A stretch of DNA of 34,227 bases, from contig NZ_NFGZ01000033.1 in NCBI RefSeq assembly GCF_002159175.1, positions 1-34,227 of the forward strand, written 5' to 3'. Shown here piece after piece: positions 1 through 34,227 of the stretch. Below the pieces are notes generated by a model that searched no databases, was not told the DNA's origin, and was given only the letters and a program-made list of their open reading frames with translations. The DNA comes from Flavonifractor sp. An92. Lineage in GTDB: Bacteria; Bacillota; Clostridia; Oscillospirales; Oscillospiraceae. The position numbers and the translations under genes were made by a program. The stretch's first letter is position 1. Every line of letters begins with the position of its first letter.

Positions 1-921
1 ACCCCCTCCCCCTCCGCCAGCGAGACCCCCGCGGAGCGGACCAGCGTGAACCTGGCCATGCTCAACGGCCCCACCGGCATGGGCGCCGCCAAGCTCATCG
101 CCGATGACGCCGAGGGGACCACCCTCAACGACTACAACGTGGAGGTGCTGAGCCAGCCCACCGACGTGACCGCCAAGCTCTCCAGCGGTGAGGTGGACAT
201 CGCGGCTCTCCCCACCAATGTGGCCGCCACCTACTACAATAAGACCGAGTCCATCCAGATGCTGGCCCTCAACACCCTGGGCGTGCTCTATATCCTGGAG
301 AACGGCAGCAATGTGAACTCCATGGCCGACCTGGCGGGCCAGACCCTCTACGCCACCGGCCAGGGCGCCAATCCCGAGTATGTGCTGGACTATCTCCTCA
401 CCCTCAACGGCGTGGACCCGGAGAAGGACGTGGACATCCAGTGGAAGACCGCCGAGGAGGTCCAGGCCCTGATGGTGTCCGGTGAGGCCAAGCTGGCCAT
501 GCTCCCCGTGCCCGCCGCCACCGGCGTGCTGATGCAGAACAGCGACATCCGCGCCGCCATCGACTTCAACACCGCCTGGGAGGAGGCCGGGGCCGAGGGC
601 ACCTTTACCATGGGCTGCGTGGTGGTGCGCAACGAGTTCCTGGAGGAAAATCCCCAGGCGGTGGAGGACTTCCTCACCGAGTACGCCGCCTCCATCGAGT
701 ATGTCCGGGAGAACCCGGAGGAGGCCGCTCCCCTGGTGGTGGAGGCCGGCATCGTGCCCAAGGAGCCCATCGCCGTGGCCGCCATCCCCCAGGCCAATCT
801 GGTGTGCATCACCGGCAGCGATATGCTCTCCATCCGGGACTACTACGCGGTGCTCTACAACGCCGATCCCGCCTCCATCGGCGGGGCCAACCCGGATGAC
901 GCCTTCTACTACCTGCCCTGA
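1..921 (+). CDS. ABC transporter substrate-binding protein (NMT1/SsuA-like), 5' truncated
   Basis: This is the extracytoplasmic solute-binding component of an ABC importer. The reading frame is open to the first base of the window, so the real start, signal peptide and lipobox lie upstream; about 306 residues are visible. The first visible residues are rich in Ser, Pro and Thr, as in the linker after a lipoprotein cysteine. The fold is recognisable as a periplasmic-binding type II protein of the NMT1/SsuA kind, from the early GPTGMGAAKL stretch, the 'VDIAALPTNVAA' segment and the later 'ADLAGQTLYATGQGANPEYVL' hinge-like region. It is followed after 2 nt by the permease and then by the ATPase, a complete importer order. 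The ligand cannot be read from sequence; thiamine precursors, sulfonates and similar small anions are the usual cargoes of relatives. Confidence 0.88.
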   Translation, partial: TPSPSASETPAERTSVNLAMLNGPTGMGAAKLIADDAEGTTLNDYNVEVLSQPTDVTAKLSSGEVDIAALPTNVAATYYNKTESIQMLALNTLGVLYILENGSNVNSMADLAGQTLYATGQGANPEYVLDYLLTLNGVDPEKDVDIQWKTAEEVQALMVSGEAKLAMLPVPAATGVLMQNSDIRAAIDFNTAWEEAGAEGTFTMGCVVVRNEFLEENPQAVEDFLTEYAASIEYVRENPEEAAPLVVEAGIVPKEPIAVAAIPQANLVCITGSDMLSIRDYYAVLYNADPASIGGANPDDAFYYLP

Positions 922-923
922 GC

Positions 924-1700
924 ATGAGGAACAGACGACCACTGGCCAGGGGGCTTCTCCCCCTGGCCTTTTGGCTTTTGGTGTGGCATGGCGCGGTGTG
1001 GTACCTGGAGAACATCCAGGGCATCCGCACCGAGTTCATCCTCCCCGCCCCGCTGACGGTGCTGACCACCCTGGTCTCCCTGGCAGGAGAGGGGGAATTC
1101 TGGCTCACGGCCCTTGCCACCCTGGGGCGCATCTTCGCCGGGCTCCTGGGGGGCGTGGCGGTGGGGACCGTCCTGGCCGTGCTCACCCAGAGCTTTGCCT
1201 GGGCCGACTGGATCTTCTCCCCGGCGGTGCGGGTCATCCGGGCCACACCGGTGGCCTCCTTTATCCTGCTCATCATCCTCTGGGCCCCCACCGGGCGGGT
1301 GCCCGCCATCGTGGCCGCCCTGATGGTGCTGCCGGTGGTGTGGGGCAACGTGTCCCGGGGGATCGCCCAGACCGACCCGCTGCTGCTGGAGGCCGGGAAA
1401 GCCTACCGCTTTTCCCGGTGGAAAACGGTGCGGCTCATCTACATCCCCTCGGTGCTGCCCTACTTCGCCAGCGCCTGCCACACCGCCTTGGGCCTGGCCT
1501 GGAAGGCGGGTGTGGCCGCCGAGGTGCTGTGCGTGCCCAAGCGGGCCATCGGCACCCAGGTGTATTTTTCCAAGATCTATCTGGAGACCCAGGACCTCTT
1601 CGCCTGGACGCTGGTGGTGATCGTCCTCAGCTTCCTGCTGGAGCGGGGCCTGGGGGCCCTGCTGGGCCGTTTGGAGGGAGGGAACACCCATGCGGGTTGA
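924..1700 (+). CDS. ABC transporter permease (SsuC/TauC-like)
   Basis: This is the membrane channel subunit of the same importer (258 aa, BPD_transp_1 family). It has about six hydrophobic segments and the cytoplasmic EAA-type loop around residues 155-200 ([20 protein letters not shown] and following), which docks with the ATPase. The ATG at 924 lies 2 nt after the stop of the binding-protein gene. I see no clear Shine-Dalgarno sequence, so translational coupling is likely. Its 3' end overlaps the ATPase gene by 11 nt. Length and loop are normal for the SsuC/TauC class. Confidence 0.9.
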
Positions 1701-2268
1701 GGGTATGACCGCCGCTTACGGCGGCGTGAAGGTGCTGGACAACTTCTCGCTTTCCTGGCCGGATAAGGGCATCACCCTGCTCTCCGGCCCCTCGGGCTGC
1801 GGCAAGACCACCTTTCTGCGGTGTCTGGCGGGTTTGCAGTCCTACACGGCCCGGGCGGTGGAGCTCCCGGAGCGGCCGGTGATCCTCTTTCAGGAGGACC
1901 GGCTCCTCCCCTGGCGCACGGCGGCGCAGCACATCACCGATGTGCTCCCCCGGGAGCGCTGGGGAGAGGCGGAGAGCTGGCTGGAGCTGGTGGAGCTCTC
2001 CGGCGAGGGCGCGCACTACCCCAAGGCCCTCTCCGGCGGCATGAAGCGCCGCCTGGCCCTGGCCCGTGCCCTGGCCTGCGGCGGGGGGCTCCTGCTGCTG
2101 GATGAGCCCTTCACCGGCGTGGACGGAGACCGGGCGGCGCGCATCCTCGGCCGCATCCGGGACCTGGAGACGCCGGTGCTCCTCTCCGGGCACGAGAGCG
2201 CCCTGGTCGCCCTGGCCGACGCCGTCCTCCCGCTGGACGGCCCGCCCCTGCGGCGGGTGGAGGGATAA
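1690..2268 (+). CDS. ABC transporter ATP-binding protein, short
   Basis: This subunit powers the importer by ATP hydrolysis. Visible motifs are Walker A GPSGCGKT (residues 33-40), a Q-loop region ([11 protein letters not shown]), signature LSGGMKRR, Walker B LLLLDEP, a D-loop (GVD) and the switch histidine in LLSGHE. The ATG at 1690 lies inside the permease gene and has a strong GGAGGGAGGG Shine-Dalgarno 7 nt upstream. At 192 aa it is roughly 50-60 residues shorter than usual SsuB/TauB proteins. It stops just after the H-loop, yet all catalytic motifs are present, so it is probably functional. Confidence 0.9.
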
Positions 2269-2313
2269 TTCTGAAGGTTTTCTAAAGAACCTCTTCAAAA
2301 CTGGGAAAGGCCG

Positions 2314-2341
2314 TTGCTTTTTCTAACTTTTGTGGTATGAT
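2314..2341 (+). promoter_or_regulatory. Promoter of the LTA-synthase-family gene
   Basis: A TTGCTT -35 box (2314-2319) is separated by 16 nt from a TATGAT -10 box (2336-2341). The -10 is preceded by TGTGG, an extended -10 (TGn) element. Transcription should start near 2348. Confidence 0.65.
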
Positions 2342-2363
2342 TATCCCTGTCCATCACCCATTC

Positions 2364-2387
2364 CGGCGCCCAGGTCTTTGGGCGCCG
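2364..2387 (+). promoter_or_regulatory. GC-rich stem-loop in the 5' UTR of the LTA-synthase-family gene
   Basis: A perfect 9-bp stem (2364-2372 with 2379-2387) closes a 6-nt loop. It lies between the predicted start of transcription and the Shine-Dalgarno at 2399. There is no T-run, so it is a poor terminator. It may stabilise the mRNA end, or it may end weak readthrough from the upstream ABC operon, which has no better terminator. Confidence 0.55.
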
Positions 2388-2410
2388 TCCCTTTGAACAG
2401 GAGAGGCACT

Positions 2411-4291
2411 ATGAAATTTCCCTTGGCTCTGCGCGAGCGGACACGCCGCCTGCACTATCCCAAGCTCCCCATCTCCCCCGGACTGGCCGCCTGGCTCTCC
2501 CGGGGGTTCTTCCTGGCCGGTCCGCTGATCTCCTACGTGCTGGTGGAGCTGCTCAACAACAACGACCCCTGGGGCTTTTCCAATTTACAGCTGGCGCTGA
2601 ACCTGGTCTGGTACTACATGGGGGCCATCTTCTTCTACTTTGTCTGGGGCAACCGGGACCGGGCCACCCGCTGGGCCATGTTCCTGGCCTGGGTCATCGG
2701 CATCATCAACAGCTACGCCTTCCGCTTCCGGGGGCGCACCATCTTCCCCAGTGACATCGTCACCATCCGCACCGCCCTGAACGTGGCCGGGAATTACAAC
2801 TACCTGCCCGACCTCACCCAGCTCTTCACCCTGCTGGTGATGGTCCTGTTCCTGGCGGCCCTGGCGCTGCTCCCCACTCCCAAAGAGCGGCAGCCCTTCT
2901 CCTGGAAGCTCTTCATCCCCAGCCAGGCGGCCTGTTTCGCCTTTTTGTGGATGTTCTTCTGTACCAACACCGTCTCAGATGCGGGGATCTCCCCCTCCAT
3001 GTGGACCACCCGCGGAAATGGCCTGGCCCTCAACTTCTCCCTGTGCGTGCGGTACAGCTGGGTCCAGCCCCCCAGCGGCTACTCCACCGTGTCGGTGGAC
3101 GCCCTGGCGGAGGAGTACCCCTCGGACGACGCCGCGGTGGAGACCTCCGGCGGCATCACCCGGCCGGTGAACCTCATCGTCATCATGAATGAGTCCTTCT
3201 CCGACCTGAGTGTCCTGCCCGGGGTGGAGACCAACCAGGACGCCATGCCCTTCCTCCGCTCCCTGGAGGAGAACACCATCAAGGGCTACGCCTACTCCTC
3301 GGTGTTCGGCGGCACCACCGCCAACTCGGAGTATGAGTTCCTCACCGGCAACACCACCGCCTTCCTCCCCGCCGGCACGGTGCCCTACCACATGTACATC
3401 AGCTCCAATGAGCCGGGTCTGGCCCGGCAGATGGGGGATCTGGGCTACTACACGGTGGCCATGCACCCCTACTACTCCTCCGGCTGGAACCGGGTGGCGG
3501 TGTACAACGACATGGGCTTTGACGAAAAGCACTTCCTGGAGGACTTCACCTACGACGAGGACGAGGATATCATCCGGGAATACCTCTCCGATCAGGCCAA
3601 CTACGAAAATGTCATCGCCCGCTATGAGGCCAAGGAGGAGGGGCAGCCCCTGTTCCTCTTCAACGTGACCATGCAGAACCACAGCGGCTACACCGGCGAG
3701 TGGACCAACCTGCCCCGGGAGGTGTGGCTCACCGGCGACATGGAGGGCAAGTACGACACGGTGGACCAGTACCTGAGCCTCATTTACCAGAGCGATCAGG
3801 CCTTTGAGTACCTCATCGACTACTTCTCCCAGGTGGAGGAGCCCACCATGATCTGCCTCTTCGGCGACCACCAGCCCCAGGTGGACGGCGATTTCTACAC
3901 CGAGACCCTGGGCGAAGAGGTGGACTTCCTGGCCCCCGACGTGGCGCAGAAGAAGCAGATGGTCCCCTTCCTCATCTGGGCCAACTACGACATCCCCGAG
4001 CGGGAGCGGGTCTCCCTCTCCCTCAACTACCTGTCCGCCTACCTCACCGAGGTGGCGGGCCTCCCCCAGACCGGGTATCAGCAGTACCTGAAGGACCTCT
4101 GGCAGGAGCTGCCCATCGTGAACACCGTGGGCTATGTGGACGGCGAGGGCAACTGGGTCCACACCAGCGACGAGGAGAACCTCTCCCCCACCGCCCAGAC
4201 CGCCCTGGACGAGTACAAGCGGGTCCTGTACAACAACATCTTTGACAAGGGACGGCGGCCGTCGGATTTCTTCACCCTGGCCTCGCCCTGA
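2411..4291 (+). CDS. LTA-synthase-family phosphoglycerol transferase / sulfatase-fold membrane enzyme
   Basis: This enzyme (626 aa) most likely transfers glycerol-phosphate from phosphatidylglycerol to an envelope polymer or lipid outside the cell. The N-terminus has five hydrophobic helices (within about residues 20-190), followed by an extracellular sulfatase-fold domain. LtaS-type active-site residues are present: Glu261 in MNESF, the nucleophile Thr303 in GGTTANSE, His in QNHSGY, and Asp486-His487 in FGDHQPQ. The ATG at 2411 is preferred over in-frame codons upstream because it follows AGGAGAGG at 2399-2406 and lies downstream of a clear promoter. It is monocistronic, ending at a strong hairpin. 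The exact polymer (lipoteichoic acid or another phosphoglycerol acceptor) cannot be decided. Confidence 0.88.
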   Translation: MKFPLALRERTRRLHYPKLPISPGLAAWLSRGFFLAGPLISYVLVELLNNNDPWGFSNLQLALNLVWYYMGAIFFYFVWGNRDRATRWAMFLAWVIGIINSYAFRFRGRTIFPSDIVTIRTALNVAGNYNYLPDLTQLFTLLVMVLFLAALALLPTPKERQPFSWKLFIPSQAACFAFLWMFFCTNTVSDAGISPSMWTTRGNGLALNFSLCVRYSWVQPPSGYSTVSVDALAEEYPSDDAAVETSGGITRPVNLIVIMNESFSDLSVLPGVETNQDAMPFLRSLEENTIKGYAYSSVFGGTTANSEYEFLTGNTTAFLPAGTVPYHMYISSNEPGLARQMGDLGYYTVAMHPYYSSGWNRVAVYNDMGFDEKHFLEDFTYDEDEDIIREYLSDQANYENVIARYEAKEEGQPLFLFNVTMQNHSGYTGEWTNLPREVWLTGDMEGKYDTVDQYLSLIYQSDQAFEYLIDYFSQVEEPTMICLFGDHQPQVDGDFYTETLGEEVDFLAPDVAQKKQMVPFLIWANYDIPERERVSLSLNYLSAYLTEVAGLPQTGYQQYLKDLWQELPIVNTVGYVDGEGNWVHTSDEENLSPTAQTALDEYKRVLYNNIFDKGRRPSDFFTLASP

Positions 4292-4296
4292 CGCAA

Positions 4297-4335
4297 AAAC
4301 CGGCCCCCGGCGCTTTACGCGCCGGGGGCCGGTTT
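4297..4335. terminator. Bidirectional intrinsic terminator
   Basis: A perfect 17-bp GC-rich stem (4297-4313 with 4319-4335) encloses a 5-nt loop and is flanked by A residues on the left and T residues on the right. It separates two convergent genes and can serve both strands. Confidence 0.85.
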
Positions 4336-4341
4336 CGTCTC

Positions 4342-4689
4342 TCAGAGGGTCACACCCCCCGCCAGACCGGAGATGCGCACCCGGCCCCGGACCCGGTGGA
4401 ACACCGTGTCCGTGGTGCGCCCGTCGGCCCATCGGTAGCGCAGGCGGCTGCGCCCCGAGGTCAGGGCCCGCTCCAGGGCCAGCCGGCACTGCTGGAGGTA
4501 GAGCAGCCGGTTCACCGAGGCGTACTCCCGCGCCACCTCCTCTCCGTACTCCCGGCAGGGGCATAGGTCGCAGGAGGTCATCCGCCCCACCGAGCGGGAG
4601 AGGACCGTGGCCTCGGCCGCCGCGCGCTGGCGCAGGGCCTCCCGGGCCTCGGCGATGGGATACTCACAATGGCTCATGGATTTGGTCAT
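4342..4689 (-). CDS. Hypothetical protein with a CxxCxC motif
   Basis: I do not recognise this 115-aa protein. It is charged and largely helical in appearance, with a Cys cluster CDLCPC near residues 39-44 and a basic C-terminal part that looks like short beta strands. No signal peptide or membrane segment is visible. The chosen ATG at 4689 follows AAAGGTGG at good spacing, and a near-consensus promoter lies upstream at 4787-4816, so expression is likely. It is monocistronic. The Cys cluster might bind metal, but that is only a guess. Confidence 0.7.
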   Translation of the reverse strand: MTKSMSHCEYPIAEAREALRQRAAAEATVLSRSVGRMTSCDLCPCREYGEEVAREYASVNRLLYLQQCRLALERALTSGRSRLRYRWADGRTTDTVFHRVRGRVRISGLAGGVTL

Positions 4690-4786
4690 AAAAAATACCA
4701 CCTTTCTCAAAATGGGCGCAGCAATCCTGTGTCGCCACAATCATGCTTCTACAACCAATTTTGAGTTCGGCGGTTTCGCTGGATAG

Positions 4787-4816
4787 ATTATAGCACAAGC
4801 CAACTGGCGCTGTCAA
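4787..4816 (-). promoter_or_regulatory. Near-consensus sigma-A promoter for the CxxCxC protein
   Basis: Read on the minus strand, TTGACA (4816-4811) and TATAAT (4792-4787) are separated by 18 nt, and the -10 is preceded by TGTGC. Both hexamers match consensus exactly. The leader to the ATG at 4689 is about 90 nt; I see no strong structure in it. Confidence 0.8.
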
Positions 4817-4827
4817 TCTCCGGTCCC

Positions 4828-4862
4828 AAAAAGGGCCGCCCACCGGAATGGTGAGCGGCCCT
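4828..4862 (-). terminator. Intrinsic terminator of the EamA transporter gene
   Basis: An 8-bp outer stem (4832-4839 with 4855-4862) continues into an inner 4-bp stem after one mismatch. On the minus strand it is followed by five T residues (4832-4828). Confidence 0.75.
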
Positions 4863-4870
4863 CTGGAGCA

Positions 4871-5785
4871 TCAGGCGCGATTGCGGACCTTCTGTCCGCG
4901 GGAACTGCGGCGGAGGAAGGAGAACTTGGTCTCCGAGCACACCACCGCCACGAAGATGAGGGCAAAGCCCACCAGCAGGCGCCCGGTCACCGGGTCGCCG
5001 TAGAAGATCACCGAGCACAGCACGCCGAACACCGACTCCAGCGACAAAATCACCGACGCGGAGGCCGGGTCGGACCACACCTGGCCCACGTTCTGGAAGA
5101 GGAGCGCCACGGTGGTGGCCATGGCGATGAGGTAGCCCATCTGGATGAGGAGGTCGGGGTTCAGCAGGGTCTCGGCCGCCGGGAACTCCTGGAACAGCGC
5201 GCCGAACACCCAGGCGTACACCGCCGCCCAGAAGAACTGGAACACGGTCAGGAGGTAGATGTCCTTCCCCGGGGAGACCTTGGCCACCGCCACGATGTGG
5301 GAGGCGTAGAAAATGGCGCAGCACAGGGTCAGGGCGTCGCCCCAGGTGACGGTGAAGCTCTCCGTGAGGGACACCAGCCCCACACCCGTCACACACAGCA
5401 CCGCGGCCAGGATGTTATAGCGGTCGGGGCGCTTATGGGCCACCGCCCAGTAGAGGAAGGGCACCATCACACAGTACACCGCCGTCAGGAAGGCGTTTTT
5501 GGACGGCGTGGTGCCCATGAGGCCGAAGGTCTGCACCGAGTAGGCCGTGAAGAGGAAGCCGCCGATGATAGCCCCCCGCCACAGGTAGTCCCGGGTGAAG
5601 TGCTTCCACTTCTTCCAGCACACGAGGGAGAGCAGAATGGCGCCGCCGGTGAAGCGGATGGCCAACAGATAAAAGGTGGGGATCACGTCCACCGCCCCCT
5701 TCATGATGAAGAAGGAGGAGCCCCAGATGAAAGCCGCGGCAAACAGCATGGGCTTGGCCAGACGGCGCATGAGCGTATCGTGCAT
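4871..5785 (-). CDS. EamA/DMT-family transporter (RhaT/YdcZ-like)
   Basis: This is a drug/metabolite-transporter superfamily permease (304 aa) with about ten membrane helices arranged as two EamA repeats. The first repeat starts with AAAFIWGSSFFIMKGA, and the second carries the SLESVFGVLCSVIFYGD signature. The ATG at 5785 is 12 nt after an AAAGGAG sequence, a rather long spacing; the next ATG at 5770 is a possible alternative. It is divergent from the HAD gene. The substrate is unknown, as for most members of this family. Confidence 0.88.
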   Translation of the reverse strand: MHDTLMRRLAKPMLFAAAFIWGSSFFIMKGAVDVIPTFYLLAIRFTGGAILLSLVCWKKWKHFTRDYLWRGAIIGGFLFTAYSVQTFGLMGTTPSKNAFLTAVYCVMVPFLYWAVAHKRPDRYNILAAVLCVTGVGLVSLTESFTVTWGDALTLCCAIFYASHIVAVAKVSPGKDIYLLTVFQFFWAAVYAWVFGALFQEFPAAETLLNPDLLIQMGYLIAMATTVALLFQNVGQVWSDPASASVILSLESVFGVLCSVIFYGDPVTGRLLVGFALIFVAVVCSETKFSFLRRSSRGQKVRNRA

Positions 5786-5788
5786 GGA

Positions 5789-5817
5789 TTGTGCCAACTC
5801 CTTTGATGTGGTATCAT
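5789..5817 (+). promoter_or_regulatory. Promoter of the HAD phosphatase gene
   Basis: A weak TTGTGC -35 (5789-5794) is 17 nt from a TATCAT -10 (5812-5817), which is preceded by TGTGG (extended -10). Transcription would begin near 5824, at the foot of the following hairpin. Confidence 0.6.
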
Positions 5818-5822
5818 GGGAA

Positions 5823-5841
5823 GTGCCGCACCAGGCGGCAC
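5823..5841 (+). promoter_or_regulatory. 5'-terminal stem-loop touching the Shine-Dalgarno of the HAD gene
   Basis: A perfect 7-bp stem (5823-5829 with 5835-5841) with a 5-nt loop ends immediately before the AGGAGG at 5842-5847. It coincides with the predicted 5' end of the mRNA, so it may protect the transcript or tune ribosome access. Confidence 0.55.
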
Positions 5842-5852
5842 AGGAGGTTTCT

Positions 5853-6491
5853 ATGTATTTATTCGATCTGGACGGTACCCTCATCGACTCCAACGGCGTG
5901 TGGGTGGAGGTAGACCGGGTCTTTCTCTCCCGCCGGGGCTTTACGGCCACGCCGGAGTACTGCCACACGGTGGGCCACTCCATTTTCCCGGTGGCCGCGC
6001 AGTACACCAAGGATTACTACCACCTGGAGGAGAGCCCCCAGGAGATCATGGACGAGTGGACGGCCCTGGCCGGGGACGCCTACTCCCACCACGTCCCCTT
6101 GAAGGAGGGGGCCCGGGAATTTCTGGAGTACAGCCGGGACCGGGGGGAGCCGATGGTCCTCACCACCGCCTGCGTGCCCCAGATGTGCAAAGCGGCCCTC
6201 GAACGCCACAATTTGACGCCCTTTTTCTCCTCCATCCTCTTTGCCCAGGAGCTGGGCGTGGAGAAGCGGGACCCCCGGTATTTCCAGGCCGTCCTCACCC
6301 ATCTGGGGGTCCGGGCGGAGGACTGCACCCTCTTTGAGGACTCCCCCGGGGCCTGCCGCACCGCCAAAGAGGCGGGCATCCGGGTGGTGGGGGTGTATGA
6401 CCCCTTCTACGCGGACTACCAGGAGGAGCTGCGGGCGGTGAGCCACCGGTACATCCGCAGCTTTATGGAACTCCTCCCCAAATCGAATTGA
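5853..6491 (+). CDS. HAD-superfamily hydrolase, subfamily IA phosphatase
   Basis: This is a 212-aa haloacid-dehalogenase-type phosphatase of the phosphoglycolate-phosphatase/beta-phosphoglucomutase shape. Motif I DLDGT supplies the nucleophile Asp5 and the acid Asp7. Motif II Thr occurs in VLTTACVP, motif III Lys in EKRDPRYF and the motif IV acids in LFEDSPGACRTAKEAG. A helical cap domain lies between motifs I and II. The ATG at 5853 follows AGGAGG by 5 nt. The gene stands alone between a promoter and a terminator, so its substrate cannot be inferred from context. Confidence 0.88.
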   Translation: MYLFDLDGTLIDSNGVWVEVDRVFLSRRGFTATPEYCHTVGHSIFPVAAQYTKDYYHLEESPQEIMDEWTALAGDAYSHHVPLKEGAREFLEYSRDRGEPMVLTTACVPQMCKAALERHNLTPFFSSILFAQELGVEKRDPRYFQAVLTHLGVRAEDCTLFEDSPGACRTAKEAGIRVVGVYDPFYADYQEELRAVSHRYIRSFMELLPKSN

Positions 6492-6498
6492 CACACAT

Positions 6499-6544
6499 GC
6501 TCCCACGGGCCGCTGTTTCGCGCGGCCCGTGGGAGCCTTTTCTT
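6499..6544 (+). terminator. Intrinsic terminator of the HAD gene
   Basis: A perfect 15-bp stem (6499-6513 with 6522-6536) with an 8-nt loop is followed by CTTTTCTT. It overlaps the stop codon of the convergent helicase gene by 2 nt. Confidence 0.85.
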
Positions 6545-9026
6545 ATTCCTTGGTCATGTGCTGGGAGGCCGCCCGGAGCATCAGCTTCTTGGTGCCGTTC
6601 TCCTCAAAGGCGATCTCCACCAGCGCGTCGCCGCCCATGGGGGTGAGTCCGGTGATGAGGCCCTTGCCGAAGGCCTTGTGCACCACGGTGTCGCCCTTCT
6701 GGAAGTCGGGCAGCGGGGCCTTGGCCGGACGGGCGGGCGCGGCGGCGCTCCCCTTTCCGGCGGTGGGGGTGGAGGCAGAGCCGGCAGAGCTCCCGCCGCT
6801 GTATCCGCCATAGCCGCTCCCCACCGAGTAGCCCCGGTCGTACACCGGGCGGGGCCGCTGGCGGCGCTGGGGGGGCTGCCACTCGCCGCTCCCCTCCTCC
6901 CGGGTGTGGAAGGTGCGGCCGCTCTTCTCCACGAACTGCTCCGGAATCTCAGCCAAAAAGCGGGAGGGCCGGTTGGCGCTGGTGCGGCCGAAGATCATGC
7001 GCTGGGAGGCACAGGAGAGGTAGAGCTTCTCCCGGGCCCGGGTCATGGCGACGTAGCACAGCCGCCGCTCCTCCTCCATCTCCTCCGGCTCGCCGATGGC
7101 CCGCACGCCGGGGAAAATGCCCTCTTCCACGCCCACCACAAAGACCACCGGGAACTCCAGGCCCTTGGCCGAGTGCATGGTCATCATGACCACGCTGTCC
7201 TCGCTGGGGTCGTGGTTATCGAGGTCCGTATACAGGGCGATCTCATCCAGGAAGCCGGAGAGGGAGGGCTCGTCCTCGGCGTTTTCCAGATAATTCTGGA
7301 TGGAGGTGGCCAGCTCCCGCACGTTCTCCAGCCGGGTGCGGTCCTCGATGGTGCGCTTCTGCTCCAGCATGGCGGCGTAGCCGGTGCGCTCCACCACCTC
7401 GTCGTAGAAGGCATCCAGGTCCATCTCGCCGGAGAGCTTCCGCAGCTCGGTCATCAGCTCGGCAAACTGTCCCAGCTTGCCGGCGGCCTTCTGGAGCTCC
7501 GGGTAGTCCCCGGCCTTCTCCACGATCTCCCACAGGGAGCAGCCCCGGTCCCGGGCCAGCTCCTGAGCGGTATCCACCGTCTTTTGTCCGATGCCGCGGG
7601 GCGGGTTGTTGATGATGCGCAGCAGGCGCAGATCGTCTCCCGGGTTATTCACGGCGCACAGGTAGGCCAGCATGTCCTTGACCTCCGCCCGGTCGAAGAA
7701 GCGGATGCCGCCGATGATGCGGTAGGGGATGCCGTTCTTCTTGAAGGCCTGCTCGATCTGGTTTGACTGGGCGTTCATGCGGTAGAGCACCGCGTGGTCC
7801 TTCCACGCCCGGCCAGCCGAGCGGTCGGAGAGCACCTGGGCGGCCACGAACTGGGCCTCGTCGTGCTCGTTCATGGCGGTGTAGCACTTGACCTTCTCGC
7901 CGTCGTCGTGGTCGGTCCATAGCTCCTTGCCCTTGCGGCCCTGGTTGTTGCGGATGACCGCGTTGGAGGCCTCCAGGATGTTCTTGGTGGAGCGGTAGTT
8001 CTGCTCCAGGCGGATGACCCGGGCGCCCTTGTACTGGTTTTCAAAGGAGAGGATGTTCTCGATGGTGGCGCCGCGGAAGCGGTAGATGGACTGGTCATCG
8101 TCGCCCACCACGCAGATGTTCTCATGCCCTCCAGCCAGAGTGGAGGCCAGGAGATACTGCAGATGGTTGGTGTCCTGGTACTCGTCGATGAGGACGTAGC
8201 GGAATTTCCGCTGATAATAGGTCCGCACATCCTCATACTCCTGCAGGAGGCGCACCGTGTGGAGGATGATGTCGTCGAAGTCCAGGGCGTTGGCCTCCCG
8301 CAGGCGGCGCTCGTACTCCACATAGACCTTGGCGATCTTGGTCAGGCGAAAGTCCCCCGCCTTCTCACACTCCTTCAGATAGTCCTTACCGCTCTTCATG
8401 GCGTCCTTGGCCCGGGAGATATACCCCAGCACCGACTTGGGCGGGAAGGTCTTGTCGTCCAGGTTGAAGTCCTTCAAAATGTCCTTCACCACCCGCTCGG
8501 AGTCGGCGGTGTCGTAGATGGTGAAGGAGCTGGTGAAGCCCAGCCGGTCGATGTCCCGGCGCAGGATGCGCACGCAGGCCGAGTGGAAGGTGGAGGCCCA
8601 CACGTCGTTGGCGGAGGGGCCCAGCAGCCGCTCCAGGCGCTCCTTCAGCTCACCAGCGGCCTTGTTGGTGAAGGTGATGGCGATGATGGACCAGGGAGCC
8701 GCCGGCTCCAGGCGGCACAGCCGCTGGGCGGCCTCCTTCCCCGCCTCATCGGGGGATGCCACATAGGCCTCCAGCTGCTCCAGCTCCGCCGGGCCCACCC
8801 ACTCGGGGACCTCGTCGCAGTCCGAGCCCCGGCCGTAGCGCATCAGATTGGCGATACGCCGGATGAGCACGGTGGTCTTGCCGCTGCCCGCTCCGGCCAG
8901 CAGCAGAAGGGGCCCCTCGGTGGCCAGCACCGCCTTGCGCTGCTGGGGGTTCAGATCCTGGTAATCCAGCGCGATGGCCGCTCTTCTGGCCTTGCAGAAG
9001 CGCAGCTCCTGTTCACGATTCAACAT
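6543..9026 (-). CDS. pcrA: ATP-dependent DNA helicase PcrA/UvrD
   Basis: This is a superfamily 1A 3'-5' helicase (827 aa) acting in DNA repair and in clearing replication and transcription conflicts. Motifs in order: Q-motif LNPQQRKAV, Walker A AGAGSGKT (about residues 44-51), Ia TFTNKAAGELKERL, II LIDEYQDTN, III VVGDDDQSIYRFRGA, IV LEQNYRS, V MHSAKGLEFPVVF, VI RRLCYVAMTRAREKLYLS. A Gly/Ser-rich linker then leads to a C-terminal Tudor-like patch FQKGDTVVHKAFGKG. The start MLNREQEL at 9026 is chosen because it lies 9 nt after AGAGGA; two longer in-frame starts exist. An unusual acidic insertion of about 45 residues separates Walker A from motif Ia. Confidence 0.93.
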   Translation of the reverse strand: MLNREQELRFCKARRAAIALDYQDLNPQQRKAVLATEGPLLLLAGAGSGKTTVLIRRIANLMRYGRGSDCDEVPEWVGPAELEQLEAYVASPDEAGKEAAQRLCRLEPAAPWSIIAITFTNKAAGELKERLERLLGPSANDVWASTFHSACVRILRRDIDRLGFTSSFTIYDTADSERVVKDILKDFNLDDKTFPPKSVLGYISRAKDAMKSGKDYLKECEKAGDFRLTKIAKVYVEYERRLREANALDFDDIILHTVRLLQEYEDVRTYYQRKFRYVLIDEYQDTNHLQYLLASTLAGGHENICVVGDDDQSIYRFRGATIENILSFENQYKGARVIRLEQNYRSTKNILEASNAVIRNNQGRKGKELWTDHDDGEKVKCYTAMNEHDEAQFVAAQVLSDRSAGRAWKDHAVLYRMNAQSNQIEQAFKKNGIPYRIIGGIRFFDRAEVKDMLAYLCAVNNPGDDLRLLRIINNPPRGIGQKTVDTAQELARDRGCSLWEIVEKAGDYPELQKAAGKLGQFAELMTELRKLSGEMDLDAFYDEVVERTGYAAMLEQKRTIEDRTRLENVRELATSIQNYLENAEDEPSLSGFLDEIALYTDLDNHDPSEDSVVMMTMHSAKGLEFPVVFVVGVEEGIFPGVRAIGEPEEMEEERRLCYVAMTRAREKLYLSCASQRMIFGRTSANRPSRFLAEIPEQFVEKSGRTFHTREEGSGEWQPPQRRQRPRPVYDRGYSVGSGYGGYSGGSSAGSASTPTAGKGSAAAPARPAKAPLPDFQKGDTVVHKAFGKGLITGLTPMGGDALVEIAFEENGTKKLMLRAASQHMTKE

Positions 9027-9074
9027 GCGTCCCATTCCTCTTTTCCATCCGGGTTTCAACTGACAGTAACCGTT

Positions 9075-9104
9075 ATTTTATCACAGTTTCCCCAGCCGGT
9101 GCAA
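9075..9104 (-). promoter_or_regulatory. Promoter of pcrA
   Basis: On the minus strand TTGCAC (9104-9099) and TAAAAT (9080-9075) are 18 nt apart, with TGTGA just before the -10 (extended -10). Confidence 0.6.
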
Positions 9105-9157
9105 CCGCCCGTCGCCCGGGATTTCGCCGATTTCTCCCGGGAGAAGCCAAACGAGCG

Positions 9158-9186
9158 TTGACATTTCCGGTCCTTTCCACCATAAT
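9158..9186 (+). promoter_or_regulatory. Promoter of the NSS symporter gene
   Basis: A consensus TTGACA (9158-9163) is 17 nt from CATAAT (9181-9186). Confidence 0.75.
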
Positions 9187-9202
9187 GATACCTGAAATCG
9201 AG

Positions 9203-9235
9203 AGACGCGCCCGCGCATGGAACGCGCGGGCGTCT
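9203..9235 (+). promoter_or_regulatory. GC-rich stem-loop in the 5' UTR of the NSS symporter gene
   Basis: A 12-bp stem (9203-9207 plus 9210-9216 with 9224-9235) has a 2-nt bulge and a 7-nt loop. It starts about 10 nt after the predicted transcription start and ends 5 nt before the GGAGG ribosome site at 9240-9244. Confidence 0.55.
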
Positions 9236-9252
9236 GTATGGAGGAAATCATC

Positions 9253-10572
9253 ATGTCCCAACACAAGCACGAGGCCGGGAAGTTCACCAGCTCCGTGGGC
9301 TTTGTCCTGGCCGCGGTGGGCTCCGCCGTGGGCATGGGCAACATCTGGCTCTTTCCCTACCGGGTGGGCCAGTACGGCGGCGGCGCGTTCCTGATCCCCT
9401 ATTTCATCTTCGTGGCCCTGTTCAGCTACGCGGGCCTGTCGGCGGAGTTCGCCCTGGGCCGCCTCACCGGCACCGGCACCGCCGGGTCCTTTGACTTCAT
9501 CCTCACGCGCCGCGGCCTCAAGGGCGGCGCCATCATCGGCATCATGCCCCTGGCGGGCGTGCTGGGCATCGCCATCGGCTACTCGGTGGTGGTGGGCTGG
9601 GTGCTGCGCTACTGCGCGGGCGCGGTCACCGGCGCGGTGATCCACACCGACGCCCAGACCTATTTCGACACCCTGGCCGTGGACTTCGGCTCCATCCCCT
9701 GGCACCTGGCGGCCGTGGTCCTCACCGCCCTCATCCTCATCCTGGGCGTGGAGGGCGGCATCGAGAAAATCAGCAAGTTCATGATGCCCGCCTTCTTCAT
9801 CCTCTTCGTCATCATCGCCGTGCGGGTCTTTTTCCTGCCCGGGTCCGAGGGCGGCTACGCCTACCTCCTCAAGCCCGACTGGTCCTATCTCATGAAGCTG
9901 GATACCTGGGTCTACGCCATGGGACAGGCCTTCTTCTCCCTGTCCATCAACGGCGCGGGCATGCTCATCTACGGCAGCTACATGCGCAAGGATGAGAACA
10001 TCATCAAGCACGCGGGCTACACCGCCGTGCTGGACACCCTGGCCGCGCTGCTGGCGGGTTTCGCCATCCTGCCCGCCGTGTTCGCCTTCGGCATCGACCC
10101 CTCCAGCGGCCCCTCCCTCATGTTCGTCACCCTGCCCCAGGTGTTTGCCCAGATGCCCGCCGGTCGGCTGTTCGCCATCCTCTTCTTCGTGTCGGTGTTC
10201 TTCGCCGGCATCACCTCCCTGGTGAACATGATGGAGGCGTGCAGCGAGGCCCTGGCCAACCGCCTGAAGCTGTCCCGCACCCTGTCGGTGGTGGTGATCT
10301 CGGCGGTGGTGTTCGGCGTGTCGGTGTTCCTGGAGTCCCTGCCCAAGATGGGCTCCTGGCTGGACACCGTCACCATCTATATCTCCCCCTTCGGCGCGGT
10401 GCTGTGCGCGGTGTTCATCTACCTCATCTACGGCATGAAGAACATCAAGGCCGAGCTGAACATCGGCCGCCCCCGTCCCCTGGGCCGCAGCTTCGACGTG
10501 ATCGCCTACTTCTATGTGTTCCTGGCCGCTCTGGTGGTCATCTTTGGCATCGTCAAGGGCGGCATCGGCTGA
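9253..10572 (+). CDS. Sodium-dependent transporter, neurotransmitter:sodium symporter (NSS) family
   Basis: This is a LeuT-fold Na+-coupled symporter (439 aa), probably taking up an amino acid. The hallmark first helix is present (SVGFVLAAVGSAVGMGNIWL, then FPYRVGQYGGGAFLIPY), which holds the Na+ and substrate sites in the family. About eleven membrane helices can be counted, as in many bacterial members. The ATG at 9253 has GGAGG 8 nt upstream; the earlier in-frame ATG at 9238 overlaps that site and is rejected. It has its own promoter and terminator. Tryptophan, tyrosine or other hydrophobic amino acids are typical cargoes of relatives, but the substrate is not readable here. Confidence 0.92.
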   Translation: MSQHKHEAGKFTSSVGFVLAAVGSAVGMGNIWLFPYRVGQYGGGAFLIPYFIFVALFSYAGLSAEFALGRLTGTGTAGSFDFILTRRGLKGGAIIGIMPLAGVLGIAIGYSVVVGWVLRYCAGAVTGAVIHTDAQTYFDTLAVDFGSIPWHLAAVVLTALILILGVEGGIEKISKFMMPAFFILFVIIAVRVFFLPGSEGGYAYLLKPDWSYLMKLDTWVYAMGQAFFSLSINGAGMLIYGSYMRKDENIIKHAGYTAVLDTLAALLAGFAILPAVFAFGIDPSSGPSLMFVTLPQVFAQMPAGRLFAILFFVSVFFAGITSLVNMMEACSEALANRLKLSRTLSVVVISAVVFGVSVFLESLPKMGSWLDTVTIYISPFGAVLCAVFIYLIYGMKNIKAELNIGRPRPLGRSFDVIAYFYVFLAALVVIFGIVKGGIG

Positions 10573-10587
10573 TCCTTGCTCTCAATT

Positions 10588-10626
10588 AAAAAAACAGGCT
10601 TCTGTCCGCGGACAGAAGCCTGTTTT
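10588..10626. terminator. Bidirectional intrinsic terminator
   Basis: A perfect 16-bp stem (10591-10606 with 10611-10626) closes a 4-nt CGCG loop. Seven A residues on the left serve the minus-strand nitroreductase gene, and the TTTT on the right serves the NSS gene. Confidence 0.88.
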
Positions 10627-10629
10627 GCG

Positions 10630-11154
10630 TTAATACCGCTCCCGGTGGACCTTGGACCAGTCCAGGGTGTCCAGCGCCCGGGGCTCCGGCCGCTCGGCGG
10701 GCATGCCCAGGGACAGCACCGCCTCCAGGCGCAGGTGCTCGGGGAAGCCCAGCAGATCCCGGAGGAATTCCTCCGCGGTACCGCCCCCCGGGGCCTCCCG
10801 CAGGCGGCCCTGCACCCAGCAGCTCCCCACGCCCAGGGCATCCGCCATCAGGTGCATATTGGCCATGGCGATGGAGCAGTCCTCCACCCACACGTCGGTC
10901 TGTTCCTCATCCCCCAGCACCACCACGGCGCAGTCCGCCTGGGCCAGCATCCCGGCCCCCGCGGGACGGCACCGGGCCATCTTCTGAAGCGTCTCCCGCT
11001 CCCGTACCACCAGGAAGGTCCAGGGCCGCTTCGCCCGGCCGCTGGCCGAGAGCAGCCCCGCCTGGAGGATCTGCTTCAATGCCTCTTCGGGCACCGGCTC
11101 CCCGGTGTAGGAGCGGATGCTCCGCCGCTCCTGAAAGATCCGCAGCAATTCCAT
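10630..11154 (-). CDS. Nitroreductase-family FMN oxidoreductase
   Basis: This is a 174-aa flavoprotein of the nitroreductase family, which typically uses NAD(P)H and FMN to reduce nitro compounds, quinones or flavins. The N-terminal FMN-phosphate motif RRSIRSYTGEPV (about residues 10-21) is clear, followed by the SGRAKRPWTFLVV segment that replaces the more common SAGNRQPW, and the C-terminal KVHRERY. The ATG at 11154 follows AAAGGA by 9 nt. The gene is single, with its own promoter, and the physiological substrate is unknown. Confidence 0.87.
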   Translation of the reverse strand: MELLRIFQERRSIRSYTGEPVPEEALKQILQAGLLSASGRAKRPWTFLVVRERETLQKMARCRPAGAGMLAQADCAVVVLGDEEQTDVWVEDCSIAMANMHLMADALGVGSCWVQGRLREAPGGGTAEEFLRDLLGFPEHLRLEAVLSLGMPAERPEPRALDTLDWSKVHRERY

Positions 11155-11186
11155 GGCCGCACATCCTTTCTCTTTAGTATGGCTCC

Positions 11187-11216
11187 ATGGTACCACAGTC
11201 CGGCGGGGCGGCGCAA
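11187..11216 (-). promoter_or_regulatory. Promoter of the nitroreductase gene
   Basis: On the minus strand TTGCGC (11216-11211) and TACCAT (11192-11187) are 18 nt apart; the -10 is preceded by TGTGG. Confidence 0.55.
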
Positions 11217-11257
11217 CCTCCGGCTCTTGTTCAATGTGGTCAAAATCGCCCCCTTGA

Positions 11258-11268
11258 TTTTGTCGAAA
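11258..11268 (+). promoter_or_regulatory. Candidate Spo0A box (0A box)
   Basis: TTTTGTCGAAA is an exact match to the established Bacillus/Clostridium 0A-box core TGTCGAA with its T-rich flank. It sits about 20 bp upstream of the -35 box of the sucrose operon. Binding is inferred only. Confidence 0.4.
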
Positions 11269-11286
11269 CGGCCTGCGGATTTGGAA

Positions 11287-11315
11287 TTGCCAGTTGGAGC
11301 GGAATGTGCTATATT
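11287..11315 (+). promoter_or_regulatory. Promoter of the fructokinase operon
   Basis: TTGCCA (11287-11292) is 17 nt from TATATT (11310-11315), which is preceded by TGTGC. The predicted start, near 11322, falls at the edge of the LacI-type operator. Confidence 0.7.
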
Positions 11316-11321
11316 ATGGAT

Positions 11322-11335
11322 TGAAATCGTTTACA
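11322..11335. promoter_or_regulatory. LacI-type operator 1 of the sucrose regulon
   Basis: TGAAATCGTTTACA is a 14-bp imperfect palindrome with a central CG, typical of LacI-family regulators. Its exact reverse complement is found at 16360-16373 before the PTS gene. It begins 7 nt after the -10 box, a position suited to repression. Confidence 0.82.
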
Positions 11336-11369
11336 ACTTTTTTCAATACAGAAAGGGAGAGGTCCTGCC

Positions 11370-12326
11370 ATGACGGACATTACGACCATCGGAGAAGTAT
11401 TGATCGACCTGACCCAGACCGGGGCCAATGGGGACGGCGTTCCCCTGTTTGCCGCCAATCCCGGCGGCGCACCCGCCAATGTGGCAGTGGCCGCTGCCCG
11501 TCTGGGGGCCAAGACCGCCTTCCTGGGCAAGGTGGGCCGGGACGGCTTTGGCCGCTATCTGCATATGGTGCTGGAGGAGAACGGCGTGGAGACCGCCGGC
11601 CTTCTCACCGACGAGGCTCCCACCACCATGGCGGTGGTCACCGTGGACGCCACCGGTGAGCGCTCCTTCCAGTTCCGCCGGGGCGCCGACTGCAATCTGG
11701 CCCCCGAGCAGGTGGACACCCGCCTGGTGGAGCAGACCAAGGTGCTCCACTTCGGCTCGGTGAGCCTGACCGCCGGTCTGTCCCGCTCGGCCACCATCTA
11801 CGCCGCCCGCCACGCCCGCTCCTGCGGCGTGCTGGTCAGCTACGACCCCAACTACCGTGCCTCCCTGTGGCCCAACCAGGAGCACGCCGTGCAGTGGATG
11901 CGCATTCCCCTGCCCCTGGTGGACCTCATCAAGCTCTCCGACGAGGAGCTGCCCCTGCTCACCGGCACCGATGACCCCGAGGAGGGCAGCCGCCGCCTGG
12001 CCGACCAGGGCGTGGGGCTGGTCCTCATCACCATGGGCGGTGAGGGCTCCTTCTACCGCTGGCAGGGCCGCACCGGCCGGGTGGCCGGCGTCGCCACCAC
12101 CGTGGCCGACACCAACGGCGCCGGGGACACCTTCCTGGGCGCGGTGCTCAGCCGCCTGGTCCGGCGGGGCGAGAAGCCCCTGGAGGGCCTGACCGCCGAA
12201 GAGCTGGAGGACATTCTGGCCTTCGCCAACCGCGCCGCCTCCCTCACCTGCTCCCGCAGCGGCGCTATCCCCGCCATGCCCACCCTGGAAGAAGTCGAGA
12301 AAGGAGTGAAGTGCCATGAGGCCTAA
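11370..12326 (+). CDS. scrK: PfkB-family fructokinase
   Basis: This 318-aa ribokinase-fold sugar kinase is predicted to phosphorylate fructose released from sucrose. The N-terminal GGAPANVAVAAARLGAKTAF stretch is the PfkB signature 1 region with the sugar-binding loop, and ADTNGAGDTF near the C-terminus carries the catalytic Asp and anion hole. The ATG at 11370 follows a GGGAGAGG ribosome site. It is the first gene of a four-gene operon behind a LacI-type operator, with a sucrose-type PTS downstream, which favours fructokinase over other PfkB sugar kinases. It overlaps the next gene by 11 nt. Confidence 0.88.
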   Translation: MTDITTIGEVLIDLTQTGANGDGVPLFAANPGGAPANVAVAAARLGAKTAFLGKVGRDGFGRYLHMVLEENGVETAGLLTDEAPTTMAVVTVDATGERSFQFRRGADCNLAPEQVDTRLVEQTKVLHFGSVSLTAGLSRSATIYAARHARSCGVLVSYDPNYRASLWPNQEHAVQWMRIPLPLVDLIKLSDEELPLLTGTDDPEEGSRRLADQGVGLVLITMGGEGSFYRWQGRTGRVAGVATTVADTNGAGDTFLGAVLSRLVRRGEKPLEGLTAEELEDILAFANRAASLTCSRSGAIPAMPTLEEVEKGVKCHEA

Positions 12327-14307
12327 GCGCACCCGTACCACCCTCCGCGCCGCCAAAGCCGCCAAGGCCGCTGCGGCCGCCGCTCCTGTGGCTCCCGTGG
12401 CTCCCGCCGTCACTGAATCCCCTGTTGCTCCCACCGTCCCTGAAACTCCCGCGCCCGCCGTGCGGGACACCGCCGTCTTTGAGGAGCGGCTGGGCCGGTA
12501 CTATGACGAGCTCAAGTGGCTCTACTGCGAGCTCTACCACAACGACACCGCCGCCTTTGACTACTTCGTGAACATGCTCCGCCGCAGCTGGCTGGCGCGC
12601 AAGGACGACCTGGTGGCCCAGGACGCCCGCCGGGCCGCCGACCCCGACTGGTACCGGGGCCGGGAGCTGCTGGGCATGATGCTCTATGTCAACGCCTTCG
12701 CCGGCAATCTGGCCGGTGTGGAGGAGAAGCTCCCCTACCTGAAGGAGTGCGGCGTGAACTACCTCCACCTGATGCCCCTGCTGGAGAGCCCCAAGGGCCG
12801 CAGCGACGGCGGCTACGCCGTGTCCGACTTCCGGAAGGTGCAGCCCGAGCTGGGCACCATGGACGACCTGGAGCGCCTGGCCGACGCCTGCCGCGCCGAC
12901 GGCATGAGCCTGTGCCTGGACTTCGTCATGAACCACACCAGCGAGGACCACGAGTGGGCCCGGAAGGCCCGCGCCGGCGAGCCGGGCTACCGGGAGCGCT
13001 ACTTCTTCTACGACAACTGGGACATCCCCCACGAGTTTGAAAAGACCGTGCCCCAGGTGTTCCCCACCACCGCTCCGGGCAGCTTTACCTGGCTTCCCGA
13101 CTGCCAGCAGGTGGTCATGACCAATTTCTATCCCTACCAGTGGGACCTCAACTATGCCAACCCCGTGGTCTTTAACGACATGACCGAGAACCTCCTGTAC
13201 CTGGCCAACCGGGGCATCGACATCATCCGCCTGGACGCGGTGCCCTACATCTGGAAGGAGCTGGGCACCAACTGCCGCAACCTCCCCCAGGTCCACACCC
13301 TGGTGCGGATGATGCGCATCGTCTGCGAGGTGGTCTGCCCCAGCGTGCTGCTGCTGGGCGAGGTGGTCATGGAGCCCTCCAAGGTGGTACCCTACTTCGG
13401 CACCCCCGAGAAGCCCGAGTGCCACATGCTCTACAACGTGACCACCATGGCCACCACCTGGCACACCCTGGCCACCGCCGATGTCTCCCTCCTGCGCCAC
13501 CAGATGGACACCGTCTGCGCCCTGCCCCGGGACTTCCTCTTCCTCAACTACCTGCGCTGCCACGACGACATCGGCTGGGGCCTGGACTACCCCTGGCTGA
13601 ATCAGCGCTTCGGCACCGACGAGGTGGCCCACAAGAAGTACCTCAACGAGTGGTTCACCGGCGAGTGGCCCGGCAGCGACAGCCGGGGCGAGCGCTACAA
13701 CGACGACCCCCGCCTAGGCGACGCCCGGCTGTGCGGCACCACCGCCTCCCTCTGCGGCGTGGAGGCCGCCGACTACGAGCAGGACCCCTTCAAGCTGGAG
13801 CGGGCCATCGCCTGTGACCTGATGCTCCACGCCTGGATGCTCACCCAGAGCGGCATCCCCGTGCTGTACAGCGGCGACGAGATCGGTCAGCTCAACGACT
13901 ACTCCTACCACAACGACCCCGAAAAGTGGGACGACAGCCGCTACATCCACCGCGGAGCCTTCCAGTGGGATCTGGCCCAGCTCCGCCACGACACCACCAC
14001 CCGCCAGGGCAAGCAGTTTGAGGGCCTGCGCCACCTGGAGGAGATCCGCCGCGCCGAGCCGGTCTTTGACGCCCGGGCCGACATGTGGACCTTCGACACC
14101 GGCAACCCCCACGTGCTGGGCATCGGCCGCTGGTACCAGGGCCGCAAGCTCATCGCCTTCTTCAACTTCAGCCAGGAGTTTGTCACCGCCTCCTCCTGGG
14201 AGCAGGGCCCCTTTGAAGAGCTGGTCTACGGGGGCAAGCGGGACAGCCTGGACCACGTGGAGCTCTATCCCTGCGGCTTCGCCTGGTACCTCAACGTCCA
14301 GCCTTGA
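12316..14307 (+). CDS. Amylosucrase-family glycoside hydrolase (GH13_4)
   Basis: This is a 663-aa alpha-amylase-fold enzyme of the amylosucrase/sucrose hydrolase subfamily. It matches Neisseria amylosucrase closely around LPYLKECGVNYLHLMPLLES, KSDGGYAV (here RSDGGYAV), the nucleophile Asp307 in RLDAVPYIWKELGT, the acid/base Glu349 in LLGEVV, Asp417 in RCHDDIGW and Arg542 in WDDSRYIHR. Such enzymes split sucrose, releasing fructose and building glucan or glucose. An Ala/Pro-rich tail of about 50 residues precedes the catalytic part. The ATG at 12316 has AAGGAG at correct spacing, so that tail seems genuine. It takes the place that a GH32 sucrose-6-phosphate hydrolase usually holds beside a sucrose PTS, so its true substrate (sucrose or sucrose-6-phosphate) is an open question. 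Confidence 0.9.
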   Translation: MRPKRTRTTLRAAKAAKAAAAAAPVAPVAPAVTESPVAPTVPETPAPAVRDTAVFEERLGRYYDELKWLYCELYHNDTAAFDYFVNMLRRSWLARKDDLVAQDARRAADPDWYRGRELLGMMLYVNAFAGNLAGVEEKLPYLKECGVNYLHLMPLLESPKGRSDGGYAVSDFRKVQPELGTMDDLERLADACRADGMSLCLDFVMNHTSEDHEWARKARAGEPGYRERYFFYDNWDIPHEFEKTVPQVFPTTAPGSFTWLPDCQQVVMTNFYPYQWDLNYANPVVFNDMTENLLYLANRGIDIIRLDAVPYIWKELGTNCRNLPQVHTLVRMMRIVCEVVCPSVLLLGEVVMEPSKVVPYFGTPEKPECHMLYNVTTMATTWHTLATADVSLLRHQMDTVCALPRDFLFLNYLRCHDDIGWGLDYPWLNQRFGTDEVAHKKYLNEWFTGEWPGSDSRGERYNDDPRLGDARLCGTTASLCGVEAADYEQDPFKLERAIACDLMLHAWMLTQSGIPVLYSGDEIGQLNDYSYHNDPEKWDDSRYIHRGAFQWDLAQLRHDTTTRQGKQFEGLRHLEEIRRAEPVFDARADMWTFDTGNPHVLGIGRWYQGRKLIAFFNFSQEFVTASSWEQGPFEELVYGGKRDSLDHVELYPCGFAWYLNVQP

Positions 14308-14340
14308 ACCCTTCCCCCCGCCTGAAAGGAGGCTTTCCCC

Positions 14341-15324
14341 ATGACCATCAAGGAGATCGCACAAATGGCCGGCGTGTCCAGCGCCGCGGTCAGCCGCTAC
14401 CTCAACGGCGGCTCCCTCAGCCAACAGAAGCGGGACGTGATCCGGGACGTGATCCAGCGCACCGGCTACCGCCCCGACGCCGCCGCCCAGATGCTGCGCA
14501 GCAAAGTCACGGATTACACCGGCGTCATCGTGCCCAAAATCAACTCCGACGCCGTGAGCCGGGTCACCGCCGGGATCACCCAGGTGCTGTCCCAGCGGGG
14601 CTACCTGTGCCTGCTGGCCAACACCTCCGGAGAACCCGAGCAGGAGCTGGCCTACCTGGAGCTCTTCCAGGACCGCTCGGTGGCGGGGATCATCCTGATG
14701 GCCACGGTGCTGCCCCCCCGGCACCAGGAGATGCTGAAAGCCTGCACCGTCCCCCTGGTGGTGGCTGGGCAGCAGTGCGAGGGCGTCCCCTGCGTGTACC
14801 ACGACGACTACAACGCCGCCCGGGAGCTCACCGGGCGGCTCATCCAGCGGGGCCGGCGCAAGCTGGTCTACATCGGCGTCACCGAGCAGGACATCGCCGT
14901 GGGCCTGCACCGCAAGCAGGGCATGCGCGCCGCCCTCACCGAGGCGGGGCTGAGCCCCGACATCCCCTGCGCCGTCTCCAACTTCACCGCCGACGGCGGG
15001 CGGCGGGCCATGGAGGAGCTCCTCCAGGCCCACCCCGACCTGGACGGCGTCATGTGCTCCACCGACCTTATCGCCATCGGGGCCATGGAGGCCCTGCGCG
15101 CGGCGGGGAAGGAGCTGCCCCGGGACGTCAGCGTGGCCGGCATTGACGACAGCTGGGCCGGCGCCCACATCACCCCCCGCCTCACCACCGCCCACTTCTA
15201 CTACGAGGAGTGCGGCGCCGAGGCCGCCCGGATGCTCCTCTCCATGGTGGATCAGAAGGACGGCGACCTGCCGGTGCGGCAGACCATGATGGGCTACACC
15301 GTGGTGGAGCGGGACAGCATCTGA
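14341..15324 (+). CDS. scrR: LacI-family transcriptional regulator of the sucrose regulon
   Basis: This 327-aa repressor has an N-terminal helix-turn-helix (residues 2-22, TIKEIAQMAGVSSAAVSRYL) and hinge, followed by a periplasmic-binding-like effector domain ending in a typical GIDDSWAG...TTAHFYYEECG segment. Its gene lies third in the scrK operon, and two identical LacI-type operators (11322-11335 and 16360-16373) stand in front of the two transcription units around it. It therefore most likely senses a sucrose-derived sugar or sugar phosphate and represses both units, including its own. AAAGGAGG precedes the ATG at 14341. Confidence 0.87.
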   Translation: MTIKEIAQMAGVSSAAVSRYLNGGSLSQQKRDVIRDVIQRTGYRPDAAAQMLRSKVTDYTGVIVPKINSDAVSRVTAGITQVLSQRGYLCLLANTSGEPEQELAYLELFQDRSVAGIILMATVLPPRHQEMLKACTVPLVVAGQQCEGVPCVYHDDYNAARELTGRLIQRGRRKLVYIGVTEQDIAVGLHRKQGMRAALTEAGLSPDIPCAVSNFTADGGRRAMEELLQAHPDLDGVMCSTDLIAIGAMEALRAAGKELPRDVSVAGIDDSWAGAHITPRLTTAHFYYEECGAEAARMLLSMVDQKDGDLPVRQTMMGYTVVERDSI

Positions 15325-15352
15325 TCCCCTTTCCGAATCTGGAGGTTTTGCT

Positions 15353-16186
15353 ATGAAAATCCTGTACATGGGCACCGCCGCCGCCGAGGGGTGGCCCGGG
15401 CTCTTCTGTTCCTGCCCCATCTGCTCCCACGCCCGGAAGGAGGGCGGGAAAAACCTGCGCACCCGCACCCAGGCCCTGCTGGACGATGAGATCCTGCTGG
15501 ACTTCCCCCCCGACAGCTACTGCCACGCCCTGAAATACGGCCTGGACTTCGGCAAGCTCCACACCCTGCTGGTGACCCACAGCCACATGGATCACTGGTT
15601 CCCCACCGACATCATCCACCGGCACGAGCACTTCGGCCACGGCGCCGAGGGCGTGCTGGACATCTACGGCAACGAGGCGGTGGAAAAGGCCTTCTATGAG
15701 CACATCCTCATCGACCGCTTCAAGCCCCACCCCATCGACGACGTGGTCCACTTCCACCGCACCCACGGCGGCGACCGCATCCACGCCGGGGAGTGGGAGA
15801 TCATCGCCGTCCCCGCCGACCACGACAAGCGGGAGGAGCCCCTGGTCTACATCTGCAAGAAGGGCGGCAAGACCGTCTTTTACGGCCACGACACCGGCGC
15901 CAACCTGAGCCCGGAGGCCTGGGACCTGCTGGCCGCCGAGCACTTCGACCTCATCAGCCTGGACGCCACCATGGGCCTCAAGACCATCGGCGGCTACCAC
16001 ATGGGCCTGCCCGACATCGAGCCCTTCATCCAGAAGCTCACCGACCTGGGCTGTGTGGACAGCCACACCGTGAAGGTCATCAACCACTTCAGCCACAACG
16101 GCGAGATGACCCACGACCAGCTCACCGCCTGGGGCGCGGAGCGGGGCATCCTGGCCGCCTACGACGGCATGACCGTGGAATTTTAA
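15353..16186 (+). CDS. PhnP-like metallo-beta-lactamase-fold hydrolase
   Basis: This 277-aa metallohydrolase has the MBL metal motif HSHMDH (His76, His78, Asp80, His81). Near the N-terminus it has a Cys cluster CSCPIC (Cys19, Cys21, Cys24), which matches the structural-zinc cysteines of PhnP phosphodiesterase. Further likely ligands are His in FYGHDTG and NHFSHNG. PhnP cleaves cyclic ribose phosphates. This protein is the last gene of the scrK operon (TGGAGG before the ATG, terminator 11 nt after the stop), so a role on a phosphorylated or cyclic sugar phosphate is suggested but unproven. Confidence 0.82.
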   Translation: MKILYMGTAAAEGWPGLFCSCPICSHARKEGGKNLRTRTQALLDDEILLDFPPDSYCHALKYGLDFGKLHTLLVTHSHMDHWFPTDIIHRHEHFGHGAEGVLDIYGNEAVEKAFYEHILIDRFKPHPIDDVVHFHRTHGGDRIHAGEWEIIAVPADHDKREEPLVYICKKGGKTVFYGHDTGANLSPEAWDLLAAEHFDLISLDATMGLKTIGGYHMGLPDIEPFIQKLTDLGCVDSHTVKVINHFSHNGEMTHDQLTAWGAERGILAAYDGMTVEF

Positions 16187-16196
16187 CACAGCGCAC

Positions 16197-16239
16197 ATCC
16201 GCCCACCGGGGGAGCTTCCCGGCGGGCGGATTCTTTTTT
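16197..16239 (+). terminator. Intrinsic terminator of the scrK operon
   Basis: A 14-bp stem with one mismatch (16197-16210 with 16218-16231) and a 7-nt loop is followed by TCTTTTTT. Confidence 0.85.
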
Positions 16240-16320
16240 GCCCAATTCCACGGCTCATCTCCGGGCCGCTCTTGCCGTTTCGCACAAAAACACCTGGAAA
16301 ATCTTGTCCAATTTTCCGTC

Positions 16321-16349
16321 TATACAAATTCCACCTCCGCGGCTATAAT
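16321..16349 (+). promoter_or_regulatory. Promoter of the PTS gene
   Basis: A perfect TATAAT (16344-16349) lies 17 nt after a weak TATACA -35 (16321-16326). The LacI-type operator starts 10 nt after the -10 box. Confidence 0.6.
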
Positions 16350-16359
16350 GAACTTACAA

Positions 16360-16373
16360 TGTAAACGATTTCA
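16360..16373. promoter_or_regulatory. LacI-type operator 2 of the sucrose regulon
   Basis: TGTAAACGATTTCA is the exact reverse complement of the operator at 11322-11335. It lies at or just after the predicted transcription start of the PTS gene. Confidence 0.82.
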
Positions 16374-16405
16374 AAATAAATTCAAACATCGACGGAGGAG
16401 TAGAA

Positions 16406-18304
16406 ATGGACTATCGGAAATGCGCCCAAGAGATCTTCCAACAGGTGGGCGGACGGGAAAACCTGGTCAGCGCCGCCCACTGCGCCACCCGGCTGCGCCT
16501 GGTGATCGCCGACAACAACAAGCTGAACATGAAGGCCCTGGAGAACATCGACGGGGTGAAGGGCGTGTTCAGCAACGCCGGACAGCTCCAGCTCATCCTG
16601 GGCACCGGCACCGTGAACAAGGTCTATGATGAATTCCTGGCCGTGTCCGGCATGACCGCCGCCACCAAGGAGGAGGTCAAGGCCGCCGCCGCCGCCCGCC
16701 AGCCCCTGCCCAAGCGGATGGTCAAGGCCCTGGGCGATGTGTTCGTCCCCATCCTGCCCGCCATCGTGGCCTCCGGCCTCATCATGGGCCTGCTGGAGGG
16801 CCTGTGCAAGGCCTTCCCCGCCCTGGCTGACTCGGGCGCCTACACCATCTTCCATCTCTTCAGCAACGCCGCCTTCGTGTTCCTCCCCATCCTGGTGGCC
16901 ATCTCCGCCGCCCGTGTGTTCGGCGGCAACATCTTCCTGGGCGCCGTCATCGGCATGATCATGATCCACACCGATCTGGTCAACGCCTGGTCGGTGGCCG
17001 ACTATGTGGCAAACGGCACCCCCATCCCCTCCGCCGATGTGTGGTTCGGCCTGTATAACATCAACCTGACCGGCTATCAGGGCCACGTCATCCCCGTCAT
17101 CATCGCGGTCTGGATCATGTGCCAGATCGAAAAGCGCCTCCATAAGATCGTCCCCGAAATGCTGGACCTCTTCATCACTCCCCTGGTCACCGTGTGCGTC
17201 ACCGGCTATCTGACCCTGACCATCTTTGGGCCGGTGTTCTCCACCGTGGAAAACTGGGTGCTCACCGGCGTGCAGATGCTCATCACTATCCCCTTCGGCA
17301 TCGGCGCGGCCCTCATGGGCGCCATCTACCCCCTGACTGTGGTGTGCGGCGTGCACCACATGTATAACGTCATCGAGGCCGGCATGCTCTCCTCCACCGG
17401 CCTGAACACCTGTATGCCCATCGCCTCCGCCGCCAACTTCGCCCAGGGCGCCGCCTGTCTGGCCGTGGCCCTCAAGACCCGGGACCGCAAGACCAAGGCC
17501 CTGGCCCTCCCCTCCGCCATGTCCGCCGCGCTGGGCATCACCGAGCCCGCCATTTTCGGCGTCAACCTGCGCCTGGTCAAGCCCCTCATCGCCGGTATGA
17601 TCGGCGGCGCCGCCGGCAGTGTGGTGGGCTCCATGTTCCACATCGGCGCCACCGCCTACGGTGTCACCGGCCTGTTCGGCTTCCTGACCACCACCGACTA
17701 TCTGGTCCCCTACGCCATCGAGCTGGCCGTGTCCTTCGCCGTGGCCTTTGCGGTGAGCTGGTTCCTCTACAAGGAGGAGGCCCCCGCCGCCGCGGACACC
17801 GCCCCCCAGGTCGGGGAGCAGCCCGCCCTTTCCACCCAGAGCGGCGTGGTCGGCTGTCCCATGGCCGGTAAGGTCATCCCCATGGCCGACATCCCCGACG
17901 CCACCTTCGCCGCCGGCGTGCTGGGCGAGGGCTGCGGCATCGAGCCCGCTGAGGGCCGCGTGGTGGCCCCCTTCGACGGAGTGGTGACCACTGTGGCCGA
18001 CACCCGCCACGCCCTGGGCCTCTCCTCCCCTGACGGCATGGAGCTGCTGATCCACGTGGGCATCAACACCGTGGAGCTGGCCGGTGAGGGCTTCACCCTC
18101 CACTGCGCCGAGGGCGACACCGTGAAGGCCGGGCAGGTGCTGCTGGATGTGGACCTGGACCGCATCCGCAAGGGCGGCTATTCCACCACCACCGCTGTGC
18201 TCCTCACCAACGCCGAGGACCTGGGCGAGCCCACCGTGGCCCTGGGCCAGCACCGCGAGGGGGAGCCCATCCTGACCATCCCCGCCGCTGTCCCCGCGAA
18301 GTAA
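16406..18304 (+). CDS. scrA: PTS transporter, sucrose-type EIIBCA
   Basis: This 632-aa membrane permease imports and phosphorylates a sugar. Domains run IIB (phospho-Cys26 in HCATRLRL), IIC (about residues 105-455, many helices, with the ITEPAIFGVNLRL loop) and IIA (phospho-His550 in LLIHVGINTVEL). The IIB stretch DGVKGVFSNAGQLQLILGTG resembles sucrose and beta-glucoside permeases, and the adjoining fructokinase and GH13_4 genes favour sucrose. A GGAGGAG ribosome site lies 5 nt before the ATG at 16406. The carried IIA domain means no separate EIIA is needed. Trehalose or a beta-glucoside remain less likely alternatives. Confidence 0.9.
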   Translation: MDYRKCAQEIFQQVGGRENLVSAAHCATRLRLVIADNNKLNMKALENIDGVKGVFSNAGQLQLILGTGTVNKVYDEFLAVSGMTAATKEEVKAAAAARQPLPKRMVKALGDVFVPILPAIVASGLIMGLLEGLCKAFPALADSGAYTIFHLFSNAAFVFLPILVAISAARVFGGNIFLGAVIGMIMIHTDLVNAWSVADYVANGTPIPSADVWFGLYNINLTGYQGHVIPVIIAVWIMCQIEKRLHKIVPEMLDLFITPLVTVCVTGYLTLTIFGPVFSTVENWVLTGVQMLITIPFGIGAALMGAIYPLTVVCGVHHMYNVIEAGMLSSTGLNTCMPIASAANFAQGAACLAVALKTRDRKTKALALPSAMSAALGITEPAIFGVNLRLVKPLIAGMIGGAAGSVVGSMFHIGATAYGVTGLFGFLTTTDYLVPYAIELAVSFAVAFAVSWFLYKEEAPAAADTAPQVGEQPALSTQSGVVGCPMAGKVIPMADIPDATFAAGVLGEGCGIEPAEGRVVAPFDGVVTTVADTRHALGLSSPDGMELLIHVGINTVELAGEGFTLHCAEGDTVKAGQVLLDVDLDRIRKGGYSTTTAVLLTNAEDLGEPTVALGQHREGEPILTIPAAVPAK

Positions 18305-18319
18305 GCAAATCTGCACAAG

Positions 18320-18358
18320 GAAAGGCCCCGATGTGGAAATTCCACATCGGGGCCTTTC
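18320..18358. terminator. Bidirectional intrinsic terminator
   Basis: A perfect 17-bp stem (18320-18336 with 18342-18358) with a 5-nt loop lies between the convergent PTS and asnS genes. T-rich sequence follows on both strands. Confidence 0.85.
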
Positions 18359-18365
18359 TCATTTC

Positions 18366-19760
18366 TTAAAACTCCGCGTTGCCGACGGTGCGGGGATGCA
18401 GCTCCACGTCGCGGATGTTGTTGATGCCGGTGAGGTACATCACCATCCGCTCGAAGCCCAGGCCGTACCCGGCGTGCTTGCAGGAGCCGTAGCGCCGCAG
18501 GTCCAGGTACCACCAGTAGTCCTCGGGGTTCATGCCCAGCTCCTTGATGCGGCCCTCCAGCAGGTCCAGCCGCTCCTCACGCTGGGAGCCTCCGATGAGC
18601 TCGCCGATGCCGGGCACCAGGCAGTCGGCGGCGGCCACGGTCTTGCCGTCGTCGTTGAGGCGCATATAGAACGCCTTGATCTCCTTGGGATAGTCAGTGA
18701 CAAACACGGGGCGCTTGAAGATCTGCTCGGTGAGGAAGCGCTCGTGCTCGGTCTGGAGATCGCAGCCCCAGTAGGCCTTGAAATCGAACTGGTCGTTGTG
18801 CTCCTCCAGGATCTTCACCGCGTCGGTGTAGCTCACCCGGGCGAAGTCGGCGTTGGCCACATGCTCCAGGCGCTCCTTCAGGCCCTTATCCACAAAGGAG
18901 TTGAAGAAGTTGATGTCGTCGGGGCAGCGCTCCAGCACGGTGCGGATGATATACTTGATCATGTCCTCGGCGGTGTCCATGTAGTCGTTCAGGTCCGCAA
19001 AGGCCATCTCCGGCTCGATCATCCAGAACTCGGCGGCGTGGCGCTGGGTGTTGGAGTTCTCGGCCCGGAAGGTGGGACCAAAGGTGTAGACGTTGCCGAA
19101 GGCCATGGCGAAGTTCTCAGCGTTGAGCTGGCCGGACACGGTGAGGGAGGCCTTCTTGCCAAAGAAGTCCTTGGAGTAATCCACGGTGCCGTCGGGATTC
19201 TTGGGTACGTTCTCCAGGTCCAGAGTGGTGACCTGGAACATCTCGCCGGCGCCCTCACAGTCGCTGGCGGTAATGATGGGGGTGTTCACATAGACGAAGC
19301 CCCGGTCCTGGAAGAAGCAGTGGATGGCGTGAGCCGCCACGGAGCGCACCCGGAAGGCCGCGGAGAAAAGGTTGGTGCGGGGGCGCAGGTGCTGGATGGT
19401 GCGGAGGTACTCCACGCTGTGGCGCTTCTTCTGGAGGGGATAGTCGGGGGTGGAGACGCCCTCCACGGCGATGGAGGTGGCCTTCACCTCCAGGGGCTGC
19501 TTGGCCTCGGGGGTCAGCACCACGGTGCCGGTGACCACGAAGGAGGTGCCCACGTTGCACTTGGCGATCTCCTTGAAATTATCCACCGCGTTGTCGGCAA
19601 AGACGATCTGAAGGTTTCGGAAGCAGGAGCCGTCATTGAGCTCGATGAAGCCGAAAGTCTTCATGTCCCGGATGGTGCGGGCCCAGCCGCAGACGGTGAC
19701 AGTCTGTCCGCCAAAGGCCGCCTGGTCGGCAAAGATCTGCGCGACAGTGGTACGTTTCAT
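18366..19760 (-). CDS. asnS: Asparaginyl-tRNA synthetase
   Basis: This class II aminoacyl-tRNA synthetase (464 aa, close to the E. coli length) charges tRNA-Asn with asparagine. An N-terminal OB-fold anticodon domain (about residues 15-110) precedes the catalytic domain, with motif 2 in [24 protein letters not shown] and motif 3 in the [15 protein letters not shown] region. The first in-frame ATG (19775) overlaps the GGAG ribosome site, so the ATG at 19760, 9 nt downstream of it, is chosen. The leader from the predicted promoter is only about 30 nt, too short for a T-box. Confidence 0.96.
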
Positions 19761-19798
19761 GGTGGTCAACTCCATTTTCTAAAAGTAAATCACCGTTT

Positions 19799-19826
19799 AG
19801 TATACCATTCTTTTTCCATTTTGCAA
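19799..19826 (-). promoter_or_regulatory. Promoter of asnS
   Basis: On the minus strand TTGCAA (19826-19821) and TATACT (19804-19799) are 16 nt apart, and the -10 is preceded by TGG. Confidence 0.65.
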
Positions 19827-19836
19827 TACCTGCACC

Positions 19837-19866
19837 AAAAAAGACCAGCTCACGCCGGTCTTTTTT
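19837..19866. terminator. Intrinsic terminator of the LytTR operon
   Basis: A 10-bp stem (19837-19846 with 19857-19866) includes six A residues on one arm and six T residues on the other, so it works in either direction. It ends the minus-strand operon whose last stop codon is at 19872. Confidence 0.8.
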
Positions 19867-19871
19867 GCCGT

Positions 19872-20270
19872 TTAAGTTTCGTCGGAGCCCTTCCGATGGC
19901 GCATGCTCTGCTGGGCACCCCAGACGATCCAGGCCAGAAGGCACCCCGCTACCGGAGCGACGCACCACCAGCCCACCATGAACCACGCCAGGAGATACCA
20001 CTCGGCGGTAGCCAGAAACCACACGCCGGGAATGGCCAGCAAAAGAACGGGCAGGAGCAGCCGCCACCCCCAGTTCGCCCTCCGGCACAGGAGCAGCTCC
20101 AGGAAAAACATGGGGATGCAGTGGGCGTAGAGCAGCAAAAACTGGTGCTCTGGTGGGATGTCCAGGGGCAGGTCCCAGAAGGCGGTGATCAGAATCACGG
20201 CATAGACCGCGAAGGTGACCAGCGTAAACGCCAGCAGGACTCTATCGGTCTTATTCCATCTGCTAACCAT
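19872..20270 (-). CDS. Hypothetical 4-TM membrane protein, last gene of the LytTR operon
   Basis: I do not recognise this 132-aa protein. It has about four hydrophobic helices (VLLAFTLVTFAVYAVILIT, then an FLLLYAHCIPMFFLELLL segment, a LLPVLLLAIPGVWFLA segment and a Trp-rich last helix) and a charged C-terminal tail. The ATG at 20270 is 9 nt downstream of the previous gene's stop. GAGG 7 nt upstream supports this start rather than a GTG two codons earlier. Its position makes it a likely target or partner of the LytTR regulator. Confidence 0.75.
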   Translation of the reverse strand: MVSRWNKTDRVLLAFTLVTFAVYAVILITAFWDLPLDIPPEHQFLLLYAHCIPMFFLELLLCRRANWGWRLLLPVLLLAIPGVWFLATAEWYLLAWFMVGWWCVAPVAGCLLAWIVWGAQQSMRHRKGSDET

Positions 20271-20279
20271 TACCACACC

Positions 20280-21032
20280 TCATTTCTGTTTGGCGTTCCA
20301 CAGAGCCCCGCAAAGGCTCCCCGCCGCCAGGCACACGCCGGGCAGCAGACAGGCCAGCGCGGTGATGGTCCACCGGCCCAGGGCCTTTCCTTCCTCATAA
20401 TAGCACTTGATCAGCACACAGGCGGGCAGATCCAGCCGCCCCAGCACCGCGCCCCGGGTGGAATTCATCACCATATGGGCACCGGCAGAAATTAGCTCGG
20501 CCTCCGGCTCCATCCGGCGGAACTCTTCCTCCCTCTGAACGATATGCTCCAGCTCGCGCAGCCCCAACACCAGGAAGAAAGCGGTGAAAGCCGCGCACCA
20601 GAGTAGCGTCCAGCCCAGGGCCCCGCCCCGCTTCCCGGTCCACACCGCCCCCGCCGCCAGATAGAGGGCGGCCAACCCTGCCGCATAGCCCCAGAAGGGG
20701 ATCTGGGCAATCCAGGGAAAGGGGTCCAGAAACAGGGGTCCCAACACCAGAATCACCAAAGACAGCGCCCCCTGGAGGGCCAGAAAGGCGACCGCCGGGG
20801 CGATCCACCGTGGAAAGCGCGGCAGGGCCGGCCGGCTGCGGAAGCCCAGTACAATGGCGGGCACACCGGTGAGGAGGATCACCCCGCCCCACCACACGAT
20901 GTCCGCAAAGGGCGAGAAGCTGATGAAGCCGGTGCCCGAGTCCAGAGCGGGCACCCCGGCATACAGCACCGCCGCCAGGGTGTTGACCGCCAGCAGAGAC
21001 AGGACCGTAAGAATCCAGAATGCCTTTTTCAT
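20280..21032 (-). CDS. Hypothetical multi-pass membrane protein
   Basis: This unknown 250-aa protein starts with a hydrophobic helix (MKKAFWILTVLSLLAVNTLA), which may be a signal anchor, and has four or five more helices. A soluble stretch follows (HIVQREEEFRRMEPEAELIS and on, about residues 165-225) before a last pair of hydrophobic segments. The ATG at 21032, with AAAGGCGG 7 nt upstream, lies 2 nt after the preceding gene's stop, so the genes are surely co-transcribed. No enzyme motif is visible. Confidence 0.75.
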   Translation of the reverse strand: MKKAFWILTVLSLLAVNTLAAVLYAGVPALDSGTGFISFSPFADIVWWGGVILLTGVPAIVLGFRSRPALPRFPRWIAPAVAFLALQGALSLVILVLGPLFLDPFPWIAQIPFWGYAAGLAALYLAAGAVWTGKRGGALGWTLLWCAAFTAFFLVLGLRELEHIVQREEEFRRMEPEAELISAGAHMVMNSTRGAVLGRLDLPACVLIKCYYEEGKALGRWTITALACLLPGVCLAAGSLCGALWNAKQK

Positions 21033-21034
21033 GG

Positions 21035-21850
21035 TCACACCGCCTTTCGCCGCCGCAGCAGCAGGCCCAGCAGCCCGCCCGCCAGAGCAGAACCGAAGGC
21101 CACCCCACAGAAAAACAGGGCGCTGGAATTGTAGACCAGAACGACTGCCGCCAGGGTGAAGAGGGCGCAGCCCACCGGGTAGAGGGGACAGATTCCCTGC
21201 CGCTTCCACAGGCTGAGGGCGGAGACGAAGCTGCCCACCGGCAGAACGAGATAGGGGAAGTACAGCGCCCGCAGCACCGGCACGTCCACCGCGTCAAAAA
21301 CCGAGAGGACCACGGGCACACCCAGGCACAGCAGCAGGGCAAAGGCCAGATAGGGCAAGGTCTCCCGCCACTTTAGCGGGGAGGGCCCAGGGGCCAGCCC
21401 CAGTTTCTCCCGGATAGCGGCTACCTCCAGATACCAGCCGATCCACCGCCCCAGCCAGATCAGCACATAGAACACCGCCAGCAGAACCAGGACCAGGGGC
21501 ATCCCCTCCGGTCCGGCATTCAGGCCCACCCACAGGGCCAGGGTGGCCGCCATGGCGAGGAAGTGGATCATGGTCCGCTTCACCAGCGCCTGTCCGGTCC
21601 CGGCAAAGGGCAGGGTGGCGATGCCGATTTCCGCCCCGAACAGGGCAAAGAGGGCAAAGGACACCAGCACCCCCAGCCACTCCGGCGTAAAGCAGAAGTT
21701 GCAGTTGGGAAAGACAATCCCGGGAAAGCCGGGGGATACGAACGGGAACGGAGCGCCCAGCAGACAGCCCAGCAGCAGGTGGGCGGCCACACCCGCCAGG
21801 GCGCCGGCCAGGGCGCGGTGCAGCGCCTGACGTCGGTTGTCGAACAGCAT
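21035..21850 (-). CDS. Membrane protein with DUF3021-like N-terminal half and an extra membrane domain
   Basis: The N-terminal half of this 271-aa protein has four helices and the typical DUF3021 pattern: a gly/ala-rich first helix, a TMIHFLAMAA helix, then an FYVLIWLGRWIGWYLEVAAIREKL segment. DUF3021 proteins are habitual partners of stand-alone LytTR regulators and are thought to inhibit or sense for them. The C-terminal half (about residues 140-271) adds four more helices that are not part of that family, so it looks like a fusion. AAAGGAGG lies 7 nt before the ATG at 21850. The regulator gene is 14 nt upstream. Confidence 0.75.
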   Translation of the reverse strand: MLFDNRRQALHRALAGALAGVAAHLLLGCLLGAPFPFVSPGFPGIVFPNCNFCFTPEWLGVLVSFALFALFGAEIGIATLPFAGTGQALVKRTMIHFLAMAATLALWVGLNAGPEGMPLVLVLLAVFYVLIWLGRWIGWYLEVAAIREKLGLAPGPSPLKWRETLPYLAFALLLCLGVPVVLSVFDAVDVPVLRALYFPYLVLPVGSFVSALSLWKRQGICPLYPVGCALFTLAAVVLVYNSSALFFCGVAFGSALAGGLLGLLLRRRKAV

Positions 21851-21864
21851 GGTCGTTCCTCCTT

Positions 21865-22299
21865 TCACAGGCCGATGGCCTCTTTGATCTTCTTCACATA
21901 CCGCCGGGAGACGTAGCTCACTGTGCCCCCCTCCAGGGTCATTCGGATGGTGCCGGTGAGGGACAGGTCCAGGGCGGTGACCTTCTTTAGATTCACGATC
22001 TCCGAGTGAGAGATGCGCACGAAGGTGTGCCGGTCCAGCTTGCCCTCCAGCTCGTAGAGCCGCTCTTTCAGGTCATAGACCCCTCCGACGGTCTGGGCCT
22101 TGACTCCCTTGTCCTGGGCGAAGCACCGCAGTAGCTCCTCCTCCCGGAGGGGGAAGGCCCGCTCCCCCTGCCAGCCGGTGAGGACGCCGCCGCCGGACAG
22201 CCGGGCGGCCAGGGCCTTTACCTCGTCGGTGAGGGCGGGGGCGGTGATGGTCACCGACGGCTCCCCGCAGTTTGGGTCGATCTGTACTTTGACCTCCAT
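21865..22299 (-). CDS. LytTR-domain transcriptional regulator
   Basis: This 144-aa regulator has a short N-terminal part of about 45 residues and a C-terminal LytTR DNA-binding domain (YDLKERLYELEGKLDRHTFVRISHSEIVNL and on, ending VSRRYVKKIKEAIGL). It has no receiver domain, as expected for the LytTR/DUF3021 pairs of Bacillota that are controlled by the membrane partner. AAAGGAGG lies 7 nt before the ATG at 22299. It leads a four-gene minus-strand operon and probably activates it. Signal and other targets are unknown. Confidence 0.85.
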   Translation of the reverse strand: MEVKVQIDPNCGEPSVTITAPALTDEVKALAARLSGGGVLTGWQGERAFPLREEELLRCFAQDKGVKAQTVGGVYDLKERLYELEGKLDRHTFVRISHSEIVNLKKVTALDLSLTGTIRMTLEGGTVSYVSRRYVKKIKEAIGL

Positions 22300-22321
22300 T
22301 CCCCTCCCTCCTTTCAAGCTC

Positions 22322-22350
22322 AGTATAGGCAAAAAAAGGCCGCCTGTCCA
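22322..22350 (-). promoter_or_regulatory. Promoter of the LytTR operon
   Basis: On the minus strand TGGACA (22350-22345) and TATACT (22327-22322) are 17 nt apart. The -35 box lies inside the stem of the upstream terminator. Confidence 0.6.
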
Positions 22351-22369
22351 CGGATTTCGGACAGACGGC
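22331..22369 (-). terminator. Intrinsic terminator of the XRE module
   Basis: An 11-bp stem with one G-U pair (22339-22349 with 22359-22369) is followed on the minus strand by seven T residues (22337-22331). It overlaps the promoter of the next operon. Confidence 0.8.
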
Positions 22370-22389
22370 TTTTGGGGGCGGATACTCGG

Positions 22390-22593
22390 TCACGGCTCCT
22401 CCCGGAAGGTGAATACCTCCTCCACGGTACGGTCAAACACCTTGGCGATGTCCATGGCCAGCTTCAGGGAGGGGTTATACTGTCCCTTCTCCAGCCGGCC
22501 GATGGTCTCCCGGCGCACCCCCACCAGGGCGGCCAGGGTGGCCTGGTCCATCCCCCGGGCCAGGCGCAGCTCTTTGATCTTCGTCTCCAGCAT
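22390..22593 (-). CDS. XRE-family helix-turn-helix regulator, small
   Basis: This 67-aa protein is essentially one XRE/Cro helix-turn-helix domain: KIKELRLARGMDQATLAALV, then GVRRETIGRLEKGQYNPSLKLAMDIAKVF and the tail TVEEVFTF. It belongs to the small YozG/HipB-like type that regulates a neighbouring membrane-protein gene. GGAG precedes the ATG at 22593 by 8 nt. It is co-transcribed with the gene 3 nt upstream, and both lie behind an operator-like palindrome at 23037-23054, which suggests autoregulation. Confidence 0.88.
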   Translation of the reverse strand: MLETKIKELRLARGMDQATLAALVGVRRETIGRLEKGQYNPSLKLAMDIAKVFDRTVEEVFTFREEP

Positions 22594-22596
22594 GGC

Positions 22597-23001
22597 TCAG
22601 GCTCCAAAGCGCTCGTAGAGCAAGAAGAGGATGTCCTGTGCCAGGCAAACGCACCCGAAGGCCACCAGCAGCTCGGAGCGTCCCAGGATCAAGGTCTGGC
22701 CGTTCTTCATCCAAACCAGCAGGGCCCCCATGGCCAGAAACACCAGCGTGAAAAGGGTGGAATTGGTACGCCGCTCATTTTCTGCTGAGCGCTCGTCCCC
22801 CTTCTCCACCCACACGCCCAGAGTGGTCAGGATGATGACCACCGCGGCCACCAGAAGGAGCCCCACCACTGCGGTGCGCAGGGGATTTGGTAGGTCTTTG
22901 ACGGGAAACCAGTTGGCTAGTGCGCCGAAAAACAGCACCACCGCCCAGCACAGAGCGCTGAGCTGCTTGCTTCGGGTCAGGGTCAAAACAGGCCGTTTCA
23001 T
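22597..23001 (-). CDS. Hypothetical 4-TM membrane protein paired with the XRE regulator
   Basis: This 134-aa protein has four hydrophobic helices in two pairs, split by a charged loop (EKGDERSAENERRTNS, about residues 68-83). Such proteins are commonly found before a small XRE regulator in Bacillota and have no assigned biochemical role. The ATG at 23001 follows GGAGGG by 6 nt; a longer start at 23016 overlaps that ribosome site and was rejected. Confidence 0.78.
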   Translation of the reverse strand: MKRPVLTLTRSKQLSALCWAVVLFFGALANWFPVKDLPNPLRTAVVGLLLVAAVVIILTTLGVWVEKGDERSAENERRTNSTLFTLVFLAMGALLVWMKNGQTLILGRSELLVAFGCVCLAQDILFLLYERFGA

Positions 23002-23036
23002 ATCGTTCCCTCCCATGTGATGTATTTGTCTCCTTG

Positions 23037-23054
23037 TGTGATAAATATATCACA
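23037..23054. promoter_or_regulatory. Operator-like palindrome at the XRE promoter
   Basis: TGTGATAAATATATCACA is a perfect 7-bp inverted repeat around a 4-bp spacer. It covers the -10 box of the XRE module promoter. A wider inverted repeat (CCTTGTG at 23032-23038 and CACAAGG at 23056-23062) nearly shares its centre. An operator for the XRE protein is the simplest reading. Confidence 0.65.
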
Positions 23055-23072
23055 TCACAAGGGAACTGTCAA
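23044..23072 (-). promoter_or_regulatory. Promoter of the XRE module
   Basis: On the minus strand a consensus TTGACA (23072-23067) is 17 nt from TATATT (23049-23044), which is preceded by TGTGA. Confidence 0.8.
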
Positions 23073-23079
23073 CTTCCTC

Positions 23080-23108
23080 TTGACAAAGCTCATTTATAAG
23101 CATATGAT
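23080..23108 (+). promoter_or_regulatory. Promoter of the psuK-psuG operon
   Basis: A consensus TTGACA (23080-23085) is 17 nt from TATGAT (23103-23108). It is back to back with the XRE promoter; the two -35 boxes are only 7 bp apart. Confidence 0.75.
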
Positions 23109-23141
23109 TATACCATAAAGAATTGCTTAGGAGGCGAGGCC

Positions 23142-24221
23142 ATGACCCAGAGGGAGCGCGAGATCCTCAACTGGATCGCCGAGAACCCCCTGATCTCCCA
23201 GCAGGAGCTGGCGGACAAGGCGGGCATCACCCGCTCGTCGGCGGCGGTCCACATCTCCAACCTGATGAAAAAGGGCTACATCATGGGCAAGGGCTACATC
23301 GTCCGCACCGCCCCCTACGCTGTGGTCATCGGCGGGGTCAACATGGACATCGGCGGCCGTCCCGCCGGGAAACTGGTCCCCCATGACTCCAACCCCGGCA
23401 AGGTGCGCATGAGCCTGGGCGGCGTGGGCCGCAACATCGCCCACAACCTGGCCCTGCTGGAGGTGGACGTCCGCCTCTTCACCGCCTTCGGGGACGACCT
23501 GTACGCCCAGAAGATCGCCGCCTCCTGCGGTGAGCTGGGCATCGACATCTCCCAGTCCCTCCAGGTGCCCGGCGCGGCCACGTCCACCTATCTCTTTATC
23601 GCCGATGAGGCGGGCGACATGGCGGTGGCCGTGTCCGACATGGACATCTATGACCACATCACCCCCCACTGGCTTGCCTCCCGGCAGGCCCTGCTGGACA
23701 ACGCCCAGCTCATCGTCTTTGACACCAACATCCCGGCGGACAGCATCGCGTGGCTGGCTGAACACGCCAAGGTCCCCCTCTTTGCCGACCCGGTGTCCAC
23801 CGCCAAGGCGGAAAAGCTCCGGGGCGTTCTGGGAAAACTCCACACCCTCAAGCCAAACCGCCTGGAGGCGGAGCTCCTCTCCGGCGTGACCATCACCGAC
23901 CGGGCGAGCCTGGACCGCTGCGCCGACGTGCTGCTGGGCACCGGGCTGCGCCGGGTGCTCCTCTCCCTGGGGGGCGAGGGCATCTACGCCGCCGACCACC
24001 AGGACCGGGTGCTCCTCCCCTGTCTCCCCGGCCAGATGGTCAACACCACCGGCTGCGGCGATGCCGCCATGGCCGCGGTGGCCTGGGCCTATCTGGAGGG
24101 CACTGACCTGCGGGACACCGCGCTGGCCGCGCTGGCCGCCGGGTCCATCGCCATGGAGAGCGCCGAGACCATCAATCCGAATCTGAATCCCCGGGCCCTG
24201 AAAACACGGGCCGGTCTGTAA
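23142..24221 (+). CDS. psuK: Pseudouridine kinase with N-terminal winged-helix domain (PfkB family)
   Basis: This 359-aa protein joins an N-terminal helix-turn-helix of about 55 residues (TQREREILNWIAENPLISQQ and following, then KKGYIMGKGYIV) to a PfkB sugar-kinase domain. The kinase shows GGVNMDIGG at the substrate site, SLGGVGRNIAHNLALL, and the catalytic NTTGCGDAAMA anion-hole motif. In the pseudouridine pathway PsuK makes pseudouridine 5'-phosphate, the substrate of PsuG. The psuG gene begins 37 nt downstream, which supports the call. AGGAGG lies 7 nt before the ATG at 23142. The HTH fusion is known in YeiI-like kinases and could give autoregulation. Confidence 0.88.
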   Translation: MTQREREILNWIAENPLISQQELADKAGITRSSAAVHISNLMKKGYIMGKGYIVRTAPYAVVIGGVNMDIGGRPAGKLVPHDSNPGKVRMSLGGVGRNIAHNLALLEVDVRLFTAFGDDLYAQKIAASCGELGIDISQSLQVPGAATSTYLFIADEAGDMAVAVSDMDIYDHITPHWLASRQALLDNAQLIVFDTNIPADSIAWLAEHAKVPLFADPVSTAKAEKLRGVLGKLHTLKPNRLEAELLSGVTITDRASLDRCADVLLGTGLRRVLLSLGGEGIYAADHQDRVLLPCLPGQMVNTTGCGDAAMAAVAWAYLEGTDLRDTALAALAAGSIAMESAETINPNLNPRALKTRAGL

Positions 24222-24258
24222 GAAGAATATCAATACTCATTTTATGGAGGTATGCAGC

Positions 24259-25185
<927 letters not shown>

Positions 25186-25193
25186 TCCTGTTT

Positions 25194-25229
25194 CCGGCTC
25201 CCGCCTCTCCGGCGGGGGCCGGTTTTTTT
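25194..25229 (+). terminator. Intrinsic terminator of psuK-psuG
   Basis: A 12-bp stem with one G-U pair (25194-25205 with 25211-25222) and a 5-nt loop is followed by seven T residues. Confidence 0.88.
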
Positions 25230-25242
25230 GCCAAATTGGCTC

Positions 25243-25270
25243 TTGCTATTCCAGGATTTTCTGTTATACT
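25243..25270 (+). promoter_or_regulatory. Promoter of the structured RNA and hyd operon
   Basis: TTGCTA (25243-25248) is 16 nt from TATACT (25265-25270), preceded by TGT (extended -10). Transcription should start near 25277. No second promoter is visible before the TM1266 gene. Confidence 0.7.
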
Positions 25271-25276
25271 TATGAG

Positions 25277-25480
25277 TATAAATTCCTGCGTACCGAGGGG
25301 ATGTACCCGAGGACAACGGAAGGCAAAATGCAAACTGTACTGACCGGAAGGGGGTTCTCCCCTCCTGACGGGTAAGGCAGCGGGCACCCACCACAAAGCG
25401 GCTTTGGGCTTTTTATAACCTCTGCCGCCTGGTTCTGCGTCCCTCGCCCCGGTACAGGAGTACCGGGGCGTTTGTTTTTT
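25277..25480 (+). ncRNA. Structured leader RNA or small RNA upstream of the hyd operon, class unknown
   Basis: This 204-nt gene-free stretch begins at a good promoter and ends at a strong terminator. By eye it folds into a rod: CGAGGGG 25294-25300 with 25440-25446, AGGAC 25310-25314 with GTTCT 25432-25436, GGC 25322-25324 with GCC 25424-25426, CTGT 25335-25338 with GCAG 25377-25380, ACC with GGT, and a tip hairpin 25346-25365. There is a large 3'-side internal loop. Two near copies, GTACCGAGG (25290-25298) and GTACCCGAGG (25303-25312), can each compete for the terminator's 5' arm. It could be a riboswitch or attenuator for the hyd genes. The rod with a central bubble also fits a 6S RNA. I do not recognise a known riboswitch core. 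Confidence 0.55.
25445..25480 (+). terminator. Strong intrinsic terminator before the TM1266 gene
   Basis: A perfect 11-bp stem (25445-25455 with 25460-25470) with an AGGA tetraloop is followed by TTTGTTTTTT. It stands 16 nt before the AAGGAG ribosome site, so readthrough or antitermination is needed to express the hyd genes. Confidence 0.9.
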
Positions 25481-25510
25481 GCTGAGATCTGCACAGAAGG
25501 AGCGATTTGT

Positions 25511-25771
25511 ATGGAAAACCGCATCGCCGTCATCGGCATCATCGTGGAGAACCCCGAGGCCACCGAGCAGCTCAATTCCATCCTGCACGAGTATGGGGAG
25601 TACATCGTGGGCCGCATGGGTATCCCCTACCGTCCCCGCAGCCTGCACATCATCAGCATCATCATCGACGCCCCCACCGAGGTCATCAGCGCCCTTTCGG
25701 GCAAGCTGGGGATGCTGGAGGGCGTGTCCGCCAAGGCCACCTACTCCAAAGCCCCCGCTCATGGGGAATAA
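25511..25771 (+). CDS. TM1266-type putative regulator of the iron-only hydrogenase system
   Basis: This 86-aa ferredoxin-fold (ACT/NikR-like) protein matches the TM1266 family, named for its frequent place beside hydrogenase maturation genes. Visible features are the starting strand RIAVIGIIVENPEA, the loop HEYGEYIVGRMGIPYRPRS, and the closing strands HIISIIIDAP and VSAKATYSKA. The ATG at 25511 follows AAGGAG by 8 nt. It overlaps hydE by 11 nt. A ligand-binding regulatory role is proposed for the family but not established. Confidence 0.88.
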   Translation: MENRIAVIGIIVENPEATEQLNSILHEYGEYIVGRMGIPYRPRSLHIISIIIDAPTEVISALSGKLGMLEGVSAKATYSKAPAHGE

Positions 25772-26735
25772 CCCCGCCCTCTCCGCCGGAGAGCTGGAGG
25801 AACTGCTGGCGCTGGAGGATTTTTCGCCGGTCTACCGCCGGGCCAACGAGGTGCGGCGGGAACAGGTGGGGGACACGGTCCATATCCGGGCCATCCTGGA
25901 GTTCTCCAACGTGTGTAAGCGCAACTGCGCCTACTGCGGTCTGCGCGCCGCCCATGCGGGGGTGGAGCGCTACCGCATGACGCCGGAGGAGATGGTGGAC
26001 ACCGCTGTGGAGGCCCACCGGGCGGGCTACCGCACCCTGGTGATGCAGTCGGGGGAGGACCCCTGGTACACCCCCGAGCTTTTAGGGCAGATCGTTCGCG
26101 AGATCAAGGCCCGCACCGACATGGCTATCACCCTCAGCTGCGGAGAGATGAGCAAGGCCGATTACGCCCACCTCCGCGCCTGCGGGGCGGACCGGTACCT
26201 CCTCAAGCACGAGACCGCCGACCCGGAGCTCTACGCCACCCTTCACCCCGATGGCACCCTGGAAAACCGCCTGCGGTGCTTAAGGGATTTAAAAGCCCTG
26301 GGATACGAGACCGGCGGCGGGTTCATGGTGGGCCTGCCGGGACAGACCAACGCCACGCTGGCCCAGGACCTTCTCACCCTGGCCTCCATCCCCTGTGACA
26401 TGGCGGGCATCGGGCCCTTCCTCCCCCATCCGGATACCCCGCTCCGGGGCTCCGCCCCCGGCAGCACCGAGGTCACCAAGCGCTGTGTGGCCCTCACCCG
26501 GCTGCTGCTGCCCCGGGCCAATCTCCCCGCCACCACCGCCCTGGGGGTGCGCAGCGCCGGAGAGAAGAGCGACGTCTTTTCCTGCGGGGCCAACGTGGTC
26601 ATGCTGAAGGTGACCCCCACCTGCTACAAGCGCAAGTATGAGATCTATCCCGCCCCCCTGCCCGACACCCACATCGCCCAGCAGCGCCGCACGCTGGACG
26701 AGCAGATCCGGGCCCTGGGGCGCATCCCCTGTTGA
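25761..26735 (+). CDS. hydE: [FeFe]-hydrogenase H-cluster maturation radical SAM enzyme HydE
   Basis: This 324-aa radical SAM enzyme takes part in building the dithiolate bridge of the H-cluster. The 4Fe-4S site Cys52-x3-Cys56-x2-Cys59 (CKRNCAYC) is followed by typical HydE segments: GYRTLVMQSGEDPWYTPELL, CGADRYLLKHETADPELY, GGGFMVGLPGQT and GIGPFLPHPDTPL. Its ATG at 25761 lies inside the TM1266 gene and has no clear Shine-Dalgarno, so coupled translation is likely. It is the first of three consecutive maturases. Confidence 0.94.
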   Translation: MGNNPALSAGELEELLALEDFSPVYRRANEVRREQVGDTVHIRAILEFSNVCKRNCAYCGLRAAHAGVERYRMTPEEMVDTAVEAHRAGYRTLVMQSGEDPWYTPELLGQIVREIKARTDMAITLSCGEMSKADYAHLRACGADRYLLKHETADPELYATLHPDGTLENRLRCLRDLKALGYETGGGFMVGLPGQTNATLAQDLLTLASIPCDMAGIGPFLPHPDTPLRGSAPGSTEVTKRCVALTRLLLPRANLPATTALGVRSAGEKSDVFSCGANVVMLKVTPTCYKRKYEIYPAPLPDTHIAQQRRTLDEQIRALGRIPC

Positions 26736-26765
26736 TTTTGGAACACGAGAAAAGAGGTACTTATC

Positions 26766-28184
26766 ATGGCTTATAATGTGAAATCCATGGTCGCCACCGA
26801 GTTCATCGATGACGCCGAGATCCAGGAGACCCTGGCTTACGCCGCCGCCCACAAGAACGATCGCGCCCTGGTGGAATCCCTGCTGGAGCGGGCCAAGGAC
26901 TGCAAGGGCCTGACCCACCGGGAGGCCGCTGTGCTGCTGGAGTGTGACGACCCCGAGCTCATCCACAAGATGGAGACCCTGGCCATGGAGATCAAGCAGA
27001 AATTCTATGGCAACCGCATCGTCATGTTCGCCCCCCTGTACCTGTCCAACTACTGCGTCAACGGCTGCCGCTACTGCCCCTACCACGGCCAGAACAAGCA
27101 CATCGCCCGGAAAAAGCTCACCCAGGAGGAGATCGTCCGGGAGGTGGTGGCCCTTCAGGACATGGGCCACAAGCGTCTGGCTCTGGAAACCGGCGAGGAC
27201 CCGGTGCGCTGCCCCATCGAGTACGTGCTGGAGAGCATCAAGACCATTTACGGCATCAAGCACAAGAACGGCGCCATCCGCCGGGTGAATGTGAACATCG
27301 CCGCCACCACGGTGGAGAACTACCGCAAGCTCAAGGAGGCCGGAATCGGCACCTACATCCTCTTCCAGGAGACTTATAACAAGAAGCAGTACGAGTACCT
27401 CCACCCCACCGGCCCCAAGAGCAACTACGCCTACCACACCGAGGCCATGGACCGGGCCATGGAGGGCGGCATCGACGACGTGGGCTGCGGCGTGCTGTTC
27501 GGTCTGAACCTCTATAAGTACGACTTCGTGGGCCTGCTGATGCACGCCGAGCACCTGGAGGCGGTCCACGGCGTGGGCCCCCACACCATCAGCGTGCCTC
27601 GGGTGCGCCGGGCCGACGACATCGACCCCGACGAGTTCGAGAACGGCATCACCGACGCCCTCTTCCAGCAGATCGTGGCCATCCTGCGCATCGCCGTGCC
27701 CTACACCGGCCTCATCATCTCCACCCGTGAGAGCAAGGAGTGCCGGGAAAAGGTCCTCCGCCTGGGCGTGTCCCAGATCTCCGGCGGCTCCCGCACCAGC
27801 GTGGGCGGCTACGCCGACGGCGGCGAGGAGGAGGACTCCAGCCAGTTCGAGGTCAGCGACAACCGCACCCTGGACCAGGTGGTGAACTGGCTGCTGGACG
27901 GCGGATACATCCCCTCCTTCTGCACCGCCTGCTACCGGGAGGGCCGCACCGGCGACCGCTTCATGAAGCTGTGCAAAAGCGGCCAGATCGTCAACTGCTG
28001 CCACCCCAACGCCCTGATGACCCTGAAGGAGTACCTGGAGGACTACGCCTCCCCCGACACCTATAAGAAGGGCATCGCCCTCATCGAGCGGGAGATCCCC
28101 ACCATCACCAACCCCAAGGTCCGGGAGACCGTGCTGCGCCACCTGAAGGACATGGACGGCGGCATGCGGGACTTCCGCTTCTAA
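26766..28184 (+). CDS. hydG: [FeFe]-hydrogenase maturation radical SAM tyrosine lyase HydG
   Basis: HydG (472 aa) cleaves tyrosine and supplies the CO and CN ligands as an Fe(CO)(CN) unit. The SAM cluster is Cys97-x3-Cys101-x2-Cys104 (CVNGCRYC). The C-terminal auxiliary cluster motif CX2CX22C is intact at Cys386, Cys389 and Cys412, which distinguishes HydG from ThiH. The ATG at 26766 follows AAAAGAGGT. It lies 30 nt after hydE and 13 nt before hydF. Confidence 0.96.
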   Translation: MAYNVKSMVATEFIDDAEIQETLAYAAAHKNDRALVESLLERAKDCKGLTHREAAVLLECDDPELIHKMETLAMEIKQKFYGNRIVMFAPLYLSNYCVNGCRYCPYHGQNKHIARKKLTQEEIVREVVALQDMGHKRLALETGEDPVRCPIEYVLESIKTIYGIKHKNGAIRRVNVNIAATTVENYRKLKEAGIGTYILFQETYNKKQYEYLHPTGPKSNYAYHTEAMDRAMEGGIDDVGCGVLFGLNLYKYDFVGLLMHAEHLEAVHGVGPHTISVPRVRRADDIDPDEFENGITDALFQQIVAILRIAVPYTGLIISTRESKECREKVLRLGVSQISGGSRTSVGGYADGGEEEDSSQFEVSDNRTLDQVVNWLLDGGYIPSFCTACYREGRTGDRFMKLCKSGQIVNCCHPNALMTLKEYLEDYASPDTYKKGIALIEREIPTITNPKVRETVLRHLKDMDGGMRDFRF

Positions 28185-28197
28185 GAAAGGAGTTCCC

Positions 28198-29379
28198 ATG
28201 AGCCTCACCCAGACCCCCCAGGCCGAGCGGCTCCACATCGCCCTGTACGGCAAGCGCAACGCGGGCAAGTCCAGCCTCATCAACGCCCTTACCGGCCAGC
28301 CGGTGGCTCTGGTGTCCGATGTGGCGGGCACCACCGCCGATCCGGTGCGCAAGGCCATGGAGCTCCACCCCATCGGCCCGGTGCTCTTCATCGACACCGC
28401 CGGGTACGACGACGTGGGCGAGCTGGGCGCGCTGCGGGTGGAGGCCACCCAGGAGACCCTGGAGCGGGCCGACGTGGCCCTGCTGGTGCTGTCCGCGCCC
28501 CCCACGGCGGAGGACCTCACCTGGGCCGACGCGCTGCGGAAGAAAAAGATCCCCTTCCTCACGGTCTGCAACCAGGCCGACCGGTGGGACGATCCCCTCT
28601 CCTCCCTCCCCGACGAGCTCCGGGAAAATGCCGTAGCGGTGAGCGCCCTCACCGGCGACGGTATCGAGGACCTCCGCGCCGCCCTGGTGCGCCTCATCCC
28701 CGAGGGCTTCCAGCAGCCGGAGCTCACCGCCCGGCTGGTGCAGCCGGGGGACACAGTGCTGCTGGTGATGCCCCAGGACATCCAGGCCCCCAAGGGGCGG
28801 CTCATCCTCCCCCAGGTGCAGACCATCCGGGACCTGCTGGACCGCACCTGCACGGTGGTGTGCACCACGGCGGGTGGGCTCCAAAACGCCCTCTCCGCCC
28901 TCGCTCAGCCCCCCAAGCTCATCATCACCGACTCCCAGTGCTTCCCCCAGGTGGCCGCCGCCAAGCCGGAGGAGAGCCTGCTCACCTCCTTCTCGGTGCT
29001 CTTCGCCGCCTACAAGGGGGACATCGAGGCCTTCGTGGCCGGGTCGGCTGCCATCGACGCCCTGACGCCCAACAGCCGGGTCCTCATCGCCGAGGCCTGC
29101 ACCCACGCCCCGCTGGAGGAGGACATCGGCCGGGTGAAAATCCCCGCCCTCCTGCGCAAGCGGGTGGGGCAGTCTCTCCAGGTGGACGTGGTGGCGGGAA
29201 CCGGCTGGCCCAGCGATCTGAGCCCCTACGACCTCATCATCCACTGCGGGGCCTGCATGTTCAATCGGAAATACGTTCTCTCCCGCCTGGCCGCCGCCCA
29301 GGCCCAGAGCGCGCCCATGACCAATTACGGCGTGGCCATCGCCCGCCTGACCGGAATTCTGGATCAAGTCGTCTGGTAA
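28198..29379 (+). CDS. hydF: [FeFe]-hydrogenase maturation GTPase HydF
   Basis: HydF (393 aa) is the scaffold that carries the H-cluster precursor and delivers it to the hydrogenase. The N-terminal GTPase has G1 YGKRNAGKSS (about residues 17-26), switch-region TT in AGTTADPV, G3 DTAGYDD and G4 NQAD. The C-terminal cluster site has Cys301-x-His303 and His349-Cys350-x2-Cys353 (HCGAC), the family pattern CxH...HCxxC. AAAGGAG lies 6 nt before the ATG. The operon ends at the following terminator; no hydrogenase gene lies nearby. Confidence 0.96.
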   Translation: MSLTQTPQAERLHIALYGKRNAGKSSLINALTGQPVALVSDVAGTTADPVRKAMELHPIGPVLFIDTAGYDDVGELGALRVEATQETLERADVALLVLSAPPTAEDLTWADALRKKKIPFLTVCNQADRWDDPLSSLPDELRENAVAVSALTGDGIEDLRAALVRLIPEGFQQPELTARLVQPGDTVLLVMPQDIQAPKGRLILPQVQTIRDLLDRTCTVVCTTAGGLQNALSALAQPPKLIITDSQCFPQVAAAKPEESLLTSFSVLFAAYKGDIEAFVAGSAAIDALTPNSRVLIAEACTHAPLEEDIGRVKIPALLRKRVGQSLQVDVVAGTGWPSDLSPYDLIIHCGACMFNRKYVLSRLAAAQAQSAPMTNYGVAIARLTGILDQVVW

Positions 29380-29389
29380 CACCGGCAAC

Positions 29390-29428
29390 GGGGCCGGAGC
29401 CTTACAAAAAGGCTCCGGCCCCTCTTTT
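29390..29428 (+). terminator. Intrinsic terminator of the hyd operon
   Basis: A perfect 14-bp stem (29390-29403 with 29409-29422) and 5-nt loop are followed by TCTTTT. It overlaps the stop codon of the convergent spmB gene. Confidence 0.88.
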
Positions 29429-29948
29429 AAGTTCCAAAACACACCCGCACTGCCCAGGCCGCGGCGATGAACCCGGCCAGGTCCGCGCACAGAGCGGCGG
29501 GGAGGGTGTAGCGGGTGCGCCGCACCCCGGCGGCGCCGTAGTACACGGCGATGGTAAAAAAGGTGGTCTCGGTGGAGCCCAGCATCACCGCCGCGGTGCG
29601 CCCGATGGTGGAGTCGGGGCCGTAGGAGGCGATAAGCTCCGCCCCCACCCCCAGGGCCGCTGAGCCGCTGACCGGCCGCACCAGCAGAAGGCCCACCGTC
29701 TCCGGCGGAATGCCCAGCAGGCGCAGCAGGGGGGCCAGCAGTTCCGCACAGGCCTCCAGCGCCCCGGAGGCCCGCAGCATGTACACCGCCGTCAGCAGCG
29801 CCACCAAAGACGGCAGGATGCGCAGCAGGATCTGGAGGCCCTCCCCCGCCCCGGTGGTGAGGGCCTCGAACACGTCCACCCGCCTGGCGCTGCCCCAGAT
29901 GGCCACCGCGCACAGCAGGAGGGGCACCAGCATGGTCAGCACACTCAC
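29427..29948 (-). CDS. spmB: Spore maturation protein SpmB
   Basis: This 173-aa membrane protein carries the nucleoside-recognition ('gate') domain; with SpmA it is needed for spore core dehydration and heat resistance in Bacillus. Recognisable parts are RILPSLVALLTAVYMLRASGALE, VGLLLVRPVSGSAALGV and the end of the gate helix STIGRTAAVMLGSTETTFFTIAVYYGAAG. I choose the GTG at 29948, which overlaps the spmA stop (GTGA) and has GGGAGGG upstream; this gives nearly the B. subtilis length. An ATG five codons inside is the alternative. Confidence 0.9.
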   Translation of the reverse strand: MSVLTMLVPLLLCAVAIWGSARRVDVFEALTTGAGEGLQILLRILPSLVALLTAVYMLRASGALEACAELLAPLLRLLGIPPETVGLLLVRPVSGSAALGVGAELIASYGPDSTIGRTAAVMLGSTETTFFTIAVYYGAAGVRRTRYTLPAALCADLAGFIAAAWAVRVCFGT

Positions 29949-30532
29949 AGCCGGCCCTCCCGCAGCGCCCACACCCGGCCCAGCACCTTGGCCGCCGTGA
30001 TGCCCACCGTCACCGAGATGGCCGAGGCCAGCCACACCGCCGGCAGGATGTCAAAGGGTGTGGTGCAGCCCTGGGCCGCCCGGACACTGGCCACGGTGGT
30101 GGGGATGAGCTGGATGGAGGCGGTGTTGCACACCACCAGCATACACAGTGCGTCGTTGGCCACCCCCGGTGTGAGCCGGCTCATCCGCCGGGCCGCCCGG
30201 ATGCCCAGGGGGGTGGCGGCATTGCCCAGCCCCAGCAGATTGGCCGAGACGTTGGCGGCAATGCTGTCCATCACCTCCCGATCCTCCGAAAAGGCGGGAT
30301 ACAGACGCCGCAGCAGGGGCCGCAGCAGCCGCGAAAGCCCCTCCATCGCGCCGGAGCGCCGGAGCACTTCCATCACCCCTGTCCACAGGCAGAGTACACC
30401 AGCCATGGACAGGCACAGCTCCACCGCCGCGCCCGCCCCCTCCAGCGCCGCCGCGGCCACCGCCTCGCCCCGTCCGGCGGCCGAGCCGCACAGCACCGCC
30501 GCCAACACCATGATCGTCCAGATCGCTGACAT
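29945..30532 (-). CDS. spmA: Spore maturation protein SpmA
   Basis: This 195-aa membrane protein, almost the B. subtilis length, pairs with SpmB. It contains the gate-domain pattern IAANVSANLLGLGNAATPLGIRAARRM and a second part LVVCNTASIQLIPTTVASVRAAQG, which are highly typical of SpmA. The ATG at 30532 follows GAGGGG at 11 nt, with a second GAAGGG too close to use. It is divergent from abrB. Its presence points to a sporulating lineage. Expression in the mother cell during sporulation is known for Bacillus and only inferred here. Confidence 0.92.
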   Translation of the reverse strand: MSAIWTIMVLAAVLCGSAAGRGEAVAAAALEGAGAAVELCLSMAGVLCLWTGVMEVLRRSGAMEGLSRLLRPLLRRLYPAFSEDREVMDSIAANVSANLLGLGNAATPLGIRAARRMSRLTPGVANDALCMLVVCNTASIQLIPTTVASVRAAQGCTTPFDILPAVWLASAISVTVGITAAKVLGRVWALREGRL

Positions 30533-30575
30533 TTCCCTTCACGCCCCTCTCCCATTTCATGTGAAGAAACACACA

Positions 30576-30581
30576 ATTATA
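30576..30581 (-). promoter_or_regulatory. Possible -10 element upstream of spmA
   Basis: On the minus strand TATAAT (30581-30576) is preceded by CACA, and no convincing -35 is seen. A sporulation sigma factor may be used, but the match to any sporulation consensus is weak. Confidence 0.3.
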
Positions 30582-30649
30582 TGTGATGAAACCCGGTTAA
30601 TGTCCCGGAATTTTAAACTTATTTTTGTAATATACAATAAATTCCATTT

Positions 30650-30667
30650 TTGCGACATAAGTCGAAA
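30650..30667. promoter_or_regulatory. Two degenerate 0A-box-like sites upstream of abrB
   Basis: TTGCGACA and AGTCGAAA each differ by one base from the Spo0A box (TTTCGACA and TGTCGAAA), facing each other around the perfect inverted repeat CGAC-ATAA-GTCG (30653-30664). The gap 30533-30783 is AT-rich, unlike the rest of the window, and otherwise holds only promoters. In Bacillus abrB is a known Spo0A target; regulation here is inferred. Confidence 0.35.
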
Positions 30668-30695
30668 TTTTCCCATCGAAATTTCCAAATTTCAA

Positions 30696-30723
30696 TTGAC
30701 AACGCAATACAACATGTTATAAT
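30696..30723 (+). promoter_or_regulatory. Promoter of abrB
   Basis: A consensus TTGACA (30696-30701) is 16 nt from a consensus TATAAT (30718-30723), with TGT before the -10. This is among the strongest promoters in the window. Confidence 0.85.
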
Positions 30724-30783
30724 AATTACAGTTTCTAGTTAATGATAGAAAAACATGGTATCCCACAGAAAGGACGTATCAAT

Positions 30784-31026
30784 ATGAAATCAACCGGCAT
30801 TGTCAGAAAAGTGGATGAGCTTGGCCGCATCGTGCTCCCCATCGAGCTTCGTCGTACTCTGGATATCGCCGAAAAGGACTCTCTTGAGATCTATGTCGAT
30901 GGTGCCTCCATCGTGCTTAAGAAATATCAGCCTGCCTGCATTTTCTGCGATGATGCCAAGGATGTCATCAACTTCCGTGGCAAGAATATCTGCCCCAACT
31001 GCCTGAAGGAGCTGCAGGGCCGCTAA
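30784..31026 (+). CDS. abrB: AbrB-family transition-state regulator with C-terminal CxxC pairs
   Basis: This 80-aa DNA-binding protein has the classic swapped-hairpin AbrB N-domain (MKSTGIVRKVDELGRIVLPI followed by ELRRTLDIAEKDSLEIYVDG). Its C-terminal part is short and has two CxxC pairs (Cys52/Cys55 and Cys70/Cys73), which could bind zinc; this replaces the oligomerisation domain of B. subtilis AbrB. AAAGGA lies 9 nt before the ATG at 30784. It is monocistronic between a strong promoter and a terminator, so it is probably abundant. Codon use is less GC-rich than in its neighbours. Confidence 0.92.
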   Translation: MKSTGIVRKVDELGRIVLPIELRRTLDIAEKDSLEIYVDGASIVLKKYQPACIFCDDAKDVINFRGKNICPNCLKELQGR

Positions 31027-31054
31027 GCCGCCACCCCGATACATCCAAACACAA

Positions 31055-31093
31055 ACCCCCGCCGCCCGAAGGGGCAGCGGGGGTCTTCTTTTT
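31055..31093 (+). terminator. Intrinsic terminator of abrB
   Basis: A stem of 8 bp, one mismatch and 4 bp (31055-31067 with 31072-31084) with a GAAG loop is followed by CTTCTTTTT. Confidence 0.85.
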
Positions 31094-31174
31094 GCCTTTC
31101 TCATGCAAATCCGCGCCGATTCGACCAGATTCGCGATTATACGTTTTGTAAAGGCTTCAAATTACTTTTTTTTA

Positions 31175-31189
31175 CATAATAGTATTATG
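31175..31189. repeat. Short perfect palindrome in a convergent gap
   Basis: CATAATA-G-TATTATG is a 7-bp inverted repeat around one base. It sits in an AT-rich gap (31094-31195) between abrB and the end of rsmI, preceded by eight T residues. I see no gene in the gap. Confidence 0.4.
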
Positions 31190-31195
31190 ATTATT

Positions 31196-32044
31196 TTAAG
31201 GCTCGCCGCGGTTTTCCTGCTCTACCGCCGCGGCGTAGAGCTCGTTCCGGGCCAGGCCCAGCGCCTTTGCCACCTGCTTGACAGCGTCCTTCAGGGACCT
31301 GCCCTCCTCCCGCAGGGCGCGCACCCGCTCCAGGCCATCCTCCAGGGTGGGGGCGGCTTCCTCCACTGGCGCACACCCCTCCAGGACCAGGACGTACTCG
31401 CCCTTGGCGCCCTGGCTGGCGCAGCGCTCCACCGCGCCGTCCAGCGTGGTGCGGATGATCTCCTCGTGGAGCTTGGTCAGCTCCCGGCACAGGGCGATGC
31501 GCCGCGCTCCGCCGAAGGTGTCCCGCAGGTCGTCCAGGGTGGCGGAGAGCTTGTGGGGCGCCTCGTAGAAGATCATGGTGCGCTCCTCATTCCGCAGGGA
31601 TTCCAGATGGGCCCGGCGGTTCTTTTTGTTCATGGGCAAAAAGCCCTCAAAGGTGAAGCGCCCGGTGGGGAGGCCCGACACCGAGAGGGCGGTGATGAGG
31701 GCGCAGGGCCCCGGGATGGCCACCACCGGCACGTCCGCCCCGGCACACAGGGCCACCAGATCCTCGCCGGGGTCGCTGACCGCGGGGGTGCCCGCGTCGG
31801 TGACCAGCGCGCAGTCCTCTCCCATCAGCAGGCGGTTGAGGATGGCCGGTCCGCTGGTGTCGGCGTTGTGGCGGTGGTAGATGACCATGGGCTTTTTGAT
31901 GCCCAGGTGGTTGAGGAGCTTGACCGACACGCGGGTGTCCTCGGCGGCGATGAAGTCCACCGCATCCAGGGTCTCGGCCACGCGGCGGGAGATGTCCCCC
32001 AGATTTCCGATGGGGGTGGGGACCAAAAAGAGGGTTCCGGCCAT
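31196..32044 (-). CDS. rsmI: 16S rRNA 2'-O-ribose C1402 methyltransferase RsmI
   Basis: RsmI (282 aa) methylates the ribose of C1402 in the decoding centre of 16S rRNA. The tetrapyrrole-methylase fold is clear from GTLFLVPTPIGNLGDISRRV, the AAEDTRV segment, ALVTDAGTPAVSDPG, IPGPCALITALSVSGLPTGRF and TMIFYEAPHKL. A C-terminal helix-turn tail (LKDAVKQVAKALGLARNELYAAAV) is typical of the family. AAAGGAG lies 8 nt before the ATG at 32044. It is last in a minus-strand operon. Closeness to abrB and a TrmN6-like gene is shared with B. subtilis (yabB, yabC, abrB). Confidence 0.95.
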   Translation of the reverse strand: MAGTLFLVPTPIGNLGDISRRVAETLDAVDFIAAEDTRVSVKLLNHLGIKKPMVIYHRHNADTSGPAILNRLLMGEDCALVTDAGTPAVSDPGEDLVALCAGADVPVVAIPGPCALITALSVSGLPTGRFTFEGFLPMNKKNRRAHLESLRNEERTMIFYEAPHKLSATLDDLRDTFGGARRIALCRELTKLHEEIIRTTLDGAVERCASQGAKGEYVLVLEGCAPVEEAAPTLEDGLERVRALREEGRSLKDAVKQVAKALGLARNELYAAAVEQENRGEP

Positions 32045-32063
32045 AAAATCGTCTCCTTTGCGA

Positions 32064-32711
32064 TCAGATGGGGCCCGCCGCGAAGGCGGCAGGCAGACAC
32101 TCCAGCCCGGGCCGCCCGCCCTTCACGCTCTCCACCAGGACGGCGGAGGGAGCATGGGCGGCGTCATGCTGGAGGAATTGCAGTCGTTTGGGTTCCAGAG
32201 CGGCTCCCCGCAGCCCGGCGAAGAGGTCGGCCAGCCGTTCCGGCCGGTGGACCAGGGCAAAGCGTCCGCCGTGGCGGAGGAGTGCACCCGCCCTGCGGCA
32301 CAGCCCCTCCAGGGTAACTTCCCCCTCCATGCGGGCGGGGTCGCTGCCCTTCCCGGAGCGGGGGGCAAAATAAGGCGGGTTGGACACCACCAGGTCAAAG
32401 ATCCCCAGCGGGAGTGGCGCGGTGGAAAAGTCCCCCTCCAACAGGGTCCCTTCCAGGCCGTTTTCTTGGAAATTGGCCCGGGCGGCGGCCATGGCCTCTC
32501 CACTCAGCTCCACACCGGTGAGGGCAAGAGTGGGCTCCCGCCGGGCCAGCAGCAGGAGCAGCAGCCCCGCGCCGCAGCCCAGGTCGCACACCCGCCAATG
32601 CTTCCGCACCGTGGCGAAGTCCCCCAGGGCCAGAGAGTCCCGGCCCATGGGAAAGCAGCCCTCGGTCCAGGTGTAGCGGAAGGGACCCAGGATCTCACAG
32701 CCCCCCGCCAT
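32064..32711 (-). CDS. TrmN6-like tRNA1(Val) adenine-N6 methyltransferase family protein
   Basis: This 215-aa SAM-dependent methyltransferase has motif I DLGCGAG (residues 43-49) and the N6-adenine catalytic motif NPPY (residues 111-114, in VVSNPPYFAP). The N-terminal segment LGPFRYTWTEGCFPMGRDSLALGDF resembles the YfiC/TrmN6 family, which methylates tRNA1(Val) A37. The start codon at 32711 overlaps the Nudix gene's stop by one base (TGATG), with GGAGGTG upstream. The rsmI gene follows 19 nt after its stop. Confidence 0.85.
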   Translation of the reverse strand: MAGGCEILGPFRYTWTEGCFPMGRDSLALGDFATVRKHWRVCDLGCGAGLLLLLLARREPTLALTGVELSGEAMAAARANFQENGLEGTLLEGDFSTAPLPLGIFDLVVSNPPYFAPRSGKGSDPARMEGEVTLEGLCRRAGALLRHGGRFALVHRPERLADLFAGLRGAALEPKRLQFLQHDAAHAPSAVLVESVKGGRPGLECLPAAFAAGPI

Positions 32712-33322
32712 CAGCCCAGCACCTCCACCAGATGGCGGACGATGCGCCCGGTGATGCCCCAAATGGCCTTCTCTCCCCAGCGGTAGATGGGCACCTCCAC
32801 CCGCCCGGCCCGGAAGGGGTAACCCTGGGGAAAGCCAATGGCCTCGTAGGGAAAATCCGCCCCCGGCCGGGGCTCCAGGGGATAGCTGGGACAGAGGGGC
32901 GCATTCTGGCGGAAAAAGTCCAGCGGCACCCGGAAGGTCTCGGCCACCTCAGCGCTCTGGAGCTTTAATTGCTCCGCCGCCGCGGCGTCCACCACCCCCA
33001 GCACCGGATGGAGGAGAAATCCGCTCTGGTGGAGGAGCACGTCCAGCTCGGCCACCACCTCCACGGCGGCGGCGGGGATGCCCAGCTCCTCCTCCGTCTC
33101 CCGGAGGGCGCAGGCCACGGCGCTCTCCTCCCCTTCCATCCGGCCGCCGGGAAAGCAGACCTCCCCCGGCTGGCGGCGCAGGGTGGAGGCTCGTACCTCA
33201 AAGAGGAGCTCCCAACCGGTGTTCCCCTCGATGAGGGGCACCAGCACGGCGTACTCCCCCGTGACATCCTGGACCCCCGGCGCGCGGCCGGAAAAGGCGG
33301 CGCACAGCTCCGCCCGGGTCAT
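32711..33322 (-). CDS. Nudix hydrolase, CoA pyrophosphatase-like
   Basis: This 203-aa hydrolase has a complete Nudix box at residues 60-82 (G-x5-E-x7-REUxEExGU). The preceding RASTLRRQPGEVCFPGGRMEG is close to the NudL/YeaB signature of coenzyme A pyrophosphatases, which cleave CoA to 4'-phosphopantetheine and 3',5'-ADP. Its ATG (33322) overlaps the upstream stop in an ATGA arrangement, and GGAGGAG lies 5 nt before it. The substrate assignment is by family resemblance. Confidence 0.85.
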   Translation of the reverse strand: MTRAELCAAFSGRAPGVQDVTGEYAVLVPLIEGNTGWELLFEVRASTLRRQPGEVCFPGGRMEGEESAVACALRETEEELGIPAAAVEVVAELDVLLHQSGFLLHPVLGVVDAAAAEQLKLQSAEVAETFRVPLDFFRQNAPLCPSYPLEPRPGADFPYEAIGFPQGYPFRAGRVEVPIYRWGEKAIWGITGRIVRHLVEVLG

Positions 33323-33945
33323 GCCAGCTCCTCCAGCCGCCGCTCCAGCGCCTGGAAGAGGGCTCCCACATGGGCCCCGTCCACCAGGCGGTGGTTGAGC
33401 TCCAGGGACACCAGGAGCTGGGTGCGGCCCTCCCGCTCCTCATACTTTCCCCAGGCCACCCGGGGGATGGAGTCGGTGGGGTCGGCGTCCCGCTCGTTGG
33501 TCAGGGCGGTGACGGGGAACCAGGGCAGGCAGGTGAAGTAGATGAGCTGGTCCTCCGGCCAGGGGCTCTCGGGCAGGAAGGTGGTCTGGGCGGCGCTGGC
33601 CGCCTTGGCCCGCCGGCAGAAGTCGGCCAGATTATCCCCTACCTCCAGGGTGGTGATGTGGAAATTGCGGCTGCCCGGGTGCAGGTCGGTGAAGCTGGGG
33701 ACCAGATGGTCGTGGAGGATCAGGTCCTCCCCCCGGATCTTCACCCGGAACTCCTCCACGTCGTCCATGGCCTTGGTGACCAGCCACACCATGGCGCAGT
33801 AGAAGGACAGCCCCTTCTCCTTGGTGTAGCGGCGCAGGGCGGTCACATCCACCGGGAAGGTGAGGGTGTAGAAGGGGTGGGACATGGGCGCGAAAAAGTC
33901 ATAGAGCTCCCGGCGGGGCCAGGTCTCCTTTTGGATGTATCGCAT
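33319..33945 (-). CDS. Chloramphenicol acetyltransferase-like (CatA-fold) protein
   Basis: This 208-aa protein has the trimeric CAT fold: the starting MRYIQKETWPRRELYDFFAP region, a FYCAMVWLVTKAMDDVEEFRVKI segment, FTCLPWFPVTALTNER, and the catalytic motif NHRLVDG (residues 184-190). In true CAT enzymes the motif is HHxxxDG; here the second, catalytic His (185) and Asp189 are kept, but the first His is Asn. Many such chromosomal homologues do not confer resistance, so I would not call this a resistance gene. The ATG at 33945, 5 nt after AAAGGAG, is preferred to a GTG two codons earlier. It is translationally coupled to the Nudix gene. Confidence 0.85.
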   Translation of the reverse strand: MRYIQKETWPRRELYDFFAPMSHPFYTLTFPVDVTALRRYTKEKGLSFYCAMVWLVTKAMDDVEEFRVKIRGEDLILHDHLVPSFTDLHPGSRNFHITTLEVGDNLADFCRRAKAASAAQTTFLPESPWPEDQLIYFTCLPWFPVTALTNERDADPTDSIPRVAWGKYEEREGRTQLLVSLELNHRLVDGAHVGALFQALERRLEELA

Positions 33946-33969
33946 GGGCACTCCTTTCCAGACAGAGAC

Positions 33970-34004
33970 AAATGGGAGCGGACCGCCCCGGCCCGCTCCC
34001 GTTT
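33970..34004 (-). terminator. Weak terminator-like hairpin
   Basis: An 8-bp GC stem (33974-33981 with 33993-34000) extends by four A/T or G-U pairs on each side, around an 11-nt loop. T residues are few on both strands. It may end the minus-strand gene at 34012-34227. I find no convincing promoter for the CAT-like gene in this 66-nt gap. Confidence 0.45.
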
Positions 34005-34011
34005 TGGAATC

Positions 34012-34227
34012 TCACAGGACGCTCCTGCTCTCAAAAATGCGCAGCCAGCCGCCGCGCAGGGCGACCATGGGCACGCCGCCCTCCACCCGCCGGTCGCCGG
34101 GCTCCCCGGCGTGGCGGTCCAGGCGCACCTCGCCCCGCACCACGGTGATGGTCTCCTCCTCGGTGCGGAAGAGGCACCCGTACCCGGCGAAGGCCCGCAC
34201 CACCCGGTCGGCCCGCTCGGCCCGGTC
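34012..34227 (-). CDS. C-terminal part of an unknown protein, cut by the window edge
   Basis: A frame open to the right end of the window encodes 71 residues before a TGA at 34014-34012. The visible tail is rich in Arg, Val and Gly and looks like beta strands (TITVVRGEVRLDR, GGVPMVALRGGWLRIF). I do not recognise it. Codon use resembles the neighbours, and a hairpin follows its stop, which supports it being a real gene end. Confidence 0.55.
   Translation of the reverse strand, partial: DRAERADRVVRAFAGYGCLFRTEEETITVVRGEVRLDRHAGEPGDRRVEGGVPMVALRGGWLRIFESRSVL

Follow-up and report, generated by a model that had tools for sequence, protein, structure and literature searches.

An apparently undescribed, widespread riboswitch-like leader RNA ahead of [FeFe]-hydrogenase maturation genes

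What is the gene-free stretch of about 200 nt that runs from a promoter into a strong terminator directly ahead of the [FeFe]-hydrogenase maturation genes of Flavonifractor sp. An92? In the window, i.e. the whole 34,227-nt stretch of DNA analysed here, it is flanked on its 3' side by a TM1266-hydE-hydG-hydF operon and on its 5' side by what is likely a pseudouridine-breakdown pair, namely a PfkB-type kinase with an N-terminal HTH domain (23142-24221) and the adjoining gene of an indigoidine-synthase-A-like protein (24244-25185), the latter followed by a strong terminator of its own (25194-25222). Elsewhere in the window, a protein of the chloramphenicol-acetyltransferase fold family (PF00302; 33319-33948, reverse strand) neighbours a NUDIX protein (32711-33319). 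Here, I propose that this stretch serves the operon as its 5' leader, that it carries a member of a new RNA family and that it works as a feedback-type OFF switch for a small molecule linked to the H-cluster, a reading that I regard as rather probable. The features on which the argument turns are the following.

25243-25270, forward strand: promoter TTGCTA-16-TATACT with TG ahead of the -10 box, the sole promoter-like site found within 25100-25560
25281-25322, forward strand: 5' domain with UUCC/GGAA, a UGC/AAC loop, about 4 bp, a GA/GA loop and a GGG/CCC hairpin; weak score with family model R2
25335-25342, forward strand: putative antiterminator strand 1, pairing with 25450-25457 when RNA that stops at 25456 or at 25460 is folded to minimum energy
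25335-25380, forward strand: candidate aptamer core, from the scores of models R1 and R2 and from covariation
25376-25385, forward strand: putative antiterminator strand 2, pairing with 25439-25448 in the same minimum-energy folds, 25381 and 25445 being bulged
25439-25457, forward strand: left arm, flank and loop of the terminator, the predicted target of the antiterminator (folds)
25445-25480, forward strand: strong intrinsic terminator, an 11-pair stem (25445-25470) followed by a U run (25471-25480, TTTGTTTTTT)
25497-25502, forward strand: Shine-Dalgarno sequence AAGGAG of the TM1266 gene, 16 nt beyond the U run
25511-25771, forward strand: TM1266-family gene for a putative iron-only hydrogenase system regulator (PF21699, E 9.3e-34; TIGR03959, 117.6 bits)
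25761-26735, forward strand: hydE (TIGR03956, 307.4 bits)
26766-28184, forward strand: hydG (TIGR03955, 920.2 bits)
28198-29379, forward strand: hydF (TIGR03918, 532.1 bits)

An earlier note on this DNA had described an extended -10 promoter without a second one in view, a long foldable stretch, a strong terminator and, only 16 nt further, the hyd ribosome site, and had proposed that a 5' segment breaks the terminator stem. The promoter, its singularity, the terminator and the ribosome site are all borne out, and the complementary segments do lie where the note had put them. The stability of the 204-nt fold, on the other hand, is unexceptional (z -1.68, 8 of 200 shuffles being equally stable), and the proposed antiterminator does not hold: forcing 25290-25299 to pair with 25441-25444 and 25450-25455 costs 16.7 kcal/mol in the full RNA (-63.0 vs -79.7), the 5' partner is not retained in the related genome G007, and folds of the nascent RNA favour another antiterminator (see below). 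As for the second near copy of this segment, GTACCCGAGG, which had been credited with the same ability, in the folds it mostly pairs with GTACCG-AGGG itself, giving a hairpin that resembles the core motif described next. The conserved part of the leader is its middle, 25335-25380, which the earlier note had left unmarked.

By DNA similarity, the leader was found only in the window's own genome and in G007 (2 of 40 relatives; 2 of 10 genomes of the genus), and a search of 50,697 phage records gave no match. G007 was the only relative in which a leader of this type turned up; there it lies ahead of the same gene with 71% identity and retains the terminator stem with one compensatory change, C-G to U-A. 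The family became visible only on reading the regions upstream of TM1266 genes: within 420 nt of the gene (22 genomes, 23 loci) a motif CUGAC..GGAAGG..CC-UGACGG..AAGG recurs, it could be placed by eye in 15 of the 23 regions, and in several of those leaders it stands just past a -10-like box and is followed by a terminator. A covariance model, R1, built from eight leaders with the window and G007 excluded, matches the window with 25.2 bits (E 1.5e-4 in 105,585 bases), and, with a cut-off of E 0.1, the window (E 0.005) is its only match in the genome to which it belongs. Of the leaders kept out of the model, R1 also recovers L052 and, weakly (E 0.03-0.26), L040, L034 and L045, and it picks up extra copies before hydG in L035, L038 and L055. 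A second model, R2, comes from 41 matches and scores the window's core at 34.2 bits, the window being part of its training set. In L048 and L054 the motif can be seen by eye and has no model score.

The core is a pseudo-symmetric hairpin of about 42 nt, C-UGA-(P1, 3-4 bp)-GA-(P2, loop)-GA-(P1')-RAA-G, in which an outer UGA/RAA loop leads into the short helix P1, which covaries, and this in turn into a tandem GA/GA loop capped by a hairpin, so that two UGA/RAA-like loops flank a short helix and either strand reads roughly CUGA..GAAG. The window's version consists of CUGA at 25340-25343, P1 at 25344-25346/25369-25371, the GA/GA loop at 25347-25348/25367-25368, the P2 hairpin at 25349-25366, the UAAGG strand at 25373-25377 and the outer pair C25340-G25376. 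The 3' box is RAAG with G or A as the next base, and the RAAG strand is nearly invariant; CUGA is present in all 41 rows of alignment A8 and in 32 of the 42 rows of A10, where eight others have CUAA. A kink-turn reading of the window's hairpin was dropped, most aligned members being without a 3-nt bulge there.

Three alignments, fitted to a model that favours its own pairs, bear on the fold. A8 (41 rows, E 0.15) leaves out five of 46 matches, namely the antisense L071 and L072, the short partial L037, and the true-looking L045 and one copy of L057; 93.4% of its pairs are standard, with 60 double-change cells and changes on both sides in seven of eight pairs, and its covariation score of 0.55 (0.17 shuffled) is reached by none of 500 shuffles. 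A9 comprises all 45 rows from named loci, including the antisense L145 and two rows that are not independent, L091 (its DNA is that of training locus L079) and L103 (some 89% to L061/L062), and is 95.6% paired with a score of 0.82 vs 0.22. With L091 and L103 removed and L145 kept, A10 holds 42 matches from 78 named loci, sequences on which the model had not been built, which are 95.9% paired, contain 105 double-change cells and score 0.83 vs 0.23, slid strands attaining at most 0.18. Two of five measures give no excess over shuffles in A9 and A10, one being the number of pairs with a double change (244 and 231 of 500 shuffles) and the other the number of further pair types (114 and 346 of 500), and the outer C-G pair, being invariant, is uninformative by covariation. 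The leader thus has a conserved, covarying domain in the 5' UTR whose score and paired cells lie far above those of shuffled and slid alignments, the two count measures excepted, and the existence of the RNA family and of its fold is, on comparative grounds, close to certain.

The genes behind the RNA belong mainly to one pathway, H-cluster assembly. Across the order, R1 alone (295 genomes, E 0.1) gave 47 matches in 44 genomes; among the best 30 of the 47 loci, 24 lie ahead of TM1266 (22), hydE (one) or hydG behind a small acetyltransferase gene (one), a set that includes the R1 training leaders L056 and L059 and the window itself (L083), and six (L076, L077, L080, L082, L084, L085) look false, sitting in or beside unrelated coding sequence. 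Across the class, R2 (392 genomes, E 0.01) gave 37 matches in 36 genomes, 34 of them ahead of TM1266, hydE, hydG or aspA-hydF; the exceptions are L169, which stands behind hydE where the contig stops short of the gene that would come next, the SsuABC-like transporter locus L186/L198, and the false match L180 inside a coding region. Across the phylum, 12 matches were found in 11 of 358 genomes, of which 11 precede hyd genes (two already known) and one (L294) looks false. Along the same line, R2 at E 0.5 on both strands of 80 named TM1266 loci (597 kb) returned 45 matches, 44 on the coding strand, 32 of these at a distance of 19-213 nt from the TM1266 gene that follows and 12 immediately ahead of hydG, as identified by tblastn. 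Carriers among the named records are Anaerotruncus colihominis DSM 17241, Sporobacter termitidis, Desulfosporosinus hippei and Lutispora saccharofermentans, and two further records bear the labels Alphaproteobacteria bacterium and proteobacterium. The distribution of the family is not universal: at the strict threshold, 36 of the 392 class genomes have a match, vs 242 with TM1266 and 247 with HydG, and a coding-strand match is present in 37 of the 80 named loci, some of which end short upstream.

Some copies are arranged otherwise. The RNA occurs in tandem before TM1266 in L075 (1459-1539), the first copy being the weaker (16.8 bits), and extra copies stand directly before hydG in L035 (2786-2824), L038 (2786-2825), L112 (5302-5341) and others. 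In L145, a 25.1-bit match (4243-4281, reverse strand) lies opposite to TM1266 at the 3' end of the gene, preceded by a -10-like box; it is perhaps a chance match, an inversion or a real antisense RNA.

How might such a hairpin control the genes behind it? Although part of the core, the RAAG strand pairs with the left arm of the terminator in many leaders. In 15 leaders the switch strand pairs with its own downstream region at -14.4 and with those of other leaders at -12.7 (0 of 300 permutations); in 31 named leaders, i.e. the 44 coding-strand matches less the 12 hydG-type copies, tested apart, and L098, which lies 19 nt from TM1266, the figures are -12.4 and -9.8 (0 of 5000 permutations). Only 3 of the 31 leaders have their own downstream region as the best partner of all, and for 12 it is a poor one (rank 9 or worse of 30), which argues that some leaders use another platform. 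In the copies before hydG, 12 of 12 named ones have the ATG 9-12 nt behind the end of the aptamer, and the AAAGAAAGGA-like strand therefore extends into the Shine-Dalgarno site of hydG. Extra copies placed in this way within a TM1266 operon are a variant of the element that would act on translation. A further sub-type (L108, L120, L133, L204) has a 5' strand, AGUUCUGAA, complementary to UUCAGAAC downstream near the ribosome site, with no obvious terminator, and is perhaps a third expression platform. Mutually exclusive expression platforms are thus found in many members, with 12 of 31 leaders fitting poorly and a small margin in the window. Given that the RAAG strand is needed by the antiterminator or runs into the ribosome site of hydG, a folded aptamer should mean OFF, and it is likely that folding of the aptamer and the availability of the antiterminator or of a free ribosome site exclude each other. 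At the level of the family, then, the main reading of the earlier note, in which [FeFe]-hydrogenase maturation is governed by a riboswitch or attenuator, has the support of covariation, exclusive platform and gene association, whereas the antiterminator strands are other than those it had named.

In the window itself, RNA cut at 25456-25460, which mimics the state with the right arm of the terminator still inside polymerase, folds with 25376-25385/25439-25448 nested inside 25335-25342/25450-25457, and this combination is the favoured antiterminator of the window, as far as minimum-energy models can tell. Its advantage over the fold in which the aptamer is forced is small, 0.6-4.0 kcal/mol (-62.3 vs -61.7 at 25456, -66.4 vs -62.4 at 25458 and -66.4 vs -65.2 at 25460), and in the full RNA, with the right arm out, terminator plus aptamer is best (-79.7 vs -68.6). 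The CUGUAC/GUACAG part of the antiterminator also folds in G007, at two of five lengths. Comparison of the hyd upstream regions of relatives, which the earlier note had suggested as a check on both alternative stems, shows covariation for the aptamer core; for the antiterminator of the window type, known from two genomes only, what it shows is sequence conservation of this part, as distinct from covariation. By duplex energy, the best partner of the AAGG strand in the window is 25418-25430, away from the terminator; as a switch this pairing was rejected, for, stable though it is (-76.7 with 25422-25426 forced), it leaves the terminator untouched.

The 5' domain (25281-25322) scores 7.2 bits with R2 (E 0.076 in 321 nt, filters off), its G007 counterpart having no meaningful score. 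A core-like shape, with an outer stem, a 3x3 loop, about 4 bp, a 2x2 loop and a hairpin, is taken up by the 5' domain in several folding intermediates of the window and in two of five G007 folds. The domain may, tentatively, be a degenerate tandem copy of the aptamer.

Readings other than a riboswitch-like one have to be weighed. A 6S RNA with readthrough into the hyd genes, the alternative the earlier note had offered, would account for a promoter, about 200 structured nucleotides and a terminator, yet the window has no 6S match at the gathering score and this stretch none up to E 5, the genome's own 6S RNA (RF00013) is matched with 76.2 bits on another contig (G000:C32), and the conserved element is one of 42 nt tied to hyd genes; I regard this alternative as practically untenable. 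Very improbable, too, is a leader-peptide attenuator that would use the 24-codon frame from the ATG at 25301 to the TAA at 25373-25375, or a similar ORF: the frame does span the aptamer in the window, but its ATG is not retained in G007 (GGGGATGTACCC vs GGGAGCAGTCCC), and in several relatives (e.g. L035, L037, L039, L041, L042) the motif starts within about 20 nt of the -10 box, which leaves little room. The small size of the core (42 nt), and switch pairings that would respond to any change in hairpin stability, could also befit an RNA thermometer, an ion- or redox-sensitive element without specific effector, or an element for processing or stability of the hyd mRNA. Such readings are improbable in view of the strong conservation beyond the covarying pairs (CUGA or CUAA, GA/GA, RAAG) and of the same core in two different platforms, both of which point to specific recognition.

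Recognition could be by a protein. In that case the leader would be a protein-responsive attenuator whose hairpin is bound by a probably oligomeric protein, with TM1266, autoregulating, as the first candidate. TM1266 is annotated as a putative regulator; in 22 of the 24 hyd loci of the order, and for 32 of the 44 coding-strand matches (a set chosen by TM1266), no other gene comes between it and the RNA; and a search found it in 32 of the 35 class genomes whose RNA match is true, vs 242 of 392 overall; the two-fold pseudo-symmetry of the RNA would suit a dimer, and a structure of a family member exists (2nzc), filed as hypothetical protein. However, three genomes (G328, G487 and G672; 97, 93 and 86% complete) have the RNA before hydG and no TM1266 found at E 1e-3, and many TM1266 genes are without the RNA, 43 of the 80 named loci having no coding-strand match at E 0.5. 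On this evidence a protein effector is possible and, in the form just given, unlikely. As effector of the proposed OFF switch, a small molecule connected with the assembly of the H-cluster is the most likely choice, and direct sensing of it by the RNA would seem the better bet.

The genes behind the RNA go beyond TM1266, hydE and hydG. In two genomes (L195, L197) it stands ahead of aspA-hydF, a position that fits with PMC11736057, according to which AspA has a link to hyd operons and is able to provide the dithiomethylamine bridging ligand with its nitrogen. Other copies precede transporters: the RNA of L198 (G457) lies before an SsuABC-like transporter, that of L196 before a TM1266-like gene, an NMT1-type ABC transporter and a further protein gene, and those of L199 (G413), L200 (G365) and L203 (G434) before a TM1266-like gene and then the substrate component of an ECF transporter. 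The last-named protein of L196 is presumably RidA-like, and I take the further genes to be of the hnd type in L199 and L200 and CobT-like in L203. In G413 and G365, the RNA also has a hydrogenase gene (PF02906) close by on its upstream side. As for the maturases, within the 35 class genomes whose RNA match is true HydG was not found at E 1e-60 in G365, G378, G413, G434 and G457, and HydE and HydF were also not found at E 1e-40 in G365, G413 and G434, where hydrogenase domains are present; G457 (L198) and G378 (L202) have HydE and HydF, the RNA of L202 preceding hydE-hydF. Lack of maturases is not special to RNA carriers, since G384, whose RNA match is false, likewise has hydrogenase domains with none of HydE, HydF, HydG and TM1266 found. 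Neither HydG nor TM1266 was found in every genome with the RNA; a molecule made or needed in H-cluster assembly, perhaps imported in some organisms, would fit this best.

The proposed mechanism would run as follows. With the aptamer folded, RAAG would be locked in the core, allowing the terminator to form in many TM1266 operon leaders and masking the Shine-Dalgarno site in hydG leaders; with the aptamer open, the RAAG strand would pair with the left arm of the terminator, or the ribosome site would stay free. An effector that stabilises the aptamer would turn the H-cluster assembly genes OFF in the manner of a feedback riboswitch, and it would be a small molecule that belongs to H-cluster assembly, or is connected with it, and binds the RNA directly. 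A more specific version, a riboswitch class that senses a product of H-cluster assembly, e.g. the HydG/HydE iron-carbonyl-cyanide synthon or a by-product, and shuts the whole assembly regulon, is doubtful but worth entertaining; that regulon comprises hydE, hydG, hydF and aspA, plus candidate importers in certain genomes for which the search found no HydG, or none of the three maturases.

Is the family already known? The Rfam covariance search that the earlier note had called for found no Rfam 15 family at the gathering score in the whole window or in 18 related loci; up to E 5 this stretch has six weak matches, all under the cut-off and to unrelated families, and of three stretches scanned below threshold, two have weak matches, again to unrelated families, and one has no match. 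Spot 42 and SdsR (24.5 and 26.5 bits; E 0.01 and 0.0078) were rejected, being under their gathering scores of 80 and 38 and resting largely on the G+C-rich terminator. Full-text searches found no riboswitch or RNA motif tied to hydE, hydG or TM1266, unnamed entries in candidate lists, above all those of PMC8040213, being possible, and 'riboswitch' together with 'H-cluster' gave 0 papers. The main texts of PMC11109978, PMC8040213, PMC6429828, PMC8632094 and PMC2864571 are without hydrogenase, hydG or, where asked, TM1266. Within the reach of Rfam 15 and of this literature search, the RNA thus appears to be an undescribed, widespread cis-regulatory family of a known general kind, a riboswitch-like leader.

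Several known systems invite comparison. Small-molecule OFF riboswitches share with it the 5' leader, the compact conserved aptamer, a 3' strand that an antiterminator or ribosome site also uses, genes for biosynthesis and transport behind it and a tandem case; what differs here is the missing Rfam family at cut-off, the pseudo-symmetric double UGA/RAA fold and the H-cluster pathway. Protein-binding attenuators of the HutP/TRAP kind also have a leader in which either a terminator or an antiterminator forms, and in the present case the gene of a small putative regulator lies next to it; points of difference are the covarying structured hairpin and the three carrier genomes in which TM1266 was not found. 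6S RNA has in common a structured transcript of about 200 nt with promoter and terminator, and differs as described above. The Moco RNA motif is reported, in PMC5651825, upstream of a hydrogenase cluster in Eubacterium limosum, and so has metal-cofactor regulation and an occurrence before a hydrogenase cluster in common with this RNA, but the window and the 18 related loci have no Moco match.

If the reading is right, [FeFe]-hydrogenase maturation, which lets many anaerobes make or use H2, would be under direct RNA control by a sensor that is not in Rfam. Should an H-cluster product indeed be sensed, this would be, to my knowledge, the first RNA to read out the synthesis of an organometallic cofactor. 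Aptamers of about 42 nt from named carrier species make the ligand question directly approachable with compounds of the pathway, and the occurrence of the RNA before transporters in G457, G365, G413 and G434 renders the idea of an imported precursor testable. Moreover, the regulon flags genomes that have [FeFe]-hydrogenase domains and in which HydG, or HydE, HydF and HydG together, were not found. To sum up, the family occurs in gut and other anaerobic bacteria, where it would switch these genes off, perhaps when a product of the pathway is plentiful.
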